Origin: Phycisphaera sp. | GTDB lineage: Bacteria > Planctomycetota > Phycisphaerae > Phycisphaerales > Zrk34 | Length of the DNA stretch: 56,225 nt | Assembly: GCA_016125285.1 (NCBI GenBank) | Contig: WGMA01000035.1 | Location: 1-56,225, forward strand | Direction: 5' to 3' | Shown: positions 1-56,225 of the stretch, piece by piece | Layout of the letters: each line of letters starts with the position of its first letter | Numbering within the stretch: the first letter of the stretch is position 1 | Translations under genes and position numbers: made by a program | Notes under the pieces: generated by a model | The model's input: only the letters and a program-made list of their open reading frames with translations | Databases searched by the model: none | Told to the model about the DNA's origin: nothing

Positions 1-128
1 AGCGGCGCCTTGCACTCGGGGCAGTGCTCGCCGCCGAAGTGGTGCGACCCGTCGTGCTCGCCGAGCGTCGCGCCGCACTTGGGGCAGCACCCGCTCGCGC
101 CGCCTGTCGATGCCTGTGACTCGGTCAT
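1..128 (-). CDS. Partial zinc-ribbon protein (N-terminus only)
   Basis: The reverse strand opens with an ATG at 128 and runs off the left edge without a stop. The 42 visible residues carry two CxxC knuckles (CPKCG near residue 15, CPECK near residue 36) separated by a His/Gly-rich stretch, the pattern of a small zinc ribbon. It is divergent from the PIG-L gene at 221, so the 92 bp between them must hold both promoters. Only the N-terminus is seen; no function can be assigned. Confidence 0.5.
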   Translation of the reverse strand, partial: MTESQASTGGASGCCPKCGATLGEHDGSHHFGGEHCPECKAP

Positions 129-183
129 GCGTGTCTCGCTGCCTGGCGTCCGACGCCCGCGTGGAGTGGAAGTGTCGCCCAAT

Positions 184-212
184 GATATCGACCCCTGCGT
201 GACGGGTATACT
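184..212 (+). promoter_or_regulatory. Candidate promoter of the PIG-L operon, close to the start codon
   Basis: A TATACT -10 box at 207-212 lies only 8 nt before the ATG at 221. The -35 region (about 184-189, GATATC) is a poor match. If used, transcription would begin at or next to the start codon, giving a nearly leaderless mRNA. No Shine-Dalgarno sequence is seen before the ATG, which fits. Confidence 0.35.
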
Positions 213-220
213 GTGCCGTC

Positions 221-1057
221 ATGGGGCACACACCAGACGACTCACCGCGACTGCTGGTTCTCGGGGCACACCCCGACGACGCCGACTATCACGCCGGTGG
301 ACTCGTATCGATCTATCGGCAGCGCGGCCGCGCGGTCCGCATGGTGTCGGTCACCGACGGATCGTCCGGCCATCACAAGAAGTCCGGCGACGAGCTGGCG
401 ACGATCCGCAAGGCCGAGGCGAAGGCGGCGGGCGACGTGGTCGGCGCGGAATATCACGTGTGGGACTACCCCGACGGACGTCTCGAACCGTCGCTCGAGC
501 TGCGCGAGCGCATCATCGCGGAGATCCGCACGTTTAAACCCGACCTCGTGCTCACGCACCGCCCCAACGACTACCACCCCGACCACCGCGCCGTCGGTCA
601 GGCCGTGCAGGACGCCAGCTACATGGTGACCGTCCCGCCGATCGTGCCGAACGTGCCGGCGCTGCGGCGTGATCCGGTCGTAGCGTACATGCCCGACCTG
701 TTCACCAAGCCCTGCCCGCTGCAGCCCGACGTGCTGATCGACGTCACGCCGCACCTGGGCGACATCATCAAGATGCTCGCATGTCACGTGTCGCAGGTGT
801 TCGAGTGGCTGCCCTACAACGAGGGCGTGCTCGACGAGGTGCCGCACGACCACGACGGCCGACTCGCGTGGCTGCTCGGCTGGTATCTCGGCCACATCGA
901 CCCCTACCTGTGGGTGCACCGCAACGCGATCATCGACCGCTACGGCTCGGTGGTCGGCGTGCGGGCCGTGGAGGTGTTCGAGATCAGCGAATACGCCGCG
1001 GGACTCCGCGACGAGGATCACCCGCGACTCTTCCCCGACGCCCGGCTCGACGATTGA
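221..1057 (+). CDS. PIG-L family deacetylase (LmbE-like)
   Basis: This 278-residue protein belongs to the PIG-L/LmbE family of zinc-dependent N-acetylglucosaminyl deacetylases. The metal-binding AHPDD motif is at residues 16-20, and a second His-rich motif (HRPNDYHPDH) sits near residue 114. No signal peptide is seen, so it is probably cytoplasmic. The substrate is unknown; family members remove N-acetyl groups from sugar conjugates. Its stop overlaps the next gene's ATG (ATGA at 1054-1059), so it is translationally coupled to the esterase-like gene, and a TIM-barrel gene follows 9 bp after that. Together they look like a carbohydrate-degradation operon. Confidence 0.88.
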   Translation: MGHTPDDSPRLLVLGAHPDDADYHAGGLVSIYRQRGRAVRMVSVTDGSSGHHKKSGDELATIRKAEAKAAGDVVGAEYHVWDYPDGRLEPSLELRERIIAEIRTFKPDLVLTHRPNDYHPDHRAVGQAVQDASYMVTVPPIVPNVPALRRDPVVAYMPDLFTKPCPLQPDVLIDVTPHLGDIIKMLACHVSQVFEWLPYNEGVLDEVPHDHDGRLAWLLGWYLGHIDPYLWVHRNAIIDRYGSVVGVRAVEVFEISEYAAGLRDEDHPRLFPDARLDD

Positions 1058-3471
1058 TGCACATGCCATCCGTTACATCGAGGCGATCCGTGGTCATCCC
1101 CGCGCTGTTGTGCGGCGTGCTGATCGCGTCCGCGGTGTGTTGCGCCGCGGATGGCGACTCCGCGAACGACGCCACCGCAACGCTGTCCCGCGCCGAGCGT
1201 ATCAAACGCCTCGACGTCACCGTCCTCGATCACATCGACGAAGCGTCAAAACGCCGGTGGGAGTACATGTGGCCCGACGACGCCGAGGCGCGACTCGCCG
1301 AGATCAACCGCCGCTCGACCGCGACGTGGCGCCGCATCGACTCGCGCGCCGCGTGGGAACAGCAGCGTGACCTCGCCATCGCCGCGCTCCGCGCCGCGCA
1401 CGGCCCGCGTCCGGTCAAGCTCACAGGCGACGACGCGAAGGTGTACACCACCGCCACGATCCCCGGCGACGGCTTCGTCGTCCGCAACGTCGTGTTCGCC
1501 AGCGCGCCCGGCCTCGCCGTCCCCGCCAACATCTACGTACCCGACCCGCCGCGAGCCTCGATGCCGGGCATCGTCATCGTCCACTCGCACCACGAGCCCA
1601 AGTCGCAGACCGAACTGCAGGTCATGGGCATGACGTTCGCCCGGCTCGGCTGTGTCGTGATCGTGCCGGAGTTGCTCAGCCACGGCGAGCGGCGGCAGCA
1701 CCCGTTCGCCACGGAGTCCGACTACGACGGGCCGTTCCGGTTGAGCCGACAGGACTACTACTTCCGCTACAACGCCGGCATCCAGCTGCACCTGATCGGC
1801 GACTCGCTGATGTCGTGGTTCGTGCGGGACCTCAGCCGCTGCGTCGACGTGCTGCTCGAACATCCCGGCGTCGACGCCAAGCGCATCATCATGATGGGCG
1901 CGGTGGCCGGCGGCGGGGACCCGGTCGCGGTGACCGCGGCGCTCGACGAGCGCATCGCCTGCGCCGTGCCGTTCAATTTCGGAGGGCCGCAGCCCGAGTC
2001 GCGCTACCCGCTGCCCGACGACGCCGAGGAATCGTTCGCATACGCGGGCAGCGGCTCGTGGGAATCGACACGCAACCTTTCACGCTCCGCGGCCGACGGG
2101 TTCCTGCCGTGGGTGATCGTCGGCTCGATCGCGCCGCGTCGACTCATCTATGCGCACGAGTTTTCGTGGGATCGCCTGCACGACCCGGTCTACAAACGCT
2201 TCGAGCGCATCTGGGGCGCGTGGTACCACGAGCCCGACCGCCTCGCATCCGCGCAGGGGTTCGGCACGCTCAAGCTGCGCGGCGACAAGGCGTCGCACTG
2301 CACCAACATCGGCCCGCCCCACCGCTCGTTCATCTACCCCGCGCTGCACCGCTGGTTCGACATCCCCGAACCCGAGACCGAATACAGCCAACCCCTCGAG
2401 GCGGCGCGGCTCGACTGCATGACCGACGACATCGCTCAGCGCCTCGGCGCCAAGCCGTTGAACGAACTGACCGCCGCGATCTCCGACGGGTTCAAACGCC
2501 CCGCCGACGTCCGCACCGCGTGGTCGCAACTGCTTGGCGAGATCCGCACGATCGCGCCCGCGACGATCGAGACGCGCAGCACCGACACCGAGACGCTACC
2601 CGGCGTCACGCTCGAGCGTGTCGCTCTGCGTATCGAGCGAGGCATCGTCGTCCCGCTCGTGCTGATGATCCCCAAGCACACAGACGGCAAGCGCCCGCCC
2701 GTTGTGCTCGGCCTGGCGCAGGACGGCAAGAGCTGGTTCAGCCAGCTGCGCAACGGCACGATCACCGCGCTGCTCGACGCGGGCGTGGCCGTGTGCCTGC
2801 CCGACCTGCGCGGCACCGGCGAGACGCAACCGGGTCAGGGCGACAACCGCACGCGCCGCAGTTGGGACACCGCCGTCAGCTCCAGCGAGATGATGCTCGG
2901 CGATCCGACGCTCGCGGGCCGCCTGCGTGACACGTTCGCCATCATCGACTGGCTGCGCCGGCGCGACGACCTCGACGGCAAGCGACTGGCGCTGTGGGGC
3001 GACAACTTCGCGCCAGTGAACCGCCCGCACGTCGTGCTCCGCATGCCGCTGGCGTTGAGCCACCTGCCCTACCAGTGCGAGCCGGCGGGCGACATCCTCG
3101 CGCTGCTCGCGGCGATGTTCGACGACAACATCTCCGCGGTGTACCTGCACAACAACCTGCTCGGCTACCGTTCGGTGCTCGACAGCTGGATGATGTACGT
3201 GCCGCACGACATCATCGTGCCCGGCGCCCTCACGGCCGGTGACCTGCGCGATATAGCCGCGACGATCGCCCCGCGCCCGCTGCTGATGCGCGGTTGCGTC
3301 GACGCGCTGAACCGGCGCGTCGACGCCGAGCGCGTCAACCGCGTGTACACCCCGACGATCGACGCCTACAAGCAGGCCCACGCCAGCGACGCGCTGCGGA
3401 TCGACGCCGAGGCGGAAGAGACCGACGACCCGGCAACCGTCGCGACGTGGCTGACCCAGCGCCTGCAATAG
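1057..3471 (+). CDS. Secreted two-domain alpha/beta hydrolase (acetyl xylan esterase-like), nucleophiles apparently lost
   Basis: This is an 804-residue exported protein; a hydrophobic signal segment covers residues 11-31. The ATG at 1057 overlaps the upstream stop; 1063 is an alternative start. It has two alpha/beta-hydrolase modules of the planctomycete acetyl xylan esterase/dienelactone hydrolase kind, at about residues 130-400 and 540-790. The nucleophile elbow of the first reads GAVAGGGDP (Ala284 where the family has Ser in GNSGGG-type motifs). The second reads WGDNFAP (Asn650 where GDSxA is expected). Both serines are therefore missing, so hydrolysis cannot be assumed. The fold assignment is firm; the activity is not. 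Confidence 0.78.
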   Translation: MHMPSVTSRRSVVIPALLCGVLIASAVCCAADGDSANDATATLSRAERIKRLDVTVLDHIDEASKRRWEYMWPDDAEARLAEINRRSTATWRRIDSRAAWEQQRDLAIAALRAAHGPRPVKLTGDDAKVYTTATIPGDGFVVRNVVFASAPGLAVPANIYVPDPPRASMPGIVIVHSHHEPKSQTELQVMGMTFARLGCVVIVPELLSHGERRQHPFATESDYDGPFRLSRQDYYFRYNAGIQLHLIGDSLMSWFVRDLSRCVDVLLEHPGVDAKRIIMMGAVAGGGDPVAVTAALDERIACAVPFNFGGPQPESRYPLPDDAEESFAYAGSGSWESTRNLSRSAADGFLPWVIVGSIAPRRLIYAHEFSWDRLHDPVYKRFERIWGAWYHEPDRLASAQGFGTLKLRGDKASHCTNIGPPHRSFIYPALHRWFDIPEPETEYSQPLEAARLDCMTDDIAQRLGAKPLNELTAAISDGFKRPADVRTAWSQLLGEIRTIAPATIETRSTDTETLPGVTLERVALRIERGIVVPLVLMIPKHTDGKRPPVVLGLAQDGKSWFSQLRNGTITALLDAGVAVCLPDLRGTGETQPGQGDNRTRRSWDTAVSSSEMMLGDPTLAGRLRDTFAIIDWLRRRDDLDGKRLALWGDNFAPVNRPHVVLRMPLALSHLPYQCEPAGDILALLAAMFDDNISAVYLHNNLLGYRSVLDSWMMYVPHDIIVPGALTAGDLRDIAATIAPRPLLMRGCVDALNRRVDAERVNRVYTPTIDAYKQAHASDALRIDAEAEETDDPATVATWLTQRLQ

Positions 3472-3480
3472 AGGTGTGAC

Positions 3481-4416
3481 ATGACCGACGCACACATCGC
3501 ACGCCGCACGCTGCTGCAACTCGGCGCGACCGCCGCGATTGGGGCGATTGCCGCGCCGCACGTTGCCCGCTGCGCCGACGATACCCGTATGCCCACCGAC
3601 TTCCGCATCGCCTGCATGACGCTGCCATACGCCGCGTTCTCGCTGAGTCGTGCGCTCGACGGCATCGCCAAGGCCGGTTTCCGCTACGTCGCGTGGGGCA
3701 CGACACACATCGAACCCGACGGCACGAAGACGCCCGTCATGCCCGCCGACGCCGCGCCAGACCGCGCCGCGCAGCTCGCCAAGCGCTGCCGCGACCTCGG
3801 CCTCGAACCCGTGATGATGTTTTCGATGGTCTACCCCGAGCACGACGACGCCGTGGCCGTGCTCACGAACCGCATCAGGCAGGCGCACGCCGCGGGTGTC
3901 GACCACGTGCTGACGTTCGGCCACACCAGGGGCGGGAACCGCAAGCTGTGGGTCGAACGATTTCGACAGCTCGGTCCGATCGCCGCGGATCACAACGTCA
4001 CGATCGTCATCAAGCAGCACGGCGGCGAGACCGGCACCGGCGAAGCGTGCATGGGCATCGTCAGGGAAGTCGATCACCCCAACGTCTGGGTCAACTACGA
4101 CGCGGGTAACGTGATGGACTACCTGAACCTCGACCCCATCGCCGACCTCGCCAAGTGCGCCGACTACGTACGCGGGTTCTGCATCAAGGATCACCGCAAC
4201 TGGCCGAAGGATCAGGACTGCGGGCCCGGCTTCGGCGAGATCGACCACTACCGCCTGCTCGCTCCCGTGGCGTGGACCGGCCGAGCGATGCCGCTGTGCT
4301 GCGAAAACATCTTCGCCCCGCTCGTGCCGCGTCCAACCACGCCCGACGCCGTCGACACGCTCGCCCGCCGCGCCCGCGAATACCTCGAAACCGTCATCGC
4401 CGGGCTGCACGCGTAG
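3481..4416 (+). CDS. Tat-exported sugar phosphate isomerase/epimerase-like TIM barrel protein
   Basis: This 311-residue protein has a twin-arginine type N-terminus (ARRTLLQLGAT, residues 8-18, then an Ala-rich segment), so it is probably exported folded. The rest is a xylose-isomerase-like TIM barrel (AP endonuclease family 2 fold) with IKQHGGETGT, NYDAGNVMDY and GFCIKDH segments that match the strands carrying metal and substrate ligands in this family. It lies 9 bp after the esterase-like gene and shares its operon. The sugar substrate is unknown; in planctomycetes such proteins commonly accompany periplasmic sugar degradation. Confidence 0.85.
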   Translation: MTDAHIARRTLLQLGATAAIGAIAAPHVARCADDTRMPTDFRIACMTLPYAAFSLSRALDGIAKAGFRYVAWGTTHIEPDGTKTPVMPADAAPDRAAQLAKRCRDLGLEPVMMFSMVYPEHDDAVAVLTNRIRQAHAAGVDHVLTFGHTRGGNRKLWVERFRQLGPIAADHNVTIVIKQHGGETGTGEACMGIVREVDHPNVWVNYDAGNVMDYLNLDPIADLAKCADYVRGFCIKDHRNWPKDQDCGPGFGEIDHYRLLAPVAWTGRAMPLCCENIFAPLVPRPTTPDAVDTLARRAREYLETVIAGLHA

Positions 4417-4476
4417 GTTCCGCCACTGCGGATCACGGCAGCCGGTCATCGCAACGTGACTACCTTTGTTGACTAT

Positions 4477-4505
4477 TTGATCCCAGCGCCGCCCCGTGGG
4501 ATACT
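4477..4505 (+). promoter_or_regulatory. Promoter of yifB, leaving no leader
   Basis: TTGATC (4477-4482), a 17-nt spacer and GATACT (4500-4505) make a good sigma70-type promoter. The ATG of the ATPase gene starts at 4512, 7 nt after the -10 box, where transcription would be expected to start. The mRNA is therefore probably leaderless; no Shine-Dalgarno sequence is present. Confidence 0.55.
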
Positions 4506-4511
4506 TGCGGC

Positions 4512-6026
4512 ATGCTCGCGCAGGTCCACAGCTTCGTTCTTCAGGGCATCGACGCCATCGGCTGCGAGGTCGAGGTCGACGTCGCCGACCGCGGGCTGTC
4601 CAAGACCACCATCGTCGGCCTGCCGGACATCTCCGTGAAGGAATCCATCGAACGCGTGCGGTCCGCCGTGCTCAACAGCGGGTTTCCGTTTCCGACGAAT
4701 CGCCTGCTGGTGAACCTCGCCCCCGCCGATGTCCGCAAGGAAGGCCCGGTGTACGACCTGCCGATCGCCGTCGGGTTGCTGATGGCGAACCAGACGATCG
4801 ACGTGCGCAATGCACGCAAGCTGATGTTCGCCGGAGAGCTCGCGCTCGACGGTCGTCTGCGCCCGGTCAAGGGCACGATCAGCATGGCGTTGCTCGCACG
4901 CCGCAAGAAGATGACGGGCATCGTCGTCCCCGTCGACAACGCCTCCGAAGCCGCGGCCGTGGGCGGCATCGACGTGCTGCCCGCCGACTCGCTCGCGTCC
5001 GTCGTCGCGCACCTCAACGACATCCAGCCGCTCGAACCGCTCGAGACCATGGACGCCGAGTCGCACCTCGCCGACGCCATGCCCGACATCGACTTCGCCG
5101 ACGTCCGCGGCCAGGAGTCCGCCAAACGAGCCCTCACCGTCGCCGCCGCCGGCGGGCACAACGTACTGATGCTCGGCCCCGCGGGCACGGGCAAAACGAT
5201 GATGGCGAAGGCCCTGTCCGGCGTGCTGCCGCCGTTGTCGCGCGACGAGGCGCTCGAGACCACGTGCATCTATTCGAGCGCCGGCCTCGTACCCAAGGGC
5301 ATGTCGCTGATGACGCGTCGGCCCGTCCGTATGCCCCACCACACCGCGTCCAGCCCCGCGATCATCGGCGGCGGGTCGATCCCCAAGCCCGGCGAGGTCT
5401 CGCTCGCCCACCACGGCATCCTCTTCCTCGACGAGATGCCCGAGTTCTCACGCACGGTGCTGGAGACGCTCCGTCAGCCGCTCGAAGACGGCGTGGTCAC
5501 CATCGCTCGCGCGCACTCCACCATCCGCTTCCCCGCACGTTTCATGCTCGTGGCCGCGATGAACCCCACACCCGGCGGCGACTTCGCCACCGACGAAGCG
5601 TCGCAACGTCAGATGGATCGCTACCTCTCCCGCCTCTCGGGGCCGCTTGTCGACCGCGTCGACATCCACGTCGAGGTCCCCCGCGTGCCCTATAAGCAAC
5701 TAACCGGTCTGCCCAACGGCACCAACTCGCAATCGATGCGCCAGCAGATCGTCGCTGCGCGCATCCGCCAGGCGAAACGCAACGGCGGCCCCCTGCGCAC
5801 CAACTCGACATTGCGCGGCCGCGAACTCGACACGTGGGCCAAGCCCGACCCCGCCGGTTCCGAGCTGCTGCGCCAGGCCATGACCGAGATGGGCCTCAGC
5901 GCCCGCGCCTACGACAAGGTCCGCCGCGTCGCCCGAACGATCGCCGATCTCGCCGACGTCGATCAGGTGTCCGCCGACCACATCGCCGAGGCGGTCCAGT
6001 ACCGACTCCTCGATCGCAAGATGTAG
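4512..6026 (+). CDS. YifB/ComM family Mg-chelatase-like AAA+ ATPase
   Basis: This 504-residue protein is full length for the family. The N-terminal Lon-substrate-like/ChlI region begins with the characteristic QGIDAIGCEVEVDVADRGL segment. A Mg-chelatase AAA+ core follows, with Walker A GPAGTGKT near residue 223 and Walker B FLDEMPEF near residue 312. The C-terminal helical domain ends in a basic tail. The ComM members of this family are hexameric helicases that promote branch migration during natural transformation; whether this copy does so is inference. It is a single-gene unit with its own promoter at 4477-4505. Confidence 0.93.
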   Translation: MLAQVHSFVLQGIDAIGCEVEVDVADRGLSKTTIVGLPDISVKESIERVRSAVLNSGFPFPTNRLLVNLAPADVRKEGPVYDLPIAVGLLMANQTIDVRNARKLMFAGELALDGRLRPVKGTISMALLARRKKMTGIVVPVDNASEAAAVGGIDVLPADSLASVVAHLNDIQPLEPLETMDAESHLADAMPDIDFADVRGQESAKRALTVAAAGGHNVLMLGPAGTGKTMMAKALSGVLPPLSRDEALETTCIYSSAGLVPKGMSLMTRRPVRMPHHTASSPAIIGGGSIPKPGEVSLAHHGILFLDEMPEFSRTVLETLRQPLEDGVVTIARAHSTIRFPARFMLVAAMNPTPGGDFATDEASQRQMDRYLSRLSGPLVDRVDIHVEVPRVPYKQLTGLPNGTNSQSMRQQIVAARIRQAKRNGGPLRTNSTLRGRELDTWAKPDPAGSELLRQAMTEMGLSARAYDKVRRVARTIADLADVDQVSADHIAEAVQYRLLDRKM

Positions 6027-6200
6027 CTCATGCACGCAGGTGTTCCCGGTGTGAGCTTATGTCGCGACGCCACGCCCAGGGAGAAGACCTCATAAATGAT
6101 CGAACTGAGAGAACGGCACGAACTGTGGCGTTCGGCGACGCCGGTGTCCGAACCCGGGCTGCGATATTGGACAGGCGCGAGCCGCCGTCGGATTCCGGGG

Positions 6201-6206
6201 TATAAT
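6201..6206 (+). promoter_or_regulatory. Consensus -10 box before a small secreted protein gene
   Basis: A perfect TATAAT lies 50 bp before the ATG at 6256, but no -35 box stands 16-18 bp upstream. The rest of the 6027-6255 gap shows no convincing ORF or RNA. An AGCTCA/TGAGCT inverted pair near 6027-6058 is too weak to call a terminator. Confidence 0.35.
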
Positions 6207-6255
6207 GGACGGACCTCCACCGAACCGGGGCACACCGCCTGAAGGGATCACCCAC

Positions 6256-6642
6256 ATGAAAGCCACCACGACGCTGCTCGGGACCATGGTCGTCATGCTC
6301 GCCGCGACCTCCGTTCAGGCCGCGGACGCGTGGCGGGCGCCGCTGTTTGAAGCGACGGCGGTCTGGCAGAGTGACGACACGATCGAGGTCGCGGTGGACA
6401 TCTTCGAGGCGAACGACGACGGCATGGCGACGCGTTTCGTGGCGTCGGCGAAGCTGAAGATCCGCGACGGGCGACGTGGCGTGCTGACGGTGATGGGGAC
6501 CGAGACGCCGCTGGGCTTTACGGTCGAGGCGATCAAGCCGACCCGGGGCGAGAACGTCCACGTTATCGTGACCGTGTCGCAGGACCAGTCCATCCTGTCG
6601 GTGGAGTCGCAGTCCGTGCCCGCCGTCGGCAGGTTTTCCTGA
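6256..6642 (+). CDS. Small secreted protein of unknown function
   Basis: This is a 128-residue protein with a clear Sec signal peptide (MKATTTLLGT start, cleavage probably after VQAAD near residue 23). The mature part is predicted to be beta-rich (alternating hydrophobic strands) and has no cysteines, repeats or motif I recognise. The start at 6256 is chosen over an in-frame start at 6205 because the signal peptide follows directly and 6205 falls in the TATAAT box. The gene stands alone between yifB and the Tat-signal protein. Confidence 0.65.
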   Translation: MKATTTLLGTMVVMLAATSVQAADAWRAPLFEATAVWQSDDTIEVAVDIFEANDDGMATRFVASAKLKIRDGRRGVLTVMGTETPLGFTVEAIKPTRGENVHVIVTVSQDQSILSVESQSVPAVGRFS

Positions 6643-6772
6643 CCGGGCCCGCGGGCGACGGATCTTGTACCGGCGCCGCCAACGCCGGACATCAATGAAA
6701 TCATGGACACCCGATCGCGCGTCTGCGAGGATGGTGGCTCACCTCAGCCCCCAAACCCTCAGGAGCACGCGT

Positions 6773-7849
6773 ATGTGTACGACCACGCCAGGTGACGGTA
6801 GTGAACGCGATCCGGTTGTCTCGATCGGTCGACGGGACGCGATCCGAACGGTGGCCGCGGGGGTGACGTCCGCACTGCTCGCGCCGTCCGCGCTGATGGC
6901 CGCCGCGACGCCCGCGGTGATACGGACGTCGGAGTCCATCGTCAAGGTGTTGTACGACTCACTGAGCGAGACACAGCGCCAAACCGTGTGCTTCGACTGG
7001 GACCACATGGACAAAGCCAACGGTCTGCTGCGCACGCACATCTCGAACAACTGGACGATCACCAAGCCGCACGTCAAGAGCGAATTCTACACCGCGGACC
7101 AGCAGCAGATGATCCGCGAGATCTTCGAGGGCATGGTCAACCCGGACTGGGTCGAGCGGTTCGACAAGCAGTTCAAGGACGACATGGGCGGCTTCGGCAA
7201 GAAGCAGAGCATCGCAATCTTCGGACACCCCGGCGCGGGCAAGTTCGAGTTCGTGCTGACCGGGAGACACGGCACGATGCGCTGCGACGGCGACTCCTCG
7301 GAGCACGTGGCGTTCGGCGGGCCGATCCTCTACGGCCACGCCGCGTCGGGATACTTCGAGAAGTACCAGCATCCGAACAACGTGTTCTGGCCCCAGGCGC
7401 AGGCGGCGAACAAGCTGTACCAGATGCTCGACGGCAAGCAGCAGAAGCAGGCGTTGATCGACCTCTCACCCGACGAATCGGAGATCGCGTTCCGCAAGCC
7501 CGACGCGATCGAGGGCATCCCGGTGGCGGAGCTGTCGTCCGACCAGAAGCAGCACGTGCAGGGCGTGCTGCGGATGTTGATCGAGCCGTACCGCCAGTCG
7601 GATCGGGACGAGGTCGTCGCGGCGCTCAAGGCGCAAGGCGGACTGGACGCGTGTCGCCTGGCGTATTACGAGGACGAGGACCTGGGCGACGACAAGGTGT
7701 GGGACAACTGGCGACTCGAGGGCCCGGCGTTCGTCTGGCACTACCGCGGCGCGCCGCACGTGCACGTGTGGGTCAACGTGTCGGACGACCCGCACGTCGA
7801 CCTCAACGCGAAGAACCGCTCGGGGCCGCTGCATCCGAAGAAATCCTGA
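6773..7849 (+). CDS. Tat-signal protein, possibly DUF3500-like
   Basis: This protein of about 358 residues has a twin-arginine leader (GRRDAIRTVAAG near residues 18-29 followed by an Ala-rich segment). The start is set at 6773 because AGGAG stands at 6761-6765. The C-terminal segment (WRLEGPAFVWHYRG followed by HVHVWVNV) resembles the end of DUF3500 proteins, where a Trp/Gly-rich strand precedes an xHxHxxW motif; this assignment is tentative. No catalytic residues can be named. It converges on the polysaccharide deacetylase gene with only a 16-bp gap. Confidence 0.72.
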   Translation: MCTTTPGDGSERDPVVSIGRRDAIRTVAAGVTSALLAPSALMAAATPAVIRTSESIVKVLYDSLSETQRQTVCFDWDHMDKANGLLRTHISNNWTITKPHVKSEFYTADQQQMIREIFEGMVNPDWVERFDKQFKDDMGGFGKKQSIAIFGHPGAGKFEFVLTGRHGTMRCDGDSSEHVAFGGPILYGHAASGYFEKYQHPNNVFWPQAQAANKLYQMLDGKQQKQALIDLSPDESEIAFRKPDAIEGIPVAELSSDQKQHVQGVLRMLIEPYRQSDRDEVVAALKAQGGLDACRLAYYEDEDLGDDKVWDNWRLEGPAFVWHYRGAPHVHVWVNVSDDPHVDLNAKNRSGPLHPKKS

Positions 7850-7865
7850 TCGCGTACGTGGCGCG

Positions 7866-8858
7866 TCACTTCTTCGCGATGACGATCGGCTTGCCGCTTG
7901 GCATCGCGTCGTAGGTGATCACGCCATCGCGTGCGGCGACGGTGCCGTGCGTCTCGCCCTGCGTGACGGTGCACGTCTTCCAATCGGCGGGGACCCGCGT
8001 GACGAGCGTCAGCGGCTGATCGTAGAACTGCGGATCGGCGGTGGTAGTCAGCATGACCCCGATGATCGACTTGTCGTCGACGGCGACCCTCACCGTCGCG
8101 GCGTCGCGTTCGGTGGCGTACTGATGCGCGGGGATGTGGCCGGTGATCCAGACCTTGTCGCGCCGGGCGACGAGCCCGTCGAGCAGTCCGGTGAAGACCT
8201 CGGTGGGCGTGACAATCCAGTCGCCGCCGACGCCGTGGAACACGATGCACTCCATGGCGTGACCGGCGATGGCCTTGTCGACGTGCGCGAGCATCTGGTC
8301 GCTGGTCTTGAAGGCGATCATCGCGCCGCGTCCGCCGAAGTCGGGGCGGTCGATCAGGTGGTTCTCCTTGAGCACGTCGGCGAGCTGCTCCTTCGTGATG
8401 GGCCAGCGCTCGGGCTTGATGCCGCCGGGCTGACCGTACGACACGAGGCGGGGCCAGGGCAGGTTCGGCGTCGCGGCGTGGATGGCGTCGTTGCAGGCGG
8501 TGACTTCCTTGGCGATGTCGGCCGTGGTGTCGCCGCCGCGGTGCGTGAAGGTGTGGTTGGCCAGCTCGAAACCCGCGGCGGGAATCTCCTGCTCCCAGGC
8601 CTTGCGCTGCGCGGCGTAGTGACCGGAGCCGGGGTTGACGTAGAACGTGCCCGTGAGTTGCCGCTTCGTCAGTTCCGGCACGACCGTCTTCACGTCGGAG
8701 ATGCAGCTGTCGTCAAACATGAGGATGAACGCGCACGCCTTGTCGCCCTTCCACTGCGCCACGCGCGTCGTGCCCGGCGCGTCGGCGGCGTGTGTGACGG
8801 TGGCGTTGCCCGTCAAGGTGAACAGGAGGATCGCGACGCAGGTGGTGATGTGCTTCAT
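7866..8858 (-). CDS. Secreted polysaccharide deacetylase (NodB-homology, CE4-like)
   Basis: This 330-residue protein has a signal peptide (cleavage near THAAD, residue 25). The NodB-homology core begins at about residue 40. The metal and catalytic Asp pair is in MFDDS (Asp49-Asp50; the usual following Gly is Ser), and the second motif HTFTH (His102, His106) supplies the metal histidines. The family removes acetyl groups from N-acetylated polysaccharides such as chitin or peptidoglycan; the substrate here is unknown. The gene lies 30 bp downstream of the GH5 lipoprotein gene on the same strand and is probably cotranscribed with it. Confidence 0.88.
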   Translation of the reverse strand: MKHITTCVAILLFTLTGNATVTHAADAPGTTRVAQWKGDKACAFILMFDDSCISDVKTVVPELTKRQLTGTFYVNPGSGHYAAQRKAWEQEIPAAGFELANHTFTHRGGDTTADIAKEVTACNDAIHAATPNLPWPRLVSYGQPGGIKPERWPITKEQLADVLKENHLIDRPDFGGRGAMIAFKTSDQMLAHVDKAIAGHAMECIVFHGVGGDWIVTPTEVFTGLLDGLVARRDKVWITGHIPAHQYATERDAATVRVAVDDKSIIGVMLTTTADPQFYDQPLTLVTRVPADWKTCTVTQGETHGTVAARDGVITYDAMPSGKPIVIAKK

Positions 8859-8888
8859 GGTGTGCCCTGTCGTGTCAGTGTGTGGGGA

Positions 8889-10508
8889 TCATTGCTTGAT
8901 CGGTCGAAAAAGATCGAGGTACAGGCCGTTACCGTCGCGCGAACCGCCGGCGTCGGGCTGAAACGAGACCTTTTCAAGCGGCGTCGTTGGGTCGAACGGC
9001 TTACCGTCATTGCCGGTCAGTTCCGCGAACGGGACCACGAGCGTCTGCCAGTCCGCGTTGATCTGCAGCGTGGCGTTGCAGCGCGCACCGCCGACGAGGT
9101 ACGCGCTGACGTCGAGTCGGCACGGGTGGTCGGCGCGGACGGTCAGCTCGAACGCGTCGAACGGCGAGCAGTCGAGCTTGCCGTAGTAGACACCGACGCC
9201 GACCCACGCAGGATTGCCCACGTGCTTGTACGCGACCTTGCGCACGGCGTGCTTGTTCTCGGTGACGATCGACTGCCTGATCGCGCTGGCGTCGTTCTTG
9301 TACGTGTACGGCGCGTTGGCGATGCCGAAGCGGTACGACCCCGGCGTCGGCGGCGGCGGCAGGTTCGACAGATCGACGGCCGCGTCGGCCGGACGCGCGC
9401 GGTGACCGGCGTACCACGACAGCACACGCATCGACGGACGCTCCTCGCCGTCGACCGGCTCGACGGACATCGGCGCACGGCCCCACCACGGACCGGCGGC
9501 CCAGTACGTGCCGCCCAGATCGTGCGCCTTCATCTCCGCGAGGAACCGGTCGAGCACCTCGAGCCAGCGCGGGTCGTTGCCGGGCGCGCCGAACTCGCCG
9601 ATGAACCCGCGCGCGTGCCGCGCCTCGAGCCAGTCGATGAACGGTCGGAGCCGCTTGACGCCGACGTCGTACGTCGCGCCGTCGGTGTCGAACGGCTTGT
9701 CGTACGTGCCGGAGTTGTTGTGATCGAAGTACTGATGGGCCTCGTAGATGAGTTTGCCGGCCGGGTCGTGGATGTCGAGGTCGGCGTTGAACTTCTGCCA
9801 CGAGTGCGCCCCGGCGTACCCGTCGCCACAGACCGAGATGGTGTGCGTGGTGTCGACGGCGCGGATCGCATCGACGGCGGCCTGCGCCGCGGCGGGCCAT
9901 CGGCCGCCGGTGCCGTGCGGCTCGTTCATCAGGCCGTACGCGAAGATCGCCGGCTCGTCCTTGAAGTGCTCGGCGAATCGGCGCCAGAAATCGGCGAACG
10001 CGGCGTTGGGCACGTCATCGGTGCCGATCACGTTGCCGCGGTAGCGCGCGTAGTTGTGCACGTCCATCAGCAGCCGCATGTCGCGCTGCCGCGCCAGCTC
10101 AACGACCCCGTCGATCCGCGCCAACTCGGCTTCGTCGAACGCCTCGTTGAGCTTCGGCTGCAGGTGTTCCCACTTGAACGGCAGGCGGATGACGGTCATG
10201 CCCTGCGACTTGAAATAGTCGAACGATTTCGCGCCGGGATAGATGTAGGTCGTGCCGTACTTGCCATCGGCGGGGCCGAACTCGGCGCCGGCAAGGTTCA
10301 CGCCGATCGACGTCGCGGGGTCCGGCGGCGCGGGCGGCTCGACGGGCGGCGCCACCGGGGCCGACGCCACGCTGTCCGGCGATCCGGACGACTCGCTCCG
10401 AGGTTCCGGCGTATCGCGTTCACACGCGCTGAGGCACGCGGCCGTGACGCACAGCAACGCAAGCCCGACGGGCCGGCAAATGGGAGAGACGGACTGAAAC
10501 ATGATCAC
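8889..10508 (-). CDS. Glycoside hydrolase family 5 lipoprotein with C-terminal beta domain
   Basis: This 539-residue lipoprotein has a hydrophobic leader and an LSAC lipobox (Cys29), then a Pro/Ala/Ser linker to about residue 65. The GH5 cellulase-type TIM barrel spans residues 68-365. The acid/base Glu196 is in GLMNEPHG and the nucleophile Glu305 is in GFIGEFGAP. A C-terminal beta-sandwich of about 150 residues (from 390) resembles a carbohydrate-binding module, but the family cannot be told. Likely an endo-beta-glucanase or mannanase tethered to a membrane. ATG at 10502 is an alternative start. It is probably in an operon with the deacetylase gene at 7866. Confidence 0.9.
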   Translation of the reverse strand: MIMFQSVSPICRPVGLALLCVTAACLSACERDTPEPRSESSGSPDSVASAPVAPPVEPPAPPDPATSIGVNLAGAEFGPADGKYGTTYIYPGAKSFDYFKSQGMTVIRLPFKWEHLQPKLNEAFDEAELARIDGVVELARQRDMRLLMDVHNYARYRGNVIGTDDVPNAAFADFWRRFAEHFKDEPAIFAYGLMNEPHGTGGRWPAAAQAAVDAIRAVDTTHTISVCGDGYAGAHSWQKFNADLDIHDPAGKLIYEAHQYFDHNNSGTYDKPFDTDGATYDVGVKRLRPFIDWLEARHARGFIGEFGAPGNDPRWLEVLDRFLAEMKAHDLGGTYWAAGPWWGRAPMSVEPVDGEERPSMRVLSWYAGHRARPADAAVDLSNLPPPPTPGSYRFGIANAPYTYKNDASAIRQSIVTENKHAVRKVAYKHVGNPAWVGVGVYYGKLDCSPFDAFELTVRADHPCRLDVSAYLVGGARCNATLQINADWQTLVVPFAELTGNDGKPFDPTTPLEKVSFQPDAGGSRDGNGLYLDLFRPIKQ

Positions 10509-10634
10509 AATACCTGCGGCGGGTTACGTGCCACCATCAACCGTCACGGATTCTACGCGGATCGAGCAGAGGTGTCGCGGCGCGGGAGGCGACATCGCGG
10601 CCAGCGACGAACGCCCCACTGCACAAGACAAAGA

Positions 10635-10658
10635 GCCCACGGGGCAAAACCCGTGGGC
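10635..10658 (-). terminator. Rho-independent terminator of the prepilin gene
   Basis: A perfect 9-bp stem (10635-10643 with 10650-10658, GCCCACGGG arms) with a 6-nt loop is followed, reading leftward, by a T-rich tract (TCTTTGTCTTG). It stands 42 bp past the prepilin stop. Confidence 0.8.
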
Positions 10659-10699
10659 CTTAGATGAACGCGCGTGTTCTTGCCGGGCTTGCCGATCGA

Positions 10700-11380
10700 T
10701 CACGGCGACCAGGGCGAGTCGTTGATCTCTTCGACGTGCCAGTCGAAGAACAGGTGATTGCGCAGGACGCCGCCGTCGGCCGCGTAGCCGTGCTGCGGCG
10801 AGGTGCCCATGGCGGTCGCCCAGCCGGCGGTGCCGTTGAGCTCCCAGTCGATGTCGCGGATGGCTTCCTCGGCGTGCGGGAAACGCTGCGCGCCGACCTT
10901 CGCCGAGCCGTACTCCGGATTGCCGCTGAACGCGGGGTAACCGAAGTAGCGCCGCGTCTTGTTGCCCGCCTTGTAGACGCCGGTCGCGCCGTAGATGCGA
11001 CCGACCTCAAGCGCGACGCCGGCCGGCTGGACCCTCTCCCACGCCGGGTCGATCCAGATGTCGGCCACGTGATACGCCTTCTTCTCCGCCGCGGGGTAGT
11101 TCATGTACTCGGCGGTGTACTCGGCAAGGATCTTGTTGCCGCGCCGGTAACGCGCCATCTGGCCGTACCACGACGGGCCGGGATAGAACCAGTTGTTGGC
11201 GTTGACGTAGAGCTCGATGCCGACGCCGATCTGCCGCAGGTTGGACGCGCAGGCGACGCTGTAGGCGCTGCGGCGGGCCTTCTGCAGCGACGGCAGCAGG
11301 ATGGCGATGAGCAGCGCGATGATCGAAACCACCACCAGCAACTCGATAAGTGTGAATCCGCGTGTGTGCCTCGAACGCAT
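10700..11380 (-). CDS. Type IV prepilin-like secreted protein (N-terminal methylation motif)
   Basis: This 226-residue protein starts with a short basic leader and the prepilin motif RGFTLIELLVVVSIIALLIA (cleavage after Gly8). The long hydrophobic helix runs through residues 9-30, followed by SLQKAR. The C-terminal part includes an NHLFFDWHVEEIND stretch like the DG-type C-terminus of planctomycete major pseudopilins. Such proteins are very numerous in this phylum and their roles (pseudopilus or cell surface) are mostly unknown. The start at 11380 is supported by GGGAG 7-8 nt upstream. It is a monocistronic unit with its own terminator. Confidence 0.9.
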   Translation of the reverse strand: MRSRHTRGFTLIELLVVVSIIALLIAILLPSLQKARRSAYSVACASNLRQIGVGIELYVNANNWFYPGPSWYGQMARYRRGNKILAEYTAEYMNYPAAEKKAYHVADIWIDPAWERVQPAGVALEVGRIYGATGVYKAGNKTRRYFGYPAFSGNPEYGSAKVGAQRFPHAEEAIRDIDWELNGTAGWATAMGTSPQHGYAADGGVLRNHLFFDWHVEEINDSPWSP

Positions 11381-11530
11381 CGACGTGCTCCCAGATTTGC
11401 TTCGTATATCTATAAGGTAAGGAATATCGCCACCCGGCTCAATCCAATTATTCATCTTGTAATGCCGATTATCCGTCACCGTTACACGAGCCGACGCGGG
11501 CGTCAATGAGTAAACTGTCCGGCTGCCCGC

Positions 11531-13033
11531 ATGAACCGGAGGCCCGGTTCGGCCGTGAAGGTGGTTGCCGTGTCGGTTCCTGATGTTCAACTCAACAACG
11601 CTCGCCCGCTGCGACAGACGCTGCGCCTGATCACGCTGGCGTGGGTGTTCGGCGCGGTGTGGATGCACATCACCACCGGCGCGGTCATGACGCGCTACGC
11701 CAAGGCGCTGGGCGTCGAGGCGTTCGGCTTCGGCCTGCTCGCCGCGATCCCCTTCGCCGGCGCGCTGGTCCAACTGCCCGCCAGCTACCTGATGGAGAAG
11801 TACGGCCGGCGCAAGCGGATGTTCATCACGGCGGGGATCGCGCACCGATCGATGTGGCTGGTCATCGCGGCGATCCCGTGGATCGCGCCCGAGGCCGGCT
11901 GGTGGTGGATGCTGATGCTCGCCCTGGCGATCTCCACGGCGATGGCGAACATGATCAATCCGCCGTGGATCACGTGGATGGCCGACACCGTGCCCGAGCG
12001 CATCCGCGGCCGCTACTTCTCCCGGCGGGGCCAATACGGGCGGGCCGTGGGCGTCGTCACCACCGTGCTGATCGGTTTCGCGCTCGACCGCGCCACGCAG
12101 ATCGACCCGCTGACGCTTCGCCGCGTGATCAGCGGCGTGCTGGTGATCGGCGCGCTGTGCGGCATCACCGATATCGCGATGTTCCGCGGCGTGCCCGATC
12201 ACGACGAGCCGCCGGGCAACCCGGACCTCAGCCTCGGCCGCCTGCTCGCCGAGCCCCTGCGCGACCGGAACTTCCGCCGCTTCCTCGGATTCGGCGCCAC
12301 GCTCACCTTCGCCGTCGGCTACGTCGGGCAATTCATCTGGCTGTACCTGTTCGACGTGCTGGGCATGAGCAACCTCAAGGCGAACGTGATGCTCGTGGCG
12401 GTGCCGCTGACGGTGTCGCTGCTGACGTTCCCGCTGTGGGGCCGGCTCGTCGACCGACTCGGCTGTCGGCCGGTGCTGGCCATCGCGGGTCTGATGATCG
12501 TGCACGGCGGCGCGTCGTGGGTGTTCGTCACGAAGGACCACTGGTGGCTCGGCTACCTGGCGGTGTGCTCGGCGACGGCTGCGTGGCCGGGCGTCGAACT
12601 GGCGACCGCCAACCTGCTGATGAACATCGGCGCGACCGAGTCGGCGGAACGAAGGCACAGCGCCTACGTCGCCGTGTACAGCATCGTGATCGCCGCGGCG
12701 GGCGTGGCGAGCGGGCTGTTCGGCGGGGTGTTCGCACAGACCATGCGCGACTGGCACGGCTCGCTGATGGGCGTGCCGCTGACGTATCACGGGCTGCTGC
12801 TGCTGATCTCCGCGGCGCTGCGACTGAGCGCGCTGATCTGGCTGATCGGCCTCGAAGAGCATCACGCCTATTCCGCCCGCGCCGCGATCCGCTACATGGC
12901 CGCGAACATCTACTCCAACGTGCAACAGTCGCTGTTCGCTCCGGCACGCGGGCTGGTGCGGCTCGGGCGTTTCACGTTCAACCTGTTGCCGGGCCGAACC
13001 GACGAGGTGCCGAGCGACGAGACGGCGGAATAG
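11531..13033 (+). CDS. MFS transporter
   Basis: This 500-residue protein has about 12 hydrophobic segments. The loop-2/3 motif (YLMEKYGRRKRMF near residue 86) matches the GxxxDRxGRR-like signature of the major facilitator superfamily, and a second copy (WGRLVDRLGCRP) stands near residue 305 after the central loop. The C-terminal tail is polar and cytoplasmic. The substrate is unknown. The gene is divergent from the prepilin gene and convergent with the GT87 gene at 13082. An alternative start would be the GTG codon near residue 15. Confidence 0.85.
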   Translation: MNRRPGSAVKVVAVSVPDVQLNNARPLRQTLRLITLAWVFGAVWMHITTGAVMTRYAKALGVEAFGFGLLAAIPFAGALVQLPASYLMEKYGRRKRMFITAGIAHRSMWLVIAAIPWIAPEAGWWWMLMLALAISTAMANMINPPWITWMADTVPERIRGRYFSRRGQYGRAVGVVTTVLIGFALDRATQIDPLTLRRVISGVLVIGALCGITDIAMFRGVPDHDEPPGNPDLSLGRLLAEPLRDRNFRRFLGFGATLTFAVGYVGQFIWLYLFDVLGMSNLKANVMLVAVPLTVSLLTFPLWGRLVDRLGCRPVLAIAGLMIVHGGASWVFVTKDHWWLGYLAVCSATAAWPGVELATANLLMNIGATESAERRHSAYVAVYSIVIAAAGVASGLFGGVFAQTMRDWHGSLMGVPLTYHGLLLLISAALRLSALIWLIGLEEHHAYSARAAIRYMAANIYSNVQQSLFAPARGLVRLGRFTFNLLPGRTDEVPSDETAE

Positions 13034-13081
13034 CCGTGCCCCGTCGACGTCCACCAGGGCCGCAGACCGACAGGCTCCGCA

Positions 13082-14299
13082 TCAACCGCTTTGAAGAGAG
13101 TCGGTCGTCTCCGCGACGGAAGATTCGTCAGAACCGGCGGCAGCGTCCGGCGGCGGCGCGACCGGTTCGGCGCAGCGCGCCAGCAGTTGCGGCGACACGG
13201 CCGCGAACGTCAGCAGCGTCACCAGCGGCGGCAGCCACGCGGCGCTGTCCCACGGCGACAGCTTGTTGATCTCGTAACTCAACGCGATAGCCACCGCCGC
13301 GATCGCGAGCGCGGCGGTAACGAACCACCCACGCCCCTGCCGCACGCGCGCCGCGATGCACACGCCCAGCGCCGGCCCGAGCATCGCGTAAGTGTTCAGC
13401 TCCGTGCGGGGGCTGAACAGCATCAGGTAGTACGCGGTCAGCACGAACAGCGTCGCGGCGGTGTGCCTCGGCGTAGCGCGGCCACGCACGACCCACGCCA
13501 TCAGCAGCACCGCCAGCGCCGCGATCCCGCGTGTGGCTATCCTCACCATATCCGGCGCGTCGACGCCCCAGACCTGGAGCATGCCGAACACGTCCGCGAA
13601 CGACTTCTCGTGCGCCTCGGCGGTGACGGCCTGCATCTTTTCTCCGAAGCCCGCGAACTGCTCCATGACGTACATCGGGCGCTGTGTCAGGAACGGCAGG
13701 ATCGCCACACCCAGCACCGCGAGCGTCAGCCGCCAGCTCATCGGCCGACTCAACGCCGCGACGAGCAGCACGAGCACGATCGCCAGCGGCTTGATCACCA
13801 TGGCGATCGACAGCCATACCACCGCACGCCACCAGCGTTCGCGCGCCACGTCGCCCACCGCGATCATCATCAGCCCCGTGATCAGCAGCGTCGCCTGCCC
13901 GTTGCGCGCCGCGTCGAACGACATCACGATCGCCACCAGCGTCACCAGCGGAAACATCGCGGGCGATCGCCGCGGATCCGCGAGGCGGGCCAGCCGGTAC
14001 ACGCCGAACGCGAACACGCCGATCGTCAGCAGCCGCCAGACCACTTCGCAAGCCCGATCGGGCAACAGCGCGAAAGGCACAAACGCCACCGCGGACTGCG
14101 GCGGATAGACGAACCCATAGCCACCCTTGTGATACACCGGCTCGCTGGAGAGCCAAGCCTGCGCGCCCCGGAGGTAGTCGTCGACGACCGACCGCTTGGA
14201 GCCGGACAGGATCAACGTCGCGACCACGACAAACAGCGCCGCCCAGCCCGCCCACGCCGCGCGCATCGCGTGTCGACTCTGAAGGATCGGCGTGCCCAT
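13082..14299 (-). CDS. GT87 (DUF2029) family integral membrane glycosyltransferase
   Basis: This 405-residue protein has about ten membrane segments. The first extracytoplasmic loop reads VVDDYLRGAQAW followed by FVYPPQS, matching the conserved D-x-x-Y and YPP signature of GT87 polyprenyl-phosphate-sugar-dependent transferases. An FDAARNGQAT segment, also typical of the family, lies near residue 155. It probably adds hexose or mannose to a cell-envelope lipid or glycan; the donor and acceptor are unknown. The C-terminal 40 residues are Pro/Ala-rich and cytoplasmic. It stands alone, convergent with the MFS gene. Confidence 0.85.
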   Translation of the reverse strand: MGTPILQSRHAMRAAWAGWAALFVVVATLILSGSKRSVVDDYLRGAQAWLSSEPVYHKGGYGFVYPPQSAVAFVPFALLPDRACEVVWRLLTIGVFAFGVYRLARLADPRRSPAMFPLVTLVAIVMSFDAARNGQATLLITGLMMIAVGDVARERWWRAVVWLSIAMVIKPLAIVLVLLVAALSRPMSWRLTLAVLGVAILPFLTQRPMYVMEQFAGFGEKMQAVTAEAHEKSFADVFGMLQVWGVDAPDMVRIATRGIAALAVLLMAWVVRGRATPRHTAATLFVLTAYYLMLFSPRTELNTYAMLGPALGVCIAARVRQGRGWFVTAALAIAAVAIALSYEINKLSPWDSAAWLPPLVTLLTFAAVSPQLLARCAEPVAPPPDAAAGSDESSVAETTDSLQSG

Positions 14300-14362
14300 G
14301 GATGAACCCCGCTAGTGCATCCGTACACGGTGATGCGACGCAACCCGGCGTCGAACGTGGAC

Positions 14363-15556
14363 CTAGTTCGACACGGTCGCCTTCACCGGCGTGACAAAGT
14401 CCGCGTGACGCGCCTCGGCCCACGACGCGTCAACCTTGGTCTTATCGGCATCCACGATCAGCACGCGATAATGAAAAACCAGCGGAGCGTCCTTCTTGAG
14501 GCTGTGCTTGGCGAACGCACCGAAGCGCCCGTAGCTCCGCGTCGAGTAGACGGTCTTGCCTTCCTTCGTGCCGGGGTTCTCCGGGTGGTCCATGTGCTCG
14601 ACGGCGTACGCGTGGTCGCCCTTCTTGAACTGGTTGACACACCAGATCGTGTCTTTCCACACGTCGCCGTTCCCGCCGGACGCCGACGCGGGGCGGATGT
14701 ACTCCGCCTTGGCGCCCATGAACGCACGGAACTGGAACCCGGCGTGCTGCGGGTCGCCGTCCAACTCGACGTCGTCGTCGATCGCCTCGAGCTTGAACGT
14801 GAAGTCCATCAGCGTCTTGCCCTCGCCGACGTTCCACGTCACCACGTCGCGCGTCTCACGCACGACGTTCTTCGCATCATCGCCCCACTCGGCGACCGAC
14901 ACGCTGCGCGCCGACGTGTGACCAGCGTAGCACGCGTCGTCGATGAACTTCACGAACTTGTCCGCCACGCCGTTCGTGCAGTGCCATGTGTCGTAGCTCT
15001 TGCCGCCCGCCTTTGTCGAACGCCAGCCGATAAACAGCCCGCGGTGGTGCGGGAACTGGATCTTCGCGTCGCCGTAGGGCGGGCCGTTGGTGATGAAACC
15101 GTCGTCGTGAAAGCCGTACACGTGATGGAAGTGCTTGAAGGTTTCCACGTGGTTCGCCGGGTCGTGCTTGAGATACGCGTAGCGCCACACGGGTTTGCCC
15201 ATGTAGAGCAGGTCGCGGTGCAGGCCGTCTTCGATGTCCTTGAAGGAATACCCGTCATCCACCTTCGCGGCCTTGGCGGTGTAGGTCGCGGTCGCGCCGG
15301 CCTTGAGCTCCGGCAGCACAAACCGCAGCACCGCCCCGCCGTCCGTCGCCTGCACGTCCGCGACGATGTCGCCCGGCGTGAGCACCGCGGCCTTCGCCTT
15401 GGCCAGCGTCGACGCCCCCTCGCCGCTCAGCGTCACGGTCACCGGGCTGTTGACCCGGTCGACGTCGCCCGCCTCGACGGTAATCTTGACGTCGGCGACC
15501 GCGGCCGATGTGACGACGAGAAGTACGAACAGGGCGCTGCGCGTCAGACGTATCAT
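14363..15556 (-). CDS. Secreted DUF6807 (PmoA-like) protein
   Basis: This 397-residue protein has a signal peptide (residues 1-21). The sequence contains the hallmark FPHHRGLFIGW segment near residue 168 and an EHMDHPENPG segment near 327, typical of the family named methane oxygenase PmoA/DUF6807. The name is historical: family members in planctomycetes are exported and usually sit beside sugar dehydrogenases or PVC cytochromes, not methane monooxygenase. The gene is divergent from the PVC-type cytochrome gene (110-bp gap), suggesting common control in periplasmic carbohydrate degradation. Confidence 0.85.
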   Translation of the reverse strand: MIRLTRSALFVLLVVTSAAVADVKITVEAGDVDRVNSPVTVTLSGEGASTLAKAKAAVLTPGDIVADVQATDGGAVLRFVLPELKAGATATYTAKAAKVDDGYSFKDIEDGLHRDLLYMGKPVWRYAYLKHDPANHVETFKHFHHVYGFHDDGFITNGPPYGDAKIQFPHHRGLFIGWRSTKAGGKSYDTWHCTNGVADKFVKFIDDACYAGHTSARSVSVAEWGDDAKNVVRETRDVVTWNVGEGKTLMDFTFKLEAIDDDVELDGDPQHAGFQFRAFMGAKAEYIRPASASGGNGDVWKDTIWCVNQFKKGDHAYAVEHMDHPENPGTKEGKTVYSTRSYGRFGAFAKHSLKKDAPLVFHYRVLIVDADKTKVDASWAEARHADFVTPVKATVSN

Positions 15557-15666
15557 GTGTATCTCCTGGCTTGTGACGACGCCGGGTGTCGAGCGTCGGT
15601 GAGCGGGCTATCATAGTCCGCTTCGAGCTTGATGCGAACCATACGAGTGTTACAGAGGAACGTTTC

Positions 15667-18300
15667 ATGAAGTTCACACACGCCCTGCTCCCCGTTGCCG
15701 CGGCTTTGCTCACCATTTCCTTCACGGCTCCCGCGCACGCCCAGCGAGGCGATCGCAAGGGCCAGGAACAGCCGGAGGTCTGGCGCGACATGGACGTGCC
15801 GCCCGCGCCGGTGGTTCCGCCGGACAAGGCGCTGAGCACGTTCAAGATCGCCCCCAACTTCCGCCTCGAACTCGTCGCCGCCGAGCCGCTGGTCAACGAC
15901 CCGGTCGCGATCACGTGGGACGCCGACGGGCGGATGTGGGTCGTGGAGATGCGCGGCTACATGCCCAACGTCGACGGCAAGGGCGAGGGCGAAGAAAAAA
16001 TCGGCCGCGTCGTCGTGCTCGAAGACACGAACAACGACGGCAAGATGGACAAGCAGACCGTGTTTCTCGACGGGCTGCAGATGCCGCGCGCTCTGGCGAT
16101 CGTGGAGGACACGCCGGGCGTCAAGGGCCTGCTCGTCGCCGAGCCGCCCCACCTCTGGTACTGCCGCGACACCGACGGCGACCTCAAGTGCGACGCGAAG
16201 ACCGAGGCGTACGATCACTACGGCAGCCAGGGCCCCGTCGAGCACACCGACAACGGCCTGATGTGGGCGCTCGACAACAAGATCTACAACGCCAAGACCA
16301 GCAAGCGATTCACCGTGCACGTCAACGACGGCAAGCTCGACCTGGCGCCCGACGACTCGATCGCGCGCGGCCAGTGGGGCATCACGCAGGACAACTACGG
16401 CCGCATCTACTCGAACTCCAACAGCTCGTACCTGCAGGTCGACGACGCGCTCGACGGCTACTACTCCCGCAATCCCGCCGCGCAGATCAAGGTCGGCACG
16501 CGCTCGATCGCGTCGGATCAGAACGTCTGGTCGATCCGCGTGAACCCCGGCATCAACCGCGGCTATCAGAAAGGCATGCTGCGCCCCGACGGGCGTCAGT
16601 CGCGTACGACCGGCACATGCGGGCTCGGCGTGTATCGAGGCGATCAGTACCCCACCGAGTATGTCGGCGACCTGTTCATCCCCGAGCCGTGCGGCAACGT
16701 TGTGACCCTGCACGAGCTGACCGACGTCAACGGCCCGAAGACGAAGCACGTCATCTTCGACGACGACAAATGGGAGCACCGCGAGTTCCTCGCCAGCACC
16801 GACGAGCGGTTCCGCCCGGTCAACACCTACACCGGACCCGACGGGTGCATGTACGTCGTCGACCTCTACCGCGGGATTCTGCAGCACAGGATTTACGTCA
16901 CGACGTTCCTCCGCAAGCAGATCATCGAGCGCGGGCTCGACAAACCGACGAGCCTCGGGCGCATCTACCGCATCGTGTACACCGGGCCGAACGCCAAGAA
17001 GCCCGGCACGACGATGCCGATGCTGTCGAAGCTCAGCGGCGTGGACCTGGCCGCGCATCTCGCGCACGCCAACGGCTGGTACCGCGACACGGCGCAGCGG
17101 CTGATCGTGCTGCGCGGCGACCAGTCCGCCGTGCCGACCCTGACGAAGATGGCCACGTCGCACGCCGACCCCCTGGCGCGACTGCACGCGTTGTGGACGC
17201 TCGACGGCCTGGGCGCCATGGACAAGGCTACGGCGATCGCCGCGATCGGTGACGCCGACCCGCGTGTCGCCGCCGCGGCGATGCGATGCGCCGAGTCGCT
17301 GCTGAAGACGGAAGATGCGCCCGCGATCATCGAGCGACTCGCGAACGTCACGCGGTCGAAGGACGCGGAGCTGCGCACGCAGGCGCTTCTGTCGCTCGGC
17401 CAGACCGTCGGTCCGGCGCGTGACGCGGCCGAGGCCGTGATGCTCGACACGCTGACCGCCAACGTCAAAGACAGCGCGACACGCAACGCCGTGCTCAGCG
17501 GGCTGACGGGGCGCGAGGCCGTGTTCCTGTCGCGGCTGGCGAAGCACGCGGGCTGGGCGACCAACGGCGACAGCCGTGACGCCTTCGTGCGCGACCTCGC
17601 GGCGACGATCTACCGGCGTGGCAACGCCGATGAGATCGGTGGCCTGCTGGCGACCGCGTCGGTGCAGCCCGCCGACCAGTCGTGGCGCGCCGCGGCGATG
17701 CTCGACGGCATCGCCGGCTCATCGAAGAAGCCCAAGCCGGTCACGCTCGCCGAGAAGCCCGCGGCGATGGCGACCCTGCTGGCCGCGAAAGACGCCAGCG
17801 TCGCCAAGAAGGCGAAGGCGATCGAGAACCTGATCTCGTGGAAGGGTGACACGCGAGCGCCGGTCGCGACCGGCTCGTCGCTCAGCCCGGCCGACCAGAA
17901 GCGCGCCGCCGAGGGCAAGACCTACTTCATGGTCGTCTGCATGGCGTGCCACCAGCTGCACGGCCAGGGGCTGGCCGGGCTCGCGCCGTCGCTCGTCGAC
18001 TCGCCCTACGTGCTCGGCGACCCCGAACGCCTGACCCGCATCGCGCTGCTCGGTCTGCAGGGCCCGGTCACGATCAACGACGAGGAGTGGAACCTCGTGA
18101 TGCCGGGCCACAAGGACAACCCGCTGCTGACCGATCAGCGTCTGGCCGACGTGCTGACGTACATCCGCAACGAGTGGGACAACGAAGCGTCGGCGGTGGA
18201 CCCGGCGGTCGTCACGAAGATCCGCGCGTCGCTCAACGGTCGCAACGAGCCGTGGACGATCGAGGAACTCGACAAGCTGTCGAAGAAGAAGAAAAAGTGA
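15667..18300 (+). CDS. PVC-type heme-binding CxxCH protein (beta-propeller, HEAT repeats, cytochrome c)
   Basis: This 877-residue secreted protein has a signal peptide (1-26) and is full length. Residues 60-440 form the membrane-bound-dehydrogenase-type beta-propeller found in planctomycetes (PNFRLELVAAEPLVNDP near the start and an LGRIYRIVYTG ending). Residues 450-740 are HEAT-like helical repeats. The C-terminus is a class I cytochrome c with the heme site CMACH (Cys758, Cys761, His762) and a probable distal Met in LVMPGHKDN. It probably takes electrons from a periplasmic sugar oxidation. The start is supported by AGAGGAAC before ATG; an in-frame start at 15586 is rejected because it would bury the signal peptide. 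Confidence 0.92.
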   Translation: MKFTHALLPVAAALLTISFTAPAHAQRGDRKGQEQPEVWRDMDVPPAPVVPPDKALSTFKIAPNFRLELVAAEPLVNDPVAITWDADGRMWVVEMRGYMPNVDGKGEGEEKIGRVVVLEDTNNDGKMDKQTVFLDGLQMPRALAIVEDTPGVKGLLVAEPPHLWYCRDTDGDLKCDAKTEAYDHYGSQGPVEHTDNGLMWALDNKIYNAKTSKRFTVHVNDGKLDLAPDDSIARGQWGITQDNYGRIYSNSNSSYLQVDDALDGYYSRNPAAQIKVGTRSIASDQNVWSIRVNPGINRGYQKGMLRPDGRQSRTTGTCGLGVYRGDQYPTEYVGDLFIPEPCGNVVTLHELTDVNGPKTKHVIFDDDKWEHREFLASTDERFRPVNTYTGPDGCMYVVDLYRGILQHRIYVTTFLRKQIIERGLDKPTSLGRIYRIVYTGPNAKKPGTTMPMLSKLSGVDLAAHLAHANGWYRDTAQRLIVLRGDQSAVPTLTKMATSHADPLARLHALWTLDGLGAMDKATAIAAIGDADPRVAAAAMRCAESLLKTEDAPAIIERLANVTRSKDAELRTQALLSLGQTVGPARDAAEAVMLDTLTANVKDSATRNAVLSGLTGREAVFLSRLAKHAGWATNGDSRDAFVRDLAATIYRRGNADEIGGLLATASVQPADQSWRAAAMLDGIAGSSKKPKPVTLAEKPAAMATLLAAKDASVAKKAKAIENLISWKGDTRAPVATGSSLSPADQKRAAEGKTYFMVVCMACHQLHGQGLAGLAPSLVDSPYVLGDPERLTRIALLGLQGPVTINDEEWNLVMPGHKDNPLLTDQRLADVLTYIRNEWDNEASAVDPAVVTKIRASLNGRNEPWTIEELDKLSKKKKK

Positions 18301-18346
18301 CGCCACTGAAAATCCGTCGCGCGGGTTCCGAATTTCCGTCGCGGAT

Positions 18347-18375
18347 TTAAGGCAGACGATTTTTTGGTATACAAT
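18347..18375 (+). promoter_or_regulatory. Candidate promoter of the Nramp-like gene
   Basis: TTAAGG (18347-18352), a 17-nt spacer and TACAAT (18370-18375) lie 64 bp before the ATG at 18440. The surrounding 139-bp gap is AT-richer than its neighbours and holds no ORF. Confidence 0.45.
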
Positions 18376-18439
18376 CCCGCGACCCGTACCGGGTAACACG
18401 CAGTAACGCATTCTCGACTCATCAGGTGAAGGACGCTGT

Positions 18440-20221
18440 ATGACCGATGCACCGGACTCCGTTGCGCCGCAGGGCGAGGTGGACGCGAAGATCGAAGCCG
18501 AGCGGCAGATGATCGTCGACGCTCGCGCCAAGGGTAAAGGCGCGCTGGCCAAGACATACATCAAGCTCTCGGGCCCCGGCTGGCTGCAGAGCGCGATCAC
18601 GCTCGGCGGCGGCTCACTGACCGGCGCGCTCTACCTCGGCGTGCTAGCCGGCTACGAACTGCTCTGGGTCCAACTCGTGGCGATGATCATGGGCGTGATC
18701 ATGCTCAGCGCGATCGCCTACGTAACGCTCAGCACCGGCGAGCGGCCGTTCCGCGCCATCAACCAACACGTCAACCCGGTGCTCGGTTGGTCGTGGGCGA
18801 TCGCGACGCTGATGGCCAACGTCGTGTGGTGCCTGCCTCAGTTCAGCCTCGGCGTTGCCTCGGTTCGCCAGAATCTGATGCCCGGTGTGCTCGGCGAAGA
18901 GTCCGGCATGAACGATACGGTAAGCAAGCTGATCGTCGCCATCACCCTCTTGGTAATCGCAACGGTGGTGATCTGGTTCTACGATTCGGGCGGCCGAGGC
19001 ATCAAGATCTTCGAAGGGCTGCTCAAGGCGATGGTCGGAGTCGTCGTTGTGAGTTTCTTCGGCGTAGTCGCCGTCATGACGTTCAAAGGCGCGTTGCCGT
19101 GGAGCGAGATCATTCACGGATTTGTGCCCAACTTCAACTACTTCTCCCACCCCTCGGCGCGATTCGACGACACGCTCACCGCAACCGGCGCGTTCAAGGA
19201 CTACTGGTCAAAGATCATCGTCTCAGACCAACGCGACGTCATGATCACCGCCGCCGCGACCGCCGTGGGCATCAACATGACCTTCCTGCTCCCCTACTCG
19301 ATGCTTGCGAGGGGTTGGGGCAAGGACTTCCGCGGGCTGGCGACGTTCGACCTGTCGACCGGCCTGCTCATTCCGTACATTCTGGCGACGAGCTGCGTGG
19401 TTATCGCCGCCGCGAGCCAGTTCCACAATGTGCCCGCACCCGGGTTCCTCGGCGAGACCAACGCGCAGGGCGAACTGATCGTGCCCGCAAAGAACCTCGT
19501 CGGCGGCTACGAAAAGATCATCGACGGACGCATCAAGGAAGAGATCGGCGCCGACGCGTTCAGCGCTCTTGCCGAGTCTGAGGACAAGACGCTGCTCCAG
19601 GCCAAGCGCGACGCGCTGCCACAGGCCGACAAGAAGATGGCTGCGATGCTCGTCAAGCGTGACGCGTTCAACCTCGCCGACTCCTTGTCGTCACTCACCG
19701 GCAAAGGCGTGGCCCAGTACGTGTTCGGCATCGGCGTGCTTGGCATGGCGCTGTCGACCATCATCATCCTCATGCTCATCAGCGGCTTCACGGTCTGCGA
19801 GATGGCAGGCATCCCTCCCGTCGGTAACCCGCGACGATTCGCGTGCCTCATCAGCGCGGTTGGCATCCTCGGACCGTTCATCTGGTCGGGTAAGAGTCAG
19901 TTTTGGCTTGCCGTGCCGACCAGCGTGTTCGGCTTCATGCTGCTGCCGATCGCCGGTTGGACGTTCTTCGGCATGATGAATTCCCGCAGCCTGATGAAAG
20001 ACCAGATGCCGCGCGGCGGAAAGCGTGTCTGGTGGAACACGATCCTGCTGATCGCGATCACCTACGCCACCGTTGGCGCGGCGTGGAATATCTGGAGCCG
20101 CAAGCAGCTCATGTTCGGCGTCGAGATCCGGTGGATCGCCATCGGGCTGGTCGCGCTGATCGTTGCTCTGGCGCTGATTACGCACATGGCGCGCAAACGC
20201 CCCGTCGCGGATCAGAGCTGA
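18440..20221 (+). CDS. Nramp-related membrane transporter lacking the DPGN metal motif
   Basis: This 593-residue protein has about 12 membrane segments and a long polar loop of roughly 100 residues (about 335-425). TM1 aligns with Nramp metal carriers from GPGWL (45-49), but the metal-binding DPGN is GGGS (56-59). In TM6 the AxxMPH site becomes NMTFLLPY: the Met (280) remains and the Pro-His is gone. The fold therefore looks like Nramp while the Mn2+/Fe2+ site is altered, as in related families that carry Mg2+ or other substrates. It has its own promoter, and a convergent beta-CASP gene ends 5 bp after its stop. Confidence 0.8.
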   Translation: MTDAPDSVAPQGEVDAKIEAERQMIVDARAKGKGALAKTYIKLSGPGWLQSAITLGGGSLTGALYLGVLAGYELLWVQLVAMIMGVIMLSAIAYVTLSTGERPFRAINQHVNPVLGWSWAIATLMANVVWCLPQFSLGVASVRQNLMPGVLGEESGMNDTVSKLIVAITLLVIATVVIWFYDSGGRGIKIFEGLLKAMVGVVVVSFFGVVAVMTFKGALPWSEIIHGFVPNFNYFSHPSARFDDTLTATGAFKDYWSKIIVSDQRDVMITAAATAVGINMTFLLPYSMLARGWGKDFRGLATFDLSTGLLIPYILATSCVVIAAASQFHNVPAPGFLGETNAQGELIVPAKNLVGGYEKIIDGRIKEEIGADAFSALAESEDKTLLQAKRDALPQADKKMAAMLVKRDAFNLADSLSSLTGKGVAQYVFGIGVLGMALSTIIILMLISGFTVCEMAGIPPVGNPRRFACLISAVGILGPFIWSGKSQFWLAVPTSVFGFMLLPIAGWTFFGMMNSRSLMKDQMPRGGKRVWWNTILLIAITYATVGAAWNIWSRKQLMFGVEIRWIAIGLVALIVALALITHMARKRPVADQS

Positions 20222-20226
20222 CGCGC

Positions 20227-21627
20227 CTACTTCAGGATCACCGAGTCCCGGTAGTGCGGCACGCTGACTTCGCAGTTCAGCGTCGCCGACACGTGTTCGC
20301 TCAGTGACAGCGACGCCTCCTCTTCGCCGTGCGTCAGGAACACGTGTTTCGGGCACGGCTTCATCGCGCTCAGCCAACGCATCAGGTCCTCGCGGTCGCC
20401 GTGCGCCGACATGCCCGCGATCGTCTCGATGTGCGCCCGCACCGGCCAGTAACGCCCGTGGATGCGCACCTCCTTCGGCTTGCCGAGGATCTGCCGGCCG
20501 AGCGTGCCGCGGGACTGGTACCCGACGAACACGATCGTCGACTCCGGCCGCGTGATGTTCGCCTTGAGGTGGTGCTTGATGCGGCCGCCCGTGCACATGC
20601 CCGAACTCGCGAGGATCACGCACGGCTTGCCGAACGTGTTGATCGCCTTCGAGTCCGCCACCGAACGCGTGAACCGCAGCTCGGGAAATTCCAGCGGCGA
20701 GTGACCGTTGCGAAGCCGCTCCCACGCCTCGGCGTCGTAGTACCGGCGGAAGCGGCGGAACGTCTCGGTCACGCTCACGGCCATCGGGCTGTCGAGGAAC
20801 ACGGGGATGTTCGGGATGCGCTTCTCGTTGTGCAGGTTGCCGAGGTGATACATCAGCTCCTGGGCGCGTTCGATCGCAAATGTGGGGATCACAACGTTGC
20901 CGCGCCGCTCGAACGTCTCGTTGATCACGCGCTCCAGTTGCCCTTCGATGTCCGCGAACTCGGAGTGCTCGCGGTCGCCGTACGTCGACTCCATCACGAC
21001 GTAATCGGCGCTCGTCAGCAGTTCCGGATCGTCGATGATCGGCTTGTCCCACTGGCCGAGGTCGCCCGAGAAGATGATGCGCGTGTCGCGCCCGTCCTCG
21101 TGCACGTTGATCTCCAGCGCCGCCGACCCGAGGATGTGCCCCGCCTCGTGGAACGTCGCGGTGACGCCTTCGCCGATCTCGACTGGCGAGCCGTACTCGA
21201 CGCCGCGCATCAGCTTCATCGTCCGCTCGACGTCGTTCATGTCGTACAGCGCCTCCTCCTCGTAAGGCCCGCGCCGCCCTTCCTCCTCGTGCCGCCGCCG
21301 CTTGTACTCCGCGTCTTCCTCCTGGATACGGGCCGAGTCTTCGAGCACGATCCGCGCCAGGTCGACCGTCGGCTCCGTGCAGATCACCGGTCCCTTGAAC
21401 CCTTCCTTGACGTACTTCGGCAGCCGCCCCACGTGATCGAAGTGCGCGTGCGTCAGCAGCAGCACGTCGACCTTGTCCGGCGTGATCGGGCACTCCTGCC
21501 AGTTCCGCCAGAGGAACTCACGCTCCTGGAACATGCCGTGGTCGATCATGATCCGCGTCGTGGCCGTCTCCAGCCAGTACCGCGAGCCGGTCACCTGCCG
21601 ATTGGCGCCGAGAAAGAACAATCGCAT
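20227..21627 (-). CDS. Beta-CASP metallo-beta-lactamase RNA nuclease (CPSF-like)
   Basis: This 466-residue protein has the metallo-beta-lactamase motif THAHFDHVG (residues 57-65, HxHxDH), a second His in EAGHILGSA near 145, and a beta-CASP cap containing SGMCTGGR near 345. A late His motif (GMSAHGDREDL) completes the two-zinc site. These are the CPSF73-like RNases that cleave RNA endo- or exonucleolytically in the cytoplasm. The start at 21627 is chosen because GAGGC precedes it and the protein then begins directly with the MRLFFLGANRQVTGS strand; an in-frame ATG at 21696 would add 23 unsupported residues. Confidence 0.9.
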   Translation of the reverse strand: MRLFFLGANRQVTGSRYWLETATTRIMIDHGMFQEREFLWRNWQECPITPDKVDVLLLTHAHFDHVGRLPKYVKEGFKGPVICTEPTVDLARIVLEDSARIQEEDAEYKRRRHEEEGRRGPYEEEALYDMNDVERTMKLMRGVEYGSPVEIGEGVTATFHEAGHILGSAALEINVHEDGRDTRIIFSGDLGQWDKPIIDDPELLTSADYVVMESTYGDREHSEFADIEGQLERVINETFERRGNVVIPTFAIERAQELMYHLGNLHNEKRIPNIPVFLDSPMAVSVTETFRRFRRYYDAEAWERLRNGHSPLEFPELRFTRSVADSKAINTFGKPCVILASSGMCTGGRIKHHLKANITRPESTIVFVGYQSRGTLGRQILGKPKEVRIHGRYWPVRAHIETIAGMSAHGDREDLMRWLSAMKPCPKHVFLTHGEEEASLSLSEHVSATLNCEVSVPHYRDSVILK

Positions 21628-21705
21628 GTCGCCTCGATTCTGTACATCTGCCGGAAAATGCAAATTGCAAAGTGAACCCGTTCCGCGAGCCGTCATTGTA
21701 GTGAC

Positions 21706-22197
21706 TTACACGTCGGGGGGAACGTCGACGTCTTCCCGTTCGTCGAGGTCGTCATCGTCGGCGACGTCGGCGTCGGCGTGCGGCGAGAAATGCCGCAGGT
21801 AGTTGGACGTGGTCACCCACAGGATCCACGCTTCAAGCCAGCCGGACAACGCGAGCGCCGATGCGTCGATCGGCATCAGCATCCCGGAATTGAACGGCCC
21901 GCCGCCGAGCCCGAACTGGCTGAAGATCATGGGCGAGCGAAGGATCAACACGATCGCGAGGATCAGCAGGTTCGGCCCGAACAGCAGCCACATGCCAATC
22001 AGCACGATCGGCCGCGTCGGATCCGTCGCCTTGCGATACGTGTCGCCGGTTGCGAAGATGCGCTCGAACGGAGCCGTCGCCGCGTACGCGCTGAGCGGTG
22101 CGCCGCACTGTTTGCAAAAGTGGGCGGCCGGATCATTGGCGGTGATACAGGTCGGGCAAAGCATGCCCCCGGGATATTTCGTTTCGTGCCCCATCAC
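21706..22197 (-). CDS. Zinc-ribbon membrane protein of unknown function
   Basis: This 163-residue protein begins with a CPTC...CKQC zinc ribbon (Cys14, 17, 28, 31), the classic double-zinc-ribbon signature. About three hydrophobic segments follow (residues 63-90 and 115-135), and the tail is very acidic (residues 143-160, mostly Asp/Glu). It lies upstream of the beta-CASP gene on the same strand (78-bp gap), so cotranscription is possible. No enzyme motif is seen. Confidence 0.65.
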   Translation of the reverse strand: MMGHETKYPGGMLCPTCITANDPAAHFCKQCGAPLSAYAATAPFERIFATGDTYRKATDPTRPIVLIGMWLLFGPNLLILAIVLILRSPMIFSQFGLGGGPFNSGMLMPIDASALALSGWLEAWILWVTTSNYLRHFSPHADADVADDDDLDEREDVDVPPDV

Positions 22198-22397
22198 GCC
22201 TCATCCTATGAACACGCGAAAGTGCGAAAGTGACAACAACGCCGGGCGGTCTCGCGTCTGTGCGACACGTTTGCCCACCCCGCGTCAGTCACCGCATGTG
22301 GGAGATCGCGTGCGGACATGCGCAGATTCGGCATCACACGCGGCCATAAAGTAGAGACACAAGGGTGACAAAGGGATTCAACTTCAAGGAGGCAACC

Positions 22398-23036
22398 ATG
22401 CGACGATCGATCGGACTGATCACGTGCTTCGCCCTGCTGCTGTTCGTCGGCTCCGTGGCGTTCGCGCAGAACGACGCGGCGGCGCCCGCGCCCAACGACA
22501 CCGCCGCGGCCGAGCCCGCGACGCCCGACACGTCCAACGGCGTCGGCGCGGCGATCGAGAAGGCGGGCGACGTGGCCAAGGACGCGGAGGGGAAGGTCAA
22601 GGAGTACGCCGCGAAGGTCGACCAGAGCGAGAAGGCGCAGAAGATCTCCGCGGGGATCCTTCAGCCGATCTACGACCTGGCCGAGCGGTTCTCGTTCCCG
22701 GCGTTCCACTGGATCGCATTCGCGCTGATGGCGATGGGCGTGGTGAGCTGGTCGCTGCAGCTGGTGCTCGGCAAGCTCGTCGTGCTGGCGCGCGGCGGGT
22801 TCAGCATGTCGGAGATCATCTCCGACGCGGTGGTGCTGGCGATCAGCGTCGTGGGCCTCGTGCTGACCACACAGGCCGCGGCGGAGAACTCGACGTTCAC
22901 CCAGACCTCGTCGTCGGTGCTGTCCGCCGCGGGCGTGGGCGTGTTCTTCGGGTTCATCCTGTACTGGTGGGGCCAGCGTCAGGAACTCGAGGCGGTGAAG
23001 GGCCGGACGAAGGCGGCGACGAAGAAGGACGAGTAG
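22398..23036 (+). CDS. Membrane protein with signal peptide and Lys/Glu helix, unknown function
   Basis: This 212-residue protein starts at the ATG after an excellent AAGGAGG (22386-22392). It has a signal peptide to about residue 24, an Ala/Pro/Asp-rich linker, an amphipathic Lys/Glu/Ala helix (about 50-80), three hydrophobic segments (about 95-125, 140-165, 172-192) and a basic C-terminal tail. It resembles no family I can name. It is divergent from the zinc-ribbon gene and is followed by a bidirectional terminator. Confidence 0.65.
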   Translation: MRRSIGLITCFALLLFVGSVAFAQNDAAAPAPNDTAAAEPATPDTSNGVGAAIEKAGDVAKDAEGKVKEYAAKVDQSEKAQKISAGILQPIYDLAERFSFPAFHWIAFALMAMGVVSWSLQLVLGKLVVLARGGFSMSEIISDAVVLAISVVGLVLTTQAAAENSTFTQTSSSVLSAAGVGVFFGFILYWWGQRQELEAVKGRTKAATKKDE

Positions 23037-23104
23037 CGTTGAAGAGGAATTGCAAATTGCGAGATGGTCATTGCAAGTTGGAAAGCAATATGACGCCCGG
23101 GTGG

Positions 23105-23136
23105 CACTGACAAGCGAGTCCGCGAGCTTGTCAGTG
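23105..23136. repeat. CACTGACAAGC hairpin, copy 1
   Basis: A perfect 11-bp inverted repeat (23105-23115 with 23126-23136) has a 10-nt loop. A second copy of the same arm is at 23251, on the other side of the terminator. The same gap also holds two TTGCAA-type short repeats (23047-23081). Confidence 0.6.
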
Positions 23137-23190
23137 GCGTTGTGCGGCGCGACTCACGCACGCCGCGCACACCGCGCTCTGCGGCAATAA

Positions 23191-23223
23191 AAAGAGCCTC
23201 GCTCCACCCGAGCGAGGCTCTTT
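23191..23223. terminator. Bidirectional terminator between the membrane protein gene and rplS
   Basis: A 14-bp inverted repeat (23191-23204 with 23210-23223, AAAGAGCCTCGCTC arms) has a 5-nt loop, A residues before it and TTT after it. It can terminate both the rightward gene ending at 23036 and the leftward rpsP-trmD-rplS operon. Confidence 0.85.
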
Positions 23224-23250
23224 CAATAATCTGCTTCTGTAGCCCTTCGC

Positions 23251-23271
23251 CACTGACAAGCGTTGCTTGTC
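23251..23271. repeat. CACTGACAAGC hairpin, copy 2 (shortened)
   Basis: The same left arm as at 23105 (CACTGACAAGC, 23251-23261), a GTT loop and a 7-nt right arm GCTTGTC (23265-23271). It stands 26 bp past the rplS stop. Probably a dispersed repeat. Confidence 0.5.
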
Positions 23272-23296
23272 GGCGCCACCCGAGCAAACGCGTCGG

Positions 23297-23674
23297 TTAC
23301 TTGACGCTGGCGTGCTTCAGGCCGCGGCGGCGGTCCTTGAGGCGGCGGGACTTGCCGACGCGGTCGCGGAGGTAGTTGAGCTTGGCGCGGCGGGTGTGGC
23401 CGTGGCGGGTGATCTCGACCTTCGCGACCTTCGGGCTGTGCAGCGGGAAGGTGCGCTCGACGCCCTCGTTGGCGACGATGCGGCGGACCGTGATCGCGAA
23501 GCTGATGCCGCTGCTCTTCTTGGCGATGACCACGCCGGAGAAGATCTGCACGCGCTCCTTCGAGCCTTCGATGATGCGGCAGTGCACGTCGACGGTGTCG
23601 CCGATCGCCGGGACGACGATCTCGTCCTTGGTGTACTTGCTCTCGACCTGGTTGATGATGTCCTGCTTGTTCAT
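23297..23674 (-). CDS. rplS: Ribosomal protein bL19
   Basis: This 125-residue protein is close to the usual L19 length. Diagnostic segments are GDTVDVHCRIIEGSKERVQIF near residue 25 (given in part), the RIVANEGVERTFPLHSP centre and the basic C-terminus KLNYLRDRVGKSRR. It sits at the 30S-50S interface. It is the last gene of the leftward rpsP-trmD-rplS operon, 35 bp after trmD. In-frame upstream codons to 23860 belong to the trmD region and are not used. Confidence 0.96.
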   Translation of the reverse strand: MNKQDIINQVESKYTKDEIVVPAIGDTVDVHCRIIEGSKERVQIFSGVVIAKKSSGISFAITVRRIVANEGVERTFPLHSPKVAKVEITRHGHTRRAKLNYLRDRVGKSRRLKDRRRGLKHASVK

Positions 23675-23709
23675 GACTGGCTCCGTGGAGCGCGGCCCGT
23701 GGGCCGTCG

Positions 23710-24426
23710 TTAATCGTTGCTGTCGTTCGGTTCGTCGCGTTCCTTCATCAGGTCCGGGCGTCGCTGACTGGTGCGATCCTCGGCCTGCTGCTTTCGCCAT
23801 TTCTCGATCGCCGCGTGGTCGCCGCTGAGCAGCACGTCGGGGACCGTCTTGCCCCGCCACTCGGGCGGGCGTGTGTAGTGCGGGTGGTCGAGCAGCCGGT
23901 TGGCGCCGGGGCTGAACGAGTCGTGAAAAGCCGACTCATCGTGTCCCAGCACGCCGGGCAGCAGCCTGACCACCGCGTCGATCAGCACCATGGCCGGCAG
24001 TTCGCCGCCCGAGAGGACGTAGTCCCCGATGCTGATCTCGAGCGGCGCGAGTTCCTCGACAACCCGCTCGTCAATGCCTTCGTAATGTCCGGCGATGATC
24101 AGCAGCCGGGGCAGTTCCGCCAGTCGCTCGCACATCGGCTGCGTGAGCGGCTTGCCCTGCGGCGTCATCATGACGCGTGTCGCGGGCAGCGGGTCCTGCT
24201 GCTCGACGGCCTGCACGCAGTCCCACAGGGGCTGACAGGCCATCACCATGCCGGGGCCGCCTCCGTACGGCCGATCATCCACCTTGCCGTGCTTGTTCGT
24301 CGTGTGAGCGCGGATGTCGGTCAGGTGGTAGCTGACGCGACCCGCCTCGGCCGCCCGCTTGAGGATGCTCGATCCCAGCACGGGCTCGAACATCGGCGGG
24401 AACAGCGTCAGGACGTCGATCCGCAT
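23710..24426 (-). CDS. trmD: tRNA (guanine37-N1)-methyltransferase
   Basis: This 238-residue protein starts MRIDVLTLFPPMFEP and contains the SPOUT trefoil-knot motifs RPYGGGPGMVM (near 52) and GDYVLSGGELPAM (near 130), which bind AdoMet and the target G. It methylates G37 next to the anticodon in tRNAs for Leu, Pro and Arg. It lies 32 bp after rpsP; the rimM gene that commonly separates them is absent. The C-terminal 20 residues are charged. Confidence 0.96.
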   Translation of the reverse strand: MRIDVLTLFPPMFEPVLGSSILKRAAEAGRVSYHLTDIRAHTTNKHGKVDDRPYGGGPGMVMACQPLWDCVQAVEQQDPLPATRVMMTPQGKPLTQPMCERLAELPRLLIIAGHYEGIDERVVEELAPLEISIGDYVLSGGELPAMVLIDAVVRLLPGVLGHDESAFHDSFSPGANRLLDHPHYTRPPEWRGKTVPDVLLSGDHAAIEKWRKQQAEDRTSQRRPDLMKERDEPNDSND

Positions 24427-24458
24427 GAGGCACCTCGCGGTCCGCGGGGCCCGTGCGA

Positions 24459-24758
24459 TTACGCCTGAGGCTGAACGGTCGGCTGAGCCTCGACCTTCGT
24501 GCCGGGCGTGGGGTTCAGGCCGATCCGCTTGATCAGCATGGACACCGTCGCGCTCGGCTGAGCACCGACACTGAGCCAATACGCAATCCGGTCAACCTTG
24601 AGCTCGGACTGCTGGGCCTCGTTCTGGTCCAGCGGGTTAAACCATCCGAGCTGCTCGATGACACGGCCATCGCGCTGCTTACGGCTGTCGATCGCGTTGA
24701 TGCGATAGAACGGCCGGTGCCGGTTACCCATTCTTGAGAGACGCAACTTCACGGACAT
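24459..24758 (-). CDS. rpsP: Ribosomal protein bS16
   Basis: This 99-residue protein begins MSVKLRLSRMGNRHRPFYRI, followed by the KQRDGRVIEQLGWFNP segment, both typical of S16. The Pro/Gln/Ala tail after residue 85 is an extension. The start is fixed by GGAGG upstream and by the family alignment. It is the first gene of the operon and has a strong promoter at 24791-24819. Confidence 0.96.
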   Translation of the reverse strand: MSVKLRLSRMGNRHRPFYRINAIDSRKQRDGRVIEQLGWFNPLDQNEAQQSELKVDRIAYWLSVGAQPSATVSMLIKRIGLNPTPGTKVEAQPTVQPQA

Positions 24759-24770
24759 ATAACGTTCCTC

Positions 24771-24819
24771 CGTTTCGAAACGAGCCGAACAATATAGCCC
24801 GGCCTGTTCCCCGTGGCAA
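24771..24819 (-). promoter_or_regulatory. Promoter and palindrome in the rpsP leader
   Basis: Reading leftward, TTGCCA (24814-24819), a 17-nt spacer and TATATT (24791-24796) make a near-consensus promoter. A perfect 12-bp palindrome CGTTTCGAAACG (24771-24782) lies just downstream of the expected start point, immediately before the Shine-Dalgarno sequence; it could be an operator or a leader hairpin. Confidence 0.7.
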
Positions 24820-24826
24820 GGGCCGA

Positions 24827-27778
24827 TCAGGGCATCGGCGTGGGAACCCCGGCCGCCGCCACCGCCCGGAGCCTCGCCAGCCCCGCCGCCGGGTCGCCAC
24901 CGGTCATTTTCGCCGCCCAGTATGTCTTCCACGCCAGCGTCGCGTCGAACGGCGATAGCAACCCGTCCAGCTCGAGACCCAGCCGCCGCACCCGGTTCGT
25001 CCTCCACTGGGCCGCCACCCGCTGGGCCGCCCCGCCCTCGCGCCCCTGCAGCATCGCCCAGGTCCACGGGCTGCTGGTCGCGGGCAGGCGCTGCGTATCG
25101 ACCTCGACCAGGTCCTGCGCCCGCCGCACGTCCGGGTGAGTCGACACCGCCTGCGCCAGCGCCCCGCCGCGCTCCATCGCTACGGGGATCAGATACATCA
25201 CGCCCAGCGACCGGCGATACTGGTTGACCATCTGCCCGAACGACGCGTCGATCCGCGTGAGGTTCTGCGCCGCCCGCAGCAGCAGCGCGTGGACCAGCGT
25301 GTAGCGGCTGCCGTTCGAAGGGGCCGCGGCGTACGCCGTCTCGGCCAGCTTCACCGTCTCGTCGGCGTCCACCGCCTGCCCGAGCGACACGAGCGTCATG
25401 CGGTGCTCGACCAGCGTGGAGACCGCCAGCGCGTGCGTCGCACCGCCCACCGACGCCGTCGCCTTCACCGCACGCATCAGCCGGTCGCTTGACTCGCGCG
25501 CCTCGGCCAGCATCTGCTTGTCGCGCTCCCCGGCGTGGTACGACTGCGCGAGCTTGCGCGCGTCGACCATGTCCAGCTCCACGCCGCGCACACGCTTCAG
25601 CACGGACTCGAGCTCGTCGGCGTCCTCCGCCATCGCGTACACCGCCGACGACAGCGCGTAGCTCTCGACGTTCTTCGGCCTCAGCAGCATCACCTTCTGC
25701 CCGTACGACGCGGCGCGGGCCGTGTCGGGGTGCGACATGAACCGCTCGATCATCCCCCGACGCGCCGACTCCTCGTCGTAGAGAAAGTTGAGCGCGTCGA
25801 ACTGCACGTTGTGATCCGCCGCGAGGAAATCGATGGCGTCGCCCGTCGTGTCGAGCACGACCTTGTTGAGGATCACCGACGCGGTGTTGCCCAGCAGGAT
25901 GCTCTCGCTGGGGCTCATCCGCACCGCCTTGTCCATCATCTCCACGCCGCGGTCGAAGTCCTTGCGGTCGCCGCCGAGCCGGTACAGCTGGAAGTAGACC
26001 AGCGCGCAGTTGTTGAGCGAGACGGTCGACTCGATCATCGTGTCGTAGGCGTCGATGGCGATCCGCAGGTGCTTCTTCGCCGCGTCGCGGTCGCCGCGCG
26101 CGATCGCCTGCGAACCCAGCGCGCTGTTCAGCGACGCCTTGACCTCCGGGTCGTTGGGGTCCGCGAGCTTCAGCCACTTGATCGCGTCGTCGGCGTCGAC
26201 CTGCATCACCGAGCGCAGCCGCGCCGCGCGGGCCTTGGTCTCCTTGTCGGGCGCCGTGTTGTACGCCTCCTCGGCCAGCTGCCGCGCCGCCGACGTGTCG
26301 CCCAGGTTGCGCAGCGACGTCGCCACCATCGTCAGCCACTCGTGCGAGCGGTCGTGCGACGCCAGCAGCTCGTCGAACAGCTTGTGGCCCTCGGCGTGTC
26401 GGCCCAGCCAGTAGTAGACCTGCCCGAGGTACAGGCGGTACTCGTCGGTCTCGCCCGCCACGCCCTGGATCGCCAGGAACGTCTTCTCCGCGGCCTCCAG
26501 CTCCTTGCGACGCGCCGCCGGGTCCGGCAGCGACTGCGCCCGATTGAGCATCACCATGCCCAGGTCCAGCGCCACCGGCACCACCGACGCCGTCTCACGC
26601 AGCGCCTCGCGACGGTCCGCCAGGCCCCCGTCGTTGCGCAGCTTCTCGGCCATGTAGTCCTGCACGAGCTTCTCCTGCGCCGCCTCATTGGCCCGCTCGT
26701 ACTGCCGGTAGAACGACTTCGGGCCGCGCCCCTTGTCGAGGATGTTCAGCTCGCGCTTCCACGCCTGCTCGACCGCCTTCTGGTACGCCGTCTCCGCGTT
26801 GTGCAGCGTGTTCAGCCGCTGCTTGACGTAAGGCTCGAGCAGCGTGTACGCCTTTTCGTGCTCGCCCTTCGCCGCGTAGATCTGCCCGAGGATCCGCGCC
26901 GCCTCGGAGTCGCCGAGTTTGTCGCGCATCGGCTCGAGCAACGCCTGGCACTTGTCGAGGTTGTCCGTCGCCTCATACGACTCGGCCAGTCGCGACGCCA
27001 GCGCCACGTCGTTCGGCTCTTTGGCCAGCACACGCTCCAGCAGCGCCAGCTGCCGCTCGCTGAACTCCTTCTCGTCCGGCGCCGCCGGTCGCAACGCCTC
27101 GAGCAGCTCCGACGCGGCGCGCGGGTCCGCCTCGCCGATGCGCAACACCGCCTCGACGCCCTTCGCGTACAGATCGCCGTACGGATTGTCCGCCTTGCTG
27201 CGCCGCCTGACCGCGATCGCCGCGTCGACGATGTCTTTCGCGTCCTTCGCCGGCGCCTTGATCAGCGCGCCCGACACGAGCTCGTCGAGTCGCTTCGACG
27301 CCTCGGCCGCGTGCGACGTCGCGCCGGTCGCGACCTCCTTATAGATGATCGCCGCCCGGCCCGGCTTGCCGTCGTCGCGCAAATCGTCCGCCGCCGCGAC
27401 GCGCAGCCCCGCCTTGTAGTCCGGGCTCGACGTCACCGACCCCCACCACACGCCCACGCCGATCGTCATCGCCATGAACAGCACGACCGCGTTCCAGCCC
27501 TTGGCCAGCATCGACAGCGGCTCGGAGCCGAGGAAGTACCACCCGCGCGGCGAGGCGTCCGCCACGCGATACGCCCGCAGCATCAGCACCGGCACGAACA
27601 CCAGGCAGAAGCACAGCGTCTTGACGTACGTGCCGGTCTCCGTGTCGCGGTCACGCTCGCCGTACACCATGAACCCGCACCCGTTGATCGACCCGAGCGC
27701 CGGCGGGCTGCCGATCGGCTTCATCTGCGGGAAGCGCGCCCGCAGCATCGACTGAAAGTCCTTGTGCTCGTCTGACAT
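24827..27778 (-). CDS. Large TPR-repeat membrane protein
   Basis: This 983-residue protein starts at 27778, after a G-rich stretch. Two hydrophobic segments lie near residues 55-75 (LCFCLVFVPVLMLRAY) and 93-112. From about residue 125 to the end it is helical, with repeated TPR-like pairs carrying Ala/Gly at the usual packing positions and Leu/Tyr-rich helices. It is probably a membrane-anchored scaffold; the partner is unknown. It lies downstream of the two trypsin-like/PDZ genes on the same strand (205-bp gap), so a link to envelope quality control is possible but not shown. Confidence 0.8.
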   Translation of the reverse strand: MSDEHKDFQSMLRARFPQMKPIGSPPALGSINGCGFMVYGERDRDTETGTYVKTLCFCLVFVPVLMLRAYRVADASPRGWYFLGSEPLSMLAKGWNAVVLFMAMTIGVGVWWGSVTSSPDYKAGLRVAAADDLRDDGKPGRAAIIYKEVATGATSHAAEASKRLDELVSGALIKAPAKDAKDIVDAAIAVRRRSKADNPYGDLYAKGVEAVLRIGEADPRAASELLEALRPAAPDEKEFSERQLALLERVLAKEPNDVALASRLAESYEATDNLDKCQALLEPMRDKLGDSEAARILGQIYAAKGEHEKAYTLLEPYVKQRLNTLHNAETAYQKAVEQAWKRELNILDKGRGPKSFYRQYERANEAAQEKLVQDYMAEKLRNDGGLADRREALRETASVVPVALDLGMVMLNRAQSLPDPAARRKELEAAEKTFLAIQGVAGETDEYRLYLGQVYYWLGRHAEGHKLFDELLASHDRSHEWLTMVATSLRNLGDTSAARQLAEEAYNTAPDKETKARAARLRSVMQVDADDAIKWLKLADPNDPEVKASLNSALGSQAIARGDRDAAKKHLRIAIDAYDTMIESTVSLNNCALVYFQLYRLGGDRKDFDRGVEMMDKAVRMSPSESILLGNTASVILNKVVLDTTGDAIDFLAADHNVQFDALNFLYDEESARRGMIERFMSHPDTARAASYGQKVMLLRPKNVESYALSSAVYAMAEDADELESVLKRVRGVELDMVDARKLAQSYHAGERDKQMLAEARESSDRLMRAVKATASVGGATHALAVSTLVEHRMTLVSLGQAVDADETVKLAETAYAAAPSNGSRYTLVHALLLRAAQNLTRIDASFGQMVNQYRRSLGVMYLIPVAMERGGALAQAVSTHPDVRRAQDLVEVDTQRLPATSSPWTWAMLQGREGGAAQRVAAQWRTNRVRRLGLELDGLLSPFDATLAWKTYWAAKMTGGDPAAGLARLRAVAAAGVPTPMP

Positions 27779-27983
27779 GTTGAACCCCCTGCGTGGACCT
27801 GCGTGCACCCCGACCCCCGGAGTGCGTGCGTCGGCGTATTACACACCCGACACGCCCCCACCGCAACCGCGCCAATGGCCGCGCGACAGCGAGGCCGTGA
27901 GGCAGTGACGCGACAACACAACGCCGCGCGGCGCACGTCGGCCGCGTCACGAGGCTTACGATGTGATCGGATCGACGCGACGC

Positions 27984-29054
27984 TTACTGCGTCGTGTCCT
28001 TCGCCTTCTCGGTCGACACCGCCTCGGTCTTGCCGCCGGTTTTCATCGCGGCGATCAGCCTGTCGACGATCGGCCGGATCACGTCCGCGGGCAGCGCGAA
28101 CGTCTCGGAGCGGTCGACGCGTGCGATGTTCAGCCCCACGGCGTTGCCGTCGAGGTCGTACAGCGGGCCGCCCATCTCGTCGGGCCCCAGCGTCGTGTCG
28201 TGCTGGAGGATCGCATCGAACCCGAACGCCCGGTTGGAGATCCGCCCGCTGAGCTGGAGGTTGCGGTCCCAGATCGCGAACGTGCCGTGGCGGTAGCCGA
28301 GCTTCGCTTCGAGCTCGATCGTCTTCTCGCCGCGGAGCACCGTCAGCTTCACCGTCTCGCCGGGCGCGTGCGCCGACACGGCCTTGACCAGCGTCTCGCG
28401 CTGCGGCGTCGCCTCGCCGTTGACGTGCGTGATCGCGTCGTTCTCCATGATGTGCGCCGCCGCCGCGGCGCTGTTCGGCGCCACGCCCACCACGCGCACG
28501 CCCTGCACCTTCGCGTCTTCGCGACCGAGCCGCACGCCCAGCACGCCGCCCGACTTCTCGATCGCCCGGCGGTTCGCGCTGATCACGCCGACCTTCAGCT
28601 TCGAGCGACGCCCAGCCGACGGCGTGATCACCCAGCGGCCGATGTCGCCCGTGCCCACCGGCGCGTCGCTCCACTTCACCGGCGTCAGGTTCTCCGCGTC
28701 GATCTTCAGCAGCGCCAGGTCGTTGTCCGCGTCCGTGCCGACAACCTTCGGCGTGTACGACCGGCCCTCGCGCGTCTCGACCACCACGTCGTCCTTCAGC
28801 TCCGACGCCTTGGTCACGATCAGCCCGTCCGGCGCGACGATCGTGCCGAACGCCACCGTGTCCCGACCGCTCCGCAGCGACACGATGCACGCACGCTGGT
28901 CCTTCACCGCCGGCTCGAACACGCGTGTCACCGCGCTGCCGCTCACACGCTCGCTGCGCGCCAGCGCGTCGGACTGCGCGATCGCCGGCGCCACCGCCAC
29001 CGCGCCCGCCAGCAGTCCCGCGATCAACATCACACGCATCAGTTGTCTGCCCAT
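27984..29054 (-). CDS. Secreted HtrA-like pseudo-protease with PDZ nested in the trypsin fold
   Basis: This 356-residue protein has a signal peptide (1-26). It follows HtrA through GTIVAPDGLIVT (70-81) and DADNDLALLKI (108-118). The position of the catalytic His holds Ser84 (TKASEL instead of TNNHVV) and that of the nucleophile Ser holds Met294 (DEMGGPL instead of GNSGGPL); only Asp112 remains. A PDZ domain (about 170-252, GVLGVRLG start) lies between the KVGVISA strand and the second-barrel segment (FDAILQHDTTLGPDEMGGPL), i.e. inside the protease domain instead of after it. It is probably a non-catalytic binding or regulatory protein, 26 bp downstream of an intact protease gene. Confidence 0.8.
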   Translation of the reverse strand: MGRQLMRVMLIAGLLAGAVAVAPAIAQSDALARSERVSGSAVTRVFEPAVKDQRACIVSLRSGRDTVAFGTIVAPDGLIVTKASELKDDVVVETREGRSYTPKVVGTDADNDLALLKIDAENLTPVKWSDAPVGTGDIGRWVITPSAGRRSKLKVGVISANRRAIEKSGGVLGVRLGREDAKVQGVRVVGVAPNSAAAAAHIMENDAITHVNGEATPQRETLVKAVSAHAPGETVKLTVLRGEKTIELEAKLGYRHGTFAIWDRNLQLSGRISNRAFGFDAILQHDTTLGPDEMGGPLYDLDGNAVGLNIARVDRSETFALPADVIRPIVDRLIAAMKTGGKTEAVSTEKAKDTTQ

Positions 29055-29080
29055 GTCACACCGCCCCGCTGTGGGTTGCG

Positions 29081-30325
29081 TTACCTGTTGCCGTCACCGT
29101 CGTCGCCCGGGCCCGGCCCGTCGCCCTGGTCGTTGGGCGACACGCCGTCGTTCGCGCCGAGCTGCCCCGGCCGCGCGTCCAGCGTCACCGACACCGTCCG
29201 ACGGTTGCCGTCCTTGTCGATCTCCAGCTTCACCGTGTCGCCCGCGTCGCGCGCCGCCACCAGCCACGCGAAGTGCTCGCGGCTCTCGATCGCGTGGCCG
29301 TCCACGCTCGCGATCACGTCGCCCACCTTCAGCCCCGCCTTGTCCGCCGGCGAGCCCTCGACCACCTGCGTGATCCGCACGCCCCGCGGGTGACCCTCCG
29401 TGCCCACGCCCATGAACCCGCTCGGCACGTCGACGGTCTTCCCCGCCGCCAGCGCGTCCCAGTGCTTGATGTACACCTCCGACGGGATGTGCAGGTTCGC
29501 CTCCGTCGACTGCGCGATGCGGCTGTGGATGCCGATCACCTCACCGGCCATGTTGAACAGCGGCCCGCCCGAGTCGCCGCCCAGCAGCGTGCAGTCCGTC
29601 CACACGTCCGTCACCCGGCTGCGGATCACACGCCCGATCCGCAACACCGCGCCGCGCGCCTTGTCGAACCCGCCCAGGTGCCCCAGCGAGAAACACCACT
29701 CGCCGTTGACCAGCCTGTCGGAGTGCGCGATCGGCACGCAGGGCCAACCGCCCGCGGGAGGCTCGGCCAGGATCTGCACCATGCCCGCGTCCAGCCGGCG
29801 ATAAAGACCCAGCGTCCGCCCCGCCACGCGCGTCCCGTCCGGCAGGTCGATCCCGCACGCACGGTTCGGCTCACCGCTCACGTGACCCGCCGTCATCACC
29901 AGACCGTCCGGCGTCACGATCACACCGCTGCCGCGACCCACGCCCATGTCGATCCCCACCGTCGCCGCCTGCGCCGCCGGCAACAGCGAACGCACCTGGT
30001 GCTCCATCTCCTTCAGATCCGACACGTTGTCCGGCGTCAGCGCATGCCAGCCCGGCGTGTCGTCACCCGCGATCGTGGGCTTCGTCTTGATCGTCTTGAA
30101 CCCCGGCACGAGCGGCGCTTCCTCCGCAGGCGCTTCCTCCGCAGGCGACTCCGGCGCCTTCGCACGCTGCCGCTTCGCCTTCGGTTCCTTCGCCTGCGCG
30201 GCCGGCGGGGGAGCCACCTTCGCGCCCGCGCCACCCTCGTCCGCCTCCGTCTGACCCATCGCCACCGCGCAGACCACAACCGCCGCGATCATCCACGATC
30301 CGACCATCCATGCCCATCGCCGCAT
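29081..30325 (-). CDS. Secreted trypsin-like serine protease with C-terminal PDZ domain (HtrA-like)
   Basis: This 414-residue protein has a signal or anchor segment (residues 8-24), a Lys/Pro/Ala-rich linker (30-75), a trypsin-like domain (about 105-295) and a PDZ domain (305-385). The catalytic triad is intact: His148 (TAGHVS), Asp179 (RLDAGMVQI) and Ser252 (GGDSGGPL). The C-terminal 25 residues are Asp/Gly/Pro-rich. It likely acts in the periplasm on misfolded or specific envelope proteins. It precedes the pseudo-protease gene by 26 bp and is probably cotranscribed and functionally paired with it. Confidence 0.9.
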   Translation of the reverse strand: MRRWAWMVGSWMIAAVVVCAVAMGQTEADEGGAGAKVAPPPAAQAKEPKAKRQRAKAPESPAEEAPAEEAPLVPGFKTIKTKPTIAGDDTPGWHALTPDNVSDLKEMEHQVRSLLPAAQAATVGIDMGVGRGSGVIVTPDGLVMTAGHVSGEPNRACGIDLPDGTRVAGRTLGLYRRLDAGMVQILAEPPAGGWPCVPIAHSDRLVNGEWCFSLGHLGGFDKARGAVLRIGRVIRSRVTDVWTDCTLLGGDSGGPLFNMAGEVIGIHSRIAQSTEANLHIPSEVYIKHWDALAAGKTVDVPSGFMGVGTEGHPRGVRITQVVEGSPADKAGLKVGDVIASVDGHAIESREHFAWLVAARDAGDTVKLEIDKDGNRRTVSVTLDARPGQLGANDGVSPNDQGDGPGPGDDGDGNR

Positions 30326-30458
30326 CGGTCTGTCCTCTCCGCTAAGGCCCCAGACGGGTCACGCCACACATCAATATACTCACCGGTCCCGCCCGGTGTT
30401 CAATAATATGACGCCCGACCCCCCGTTTCCTGTTCCCGATTCGCGCCGATTCTCCCCA

Positions 30459-30522
30459 ATAAAGCCCGGGGGGAGGCTTCCCCCGGGTTCTGACGTTCAC
30501 CCACACCCCGCGCATCTTCGCG
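30459..30522. repeat. CCCGGG-hairpin repeat, copy 1
   Basis: AATAAAG is followed by a 10-bp hairpin (30465-30474 with 30478-30487) and then a conserved flank (ACCCACACCCCGCGCAT, 30500-30516). About 60 bp of this is shared with copy 3 at 33612. Reading leftward the hairpin is followed by GCTTTATT, so it may serve as terminator of the sulfatase gene ending at 30524. Confidence 0.65.
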
Positions 30523-30523
30523 C

Positions 30524-31903
30524 CTACTTCGCCTTCTTCTGACGCCCGCCGTGCTGATGATCCAGCGCCTCCAGCTCCGTCTGCTGCCCCTTGTCGCCGC
30601 AACGATCCATCCACGCCTTGAGCTCCGCCTTGAGCTGCGCCTTCACCTCCGCGTACTTCGGGTCGTCCGCGAGGTTCGTCCACTCGTACGGGTCCGACGT
30701 GATCATGTACAGCTCCTCCGCCGGTCGCTCCTGATAGCGGCGCACCTTGTCCGCCGCGTCCGCGTCGCCCGCCTTCGCCCGCGCGACCCACGACTGGAAG
30801 ATGTTCGACTTCGTCGCGGCGTTCTGGAACGGCACCTCCGGCGTGAAGTTGATGATGTACTTGAACTCGCCGGAACGCACCGACCGGATGCCGTAGGTCT
30901 TCGACCCGTTGATGATCCCGCGCGTCGTCATCTCCGCGAACACGAACCGCTTGTGCTCCGTCGCCTTGCCCGTCAGCACCGGCACGAAGCTCCGGCCGTC
31001 CAGCTCCTTCACCGGCTCGCCGCCCGCCGCCTCGATGAACGTCGGCAGCACGTCCACGTACTCCACCATCGCGTCGCTCACCGCGCCAGGCTTCACCTTG
31101 CCCGGCCAGCGCACAATGCACGCGCTCTGCAGACCGTTGTCGTAGCACGTCCACTTCGCGAACGGCATGCTCGAACCCTGCTCGCTGACCAGCATCACCA
31201 GCGTGTTGTCCGCCAGCCCGTGCTTGTCCAGCATGCCCAGCACCTCGCCCACCTGACCGTCGAAGTACGTGATCTCCGCCAGGTAACGCGTCATCGCCTC
31301 GCGCGTCTCCGGCGTGTCCACGAAGTAAGGCGGCAGCTTCAGCTTCGCCGCGTCGTACCGCGACGGGTCGCCCTTGTCCCACGGCTCGTGCGGCTCGTGC
31401 GAACAGACGAACAGGCACATCGGCGTGTCCGACGACTTGCACTCGCCCATCAGCTTGTCGATCGCGCCCATGTCCGGGTTGTTGTCCTTCAGGCCCGAAT
31501 ACTCGAACGGGAACGCGCTTTTCGGCCCGATGTGCGTCTTGCCGCTCAACGCCACCCGGTACCCCAGCGGCTTGAGGTAGTGCACCACGCTCTTGACGCC
31601 CGGCTTCACGAACGTGTGATTCGGATACGCCCCGCTCTTCACGGGATAAATGCCCGTGTAGATGTTGTGACGCGTCGGCGAACACATCGGCGCCGCCTGG
31701 AAGCAACGCGTGAACCGCATGCCCTGCTTCGCCAGTCCGTCGATGTTCGGCGTGAACGCCTGACCGCCGTAGCACCCCAGGTCACGGTGCGTGCAGTCGT
31801 CGGCGATGATGAACACGAGATTCGGCTTCGCCGCGTGAGCAACGGAACAAACCGTTGCGACGGCAAGGCACAACGTCATACAAGCGCAGAGATATCTTTT
31901 CAT
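30524..31903 (-). CDS. Secreted formylglycine-dependent sulfatase (type I)
   Basis: This 459-residue protein has a signal peptide (1-24). The alkaline-phosphatase-fold core starts with PNLVFIIADDCTHRDLGCYG, giving the calcium Asp pair (35-36). The active-site Cys74 lies in MCSPTRHNIYTG (CxPxR), the signature modified to formylglycine by an FGE enzyme. KTHIGPKSAF near 129 fits the second conserved motif. The C-terminal tail is Lys/Gln-rich. The substrate is a sulfated glycan, not identifiable here. It is divergent from the SGNH esterase gene at 32119 and flanked on both sides by copies of the CCCGGG hairpin repeat. Confidence 0.92.
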   Translation of the reverse strand: MKRYLCACMTLCLAVATVCSVAHAAKPNLVFIIADDCTHRDLGCYGGQAFTPNIDGLAKQGMRFTRCFQAAPMCSPTRHNIYTGIYPVKSGAYPNHTFVKPGVKSVVHYLKPLGYRVALSGKTHIGPKSAFPFEYSGLKDNNPDMGAIDKLMGECKSSDTPMCLFVCSHEPHEPWDKGDPSRYDAAKLKLPPYFVDTPETREAMTRYLAEITYFDGQVGEVLGMLDKHGLADNTLVMLVSEQGSSMPFAKWTCYDNGLQSACIVRWPGKVKPGAVSDAMVEYVDVLPTFIEAAGGEPVKELDGRSFVPVLTGKATEHKRFVFAEMTTRGIINGSKTYGIRSVRSGEFKYIINFTPEVPFQNAATKSNIFQSWVARAKAGDADAADKVRRYQERPAEELYMITSDPYEWTNLADDPKYAEVKAQLKAELKAWMDRCGDKGQQTELEALDHQHGGRQKKAK

Positions 31904-31987
31904 AATGGTTGGGTAACGATGTTCGCAAAAGGAATATTGCCGCGTCTGCCCACACAGATTCTAACACCCCCGCACCATCACACCACC

Positions 31988-32020
31988 CTAAAGCCCGGGG
32001 CAGGCCTGCCCCGGGACGAA
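31988..32020. repeat. CCCGGG-hairpin repeat, copy 2
   Basis: CTAAAG is followed by a perfect 22-nt palindrome (31994-32015, CCCGGGGCAGG arms). It shares the TAAAGCCCGGGG lead with copies 1 and 3 but lacks their right flank. It lies in the 215-bp gap between the divergent sulfatase and SGNH esterase genes, where a terminator is not expected. Confidence 0.6.
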
Positions 32021-32118
32021 AAATAGCCTCACCCCATCCACTCCACTAAAGTAAACCCACGCCGACGCCGGGCACGCCGGCCGAGTTCCGCACCCGTCAC
32101 CACCCAAGGAGCCTCGCC

Positions 32119-33573
32119 TTGCCACACACGACTCTCTCGCCGTCCGCTCGATCGACCACGCCCCGCGCCGCGCGCGCCTGCGTGTCGCTGCTCACCGCCC
32201 TGCTGCTGACTGCGCTGGCCGCGCCCGCCGCGCACGCCGACGTCGCACTGCCCGTCATCTTCAACAGCCACATGGTCATCCAGCGCGACAAGCCCGTGAA
32301 CGTCTGGGGCCGCGCCGACAAGGGCGAACAGGTCACCGTCACCTTCGACGGTCAGACCGCCAGCGCCACCGCCGGCGACGACGGCAAGTGGGCCCTGCAA
32401 CTCAAGCCGATGAAGGCCAACGCCACTCCGCAGTCGCTGACGATCAAGGGCAACAACACCCTCGAGCTGACCGACGTGCTGATCGGCGAGGTCTGGCTGT
32501 GCAGCGGGCAGTCCAACATGGAATTCCGCATGACGCAGACGATGCACGCCAAGGAGCAGATCTCCGCGGCCGACCATCCCGACATACGCCTGTTCGACGT
32601 GCCCAAGCACATCTCGTCAAAGACGCCGCAGGAGACCGCCCCGGGCGCGTGGGCCGTGTGCACGCCGGACACCGTCAAGAACTTCACCGCCGTGGGCTAC
32701 CACTTCGGCCGCGAACTCAAGGACGCGCTGCGGGTGCCGATCGGCCTCGTCGGCTCCAACTGGGGCGGCACGCAGATCGAGCCCTGGACCCCCGCCGTCG
32801 GACTCGAGCAGGTCGACTCCCTCAAGGACAACGCCACCAACGGCGGCATCTACAACGGCATGATCCATCCGCTCGCCCCCATGACCTTCCGCGGCATCCT
32901 CTGGTACCAGGGCGAATCGAACTGCCTCAAGGGCGACACCGGCATCTACACCGACCGCACCCTCGCGCTGGTCAAGGGCTGGCGGACCGTGTTCCAGCAG
33001 GACGACCTGCCGTTCTACTTCGTGCAGATCGCCCCGTTCACCTACTCCGTCGCCTTCAAGAAGCGCAACGACAAGCTCACCCCCGAGTCGCTGCCGCTGT
33101 TCTGGGAAGCCCAGGCCGCGTGCCTCACCAAAGTGCCCAACTGCGGCATGGTCGTCATCACCGACATCACCGGCAACGTCAACAACATCCACCCCACCGA
33201 CAAGATCGACGTCGGCCACCGACTCGCCCTCTGGGCCCTGGCGAAAACCTACGGCAAGTCCGACCTCGTCTACTCCGGCCCGATGTACAAGTCCATGAAG
33301 GTCGAAGGCGACAAGATCGTCCTCACCTTCGACCACACCGGCTCCGGCCTCAAGTCGCTCGACGACCAACCGCTGACCTACTTCACCATCGCCGGCGCAG
33401 ACAAGCAGTTCGTCGAAGCCACGGCGATGATCAAGGGCGACACGATCGAGGTCAGCAGCGACAAGGTGAAGACCCCCACCGCCGTCCGCTTCGCGTGGAC
33501 CGAGACCGCCGTCCCCAACCTCGCGAACAAAGACGGACTCCCCGCCGTCCCCTTCCGCACGGACAACTGGTAA
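32119..33573 (+). CDS. Secreted sialate O-acetylesterase-like SGNH hydrolase
   Basis: This 484-residue protein starts at a TTG codon preceded by AAGGAG (32106-32111); no ATG lies before the signal peptide (residues 17-40). Residues 41-122 form a beta domain. The SGNH nucleophile Ser132 is in LCSGQSNMEF, and RGILWYQGESN near 256 carries the block III-type segment. IHPTDKIDVGHRLAL near 360 supplies the catalytic Asp/His. The family removes acetyl groups from sialic acids or plant polysaccharides. Its neighbour, a sulfatase, suggests joint attack on an acetylated, sulfated polysaccharide. Confidence 0.9.
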   Translation: MPHTTLSPSARSTTPRAARACVSLLTALLLTALAAPAAHADVALPVIFNSHMVIQRDKPVNVWGRADKGEQVTVTFDGQTASATAGDDGKWALQLKPMKANATPQSLTIKGNNTLELTDVLIGEVWLCSGQSNMEFRMTQTMHAKEQISAADHPDIRLFDVPKHISSKTPQETAPGAWAVCTPDTVKNFTAVGYHFGRELKDALRVPIGLVGSNWGGTQIEPWTPAVGLEQVDSLKDNATNGGIYNGMIHPLAPMTFRGILWYQGESNCLKGDTGIYTDRTLALVKGWRTVFQQDDLPFYFVQIAPFTYSVAFKKRNDKLTPESLPLFWEAQAACLTKVPNCGMVVITDITGNVNNIHPTDKIDVGHRLALWALAKTYGKSDLVYSGPMYKSMKVEGDKIVLTFDHTGSGLKSLDDQPLTYFTIAGADKQFVEATAMIKGDTIEVSSDKVKTPTAVRFAWTETAVPNLANKDGLPAVPFRTDNW

Positions 33574-33577
33574 TTCC

Positions 33578-33612
33578 GTAGTCAGTGGTCAGTAGTCAGT
33601 AGTCAGGGGTCA
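33578..33612. repeat. Tandem heptamer repeat (GTAGTCA type), 5 units
   Basis: Five consecutive 7-bp units (GTAGTCA, GTGGTCA, GTAGTCA, GTAGTCA, GGGGTCA) start 5 bp after the esterase stop and run into CCCGGG repeat copy 3. Probably a slippage-prone short tandem repeat. Confidence 0.8.
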
Positions 33613-33676
33613 GTAAAGCCCGGGGGAGGCTTCCCCCGGGCGACGATCTACCCACACACCGCGCACATTCGCGGCC
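33612..33676. repeat. CCCGGG-hairpin repeat, copy 3
   Basis: AGTAAAG and an interrupted palindrome (33619-33640; CCCGGGGGA and TTCCCCCGGG arms around GGC) are followed by the flank CTACCCACACACCGCGCAC, closely matching copy 1 at 30459 in the same orientation. Confidence 0.65.
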
Positions 33677-33783
33677 TGTGGCGGCACAACATGCCTTGCC
33701 CACGTCCGGCGCGACGGGTAGATTCGTTTGCGGAATGGCACGGACAGGCGTGCTGGCGATCTTCAACCACAACGGGGGAACAC

Positions 33784-34272
33784 ATGCAGGATACCGCAAG
33801 GTTAGCGGGGCTATTCGCCGCTCACGGCATTTGGTGCGTGTCTGACGGGAACACGCTGATCCCGATGGTCGCGTTTGAGCGCGCGGACGGCACTCGAGAA
33901 TTGCGGCGATTTGCCGGCGACGACCTGGGCCAATCCGTCGAACAAGCAAGACAATGGGCCGCCGAGAATCCTGAGAATGCGCCGCGCATCGTTACCGTCT
34001 TCGACGGTCGAATCACTCTTGAGGACGGCAAGATCGACGCGCTGTTGATCGACGCGCGTTGCACTCAACCAACACTCTCTCGCTTCATGATGGCCGTTCC
34101 GTACCGCCCCAAGGATGATTCGAACAGTTTCGCGGTATTCCGCCCCAAGTTCCTCGAATTTGAAGGTGGCAATCCTGACGCCAATGAGCTTGGCCAGGCC
34201 TTCTTCGAGGGCGTCGACTCGCATGAGAAGGGCGCCGAAGTCTGGAACGCTCATATCGACCAGTCCCGATGA
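33784..34272 (+). CDS. Hypothetical protein, unknown function
   Basis: This is a 162-residue protein without signal peptide or membrane segment. The start is set by GGGGGA a few bases before the ATG at 33784; in-frame codons back to 33691 are not needed. It has an IVTVFDGRITLEDGKIDALLID centre (given in part, VTVFDGRITLE) that looks like a small alpha/beta domain, and an acidic C-terminal half. I recognise no family. Its base composition is visibly less GC-rich than the neighbours, and it lies right after the repeat cluster, so recent acquisition is possible. Confidence 0.65.
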   Translation: MQDTARLAGLFAAHGIWCVSDGNTLIPMVAFERADGTRELRRFAGDDLGQSVEQARQWAAENPENAPRIVTVFDGRITLEDGKIDALLIDARCTQPTLSRFMMAVPYRPKDDSNSFAVFRPKFLEFEGGNPDANELGQAFFEGVDSHEKGAEVWNAHIDQSR

Positions 34273-34312
34273 ATGGCTGCGGCTCGGTCACGATACGCCG
34301 CCCACGCACCGG

Positions 34313-35299
34313 CTACTGACTCTCAAGTATCCCCCGCCGCTTCATCCAATCCTCAAACATCACCGGCCACTGATTGTTCGGCCCCTCATGAATCCCCTCC
34401 GCGTGGCCGCCCTGCTCGTAGGTGTGCAGCTCGACGGGTACGCGCTTGTCGCGCAGCAGGAGCATGAAGTGCGACGCGCCGATGGTGAACTTGTCGGTCG
34501 TGGCGCTGGCGATGAACACCGGCGGCGTGACGTTGCGGGCGATCGCGTCGGGACGCAACGCCGGGTCGAGCTGGTCCGAGGGGATCGGCATCGTCAGGTA
34601 CGCCGGGGCGACGAGCGCGACGAAGTCGGGCCGGCAGCTGGCGGTGTCGGCGTCGTCGACGGGCTTGTAGAGCCGGGCGTCGGGCTGGTGGTTCGTGGCG
34701 AGCATGGCGACGAGGTGCCCGCCGGCGCTGAAGCCGATCGCACCGATCCGGGCCGGGTCGATGCGGAGCTGCGCCGCGTGCGTCCGCAACAGGCACACCG
34801 CGCGCTGGATGTCCTGCAGCGGCTGGTGGTGCATCGGGAAGTCCTGGTGTCGCTTGGGCACGCGGTACTTCATGTACACGCCGGTCACGCCGCGCTGGTT
34901 AAGCCAGCGGATCACATCGACCCCGCCGTTGTCGACGCCGAGCGACCCGTACCCGCCGCCCGGGCAGACGATGACGGCCGGTGTCGGCGTATCGCTGCCG
35001 CGCGGCCGCGCGATCGTGATCGACGGCCTGGTCACCATCGTGATCCGCACCCCGCCGCGCTCCGCGTCCTCCACCACCTCGTCCTTCAACGGCCGCGGCT
35101 CATCCGGCGCATCCCCCGGCCAGACCCGCAGCGTCGTGACGTCAACGTCGTCCTTCGCCAGCTTCTCCCGCACGACCCGCTCACCGGGCGACCACTGATC
35201 AGCAGGCAGGTCAGTCACGTCCGCCGCGTGCGCCGCGCCGATCGCCAGCGCACCGATGGCGACAGCCCGCATTCCCATTCGCAAGGACCTGTAGCTCAT
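34313..35299 (-). CDS. Secreted alpha/beta hydrolase (esterase/lipase, BD-FAE-like)
   Basis: This 328-residue protein has a signal peptide (1-27, ending GAAHAAD). The oxyanion loop is CPGGGYGSL near residue 106, and the nucleophile elbow is GFSAGGH (Ser near residue 187). The late Asp lies in IASATTDKF and the His in YEQGGHAEGI, completing the triad. It belongs to the esterase group often found with planctomycete polysaccharide genes. The start at 35299 is preferred over in-frame starts to 35476 because the signal peptide follows directly. Confidence 0.87.
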   Translation of the reverse strand: MSYRSLRMGMRAVAIGALAIGAAHAADVTDLPADQWSPGERVVREKLAKDDVDVTTLRVWPGDAPDEPRPLKDEVVEDAERGGVRITMVTRPSITIARPRGSDTPTPAVIVCPGGGYGSLGVDNGGVDVIRWLNQRGVTGVYMKYRVPKRHQDFPMHHQPLQDIQRAVCLLRTHAAQLRIDPARIGAIGFSAGGHLVAMLATNHQPDARLYKPVDDADTASCRPDFVALVAPAYLTMPIPSDQLDPALRPDAIARNVTPPVFIASATTDKFTIGASHFMLLLRDKRVPVELHTYEQGGHAEGIHEGPNNQWPVMFEDWMKRRGILESQ

Positions 35300-35695
35300 C
35301 ACGTGCCCACTCTCGATTAAGGTTCGCCCGCACATGATAGTCGCCATCGCGCTTGGATCACCGCCGACACCCGCGAGCACCGGCGTGACGCGATTTCGAT
35401 TTTGCGCAGCAGGACGCGCTCTTTCGCGCCCCATGCGCGCCCCTTTTGCGCCCCATCGCGCCCCATTTGCGTGCAAAAAAAGACGGTTTTTGCCCCCCGT
35501 TTGAACCTCGCGGATACGTCGTAAGTACCGTCGCGGCGATGTAAGTCACGTGTTCACGTCGGCGGCGCGGGGTCGGTGCGTCGTAAGTCGTTGATTGATC
35601 GTCGCGCGGTGTCGGCGCGCGGAAAGCGCGCGCCGGGGAGACGAGCGACCTTCGATTTTGCGCACGGAGCCCGGGGCGTGAATCACGGGGAGCGA
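35300..35695. other. 396-bp gap with a GCGCCCCAT short repeat
   Basis: No convincing gene lies here. Between 35426 and 35470 the motif GCGCCCC(AT/TTTT) recurs four times in imperfect tandem, followed by an A7 run (35475-35481). The remainder (35480-35695) is GC-rich with no hairpin I can defend. It presumably contains the promoter of the esterase gene and the end of the trxB transcript. Confidence 0.45.
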
Positions 35696-36739
35696 TCAGT
35701 CGATGCCCTGCTCGGCGAGCCAGCGCTCGGCGTCGATCGCGGACTTGCAGCCCATGCCCGCGGCGGTGATCGCCTGGCGGTAGACGCTGTCGGCCACATC
35801 GCCGGCGGCGAACACGCCCTCGACGTTCGTGTACGAGTAGTACGGCTTGGGCAGCTTGATGTAGCCCTTCTCGTCGAGGTCGATCTGTCCGTCGAGGAAG
35901 CCGGTGATCGGCGTGTGCCCGATCGCGAGGAACAGTCCGCCGAGCGCCATCTCGTGTCGCTCACCGGTCTTGGTGTTCTCGAGCGTCACGCCGGTGATCT
36001 TCTCGTCGCCGAGCACGTCGACGGGCTTGGTGTTCCAGTGGATCTCGATCTTCTTGTTGTTGATCGCGCGTTCCTGCATGATCTTGCTGGCACGCAACTC
36101 GTCACGGCGAACGAACATGTGGACCTTGCTGGCGAACTTGGTCAGGTAGGACGCCTCTTCGACGGCCGAGTCGCCGCCGCCGACGACGCCGAGTTCCTTG
36201 TCGCGGAACATCGGCAGCGCGCCGTCGCAGACCGCGCACGCGGAGACGCCTCCGCCGGACTGGGCGAGGCGCATCTCGTTTTCAAGGCCGAGCCAGTTGG
36301 CCTTGGCGCCGGTGGAGATGATGACGGCGTGGGCGTCGACCTCGAAGCCGTTGTCGCCGACGACGTGGAACGGCCGCTTGGACATGTCGACGGACTTGAC
36401 GTTCTGGTAGACGTTGTAGAGCGGTTCGTCCTTGTAATCGAGGGTCTCGCCGGTACGGACGCCGCTGTCGGTGACGACACGCGTGCCGAACCGCAGGGCC
36501 TGCTTGGCCAGGTCGCCCATCATCTGCGGGCCCATGACGCCTTCGGGGTAGCCGGGGAAGTTCTCGACGTCGGTGGTCAGCATGAGCTGTCCGCCGGGCA
36601 GCAGGTCCTTACCGGTGGCGCGTCCGGGGAACATGAGCGGCTGGAGGTTGGCACGCGCGGCGTACAGGGCGGCGGTCCAACCCGCCGGGCCCGAACCGAT
36701 GATCACTACCTTCTCGATGCTGTTGCCGTTGTCAGTCAT
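35696..36739 (-). CDS. trxB: Thioredoxin reductase (NADPH)
   Basis: This 347-residue protein is slightly longer than typical TrxB. It has the FAD-binding GSGPAGWTAA (15-24), the redox-active pair CAVC (Cys168, Cys171) in SACAVCDGALP, the NADPH-binding GGGDSAVEEA near 185, and the C-terminal FAD motif GVFAAGDVAD near 306. It reduces thioredoxin with NADPH in the cytoplasm. The gene stands alone. Confidence 0.95.
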   Translation of the reverse strand: MTDNGNSIEKVVIIGSGPAGWTAALYAARANLQPLMFPGRATGKDLLPGGQLMLTTDVENFPGYPEGVMGPQMMGDLAKQALRFGTRVVTDSGVRTGETLDYKDEPLYNVYQNVKSVDMSKRPFHVVGDNGFEVDAHAVIISTGAKANWLGLENEMRLAQSGGGVSACAVCDGALPMFRDKELGVVGGGDSAVEEASYLTKFASKVHMFVRRDELRASKIMQERAINNKKIEIHWNTKPVDVLGDEKITGVTLENTKTGERHEMALGGLFLAIGHTPITGFLDGQIDLDEKGYIKLPKPYYSYTNVEGVFAAGDVADSVYRQAITAAGMGCKSAIDAERWLAEQGID

Positions 36740-37079
36740 GATGCCAAACGCCTTGCCGTATGAGTCCTTCGGATGAACGAGGCGGCCATGATAGCAACTG
36801 ACCCGACAGGCGTCGCGGCCTGTCGGGCCAGGTGATTCCGCCGTCCACAGATGCCGTGGCCTGCCCTCCGGTCACTCCCTGAGAATTGGAACTCTGGGGA
36901 ACAAATGCCTTCGGGCAGGCCGCGATGACCGTGTTCTTCTGCTGTTTTGGATTCCGGCGGGCGTCGTCTGGTTTCACCTCCGCAACCCCTTTCCGCGTGA
37001 GGCGTTGAACGCGCATCGACACGCGTGCCGCGCACGGCGTCGCCTTGCCTGCAACGATCGGGCCCGCAACAATCTGTCC
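36740..37079. other. 340-bp gap with one hairpin
   Basis: A perfect 9-bp stem CCCGACAGG/CCTGTCGGG (36802-36810 with 36819-36827, 8-nt loop) lies 62 bp upstream of the trxB start, in the promoter region of trxB rather than at a gene end. No T tract follows, so a regulatory site is more likely than a terminator. Nothing else in the gap can be called. Confidence 0.45.
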
Positions 37080-38498
37080 ATGGCACTATCCCGCATCCTC
37101 ATCGTGTTCACGCTCGCGGCGCTGACGCTGCTGAGCTTCGCGACGCCGCGCCCGTGTTGCGCCGCCGACGCGCCGCCGAACGTCATCATCTTCATTGGTG
37201 ACGACGTGGGCGTCGACGAGATCGGCGCGTACGGGCATCCGCACATCCGCACGCCGAACATCGACAGGCTCGCGTCGCAGGGCGTGCGGTTCGACCGCGC
37301 GTTCCTCACGTGCAGCTCGTGCAGCCCGAGCCGGTGCTCGACGCTGACGGGGCGCTACCCGCACTCGACGCACGCCGGCGAGCTGCACCTGCCGCTGCCG
37401 AAGGACCAGGTGCTGCTGACCACGCCGCTGCGTGAGGCGGGCTACTGGACAATGGCGATCGGCAAGTGGCACCTCGGCAACGAAGTGAAGGACCAGGTCG
37501 ATGACATCCGCGACGTGCGTCCCGAGGGGATGGGCGATCTGTGGGTCAAGGCGTTGCGGGAGCGGCCGAAGGACAAGCCGTTCTTCATGTGGGCGGCGCA
37601 TCACGATTCGCACCGCCCGTACGGCCCGAAGGACGCGGTCACCCCGCCGCACACGCACGCCGACATCGTCGTGCCGCCCTACCTGCCCGACACGCCGGTC
37701 GTCCGCGAGGACCTGCGCATGTACTACGACGAGATCAGCCGCTTCGACGAGCACATCGGCATGGCGCTGGCGGAGCTCGAGCGACAGGGCGTCGCCGACA
37801 ACACGTTCATCCTGGTGATGAGCGACAACGGCCGGCCATTCCCGCGTTGCAAGACGACGGTGTACGACAGCGGCGTGCGGACGCCTTTCATCGTGAAGTG
37901 GCCGGGCGTGATCAAGCCGGGCACGGTGAGCACGAGCCTGATCAGCACGGTGGACATCGCGCCGACGGTGCTGGCGATCGCCGGGCTCAAGCCGCTGGAG
38001 AGCTTTCAGGGCGTGAGCCTGATGCCGGTGCTGCACGACCCGACGGCGACGGTGCGTCAGTACGCCCACTCGGAGCACAACTGGCACGACTACGCGGCGC
38101 TGGAGCGCGGCATCCGCTCGGCGCGGTTCACGTACATCCACAACTGGCGGACGGACCTGCCGGGCACGCCGCCGGCGGACGCGGTCACGTCGACGACGTT
38201 CCGCGAGATGCTGAAGCTCAAGGAGGCGGGCAAGCTGACGCCGGAGCAGATGAGCATCTTCGTGGCGCCGCGCGTCGAGGAGGAACTGTACGACACCGCC
38301 GCGGACCCGCACGCGTTGAAGAACCTCGCGGCGGACCCGGCCTACGCGGATGTGATGAAGGCGATGCGCGACGAGATGCGCATCTGGCGGGAAGGCACCG
38401 ACGACGACTTCGACCCGCAGAAGATCACGCCAGACGGCTTTGATCGCACGACCGGAAAACGTATGATCAAGGCCGCTCACCCGTCTTTCGTGAAGTAA
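37080..38498 (+). CDS. Secreted formylglycine-dependent sulfatase (type I), second copy
   Basis: This 472-residue protein has a signal peptide (1-29). The core begins PNVIIFIGDDVGVDEIGAYG with the calcium Asp pair at 41-42. The active-site Cys81 lies in CSSCSPSRCSTLTGRYP (CxPxR), followed by MAIGKWHLGN near 125. It is only distantly similar to the sulfatase at 30524 and looks like the planctomycete heparan-sulfamidase/arylsulfatase-A group. The start ATG at 37080 is preferred because the upstream in-frame 25 residues are Arg-rich and would mask the signal peptide. Confidence 0.92.
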   Translation: MALSRILIVFTLAALTLLSFATPRPCCAADAPPNVIIFIGDDVGVDEIGAYGHPHIRTPNIDRLASQGVRFDRAFLTCSSCSPSRCSTLTGRYPHSTHAGELHLPLPKDQVLLTTPLREAGYWTMAIGKWHLGNEVKDQVDDIRDVRPEGMGDLWVKALRERPKDKPFFMWAAHHDSHRPYGPKDAVTPPHTHADIVVPPYLPDTPVVREDLRMYYDEISRFDEHIGMALAELERQGVADNTFILVMSDNGRPFPRCKTTVYDSGVRTPFIVKWPGVIKPGTVSTSLISTVDIAPTVLAIAGLKPLESFQGVSLMPVLHDPTATVRQYAHSEHNWHDYAALERGIRSARFTYIHNWRTDLPGTPPADAVTSTTFREMLKLKEAGKLTPEQMSIFVAPRVEEELYDTAADPHALKNLAADPAYADVMKAMRDEMRIWREGTDDDFDPQKITPDGFDRTTGKRMIKAAHPSFVK

Positions 38499-38544
38499 GT
38501 CACGACCGACGACCCGACGAAGTCCACGACGCAAGGATGCGCCC

Positions 38545-39117
38545 ATGGCCGAATTCAACGCCCCCACCTACGACATTGAACGTCCGACGGGCCAGTGTGT
38601 CTTCACTGGCAAGGTGCTCGAGCCGCGCGACCCGTACATCGCGGCGCTGATCGAGGCCGAAGACGAATCGCTCAAGCGCGTCGACGTGTCGGTCGAGGCG
38701 TGGGAAGAGGGCAAACGCCCCGAGCACCTGTTCAGCTACTGGAAGGCGACGGTGCCGGTGCCGAACGAAAAGAAGAAGCTGTTCGTCGACGACGGCGTGC
38801 TGATGAACCTGCTGCACCGCCTGGCCGACGCCGAGCAGGCGCAGCGTCAGGCGTTCCGCTTCGTGCTCATGCTGATCCTCATGCGCAAGAAGCTGCTGCG
38901 CTACGACGGCACCGAGAGCCGCGCCGAGACCGGCCCCGACGGCGAGCCGATCGAGCGCGACTGGTGGCTGCTGACGCCGAAGCTCGACGTGACCAAGGGC
39001 CACTTCGGCAAGTGGGACACCGATACGAAGCTGGAGGTGCTCGATCCGCGGCTCGACGAGGACGGCATCCGCCAGGTGACCGACCAGCTCAGCGAAATCC
39101 TTCAGGCCGAGCTTTGA
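38545..39117 (+). CDS. Conserved-looking hypothetical protein
   Basis: This 190-residue cytoplasmic protein has no signal peptide. It opens with a CVFTGKVLEPRDPYI segment (possibly a small zinc or beta hairpin) and an FRFVLMLILMRKKLLRYDG helix pair in the middle. It ends with an acidic amphipathic helix. It is followed after 4 bp by the lipoprotein gene and then by the RDD gene. Such three-gene sets with a LolA/LolB-like lipoprotein suggest an envelope role; the function is unknown. Confidence 0.75.
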   Translation: MAEFNAPTYDIERPTGQCVFTGKVLEPRDPYIAALIEAEDESLKRVDVSVEAWEEGKRPEHLFSYWKATVPVPNEKKKLFVDDGVLMNLLHRLADAEQAQRQAFRFVLMLILMRKKLLRYDGTESRAETGPDGEPIERDWWLLTPKLDVTKGHFGKWDTDTKLEVLDPRLDEDGIRQVTDQLSEILQAEL

Positions 39118-39121
39118 CGCG

Positions 39122-40018
39122 ATGCACACCCGCCGCCTCCATGACGTTGTCCGACACGCCGCGACGCCCGCGCTGCTGGCGTTGATCGCGGCGGTGATGA
39201 TGCTGAGCGGCTGCGCGACGACGCCGCGCGACGACGCGCCGGTGGGCGAGGCGATCAGCTACGCGTCGGTGCGTGCGCGTTACAACGTGCGGGCCGACCG
39301 CGTGAAGCAGATGTGGGTGCGGAGCGTGGTCGAGGTGCGGTGGAAGGACGACGACGGCAAGCACTTCGAGCAGGGCGACGGGCCGCTGATCCTCCGCAAG
39401 CCCGACGACGTGGCGTTGAGCGTGGGCAAGCTGGGCAACACGATGCTGTGGCTGGGCGCCGATGCGCAGCGGTTCTGGCTGTTCAACCTCAACCCGCCGA
39501 AGGGCGAGGCGAAGACGGCATACGTCGGCTACCACGCGGACGTCGGCAAGCACGGCATGAACCGCCTGCCGATCCCCGTGCGACCGAATCAGCTGATCGA
39601 CCTGCTGGGGATCACCGCGCTGCCCGACGGCCCCGCCGTGGCGCGACGCACGACGTCGGGCGACGTGACCGTAACGGTGCAGCAGTCCGGCGCGGGCGGC
39701 ACGTACGAGCAGGTCTACGTGCTCGACGCCGAGACGATGATGCCGAAAGCCATCAGCTTCCGCTCCGGCGGCGAGGTGTACGTCACGGCGAACCTGACGA
39801 ACTACAAGCCGCTGCGCATCTCCGAGGTCGCGCCCGGCAGCTGGCCGCTGGTGCCCGGCCGCATCGAGATCAACGCCCCGAAGGAAAACGCCACGATGAC
39901 GCTGTTTCTGACCGACCCGATCGACGGCGCCGAGCGGATCCGTGACACGCAGTTCGACTTCGAGCGCCTGGCCAAGGCGCTGAAGCCGGCGAAGATCGTC
40001 GAGCTGAAGCCGAATTGA
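39122..40018 (+). CDS. LolA/LolB-like outer-membrane lipoprotein
   Basis: This 298-residue lipoprotein has a leader and LSGC lipobox (Cys31). The mature part alternates beta strands with conserved Trp residues (MWVRSVVEVRW, MLWLGADAQRFWLF) in the manner of the LolA/LolB/DUF4292 half-barrel that carries lipids or lipoproteins. It starts 4 bp after the previous stop, so the two are cotranscribed. The cargo is unknown. Confidence 0.72.
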   Translation: MHTRRLHDVVRHAATPALLALIAAVMMLSGCATTPRDDAPVGEAISYASVRARYNVRADRVKQMWVRSVVEVRWKDDDGKHFEQGDGPLILRKPDDVALSVGKLGNTMLWLGADAQRFWLFNLNPPKGEAKTAYVGYHADVGKHGMNRLPIPVRPNQLIDLLGITALPDGPAVARRTTSGDVTVTVQQSGAGGTYEQVYVLDAETMMPKAISFRSGGEVYVTANLTNYKPLRISEVAPGSWPLVPGRIEINAPKENATMTLFLTDPIDGAERIRDTQFDFERLAKALKPAKIVELKPN

Positions 40019-40099
40019 TCCCGCGGCGGACGCGGCGCAGCGCGTCGACACGCGGCCGCCGATGCGCCGGCGGATCAATTCGTGTATCTTCTGCCGGAG

Positions 40100-41863
40100 A
40101 TGTTTTCGTTTTTCCCCCAGCACCATGGCCCGACGCGCCGACGGGCGATCGCCCTCGTGGTGGCCGCGTGCGCGGCGGCGCTGACGGCGACCGCGTGGCG
40201 GTGCGTGCCCTCGGCGCTGGGCGCCGGTAAGACCGAGCCGCCCACGCTGCTCGCCGCGGCGCACGACTCGATCGGCAACGGCGTCAGCGCATCGCACCTG
40301 TGGATCACGCTGCGTAAGCCGGACGGTGCGTTCCTGCTGCTGCATCGCACGAACGAGACACCGGACGACGTGATCTATCGTGCGCTTCAGGCGCAGGGCA
40401 ACCCGATCGCGATGGCGGCCTACGGCTCCGATCTCTACGTCGTGTTCAACGACAACACCGTGCAGGTGATCCGCCCGTACGCGACGCCGATGATGGGGCC
40501 GAGCCCGGTCGAGTTCACGCAGCTGCGTCCGCTGCCGAAGCAGGCGGAGCTGATCGACATCATCGCCGACCGCACGGGTCCGATCGTGCTGCTGCGCATG
40601 ACGGGCGGCGACGCGTCGGGCGACGCGGCGGACAAGACGACCGACAAGGCGAGCGGCGAATCGACCCCGGACGCCCCCGCGGAGCGCGCCGACGGGCTGC
40701 GGCTGCTGTCGCTGGGCGGTTACGAGTGGACGCCGATCGCCCTGCCGCCGGAACTTCCGCCGGACCTGCCGACCGACACGCGGCGGCTGCGTCTCGTGCG
40801 CTTCTCCGACAACCTCGGCGCGACCGAGTTCGGCGTGCTCGACGCGCCGAAGGGCGCGGACGCGGCGCTTTATCGCTACCGCGACGCGAAGTGGTCCGCC
40901 GCGGAGACGTATCCGATGAAGCTCGGCGACGACGCCGCGGCCGTCGCGGGAGCGAACAGCCTGTTCGTCGTGCAGCGCGACCGCACGGATCGCGCCCGGC
41001 TGACGGTCAGCGTGCTGCGCTCGGGCCGCGTGACGCCGCTGCGATCGATCGCGTCGCTCGAGCCGGCCGACGCGTGGCGCGCCGTGTGGCACGAGGGCAA
41101 GCTCACGACGATCATCGCGCGCGTGTCGGGCGACGTGGACTGGGTGCGGCAGGACGCGCAGGACACCGGCGCCGAGGCCGCAACGCCCGTCAAGCTCGGC
41201 GTCGATCAGCCGGCGCCGATCGAGTACAGCCCGGTCATGCTGGTGGTGATCATCTGCGTCGTGCTCGGCACGTTCATCCTGCTCGCCGGGGCGAAGCGGG
41301 CCCCCGACGCCGTCACGCCGGCCCTGCCGCGCCACACCGAGCTGGCCGGGCCGCACCGCGCGTTCGCCTTCGCCGTCGACGTGGCCGTGCCCATGCTGCT
41401 GAGCATGTACCTGTTCGACATCCGCAACCCGCTCGACGTGTTCGAGCGATGGGTCGTGAATCCGACGGAGTGGGAAGACGTGTACCCCGGCCTCACGGCG
41501 ATCGGTGTGTTGATCGTGCACACGACGATCGGCGAGCTGCTGACCGGCACGTCGATCGGCAAGGCGATCTTCCGCTGCCGCGTGGTGGACTACGCCGGCA
41601 AGCGGCCGCGCGTGTGGCAGGTGCTGATCCGCAACCTGTTCAAAGCGCTGGAGCTGATCCCGCCGTTCATCCTGCTCGTCATGCCGCTGCTCAGCGAGAA
41701 TCAGCAGCGTCTGGGCGACATGCTCGGCCGCACCGTTGTCGTACGCCGCCTGCCCGGCGAGGCGGACGATGACGAAGCGGACGACGCGAGCGGCGATCCG
41801 TCCGACAAGCCAGACACCGACACGTCAGGCGACAGGAGCCGCGGCGATCGCGAGCGCTGGTGA
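40100..41863 (+). CDS. RDD-domain membrane protein with large soluble N-terminal domain
   Basis: This 587-residue protein has one hydrophobic segment near residues 17-40, then a soluble domain (about 45-375) of repeated beta strands with an Asp/Ser/Ala-rich low-complexity insert near 175-200. The C-terminal half carries an RDD domain (about 415-545, with HRAFAFAVDVAVPML, TSIGKAIFRCRVVDYAG and RLGDMLGRTVV motifs). RDD proteins include ion exchangers, but the role here is unknown. The tail is acidic. GGAG directly precedes ATG 40100; an in-frame GTG at 40082 is the alternative start. Confidence 0.8.
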   Translation: MFSFFPQHHGPTRRRAIALVVAACAAALTATAWRCVPSALGAGKTEPPTLLAAAHDSIGNGVSASHLWITLRKPDGAFLLLHRTNETPDDVIYRALQAQGNPIAMAAYGSDLYVVFNDNTVQVIRPYATPMMGPSPVEFTQLRPLPKQAELIDIIADRTGPIVLLRMTGGDASGDAADKTTDKASGESTPDAPAERADGLRLLSLGGYEWTPIALPPELPPDLPTDTRRLRLVRFSDNLGATEFGVLDAPKGADAALYRYRDAKWSAAETYPMKLGDDAAAVAGANSLFVVQRDRTDRARLTVSVLRSGRVTPLRSIASLEPADAWRAVWHEGKLTTIIARVSGDVDWVRQDAQDTGAEAATPVKLGVDQPAPIEYSPVMLVVIICVVLGTFILLAGAKRAPDAVTPALPRHTELAGPHRAFAFAVDVAVPMLLSMYLFDIRNPLDVFERWVVNPTEWEDVYPGLTAIGVLIVHTTIGELLTGTSIGKAIFRCRVVDYAGKRPRVWQVLIRNLFKALELIPPFILLVMPLLSENQQRLGDMLGRTVVVRRLPGEADDDEADDASGDPSDKPDTDTSGDRSRGDRERW

Positions 41864-41916
41864 CACGCCTCGGCAAGCAGCGGCCGCGACGCGGTCGAGC
41901 CCGTCGCGGCGTGAAC

Positions 41917-41944
41917 TTGCCCGTTCCGCAGACACTGCTAAGAT
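41917..41944 (+). promoter_or_regulatory. Promoter of tRNA-Pro
   Basis: TTGCCC (41917-41922), a 16-nt spacer and TAAGAT (41939-41944) end 18 bp before the first base of the tRNA. Confidence 0.6.
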
Positions 41945-41962
41945 ACCCCGTTCAACGCTCAT

Positions 41963-42037
41963 CGGGGCGTAGCGCAGCTTGGTTAGCGCGCCTGACTGGG
42001 GGTCAGGAGGTCGCAGGTTCGAATCCTGTCGCCCCGA
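41963..42037 (+). tRNA. tRNA-Pro (anticodon GGG)
   Basis: A 75-nt cloverleaf folds without mismatches in the key stems. The acceptor is CGGGGCG/CGCCCCG (41963-41969 with 42030-42036, discriminator A). The anticodon stem is CCTGA/TCAGG with loop CTGGGGG, so the anticodon GGG (41998-42000) reads CCC proline codons. The T stem is GCAGG/CCTGT with loop TTCGAAT. The terminal CCA is not encoded. A large serine recombinase gene on the other strand ends inside it, so its 3' part is the probable insertion site of the element to the right. Confidence 0.96.
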
Positions 42038-43524
42038 CTTTTGTCGAGAATTAGCCCTTTGGCGAAAACGTCAAAGGGCTTTCTCTTTGTAGTGACGAGA
42101 CTTGTGTCGCTCAATGTGCGTTTCAATAAGATCGTATCCAAAATCTCCCGCCGGCCCGCCTTATCCGAAACTTCCCATCGTTCTGCGGCCACTTGGGCCA
42201 GATCAAAGACCTCTACGACGTGTTCAAATCCAGTCACTGGTCCGGCCTTGCTGGTCTGCAGGTCCGCCTCCGCTTTCTCGGTTTCTTCTTTGAACTGCGT
42301 GGTCTTGGTCGTGAACGTGTTCTTGTCCACGGCCCCGGCGAGGTAGGCGTCGAGCAGACGCTTCTGCTTGGTTTCCAGGTCGGCTAGGCGGCGGCGTAGG
42401 GACTTGAGCCGCTCCTCGCGCAGGAAGACCTCGTCGCCGACGGACGCGACGAGCTTCTCCCGAAACCACTTGCGGTCCTCTTCGTCGTCGATGCGAAGCG
42501 ACCGCAGGTCCGTCAGGATGGCTTCCTCGAGCTGCTCTTGGCGCCACCGAACCACCGGGTGGTCCGCTTCGGGGTAGACGTTGGCGCAGCGGTAATAGAT
42601 GTACTGGTGGACATTCCCGTTCTTTTGCTTGCGGACGACCTTCTCGCCGGTGATGCCGAACCCACAGTGACCACAGACGAACATGCCGCCGGCGAGGTAG
42701 TGGTTGACCTTATTGGTGCGGCGGTTCTTGCGGTTCAGCAGCCGGTGGCATTCGTCGAACGTCGCCTTGTCGATCAGAGGTTCGTGCTTGCCGACGTACA
42801 GTTCGCCTCGGAACCGGACCAGGCCGGTGTAGATCGGGTTGTGAAGGATGTACGACACGGCGTTGCGGCTGAAGCGGGGCTCGCTGGTTCTGTAGACGAA
42901 GCCCTCCCGCCGCAGGGCGTCGCCGATCTGCTCAAGGGTCTTGGTTCCCGTCGCGTACAGCTCGAAGATACGCCGAACCGCCTTGGAGTTGACCGGGTGG
43001 AGTTGGATGGGGTTGTCTCGGTCGCCGGCGACGTTGATGTAACCGAAGGCCGCTAGGCCCGGCGCCCACCCCTGCCGCACCTTCTCTTCGATGCCCTTGA
43101 GGACCTCAGCCCGCAGGTTGTCCGAGTAGTACTGGGCGACGGCGGCCATCACGTTGAAAGAGAGCGCCCCGGCCGCCCCGGGTCCGAAGTGGTTCTCGAC
43201 GAAAGCGAGTTTGACGTCGCAGGTGTCCTCGAGTTCCTGGAGCCGCACCGCGTCGCGGATGTTGCGGCAGGTGCGATCGAGCTTGTGGGCAAGGATGTAG
43301 CCGATCTTCTGTTTGCGGCTGTTGGCCTTGACCCATTTGAGCATCTGGTTGAAGACCAGGCGTTCGGCCCCACGTTTGGCCGACTCGGCGACCACGAACT
43401 CGCGTGCGATCGTCCAGCCCTCTTTCTCGGCACGCTCGCGCGTGATGCGGAGTTGGGCGTCGATGGAATAGCCTTCCCGTTGCTCGCGAGAGGAGACGCG
43501 CGCCCATATGACGCAATGCATCAT
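41983..43524 (-). CDS. Large serine recombinase (integrase)
   Basis: This 513-residue protein has a resolvase domain at 1-150 with the catalytic Ser11 in ARVSSREQ. The recombinase domain (about 165-270) is followed by a zinc ribbon (CGHCG near 275 and a later Cys near 312) and a long coiled coil (about 355-425), the architecture of phage-type large serine integrases. The reading frame ends inside tRNA-Pro: its last residues, RIRTCDLLTPSQAR, are encoded by the complement of the tRNA. ATG 43521 is an alternative start. It overlaps the upstream small ORF by 4 bp (ATGA). Confidence 0.93.
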   Translation of the reverse strand: MMHCVIWARVSSREQREGYSIDAQLRITRERAEKEGWTIAREFVVAESAKRGAERLVFNQMLKWVKANSRKQKIGYILAHKLDRTCRNIRDAVRLQELEDTCDVKLAFVENHFGPGAAGALSFNVMAAVAQYYSDNLRAEVLKGIEEKVRQGWAPGLAAFGYINVAGDRDNPIQLHPVNSKAVRRIFELYATGTKTLEQIGDALRREGFVYRTSEPRFSRNAVSYILHNPIYTGLVRFRGELYVGKHEPLIDKATFDECHRLLNRKNRRTNKVNHYLAGGMFVCGHCGFGITGEKVVRKQKNGNVHQYIYYRCANVYPEADHPVVRWRQEQLEEAILTDLRSLRIDDEEDRKWFREKLVASVGDEVFLREERLKSLRRRLADLETKQKRLLDAYLAGAVDKNTFTTKTTQFKEETEKAEADLQTSKAGPVTGFEHVVEVFDLAQVAAERWEVSDKAGRREILDTILLKRTLSDTSLVTTKRKPFDVFAKGLILDKSRGDRIRTCDLLTPSQAR

Positions 43525-43766
43525 GATTCACCACCCCCGATCCGAATGAGCAGTTGGGCGAGTCGTTTGACGTTCATGAGAATCTCCACGGCGTCTGCAT
43601 CGGACAATTCGCATCTGTAGCGCGGCGACCAGTGCCGCTTCGTGTCCTCGATCATTTCGTCCGTGATCCACGCAGCGCCGGGCGGGCGGCACGGGACCGC
43701 GTCGGACGACGGACACCCTTGCTCAAACGGCGACACTAATCCAGTTGAATGTGCTGATTTCGTCAT
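43521..43766 (-). CDS. Small protein coupled to the recombinase, unknown function
   Basis: This 81-residue protein has its stop overlapping the recombinase start (ATGA), so the two are translationally coupled. The second half (ITDEMIEDTKRHWSPRYRCE then DAVEILMNVKRLAQLL) is a compact helical pattern. Its coupling suggests a role linked to recombination, such as a directionality or accessory factor, but this is inference only. The first 25 residues are unstructured, and the true start could be an internal codon. Confidence 0.65.
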   Translation of the reverse strand: MTKSAHSTGLVSPFEQGCPSSDAVPCRPPGAAWITDEMIEDTKRHWSPRYRCELSDADAVEILMNVKRLAQLLIRIGGGES

Positions 43767-43783
43767 TGCAGGTTTCCCCCTGT

Positions 43784-44344
43784 TCAGGCCTGTCCCGGTT
43801 CAGCGCGGTAGTCGGGATCGATCCACGCCTTCAGCCCGGCGGCGGTGAAGATGTTTCGGATGCGCACGATGGCGCGGTTGACGGTGTCGCGGCCGCAACC
43901 GAGCCGTTCGGCGATGGCCTTGATTGTCTGGCCTTTGCTGAGTCCGTCGCAGACGACGCGGTCGCGTTGCGACAACTCCCCCATCGCATCAGCCAAGTCC
44001 ATGCGCAGGTCCACGGGCTCGGGCTGTGTGACGTGGTTGGGCCAGACGGGCCGGCCACTGGCGAGCGCGCGTGACTTACTCTTCATATGCTCGATGCGGC
44101 TCTGGTAGCGTCGCTTGGCGCGGAGGTGGGTTTTCAACTGATTGTCGATGACGCTGGTCATCGCGGTCATCGGCGTTGCGCCGTTGGATCGAGACGCATC
44201 AAACTCAAACTCCGCGAGCTTGGGCACGATCTGCTGTTGCAGGTCGTCGATCTCGTCGCCGGCGATGCGCAGGCGCCGAGCGCGGCTGATGATCAGGCGG
44301 GTCACTTCGGGTTCCACAATTCCGACGTAGCTGTTGGCGTGCAT
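43784..44344 (-). CDS. Sigma-70-like RNA polymerase sigma factor or HTH regulator
   Basis: This 186-residue protein has an N-terminal helical part (about 10-75, with IDDLQQQIVPKLAEFEFD resembling sigma region 2) and a C-terminal region-4-like helix-turn-helix (about 140-170, KAIAERLGCGRDTVNRAIVR). It is shorter than housekeeping sigma factors and fits the small element-encoded sigma-like class. The start at 44344 follows AAAGG. It reads leftward into the small ORF and recombinase genes, with 17 bp between, and may form one operon with them. It probably directs or represses element transcription. Confidence 0.72.
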   Translation of the reverse strand: MHANSYVGIVEPEVTRLIISRARRLRIAGDEIDDLQQQIVPKLAEFEFDASRSNGATPMTAMTSVIDNQLKTHLRAKRRYQSRIEHMKSKSRALASGRPVWPNHVTQPEPVDLRMDLADAMGELSQRDRVVCDGLSKGQTIKAIAERLGCGRDTVNRAIVRIRNIFTAAGLKAWIDPDYRAEPGQA

Positions 44345-44484
44345 GGCGTGGCCTTTCAATGAGGGGCCTTGGGTTTCGCGCCGAGACCGCATTCCGGGGT
44401 GCTCGACGTCACGCGGGCCATGCTCCGCGCGTTACCGGGTCATGTCTGTCGTCTGGGCGCTGCGCCGCCAAACTCATCTGCGCC

Positions 44485-44573
44485 GCATATGTGGCGCATT
44501 GGAGGATCACGCGGCGCATCGTTCGGCGCATATGTGGCGCATGTGTGTTTACAGGGTCACATCCCCGTGACCC
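44485..44573. promoter_or_regulatory. Divergent intergenic region with direct repeats and an inverted repeat
   Basis: The 325-bp gap 44345-44669 separates the leftward sigma-like gene from the rightward replication genes. It contains two exact 15-bp direct repeats GCATATGTGGCGCAT (44485-44499 and 44528-44542; 43 bp apart, about four helical turns), two further GGCGCAT copies between them and a 7-bp inverted repeat GGGTCAC/GTGACCC (44554-44560 with 44567-44573). It is probably a regulator-binding site or iteron-like replication control site. No ORF in this gap is convincing. Confidence 0.6.
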
Positions 44574-44669
44574 AGCAAGTTCACGCCTCGGCGGCAAACA
44601 ACACGGTGTCCGCAATCACGATCACGACTCGATGGCGGGTTCGTGACACACCCTGTTGGAGCGCCACTG

Positions 44670-44981
44670 ATGCACGCAAAGGCACGCAAGACCGACCCGA
44701 TCACATCCCACCAGGCCGCTGACGAGGTTGAAGCCAGCGGCCGCGCCGCCAGCCAGCGGCATCGGTGCCTGATCGAAGTGTGGAAGAAGCCGGGGCAGAC
44801 CGCCGCCGAGATCGCGGTCGCCGCCGATCTGCAGCGCCACGTTCCGTCCCGTCGCCTGCCCGAGCTGCGCAAGGCCGGGCTCGTGACCAACGGCCCGGTG
44901 CGCCAGTGCGCCGTGACCGGCAACCCCAGTCTCACCTGGCTGCCCGTGTCGAGGTATGCGGGAGCGGAGGACAACCGATGA
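44670..44981 (+). CDS. Small phage-type winged-helix-like protein
   Basis: This 103-residue protein starts at ATG 44670, preceded by GGAG; an in-frame GTG at 44643 has no supporting site. The sequence (DPITSHQAADEVEASGRAASQRH, then GQTAAEIAVAADLQRHVPSRRLPELRKAGLV) reads like a small winged-helix domain of the kind found in phage early regions. Its stop overlaps the next ATG by 4 bp. Its role could be DNA binding in the recombination module; this is inferred from position only. Confidence 0.7.
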   Translation: MHAKARKTDPITSHQAADEVEASGRAASQRHRCLIEVWKKPGQTAAEIAVAADLQRHVPSRRLPELRKAGLVTNGPVRQCAVTGNPSLTWLPVSRYAGAEDNR

Positions 44982-45799
44982 TCCCGACCCAACTCGCCCA
45001 TCTCTTCGTGTTCGAACCCGCCGAGTCGTACCACACAGCGGTCAAGGACAACCTGTCCAGCCACCGCCTGGCGGACTTCCGCAAATCGCCGCTGCTGTAT
45101 CACTGGAAGCAGACCGGCCTCGCTCGCGATGAGGATCGGCCGGCGTATCTGCTCGGTCGCGCCGCGCACACGCTGATCCTTGAAGGCCGCGAGAAGTTCC
45201 TGGCCGAGTATGCGATCGGCGGTCCCGTCAACCCGCGGACGGGTGAGGTATTCGGATCGAACACGAAAGCCTTCACGGAATGGGCAGAGGCGCTGGGCAA
45301 GCCGGTGCTCACCGAAAAGCAGGCGAAGCAGATCGAACAGATGACAGCGGGCGTGATGTCCCACGATCTGGCGCGGCAACTGCTGGTGCTCGGCGTCGCC
45401 GAGTCCGTCCTACGAACCCGCTGGCACGAGGTCGACTGCCAGGTGCGCATCGACTGGTTCACCCACATGGCCGGCGCCGCCATCGTCGACCTCAAAACCG
45501 CCGACGATCTGACCTACTTCGAGGCCGACGCCCGGCGCTACTGCTACCCCCACCAACTCGCCTTCTACCGGTCGATTGCCGCGACGGCGGCAGGGATCGA
45601 TCCTCGCGAACTGCCGGTCCACATGATCGCTGTCGAGAAACGGGAACCGTTCCGCTGCGGTGTGTGGCGGATCGGCGAAGACGTGCTCGGCGTGGCGCAG
45701 AAAGACAACGAGGAAGCGGTCAAGCGGCTGCGCCGCTGCCGCGAAACCAACACCTGGCCCACCGGCTACGAGGACATGCGCACCTTCGACTGGATATGA
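44978..45799 (+). CDS. RecE/PD-(D/E)XK exonuclease-like protein (DUF3799 family)
   Basis: This 273-residue protein fits the exonuclease VIII C-terminal (YqaJ/DUF3799-type) nuclease fold. His64 lies in LLGRAAHTLIL, an Asp in RIDWF (159), and the core motif IVDLKTADD gives Asp171 and Lys173. Tyr190 and Gln193 lie in CYPHQLAFYR. The domain resects double-stranded DNA ends 5'-3' for recombination. It overlaps the upstream gene by ATGA. The ATPase and DUF669 genes downstream complete a phage-like end-resection and annealing set. Confidence 0.82.
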   Translation: MIPTQLAHLFVFEPAESYHTAVKDNLSSHRLADFRKSPLLYHWKQTGLARDEDRPAYLLGRAAHTLILEGREKFLAEYAIGGPVNPRTGEVFGSNTKAFTEWAEALGKPVLTEKQAKQIEQMTAGVMSHDLARQLLVLGVAESVLRTRWHEVDCQVRIDWFTHMAGAAIVDLKTADDLTYFEADARRYCYPHQLAFYRSIAATAAGIDPRELPVHMIAVEKREPFRCGVWRIGEDVLGVAQKDNEEAVKRLRRCRETNTWPTGYEDMRTFDWI

Positions 45800-45820
45800 C
45801 CCCCGCTTCCATGCAACCAC

Positions 45821-45896
45821 GGGGCTGGGGCCGGCGAACGGCGAACAAACCCTGGCTATGGCTATGGGGCGTCGAGCTTCGCTTAGCCCCAGCCCC
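45821..45896. repeat. Inverted repeat in the gap before the Sak4-like gene
   Basis: GGGGCTGGGGC (45821-45831) is the exact complement of GCCCCAGCCCC (45886-45896), with 54 nt between. The intervening part contains GGCGAACGGCGAAC and GGCTATGGCTATG direct repeats. It lies in the 132-bp gap before the ATPase start and could be a leader structure or a remnant. Confidence 0.4.
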
Positions 45897-45931
45897 TTTG
45901 AAACGAACACCTACTCCAAGGAGCCATCGCA

Positions 45932-46696
45932 ATGAGCCTGCTATCACAAATCCAAACCGGCAAGCGACCCGCTCCGCGCCGATGCATGATCCACGGCGTC
46001 CAAGGCGTCGGCAAGAGCACCTTCGGCGCCTCGGCGCGTCAGCCCATCTTCATCCAGACCGAGGACGGCCTGGGCGAGATCGACTGCGCCAAGCTGCCTC
46101 TGGCCCGGACGTTCGGCGAGGTCACGGACGCCCTCGCCGAACTCCGGAGCCAGCCCCACGAGTCCGAGACGGTCGTGGTCGATTCGCTGGACTGGCTCGA
46201 GCGGCTGATCTGGCAGGAGGTCTGCACCGCCGAGAACGTCTCGAACATCGAGAAGATCGGGTTCCAGAAAGGCTACACGTTCTCGCTCAATCACTGGCGC
46301 AAGTTTCTGGACGGGCTCGACGCGCTGCGCTTCGAGCGTGGCATGGCGATCGTGCTCATCGCGCACACCAAGATCGAGAAGTTCCAGACGCCCGAGGACT
46401 CGGCGTTCGATCGCTTTACCCCGCGTCTGCACAAGCTGGCCGCGTCGGTGGTCATGGAGTGGTGCGACGAGGTGTTCTTCGCCACGTACTCGACCACGAC
46501 CGACCCGAAGAAGGTGCGCAACGTCACCGAGCCGGAGCGCGTGATGCGCACGTGCGAGGGGCCGACGCACGTGGCCAAGAACCGCCTGAAGATGCCGTAC
46601 GAGCTGCCGCTCGAATGGGCCGCTTACGGCTACTACGCGCAGCAGGCGCATCAGTCGGCCGCGTCCCCGCAGCCCGACAGTTCGGCGTCGAACTGA
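45932..46696 (+). CDS. RecA-like ATPase, Sak4-like (phage recombination)
   Basis: This 254-residue protein has Walker A GVQGVGKST (22-30) and Walker B ETVVVDSLDW (79-88). A sensor-like IVLIAHTKIEK follows near 140, and the C-terminal tail is Ala/Ser/Gln-rich. It matches the ATP-binding single-strand annealing proteins (Sak4 type) that pair with phage exonucleases. It follows the RecE-like gene and is followed by a DUF669 protein, a usual arrangement. AAGGAG precedes the ATG. Confidence 0.8.
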   Translation: MSLLSQIQTGKRPAPRRCMIHGVQGVGKSTFGASARQPIFIQTEDGLGEIDCAKLPLARTFGEVTDALAELRSQPHESETVVVDSLDWLERLIWQEVCTAENVSNIEKIGFQKGYTFSLNHWRKFLDGLDALRFERGMAIVLIAHTKIEKFQTPEDSAFDRFTPRLHKLAASVVMEWCDEVFFATYSTTTDPKKVRNVTEPERVMRTCEGPTHVAKNRLKMPYELPLEWAAYGYYAQQAHQSAASPQPDSSASN

Positions 46697-46757
46697 CACT
46701 CCCTCTGTAGACCGACCCCAAGCATTGCGAACCCGCATTCATCAGGAGCAATAGCAC

Positions 46758-47216
46758 ATGGCCAACCTAAATGGATTCAACGCCGCCCAGGTCGAACCGT
46801 CGCAGGAGTTTGAGCCGATCCCCGCCGGCAAGTACCTGGCGGTGATCACCGAGTCGGAGATGAAACCGACGAAGAACGGCGGCGGCCAGTACCTGCAACT
46901 GACGTTCCAGATGCTCGACGGCCCCTTCAAGGGGCGTTACGTGTGGGCGCGGCTCAACCTGCACAACGCCAACGCCACGACGGTGCAGATCGCGCGGCAG
47001 GAACTGTCGTCCATCTGCCGAGCCGTCGGCGTCATGACGCCGGGCGACAGCGTCGAGCTGCACAACATCCCGCTGGTCATCACGGTCAAGCTCAAGAAGC
47101 GCCAGGACACCGGGGACATGACCAACGAGGTGCGTGGCTACGCCAAGCGCGACGCGGCGCCCGGCAGCGCCCAGCCGGCGCAAGCGGCCGGCACCACGCC
47201 GCCGTGGCGGCGGTGA
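46758..47216 (+). CDS. DUF669 family protein (probable ssDNA-binding)
   Basis: This 152-residue protein has the DUF669 pattern: FEPIPAGKYLAVITESEMKP at the front, YLQLTFQMLDGPFKGRYVWARL in the centre (given in part) and a basic KLKKRQDTGD strand. The C-terminus is Ala/Gln/Pro-rich, as in OB-fold single-strand DNA-binding proteins. In phage recombination clusters DUF669 usually sits beside Sak4-like ATPases and probably binds their ssDNA substrate. GAGCAATAGC precedes the ATG. Confidence 0.8.
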   Translation: MANLNGFNAAQVEPSQEFEPIPAGKYLAVITESEMKPTKNGGGQYLQLTFQMLDGPFKGRYVWARLNLHNANATTVQIARQELSSICRAVGVMTPGDSVELHNIPLVITVKLKKRQDTGDMTNEVRGYAKRDAAPGSAQPAQAAGTTPPWRR

Positions 47217-47358
47217 CGGAGGAACGTGCGGAGCGTGTACGACAGTCGGCGTGTTTGAGCGGAAACTGAAACGCAGGCCTCCGGCTGAAAACCCAAACGG
47301 GCCAAGTAGGTTCCCGCAACCATCCAGGTGTCTGCGGATGGACGCGCTCCGCACAACC

Positions 47359-47451
47359 CGCCGGCCAGATGGCATGGACGCCTGACCGGACTCATTCTCC
47401 GGTCGCGCGAGGGCATCGCCTTCGCGCCGGGTTCGATTCCCAGGCCGGCGC
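47359..47451 (+). tRNA. Candidate tRNA-like gene with long variable arm, anticodon-loop CAT
   Basis: A cloverleaf can be drawn. The acceptor is 7 perfect pairs (47359-47365 with 47444-47450). The anticodon stem is CCGGA/TCCGG (47386-47390 with 47398-47402) plus two extra pairs, loop CTCATTC, so position 34-36 reads CAT. The variable arm is an 8-bp hairpin (47406-47413 with 47419-47426). The T stem (47427-47431 with 47439-47443) has one C-A mismatch and a canonical TTCGATT loop. The D arm is poor: no standard 4-bp stem, though the loop has GG. CCA is not encoded. A real but noncanonical tRNA, a degenerate one and a chance structure all remain possible. Confidence 0.4.
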
Positions 47452-47484
47452 TTCGACGGATTCGAGACACTCACGGAGGCACGG

Positions 47485-47886
47485 ATGCTGGAACTGGAGC
47501 TGCCCTACCCGCCCTCGATCAACCACTACTGGCGGATGTGGCGCGGACGCATGGTGATCAGCCGTGAGGGCCGGACGTTCCGAGCGAGCGTCTGTGCCCT
47601 CCTGGCCGGCGGAGGCGGCTCGCGTAAGCCACCATCGGGTGGGCGCGTTGCTCTGTGCATGGATGCGTTCCCGCCCGATCGGCGGCGGCGCGACCTGGAC
47701 AACATCCAAAAGCCCCTGCTCGACGCGCTCGAACACGCCGGCGTCTACGACGACGACGGCCTGATCGATCTGCTGATCACGCGTCGACAAGAGCCACTTC
47801 CACGCGGTTGCGTCACGGCGCGACTGTTCTCGCTGCCGCTGGTCTGTTGCCCGCTGTGCGGAACGGCGCTGACCAATTGTAATTGA
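47485..47886 (+). CDS. rusA: RusA-family Holliday junction resolvase
   Basis: This 133-residue protein starts after GGAGGC. The N-terminus LPYPPSINHYWR is the RusA signature. The catalytic acidic cluster is in FPPDRRRRDLDNIQKPLLDAL (given in part; Asp70, Asp72, Asp80) with DDDGLID (89-95) following. The enzyme cleaves four-way junctions. Unusually, the C-terminus carries a CCPLCGTALTNC pattern (about 121-132), a possible extra zinc knuckle. It is the junction-resolving member of the recombination module. Confidence 0.88.
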   Translation: MLELELPYPPSINHYWRMWRGRMVISREGRTFRASVCALLAGGGGSRKPPSGGRVALCMDAFPPDRRRRDLDNIQKPLLDALEHAGVYDDDGLIDLLITRRQEPLPRGCVTARLFSLPLVCCPLCGTALTNCN

Positions 47887-47925
47887 TCGCTGCTGGCGAC
47901 CTTCGTGTCGCCGCATGGAGTGTCA

Positions 47926-48183
47926 ATGGAATCCACGATGACGGACAGCCCGGCGGTTTCACAGAGCGAGTTGCTCGACGCAGCGCTGCGGTACTGCGCC
48001 GTGGCCGACTGGTTCGAGTCGCACCCTTGCCGCTGGCACGGAGAAATGTCGCTGGGGGAGGCGATGGACATCTTCAACCGCGCCGAGGCCGAGCTGCGCG
48101 CGATGGGCGCCAAGGCCATGCGTCGACGCGGCCACCGCGATCTGCTGCTGCAAGTCGTGGGCGTTCCCGAGGAGGCGCGGTGA
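47926..48183 (+). CDS. Small helical protein of unknown function
   Basis: This 85-residue protein starts at ATG 47926, after GGAG; ATG 47938 is an alternative. It is almost all helical (SELLDAALRYCAVADWFESH, then EAMDIFNRAEAELRAMGAKAM). It has no membrane segment. Its stop overlaps the helicase GTG (GTGA), so it is coupled to the helicase gene, and it may be a helicase accessory protein; this is positional inference. Confidence 0.65.
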   Translation: MESTMTDSPAVSQSELLDAALRYCAVADWFESHPCRWHGEMSLGEAMDIFNRAEAELRAMGAKAMRRRGHRDLLLQVVGVPEEAR

Positions 48184-49910
48184 GTCTGTTCCGGCCCAAC
48201 CACCAGCCGATGACGCTTCGGCCGTACCAGCGTGAAGCGGTGGAGTCGGTTTACCGGCATCTGCGCGAACGCGATGACAACCCGTGCGTGGTGATCCCGA
48301 CCGGCGGCGGCAAGACACCTGTGATCGCCACGATCTGCTCGGACGCCGTGACGAAGTGGGATGGGCGCGTTCTGATCCTTGCCCACGTCAAGGAACTGCT
48401 CGAGCAAGCGTGCGACAAGCTCGACCAGGTCTGCCCCGACATCCACGTTGGTGTGTACTCCGCGGGCCTCAAGCGCCGCGACACGGCGCACCCCGTCATC
48501 ATCGCCGGCATCCAGTCCGTGTATCAGCGGCCCGACGAACTCGGGCACTTTGACTTGGTTATCGTCGACGAAGCGCACATGATTCCTCCGGGTGCCGGCG
48601 GCGACGGCATGTACCGGCGCTTCCTCGAAGGCGCCCACGCGGTCAACCCGCACCTGCGCGTGATCGGCTTGACGGCGACGCCGTTCCGGATGGCGTCGGG
48701 TCCGATCTGTGTGCCCGCCCCAGAGGGCATCCTCAATGCCGTCTGCTACGAGATCGGCGTGCGCGAGCTGATCCGCGACGGCTTCCTCTCTCCGCTGAAG
48801 ACCAAGGGCGGTCGGTACAAGCCGGACTTTCAGGGGCTGCACGTGCGCGCCGGCGAGTTCGTCGCCGATGAAGTCGAGGCGCTGATGGACGAGGACGGCC
48901 TGGTCCACTCGGCGTGCAGTGAAATCGTCGATCACGCGCGCGATCGCAAGGCATGCCTCGTCTTCGCCTCAGGTGTGACGCACGGGCAGCACGTGGCGAA
49001 GACGATTGAGCGCATCTCCGCGGGCGGCGATGAGTGCGGGTTCATCGACGGGCAGACGCCAACGCTCTACCGCGACCAGCTGGTCCGCCGCTTCCGCGAA
49101 GGTGCCCTCAAGTACCTCGTCAACGTCAACGTGCTAACCACCGGCTTCGATGCGCCCAACGTCGACTGCGTGGCGCTGCTGCGCCCGACGATGTCGCCGG
49201 GGCTCTACTACCAGATGGTCGGGCGGGGTTTTCGCCTGTGCGAAGGCAAGATCGATTGTCTCGTCCTCGACTTCGGCGGCAACGTGCTGCGCCACGGCCC
49301 GGTCGATGCAATCCACATCGGCGCGCCGGATGCGCGAGGAACTGGCGAGGCGCCGGCAAAGGAATGCCCGCAGTGCCAGGCCCTGATCGCCACGGGTTAC
49401 GGCGCGTGTCCCGAATGCGGTCACGAGTTTCCGCCGCCCGAACGGCGTAAGCACGATGCGGCGTCCGGCGCCGCGGGGATTCTCACGGGCGAGGTCACGA
49501 TCAGCGAGTACGAAGTGCGGCGCGTCTACTACAGCGTCCATGTCAAGCGCGACGCGCCGCCGGAAGCGCCCCGCTCGATGCGCGTCGACTACGAAGTTGG
49601 GTTCAGCGAGTACAAGTCCGAGTGGGTCTGTCTCGAACACGACGGCTACGCCCGCCAGAAGGCAGAGGCGTGGTGGCGCTTGCGCTCGTGCCTTGCGGTT
49701 CCGAGCAACGTTGATGAGGCGGTGGAACTGGCCAACGCCGGCGCCCTGGCCGAGGTGCTGTCGATCACGGTGCGCTCGGTCGCTGGCGAGAAATACGACC
49801 GCATCGTGGATTGCGAGCTGGGCGCCAAGCCGGAGCCCGCGGACCTGAGCTTACCCCTGGACGAGAACGTGCCGGAGTACGCCCCGGTCGACGATGACAT
49901 CCCCTTCTGA
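48180..49910 (+). CDS. SF2 DEAH-box helicase (phage/plasmid type) with zinc ribbon
   Basis: This 576-residue protein starts at GTG 48180 (GAGGAGG upstream, GTGA overlap). The Q-like motif TLRPYQREAV is near residue 12. Walker A is PTGGGKT (40-46), Walker B is VDEAH (129-133) and motif III-like LTATPF lies near 163. The C-terminal RecA-like domain includes GFDAPNVDC and YYQMVGRGFR (about 325-345). After it, a CPQC...CPEC zinc ribbon (about 395-415) and a 150-residue tail follow. It probably unwinds DNA or RNA during element replication or recombination. Confidence 0.9.
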   Translation: MSLFRPNHQPMTLRPYQREAVESVYRHLRERDDNPCVVIPTGGGKTPVIATICSDAVTKWDGRVLILAHVKELLEQACDKLDQVCPDIHVGVYSAGLKRRDTAHPVIIAGIQSVYQRPDELGHFDLVIVDEAHMIPPGAGGDGMYRRFLEGAHAVNPHLRVIGLTATPFRMASGPICVPAPEGILNAVCYEIGVRELIRDGFLSPLKTKGGRYKPDFQGLHVRAGEFVADEVEALMDEDGLVHSACSEIVDHARDRKACLVFASGVTHGQHVAKTIERISAGGDECGFIDGQTPTLYRDQLVRRFREGALKYLVNVNVLTTGFDAPNVDCVALLRPTMSPGLYYQMVGRGFRLCEGKIDCLVLDFGGNVLRHGPVDAIHIGAPDARGTGEAPAKECPQCQALIATGYGACPECGHEFPPPERRKHDAASGAAGILTGEVTISEYEVRRVYYSVHVKRDAPPEAPRSMRVDYEVGFSEYKSEWVCLEHDGYARQKAEAWWRLRSCLAVPSNVDEAVELANAGALAEVLSITVRSVAGEKYDRIVDCELGAKPEPADLSLPLDENVPEYAPVDDDIPF

Positions 49911-51927
49911 GGAGCGAACGACCCGACACATGTATCTGCGCGACGCTGCCATCTTGTACCAAGGAGCCGGTCTTGCCGTGCTGCCCGCGCGACGCGCCGA
50001 GAAGCGCCCGGCGGTCGGCTCGTGGAAGCAGTATCGGGATCGTTCGCCCACCGAGGCCGAGGTATCGGCGTGGTTCGCCAACGATCACGACGCGCTGTGT
50101 GTTCTCTGCGGCCGCGCGTCGAGCAACGTGGAGATCATCGACTTCGACGCGGCCGGCGAACTCTTCGCGGCGTGGTGGGATCGCCTTCCGCCGGAGTTGC
50201 GGGACAAACTCGTAGTCGAGCAAACGCCCTCGGGCGGTTACCACGCCGTCTACCGCTACGAGTCGGAGATCTGCGGCAACCTGAAACTCGCCCAGCGCCA
50301 TGACGGCCATCGGGTCGTCACGCTCATCGAGACCCGGGGCGAAGGCGGACTGTTCCTGTGCACTCCAACACCCGGATACGAACTGATCCAGGGCGACCTA
50401 TGCGACCCGCCCGTGCTCACGGAGGCCGAACGCGACGCGCTGCTCCAAGCCGCGTGGGAGCTGAATGAGTACGTGCCGCCGGCGATCGACGGGCCCAACA
50501 CCAACCCACATTCCGCCGCATCGGGCGAGACGGCCATCAGGCCCGGTGATGATTTCAACGAGCGCGGCGATGTTCGCACTGTCCTTGAGCGCTGCGGCTG
50601 GTCGTGCGTGCGCGGCGGTGAGAACGAGTACTGGCGTCGGCCGGGTAAGTCTCATGGCTGGAGTGGCACGCTCAAGGACAATGTCTTCTACGTCTTCAGC
50701 GCCAACGCCGCGCCGTTCGAGCCCAACCGGGCCTATTCGCCGTTCGCCGTGTACGCGAGCCTCGAACACGACGGCGACTACGCCCGCGCTGCCTCGGCGC
50801 TGCGATCTCAGGGTTTCGGATCGTCGCCTCCAATGACAGCCCTCAGCGGGTCGGCAACCGGCCCGCCCGCAGCGCCGCTGCCGCAGTTCGAGCCGCTGAC
50901 GGTGCGCTCCCTGGTCGCCGAGTTCCCCGCGCTGCGCCCGCCGATCATTCACGGTCTGCTGCGCGAGGGCGAAACGATGAACCTGATCGCCAGTCCCAAG
51001 ACCGGCAAGTCGTGGCTCGTCACCGACCTGGCGATCTCCGTCGCCACGGGCCGCGACTGGCTCGGTCAATTCCGCTGCGAACGCGGCGATGTGCTGATCC
51101 TCGACAACGAGCTGCACGGCGAGACCAGCGCCCACCGCATCCCCAAGGTCGCCGTGGCGCGGCAGGTGCCCGTCGACGCCTACGCCGACCGCGTGTGGGT
51201 GCAGAACCTCCGCGGGCACCTGCAGGACGTGTTCTCGCTCGGCTCGTACTTCCAGGCGCTGGAGCCCGGCCGGTTCAAGGTAATCATCCTTGACGCCTTC
51301 TACCGGTTCATGCCGCGCGACATGGACGAGAACGACAACGGGACGATGGCGTCACTCTACAACCACCTCGACCGCTACGCCGACCGGCTGGGCTGCTCGT
51401 TCGTGCTGATCCACCACACCACCAAGGGCAACCAGTCGGCCAAGAGCGTTACCGACGTGGGCGCGGGCGCCGGCAGTCAGAGCCGCGCCACCGACACGCA
51501 CATGGTCTTGCGTCCGCACGAGGAGGACGACGCGGTCGTGGTTGACGCTGCCGTGCGCTCGTGGCCGCCGGTCGCCCCGCGTTGCCTGCGCTGGTCGTTC
51601 CCCGTCTGGTCGCCCGCCGATGACCTCGACCCAGCGCACCTGCGGTCCGACGGCGGCAAGAAGCGCGGCGAGAAGAAGGACGAGTGGACCCCCGAGTCGT
51701 TCGTCGAGGCGTTCATCAACGACGAGCCGGCCACGCGATCGGCCATCATCAGCAAGGCGATACGTGCAGGCCTGTCGAGGTGGGCGGCGGACAACCTGCT
51801 TCGCACGGCGGATGGCGACGGGCTTGTGGTGCGCCACGGCACGGGCCGGCGCAACCAACCCTCGACCTACCAGCGCCCCGGAAACGCCCCAGGTGCGGTA
51901 CTCGAAGGTGAGGAGGAGCAGTCATGA
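49894..51927 (+). CDS. Primase-polymerase fused to RepA-like AAA ATPase
   Basis: This 677-residue protein has an N-terminal bifunctional primase-polymerase (Prim-Pol) domain (about 15-200) with the metal pair in EIIDFDAAG (Asp83, Asp85) and GGYHAVYRY (His117). A central linker follows (200-330). The C-terminal RepA/DnaB-like ATPase has Walker A SPKTGKSW (367-374), Walker B VIILDAFYRFM near 465, and a helix-rich winged tail. It is a replication initiator/primase-helicase of plasmids and phages. The ATG at 49894 overlaps the helicase by 17 nt; ATG 49930 is an alternative 15 nt after GAGGAG. A block of hairpins begins at its 3' end. Confidence 0.85.
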   Translation: MTSPSEERTTRHMYLRDAAILYQGAGLAVLPARRAEKRPAVGSWKQYRDRSPTEAEVSAWFANDHDALCVLCGRASSNVEIIDFDAAGELFAAWWDRLPPELRDKLVVEQTPSGGYHAVYRYESEICGNLKLAQRHDGHRVVTLIETRGEGGLFLCTPTPGYELIQGDLCDPPVLTEAERDALLQAAWELNEYVPPAIDGPNTNPHSAASGETAIRPGDDFNERGDVRTVLERCGWSCVRGGENEYWRRPGKSHGWSGTLKDNVFYVFSANAAPFEPNRAYSPFAVYASLEHDGDYARAASALRSQGFGSSPPMTALSGSATGPPAAPLPQFEPLTVRSLVAEFPALRPPIIHGLLREGETMNLIASPKTGKSWLVTDLAISVATGRDWLGQFRCERGDVLILDNELHGETSAHRIPKVAVARQVPVDAYADRVWVQNLRGHLQDVFSLGSYFQALEPGRFKVIILDAFYRFMPRDMDENDNGTMASLYNHLDRYADRLGCSFVLIHHTTKGNQSAKSVTDVGAGAGSQSRATDTHMVLRPHEEDDAVVVDAAVRSWPPVAPRCLRWSFPVWSPADDLDPAHLRSDGGKKRGEKKDEWTPESFVEAFINDEPATRSAIISKAIRAGLSRWAADNLLRTADGDGLVVRHGTGRRNQPSTYQRPGNAPGAVLEGEEEQS

Positions 51928-52361
51928 GATTTCGTTTTGTGAATCGTTTGGTGCGCACAAAACAAATCGGTGGTGGTTTCGTTTTGTGCGCCGCACGCAG
52001 CGCACAAAACGAAAGCCGCACGCCGGGTCTCGTTTCGTTTTGTGCGCCCCTAAAGGGGCGCACACAAAACGAAACGGACCAGGGCCGGCGTGCCCCGCGA
52101 CCAGGACGATTCGTTTGGCGCACCAAACGAAACGCCCGCCCCCTCCGCACAGGTTCGCCCACGTTGGCCCACGTGGCGAACCCCGGACCTGCCTTGGCCC
52201 GCCGTCCCACCCCGCGACCGGCGCGACACGGCCCAACGTGGGCGAGATTCGCAGTTACCCACAATCTGCCAGTCTGGCAGTGGGTAACTCCGAGGCGATG
52301 GTTCCTCCCTGGCCGGGTCGGGCAGGAGATGGCGGCGGGAACAGCACCCGTTAGCGACTGA
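51924..52361 (+). CDS. Doubtful ORF reading through the hairpin repeats
   Basis: This 145-codon frame has an ATGA overlap with the primase stop and a strong GAGGAG 6 nt upstream, so translation could begin here. However, its product is largely the translation of repeated hairpin arms (repeated FVxR/QNE-type words such as RFVNRLVRTKQ and VSFCAPLKGRTQNET) and of GC-rich spacer. It has no domain. Either a gene start was invaded by repeats, or the frame is fortuitous. Confidence 0.25.
   Translation: MRFRFVNRLVRTKQIGGGFVLCAARSAQNESRTPGLVSFCAPLKGRTQNETDQGRRAPRPGRFVWRTKRNARPLRTGSPTLAHVANPGPALARRPTPRPARHGPTWARFAVTHNLPVWQWVTPRRWFLPGRVGQEMAAGTAPVSD
51929..52131. repeat. Four hairpins, three built from a shared TTTCGTTTTGTGCGC arm
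   Basis: Hairpin A: 51929-51941 with 51956-51967 (one-base bulge). Hairpin B: TTTCGTTTTGTGCGC 51977-51991, perfect complement 52000-52014, 8-nt loop. Hairpin C: 52031-52050 with 52055-52076, 20 pairs with a 2-nt bulge, loop TAAA. Hairpin D: TTCGTTTGG 52110-52118 with 52123-52131, loop CGCA. Arms A-C are the same sequence in alternating orientation; D is shorter and only its TTCGTTT resembles them. The cluster starts 2 bp after the primase stop. Confidence 0.85.
52152..52288. repeat. Two further hairpins between the primase and methyltransferase genes
   Basis: Hairpin E: GGTTCGCCCACGT 52152-52164 with ACGTGGCGAACC 52171-52182 (one-base bulge, loop TGGCCC); part of the arm recurs at 52232-52245. 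Hairpin F is nested: GTTACCCAC 52254-52262 with GTGGGTAAC 52280-52288, enclosing CTGCCAG 52266-52272 with CTGGCAG 52274-52280. Their arms differ from hairpins A-C. The rest of the stretch to 52397 contains no gene I would support. Confidence 0.75.
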
Positions 52362-52397
52362 CTTTCTTTCGTGAAAAACACACACCAGGAGCTTCCC

Positions 52398-53726
52398 ATG
52401 AAGATCGAACTCCGTCCCTTGGACCAGATCAAACCGTACCCCGGCAACCCGCGCCAGAATGACGAGGCGGTGGACGCCGTCGCCGCGTCGCTGCGCGAGT
52501 TCGGGTTCCGGCAACCCATTGTGGTCGACGCCGAGGGCGTGATCATCGTCGGCCACACCCGCTACAAGGCGGCGCAGAAGCTGGGCCTGGCCAAGGCGCC
52601 GGTGCATGTCGCCACGGACCTGACCCCGGCGCAGATCAAGGCGTACCGCATCGCCGACAACCAGACGGCCAGCATCGCCGAGTGGGATTACGAGCTGCTG
52701 CCCATCGAGTTGTCGGCGCTACAGGAGATGGACTACGACCTGGGCCTGCTCGGCTTCGACCAGGAGGAACTGACGCGGATCATGTCCGGCGACGTGGAGC
52801 AGGGCATGACCGACCCCGACGACGTGCCGCTGCCGCCCGACGCCGCTACCACGCAGCCCGGCGACCTGTGGGTGCTGGGCAACCATCGTCTGCTCTGCGC
52901 CGACAGCTCGAACTCCGAGCATGTGGACCGGTTGCTCGACGGCTCGGTGGTTCATCTGGTGAACACCGACCCGCCGTACAACGTGAAGGTCGAGCCGCGC
53001 AGCAACAACGCGATCGCCGCCGGACTGTCATCTTTCGAGACGATGCATCACCAGAAGCTGGACGTCGAGCGCCACCCCGGCAAGGCCAAACCGACGCAGA
53101 AGAAACTCCGCGCCAAGGACCGGCCGCTCGCCAACGACTTCGTGACAGACGAGGCGTTTGATCAACTGCTCGATGCGTGGTTCGGCAACATCGCGCGCGT
53201 ACTCGCCCCCGGTCGCGGGTTCTACATCTGGGGCGGCTACGCCAACTGCGCCAACTACCCGCCGGTGCTCAAGCAGTGCGAGCTGTATTTCTCCCAAGCG
53301 CTGATCTGGGTGAAGCAGCACCCGGTGCTCACGCGCAAGGATTTCATGGGCAACCACGAGTGGTGTTTCTACGGCTGGCGAGAAGGCGCGGCGCACAAGT
53401 TCTATGGCCCGGCGAACGTGCCCGACGTGTGGTCGGTAAAGAAGGTCAATCCGCAGTCGATGGTTCACCTCACCGAGAAGCCGGTCGAATTGGCGATCCG
53501 CGCGCTGCAGTACTCATCGCTCGCCGGCGAGAACGTGCTGGACCTTTTCGGCGGCAGCGGCAGCACGCTCATCGCCGCCGAGCAGACCGGGCGCCACGCC
53601 TACCTGATGGAACTCGACGCGCTGTACTGCGACGTGATTGTGCAGCGATGGGAACAGTTCACGGGTCGCAAAGCTGAACGCATCGCCGACCCCGTATCCG
53701 AACCGGCATCTGCTGTGGGGGCTTGA
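52398..53726 (+). CDS. ParB/Srx-domain DNA methyltransferase (N4/N6, beta-class order)
   Basis: This 442-residue protein starts at ATG 52398 after AGGAG. Residues 1-120 are a ParB/sulfiredoxin-like domain (PLDQIKPYPGNPRQN and IVVGHTRYKAAQKLG). The methyltransferase follows, with catalytic DPPY (191-194) and the AdoMet-binding FGGSG near 384-388. DPPY before FxGxG gives the beta-class order. A target-recognition region lies between. Such ParB-methylase fusions are common in phages and integrative plasmids and act as orphan methylases, without a restriction partner nearby. Confidence 0.88.
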   Translation: MKIELRPLDQIKPYPGNPRQNDEAVDAVAASLREFGFRQPIVVDAEGVIIVGHTRYKAAQKLGLAKAPVHVATDLTPAQIKAYRIADNQTASIAEWDYELLPIELSALQEMDYDLGLLGFDQEELTRIMSGDVEQGMTDPDDVPLPPDAATTQPGDLWVLGNHRLLCADSSNSEHVDRLLDGSVVHLVNTDPPYNVKVEPRSNNAIAAGLSSFETMHHQKLDVERHPGKAKPTQKKLRAKDRPLANDFVTDEAFDQLLDAWFGNIARVLAPGRGFYIWGGYANCANYPPVLKQCELYFSQALIWVKQHPVLTRKDFMGNHEWCFYGWREGAAHKFYGPANVPDVWSVKKVNPQSMVHLTEKPVELAIRALQYSSLAGENVLDLFGGSGSTLIAAEQTGRHAYLMELDALYCDVIVQRWEQFTGRKAERIADPVSEPASAVGA

Positions 53727-53732
53727 TTGAGC

Positions 53733-54890
53733 TTACTGCGTGTCCTTGGTCAGAACCTGGAGGTATTCGTGATAGGCATAAACACGATCCCGCTGCTTGC
53801 CGGAGGTTTCGCGGAGAACACCGGCGTTCTGCAAGGTCTTGATGGCCTTGAGCGCGGTGGGCTTGGTCGTTGTCAGCAGCTCAATCGCCAACGGCAATGT
53901 CACGATCGGGTGCCGTGGAAGTTGATCGAACAAGCGAATCGCAGTTACCGTGGCCGAGTCGTGATTGGCGACCGCCTCGCGGTCACGATTGATACGGATG
54001 AACAGACGCCGCGCGACGGCCACACCGTCATCCGCCGATTCACGCACGCATTCGAGAAAGAACGTCACCCAGCCCTCCCAAGCGCCGTCGGTGCGGACGG
54101 CCGAGAGCTTCTGGTAGTACAACTGCTGGTGGCGCTTGAACGCCAGGCTGAGATACAGCAGCGGCGCATCGAGCAGGCCCCAGTGCTCGACCAGCAGCGT
54201 AATCAGCAGCCTGCCCACGCGCCCGTTGCCGTCAAGGAACGGGTGAATCGTCTCGAACTGAACGTGCGCCAGGCCCGCTTTGATCAGCGGCGGCAGCGGG
54301 TCATCGCTGTGCATCCACCGCTCAAGCGCCGCCATGCTCTCGCCCACCGCATCCGGGGGCGGCGGTACGAATACGGCACGACCCGGCCGGGTGCCGCCGA
54401 GCCAGTTCTGCGAGCGACGGATTTCACCCGGTTGCTTATCGCGGCCGCGCACGCCAGTCATCAGCCGTTTGTGTGCCTGGCACAAGAGCCGCGTGCTCAA
54501 GGGCAGCCCTTTGGGCCGGGCGATCTCACGCCGGGCGTAGGTCAACGCATCGACGTAGTTACAGACCTCCTGCACATCGTCGGGGCGATCGGCTTGATCG
54601 GTGGCCTCGTAGTTGAGCACATCTTTAAGCGTGGCCTGCGTGCCTTCGATCTGCGACGAAACGACAGCCTCTTTGCGGACGAACCCGTAGAGGAACCAGT
54701 CGGAGCTGGGCACCATCGCGCCGGCCACGGAGAGTCGGGCCAACGACGACATCGCCGCTCCAAGCAACTGCTGCGTCGGTTCGTCAACTGCCAGCGGCGG
54801 CTTGGCGGGCGGCAGTGGATGCGGGATGAACGCCCGCACCTTCTCTTCACCCGCGGTGGCCACCCGATATGTACCGGTCGTTCTGGACAT
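53733..54890 (-). CDS. Fic family protein with built-in inhibitory motif
   Basis: This 385-residue protein starts at ATG 54890; a TTG at 54914 would add 8 residues. The Fic catalytic motif HPFLDGNGRVGR (216-227) is intact. An N-terminal inhibitory motif SSQIEG (78-83, [ST]xxxE[GN]) means class II auto-inhibited. A C-terminal winged-helix-like domain (about 305-385) may bind DNA. It transfers AMP (or another nucleotide moiety) to hydroxyl groups of target proteins; the target is unknown. It converges on the methyltransferase gene (6-bp gap). A symmetrical promoter/operator lies upstream, suggesting autoregulation. Confidence 0.9.
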   Translation of the reverse strand: MSRTTGTYRVATAGEEKVRAFIPHPLPPAKPPLAVDEPTQQLLGAAMSSLARLSVAGAMVPSSDWFLYGFVRKEAVVSSQIEGTQATLKDVLNYEATDQADRPDDVQEVCNYVDALTYARREIARPKGLPLSTRLLCQAHKRLMTGVRGRDKQPGEIRRSQNWLGGTRPGRAVFVPPPPDAVGESMAALERWMHSDDPLPPLIKAGLAHVQFETIHPFLDGNGRVGRLLITLLVEHWGLLDAPLLYLSLAFKRHQQLYYQKLSAVRTDGAWEGWVTFFLECVRESADDGVAVARRLFIRINRDREAVANHDSATVTAIRLFDQLPRHPIVTLPLAIELLTTTKPTALKAIKTLQNAGVLRETSGKQRDRVYAYHEYLQVLTKDTQ

Positions 54891-54918
54891 CGTTGGTTTA
54901 GCTCTCTTAACCAAGCGC

Positions 54919-54974
54919 GGCCGCTAGTAAAGCCATCTTATCTTACGCCGGCCGCTAGTCAAGTTGGCTTTACT
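54919..54974 (-). promoter_or_regulatory. Promoter/operator of the Fic gene with inverted and direct repeats
   Basis: Reading leftward, TTGACT (54957-54962), a 16-nt spacer and TAAGAT (54935-54940) form a promoter. It is bracketed by a perfect 10-bp inverted repeat AGTAAAGCCA (54926-54935) and TGGCTTTACT (54965-54974). A 10-bp direct repeat GGCCGCTAGT (54919-54928 and 54950-54959) is offset by 31 bp, about three turns. This looks like a repressor-controlled promoter; the Fic protein's winged helix or the HARE-HTH protein downstream on the right could be the regulator. Confidence 0.6.
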
Positions 54975-55051
54975 TGGCTTGGACTCAACATGCCGGAGAA
55001 AACCCCGACCGTTGCGGCGGCCGGGGTGAGTGAAGCGGAGGGCGTGTGATG

Positions 55052-55423
55052 TCAGTCGACGCGCGGTTCTTCACCTCCGTGGGCCAGGGCGTGGAACTCG
55101 ACCATCGCGTCGAGGTAGACGTCCTTCGTCGCCGGATAGCACCGCCGGTGTCGGACGTCGACCACCGACCGCTCCTTGAGGAACTCCAGCGCCACGTTCA
55201 CCTGCGTGTAGGGCAGGTTCTCCTGTCGGGCGAGGAGCGTGAGCGTGGAGCCCTCCCCGCTTTCGGGGGCTTCGCTGATCGCGTGGGCGACCGTCTCGAA
55301 GACGGCCTTGGTGCAGCGATGGGTGTACGAACGGCCGTCGGCATGATCGCCGACGACCGTCCGCACCAGGCAACCGTCCTCGATGAAGAACCGCACGTCA
55401 CGGTTGGCGAGGTTCGTTTTCAT
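55052..55423 (-). CDS. Hypothetical protein in element tail operon
   Basis: This 123-residue protein has no signal peptide. The middle part (AVFETVAHAISEAPESGEGS, then LTLLARQENLPYTQVNVALEFLKERSVVDV, given in part) resembles a winged-helix fold. The N-terminal half contains FFIEDGCLVRTVVGDHADG, possibly a small beta hairpin. It lies 9 bp after the HARE-HTH gene on the same strand and is probably cotranscribed. Function unknown. Confidence 0.65.
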   Translation of the reverse strand: MKTNLANRDVRFFIEDGCLVRTVVGDHADGRSYTHRCTKAVFETVAHAISEAPESGEGSTLTLLARQENLPYTQVNVALEFLKERSVVDVRHRRCYPATKDVYLDAMVEFHALAHGGEEPRVD

Positions 55424-55432
55424 GGCGACACC

Positions 55433-55921
55433 TCACTTTCCTCTGAATGCGAACAAGCCGCGATCGGTCTTCTTGAAACGTGCGTCGGCGCCCTTGGTCT
55501 GAATCTCGCGGAGGATCGCGGCGTAGATCGTCGCGTGGGGCGTCTTGCCATCAGTCTTCCACAGCTTCTTAGCCAGCATGGTTTCGACGATGTCTTTGCA
55601 ACGCATGGGCTGCTTGGCGTCCTTGAGAACCTGTGCCGCCGCATCGAGGCCGCTCGCCTTCTTCTGCTTCTTGGGTTTGGGCACAGCCCCCGAGGCGCTC
55701 GTGGCCATCGCCCGTTCGCCCCCGGATTTGGCCGTCATGCCATCGGGGCTTTTGGCTTGTTCGTCGCGGACGCGAGCGTTCTCTTGATCGGCCTTCGCCT
55801 GCGCGACGACGTGTTCGCGCGTGGCCTTGCCCTTGGGCGCGGGCTTGGGCTTGGTGGCCTTCTTCGCGGGGGCCTTACGAGTTCCGGGGGTTGCGGACTT
55901 CTTGGTGGTCTTCTTGGCCAT
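55433..55921 (-). CDS. Lys/Ala-rich HARE-HTH DNA-binding protein
   Basis: This 162-residue protein has an N-terminal tail (1-40) of repeated AKK/APKKA units, like histone H1. A basic linker follows to about residue 90, then a HARE-type winged helix (about 90-160, with LDAAAQVLKDAKQPMRCKDIVETML and TPHATIYAAILREIQ, given in part). HARE-HTH domains occur in RNA polymerase delta subunits, restriction endonucleases and ASXL proteins and bind DNA. The combination suggests a nucleoid-type or silencing protein carried by the element. GGAGCATCG precedes the ATG. Confidence 0.78.
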   Translation of the reverse strand: MAKKTTKKSATPGTRKAPAKKATKPKPAPKGKATREHVVAQAKADQENARVRDEQAKSPDGMTAKSGGERAMATSASGAVPKPKKQKKASGLDAAAQVLKDAKQPMRCKDIVETMLAKKLWKTDGKTPHATIYAAILREIQTKGADARFKKTDRGLFAFRGK

Positions 55922-55963
55922 AACGATGCTCCTGTAACAGGGGTGATGGAAAACGAGCCGGGC

Positions 55964-56182
55964 TCACAGTCCCAGCTCTTCGCAAAGCGCGTTGTATTGG
56001 TCGGTGCCGAGCATCTCGATGAGTTGCTCGATGAACCATTGAAGCTGTCGATCGACGGCGGGGTTGTTCGTGCTGGCGGGCTGGAGCCAGGCGGCGATCG
56101 CGGCGACGGCCTCGGGGCTGAACTGCTCGCGGATGTGTTCGAAGAGTTCCGATTCGTCGTGTCCCTTGGGGTGGGTGGTCAT
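55964..56182 (-). CDS. Small acidic hypothetical protein
   Basis: This 72-residue, helical and acidic protein starts at 56182 (GGAGC upstream). The sequence includes SPEAVAAIAAWLQPAST and QLQWFIEQLIEMLGTDQY, giving two amphipathic helices. No family is recognised. It is followed on the same strand by the HARE-HTH and 123-residue genes (gaps 42 and 9 bp), suggesting one leftward operon whose promoter lies at or past the right edge. Confidence 0.6.
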   Translation of the reverse strand: MTTHPKGHDESELFEHIREQFSPEAVAAIAAWLQPASTNNPAVDRQLQWFIEQLIEMLGTDQYNALCEELGL

Positions 56183-56225
56183 GGCGTGCTCCTGTTGCGG
56201 CGCTGGATGGTGCGGTCAGTCGACG

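Follow-up and report, generated by a model that had tools for sequence, protein, structure and literature searches.

Within the window, by which we mean the whole 56,225-nt stretch of planctomycete DNA that was analysed, a block of inverted repeats lies directly behind the gene of a putative replication initiator and ahead of a DNA methyltransferase gene (Table 1). The initiator, Prim-Pol-RepA, carries the Pfam domains Prim-Pol and AAA_25. In comparisons with PDB profiles, its N-terminus matches pRN1 ORF904 (1rni, E = 6e-7) and its helicase matches RSF1010 RepA (1g8y, E = 1e-13). For residues of about 598–662, the predicted topology is that of a winged helix, with a pLDDT of at least 90 over most of the domain. 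The structural neighbours of this model are largely DNA-binding winged helices; a Foldseek search with the winged helix gave nothing at E = 0.001 or below, and the assignment is to the generic fold only. The winged helices of P4 alpha and ORF904 are absent among the Foldseek matches listed, which excludes nothing.

The start of the methyltransferase gene was taken as the ATG at 52398, and an in-frame GTG is present at 52371. The operon also encodes a RusA resolvase and a Sak4-like protein. On the minus strand, opposed to the replication operon, 53733–54914 and 55433–55921 encode a Fic-family protein and a HARE-HTH protein (Pfam).

Table 1. Genes, reading frame and inverted repeats at the locus (window positions)
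Feature	Position	Strand	Description
Initiator gene, Prim-Pol-RepA	49894..51927	+	Prim-Pol domain, RepA-type (AAA_25) helicase, predicted C-terminal winged helix
Stop-free frame	51924..52361	+	145 codons; its start shares the ATGA with the Prim-Pol stop; spans the whole array
Inverted-repeat block	51930 to about 52293		Prim-Pol stop ends at 51927
hp1	51930–51966		Short imperfect arms TTTCGTTTTGTG / CACAAAACAAA
hp2	51977–52014		Perfect 15-bp arms TTTCGTTTTGTGCGC, 8-nt loop
Core hairpin	52018–52093		hp3 and enclosing outer stem; covariation in 13 relatives
Outer stem around hp3	52018–52026 with 52085–52093		GCACGCCGG/CCGGCGTGC
hp3	52031–52076		20-bp stem, 2-nt bulge, TAAA loop; listed in the first-pass annotation
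hp4	52109–52132		Arms TTCGTTTGG, variant word; also present in the contig C44 copy
hp5	about 52154–52180		TTCGCC..GGCGAA
Wider inverted pair and hp5	52154–52245		Inverted repeats ACGTTGGCCCACGT / GGCCCAACGTGGGC
hp6	52254–52288		GTTACCCAC..GTGGGTAAC; contains a TGCCA-N3-TGGCA palindrome
ParB-N / N6-N4 DNA methyltransferase gene	52398..53726	+	Pfam, phrog_498; context, outside the putative origin

The first-pass annotation had described six hairpins between the primase and methyltransferase genes, and both coordinates and placement were right, with the last base of the Prim-Pol stop at 51927 and 110 bp between the last hairpin (52288) and the methyltransferase ATG. Its statement that three hairpins share the same arm holds for hp2 and hp3, which carry the full 15-nt arm, and fails for hp1, which has only a shorter form; the outer stem around hp3 was missing from its list. 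The two hairpins that it regarded as unrelated include hp6, for which this description does not hold: many diverged loci have its palindrome (52266–52283) in a comparable position. Words related to the hp5 region, TTGGCCCA, are present in several relatives.

That the arm is repeated far beyond chance, as had also been proposed, is borne out by three measures. Folded as single-stranded DNA, positions 51925–52300 reach −126.3 kcal/mol, compared with −78.4 ± 4.6 kcal/mol in shuffles (z = −10.4). Against an expectation of 0.4, the 11-nt core of the arm has eight matches in the window, seven of them inside the block, the window's only arm cluster. Finally, none of the 156 other 350-nt sections reaches the palindrome or word-repeat score of the block.

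Ahead of the methyltransferase gene, at about 52302–52346, the window holds an element GGTTCCTCCC..GCGGGAACAGC. An element of the form GGGTCCTCCC - spacer - GGGAAC is recurrent in many relatives, in both Prim-Pol classes.

Distribution of the arm and of word arrays in related phages

In the 6.1-Mb genome from which the window derives, the 15-mer arm (at most one mismatch) occurs in this block and in a copy on contig C44 only, both directly 3' of a Prim-Pol gene. The C44 block follows a 91% identical Prim-Pol; the phage module to which it belongs also has a large terminase gene. Over their first 180 nt the two blocks are 95–98% identical, and the DNA of the Prim-Pol genes is 88.8% identical; this part of the block is thus more conserved than the gene itself. 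Two of 40 related genomes contain the arm, at four places in all, each lying behind a Prim-Pol relative or beside one. When public sequences were scanned for the inverted arm pair, 18 genome and 10 viral stretches were returned. In every stretch that contains a Prim-Pol relative, the hairpins lie directly 3' of that gene; one stretch (L040) starts at the hairpin and runs on into the methyltransferase, and the remaining ones are isolated single matches.

A repeated arm in alternating orientation is what might be expected of a mobile palindromic repeat dispersed through the genome, like REP or MITE elements, and such a repeat family had been among the proposals of the first-pass annotation. The search of the genome and its 40 relatives contradicts it: the arm has only two places in 6.1 Mb, each 3' of Prim-Pol, and is therefore not a dispersed repeat, and the places in the relatives (4/4) show the same association. 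We consider the probability of this explanation negligible.

For a broader view, Prim-Pol relatives were collected both on viral contigs and in genomes of this phylum and order. Directly 3' of the Prim-Pol gene, most of them show one short word repeated as an array with copies in either orientation, and hairpins are usual. The array word is TTCGTTTTG(TG) in close relatives; further relatives use TTCGTGGTG, CTGTGTGGTG, TGTTCCG, GAAGCGC, GAGCGA, AGTTTCC, GACATGAG, AGTTCCG and others. Scored for repeated words, the 350 nt that follow the gene come top of their locus at 55 of 72 loci, a set that includes some near-duplicates. Among the viral contigs L070-L108, Prim-Pol relatives that are joined to a different C-terminal half are followed by arrays of their own (GTGACGGATT, GTGAAGGATT and GGTGAAA). 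At some of these loci, the array motif seems to extend into the coding tail of the gene (GVKEGGET).

A clear array was not seen behind the gene in L120, L121, L139 and L178-L181. Of these, L139 (G000, contig C2, 13500-17500) is a third Prim-Pol-RepA relative of the same genome.

Conservation of pairing and reading frame, and covariation of the word with the winged helix

The core hairpin was compared across 13 relatives. Over its 29 base pairs, 96.5% of the cells are paired, and 15 of the 29 pairs show changes on both sides, compared with 0–5 in slid controls. The outer stem, which is not made of the word, also covaries. These substitutions comprise 27 double changes and only two one-sided G-U steps, and stem mismatches over all arrays are 9 G-T versus 15 A-C, hence without an excess of G-T. 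Because G-T is not above A-C and G-U steps are almost absent, we favour the view that the hairpins act as DNA and not as RNA.

Hairpins in the transcript of the replicase and methyltransferase genes could alternatively serve as processing sites, as an attenuator or as a terminator. The location inside the operon and the high stability of the single-strand hairpins would suit such an RNA element, and a transcript-processing block had been suggested at the outset; the substitution pattern just described does not support it, nor do the searches for known RNA signals, in which no T-run terminator was found at the block and no Rfam family reached its gathering score (sub-threshold miRNA-like hits fall on a hairpin, with E up to 1). 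Furthermore, ribosomes moving along the frame that stays open across the array would unfold the RNA, and the protein fold with which the word covaries is a DNA-binding one (see below). We regard an RNA element as unlikely.

The open frame begins in an overlap with the Prim-Pol stop, ATGA or GTGA, at 50 loci. In most relatives with such an overlap it crosses the array without a stop. It contains 31 stops at these loci, compared with 127 and 145 in the other two frames, and its openness is significant in a permutation test with 47 loci (p = 5e-5). In L067, L079, L082 and L112, it ends overlapping the start of the methyltransferase gene. A conserved protein encoded by this frame was considered and rejected: the ratio of nonsynonymous to synonymous changes, 0.87, lies between those of the other two frames (0.76 and 1.01), and the reading frame across the core hairpin differs between phages. 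If the block is an origin, the question arises why a reading frame should stay open across it. In one reading, translation would be kept going over a candidate origin inside the operon, avoiding polarity.

Word similarity follows winged-helix identity once helicase identity is removed (partial Mantel r = 0.50, p = 0.0002, 29 non-redundant loci), with this and the following p-values being approximate, as the permutations assume that loci are exchangeable and helicase identity stands in for phylogeny. In the same loci, helicase identity adds nothing once the winged helix is given (r = −0.06). A scan of 30-residue segments from residue 330 onwards peaks at 0.48–0.49 for residues 615–659, which comprise the recognition helix and wing; it stays at or below 0.16 inside the helicase domain and rises toward the end of the gene. 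When 28 held-out loci were compared with the first set, the correlation was again found (r = 0.35, p = 0.0002); here too, helicase identity made no further contribution (0.03, p = 0.42). Some held-out loci have similar winged helices and dissimilar words. A blind prediction of AGTTTCC words for L121 (wing RIKAGSRMVYV) failed, as no array was seen near the gene.

The relationship is most easily seen in L112 and L113, two loci with near-identical helicases that differ mainly in the wing; the word is TCGCTCG in L112 and GAAGCGC in L113. L066 has the wing type and word of L112, and L077, L079 and L082 have those of L113.

Joint exchange by recombination could add to this covariation, because the winged helix and the array adjoin. 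Taken to its limit, this would mean that the two are merely exchanged together as neighbours and that the array has another function, such as copy-number control of the initiator, or none. The encoding of the winged helix directly beside the array and the climb of the covariation toward the end of the gene are compatible with this explanation. The gene that flanks the array on its opposite side, however, follows the word much less: in this linkage control, the N-terminus of the methyltransferase retains a residual of 0.17 (p = 0.05), which is weak but not zero, whereas the winged helix given the methyltransferase retains 0.53. In addition, the same combination of wing and word turns up in proteins of different background (L066 with L112, L077 with L113), and the hairpin pairing is itself under selection. 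We find linkage as the sole explanation improbable.

The same control bears on the idea that the block serves the ParB-methyltransferase as a target or control site, or that it is a site for partition or for recombination (RusA, Sak4). A ParB-N methyltransferase is indeed the next gene in most close relatives, and RusA and the Sak4-like protein belong to the operon. Nevertheless, arrays stay behind Prim-Pol where the methyltransferase is 0.8–1.7 kb away or not found in the fetched locus, and the word tracks the winged helix rather than the methyltransferase. We give this idea very little weight.

A candidate origin and its relation to known replication systems

Given the above, we propose that the block is a cis-acting replication origin of a planctomycete prophage, in which the word would be the binding site of the winged helix of the upstream Prim-Pol-RepA protein and which would be opened to hairpins for priming; judged from sequence comparisons, we assign this a probability of about 0.78. 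A replication origin for single-strand initiation was one of three options in the first-pass annotation. The origin is the option that we favour, because dozens of genomes have the block behind Prim-Pol and the word changes in step with the winged helix; by analogy, initiation on single strands at the hairpins is plausible. GC skew has no extremum at the block.

The linkage to Prim-Pol, the single word per phage and the covariations of word with winged helix and within the hairpin are computed results; physical binding, origin activity, duplex opening and hairpin priming are proposed in the following form. The C-terminal winged helix would bind the word core TTCGTTTTGTG, as the covariation suggests, and multiple copies in both orientations would load the initiator. 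Its RepA-type helicase ring would then open the duplex, as is known for the family, and inverted word pairs on the exposed strands could fold into hairpins. At these, the Prim-Pol domain might start DNA synthesis, in analogy to the ssi hairpins of RSF1010 and the stem-loop of pRN1 (PMC4434180, PMC4234260); for priming at hairpins, we see about even odds.

As far as the literature searched shows, the origins of phages of uncultured planctomycetes are undescribed, and we found nothing specific on planctomycete phage replication. Several known systems resemble the proposed origin. Hairpin initiation sites are found in replicons with pRN1 ORF904 and RSF1010 RepA (PMC4234260, PMC3869888, PMC4434180). 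In pRN1, a stem-loop directly 3' of the ORF904 gene is needed for replication (PMC4234260, PMC3869888), and for the Prim-Pol/SF3/winged-helix proteins of pRN1 and Bordetella phages, assembly at a stem-loop directly behind the gene has been proposed (PMC4234260). ORF904 and the proposed parallel in Bordetella phage BIP-1 share with our locus the combination of Prim-Pol, helicase and C-terminal winged helix in one protein, and a 3' stem-loop whose structure is kept when its loop or stem sequence is not (PMC4234260, PMC3869888). The present locus has the Prim-Pol and a 3' stem-loop with structure conserved above sequence. We do not file it as a pRN1-type replicon, because its helicase is of the AAA_25, RSF1010 RepA-like type and not SF3; moreover, pRN1 has a single large stem-loop without iterons, whereas several one-word hairpins are found here.

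Initiator-linked origins are represented by SaPI and SCCmec, in which a C-terminal domain of the helicase reads repeats directly downstream (PMC7581432). Likewise, short repeats lie directly downstream of the gene in most, not all, of our relatives, and a C-terminal winged helix is predicted. The self-loading initiator helicases SaPI Rep and SCCmec Cch2 read iterons downstream of the helicase gene, and the SCCmec origin also has inverted repeats (PMC7581432). They differ in that their helicases belong to other families and that SaPIbov1 and SCCmec use a separate primase; at our locus, the arms of the hairpins consist of the iteron word itself.

RSF1010, with RepA, RepB', RepC, ssiA and ssiB, has the same RepA-type hexameric helicase and a primase of the archaeo-eukaryotic superfamily that acts at hairpins (PMC4434180, PMC4234260). 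Its iteron binding, helicase and primase reside in three proteins, however, and it has one ssi hairpin per strand, distinct from the iterons; neither separate RepC and RepB' nor one ssi per strand is found at our locus, where a single polypeptide would combine these functions and several hairpins are present. Phage P4 alpha, as described in PMC4234260, is also a primase-helicase with a winged helix that binds origin repeats, but its primase is of the Toprim type and its origin has repeats, not hairpins. Our best reading is an origin of the same kind as those of pRN1, SaPI and SCCmec, with a new combination of protein parts.

It is possible, though we would say so only tentatively and with some doubt, that several unusual features coincide here: a one-protein initiator (Prim-Pol, RepA helicase and winged helix), an origin inside a stop-free frame traversed by ribosomes, sites that double as duplex words and folded priming hairpins, and a specificity that is switched by exchanging the wing with every word copy.

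If the origin reading is right, the proposal that Prim-Pol initiators assemble at the hairpins following their gene would be extended to one whose helicase is of the RepA type, and for dozens of genomes the origin could be located simply by looking immediately 3' of the initiator gene. The many pairs of word and winged helix could then serve as a natural data set from which to study a DNA-recognition code and the compatibility of coexisting prophages.

A further parallel concerns the start word of the primase. The primase activity of ORF904 is reported to need GTG (PMC3869888). The primase-polymerase of phage NrS-1, also a Prim-Pol with a specific template start word, starts synthesis at TTTGGTTA, GTGA and GTGG; there, the primase part recognizes single strands, and the sections consulted do not describe a winged-helix word array (PMC8718748). 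In the arrays, not all of whose words contain GTG, this triplet is over-represented with A, G or C as the next base, with 479 occurrences versus 341 expected from mononucleotide shuffles.
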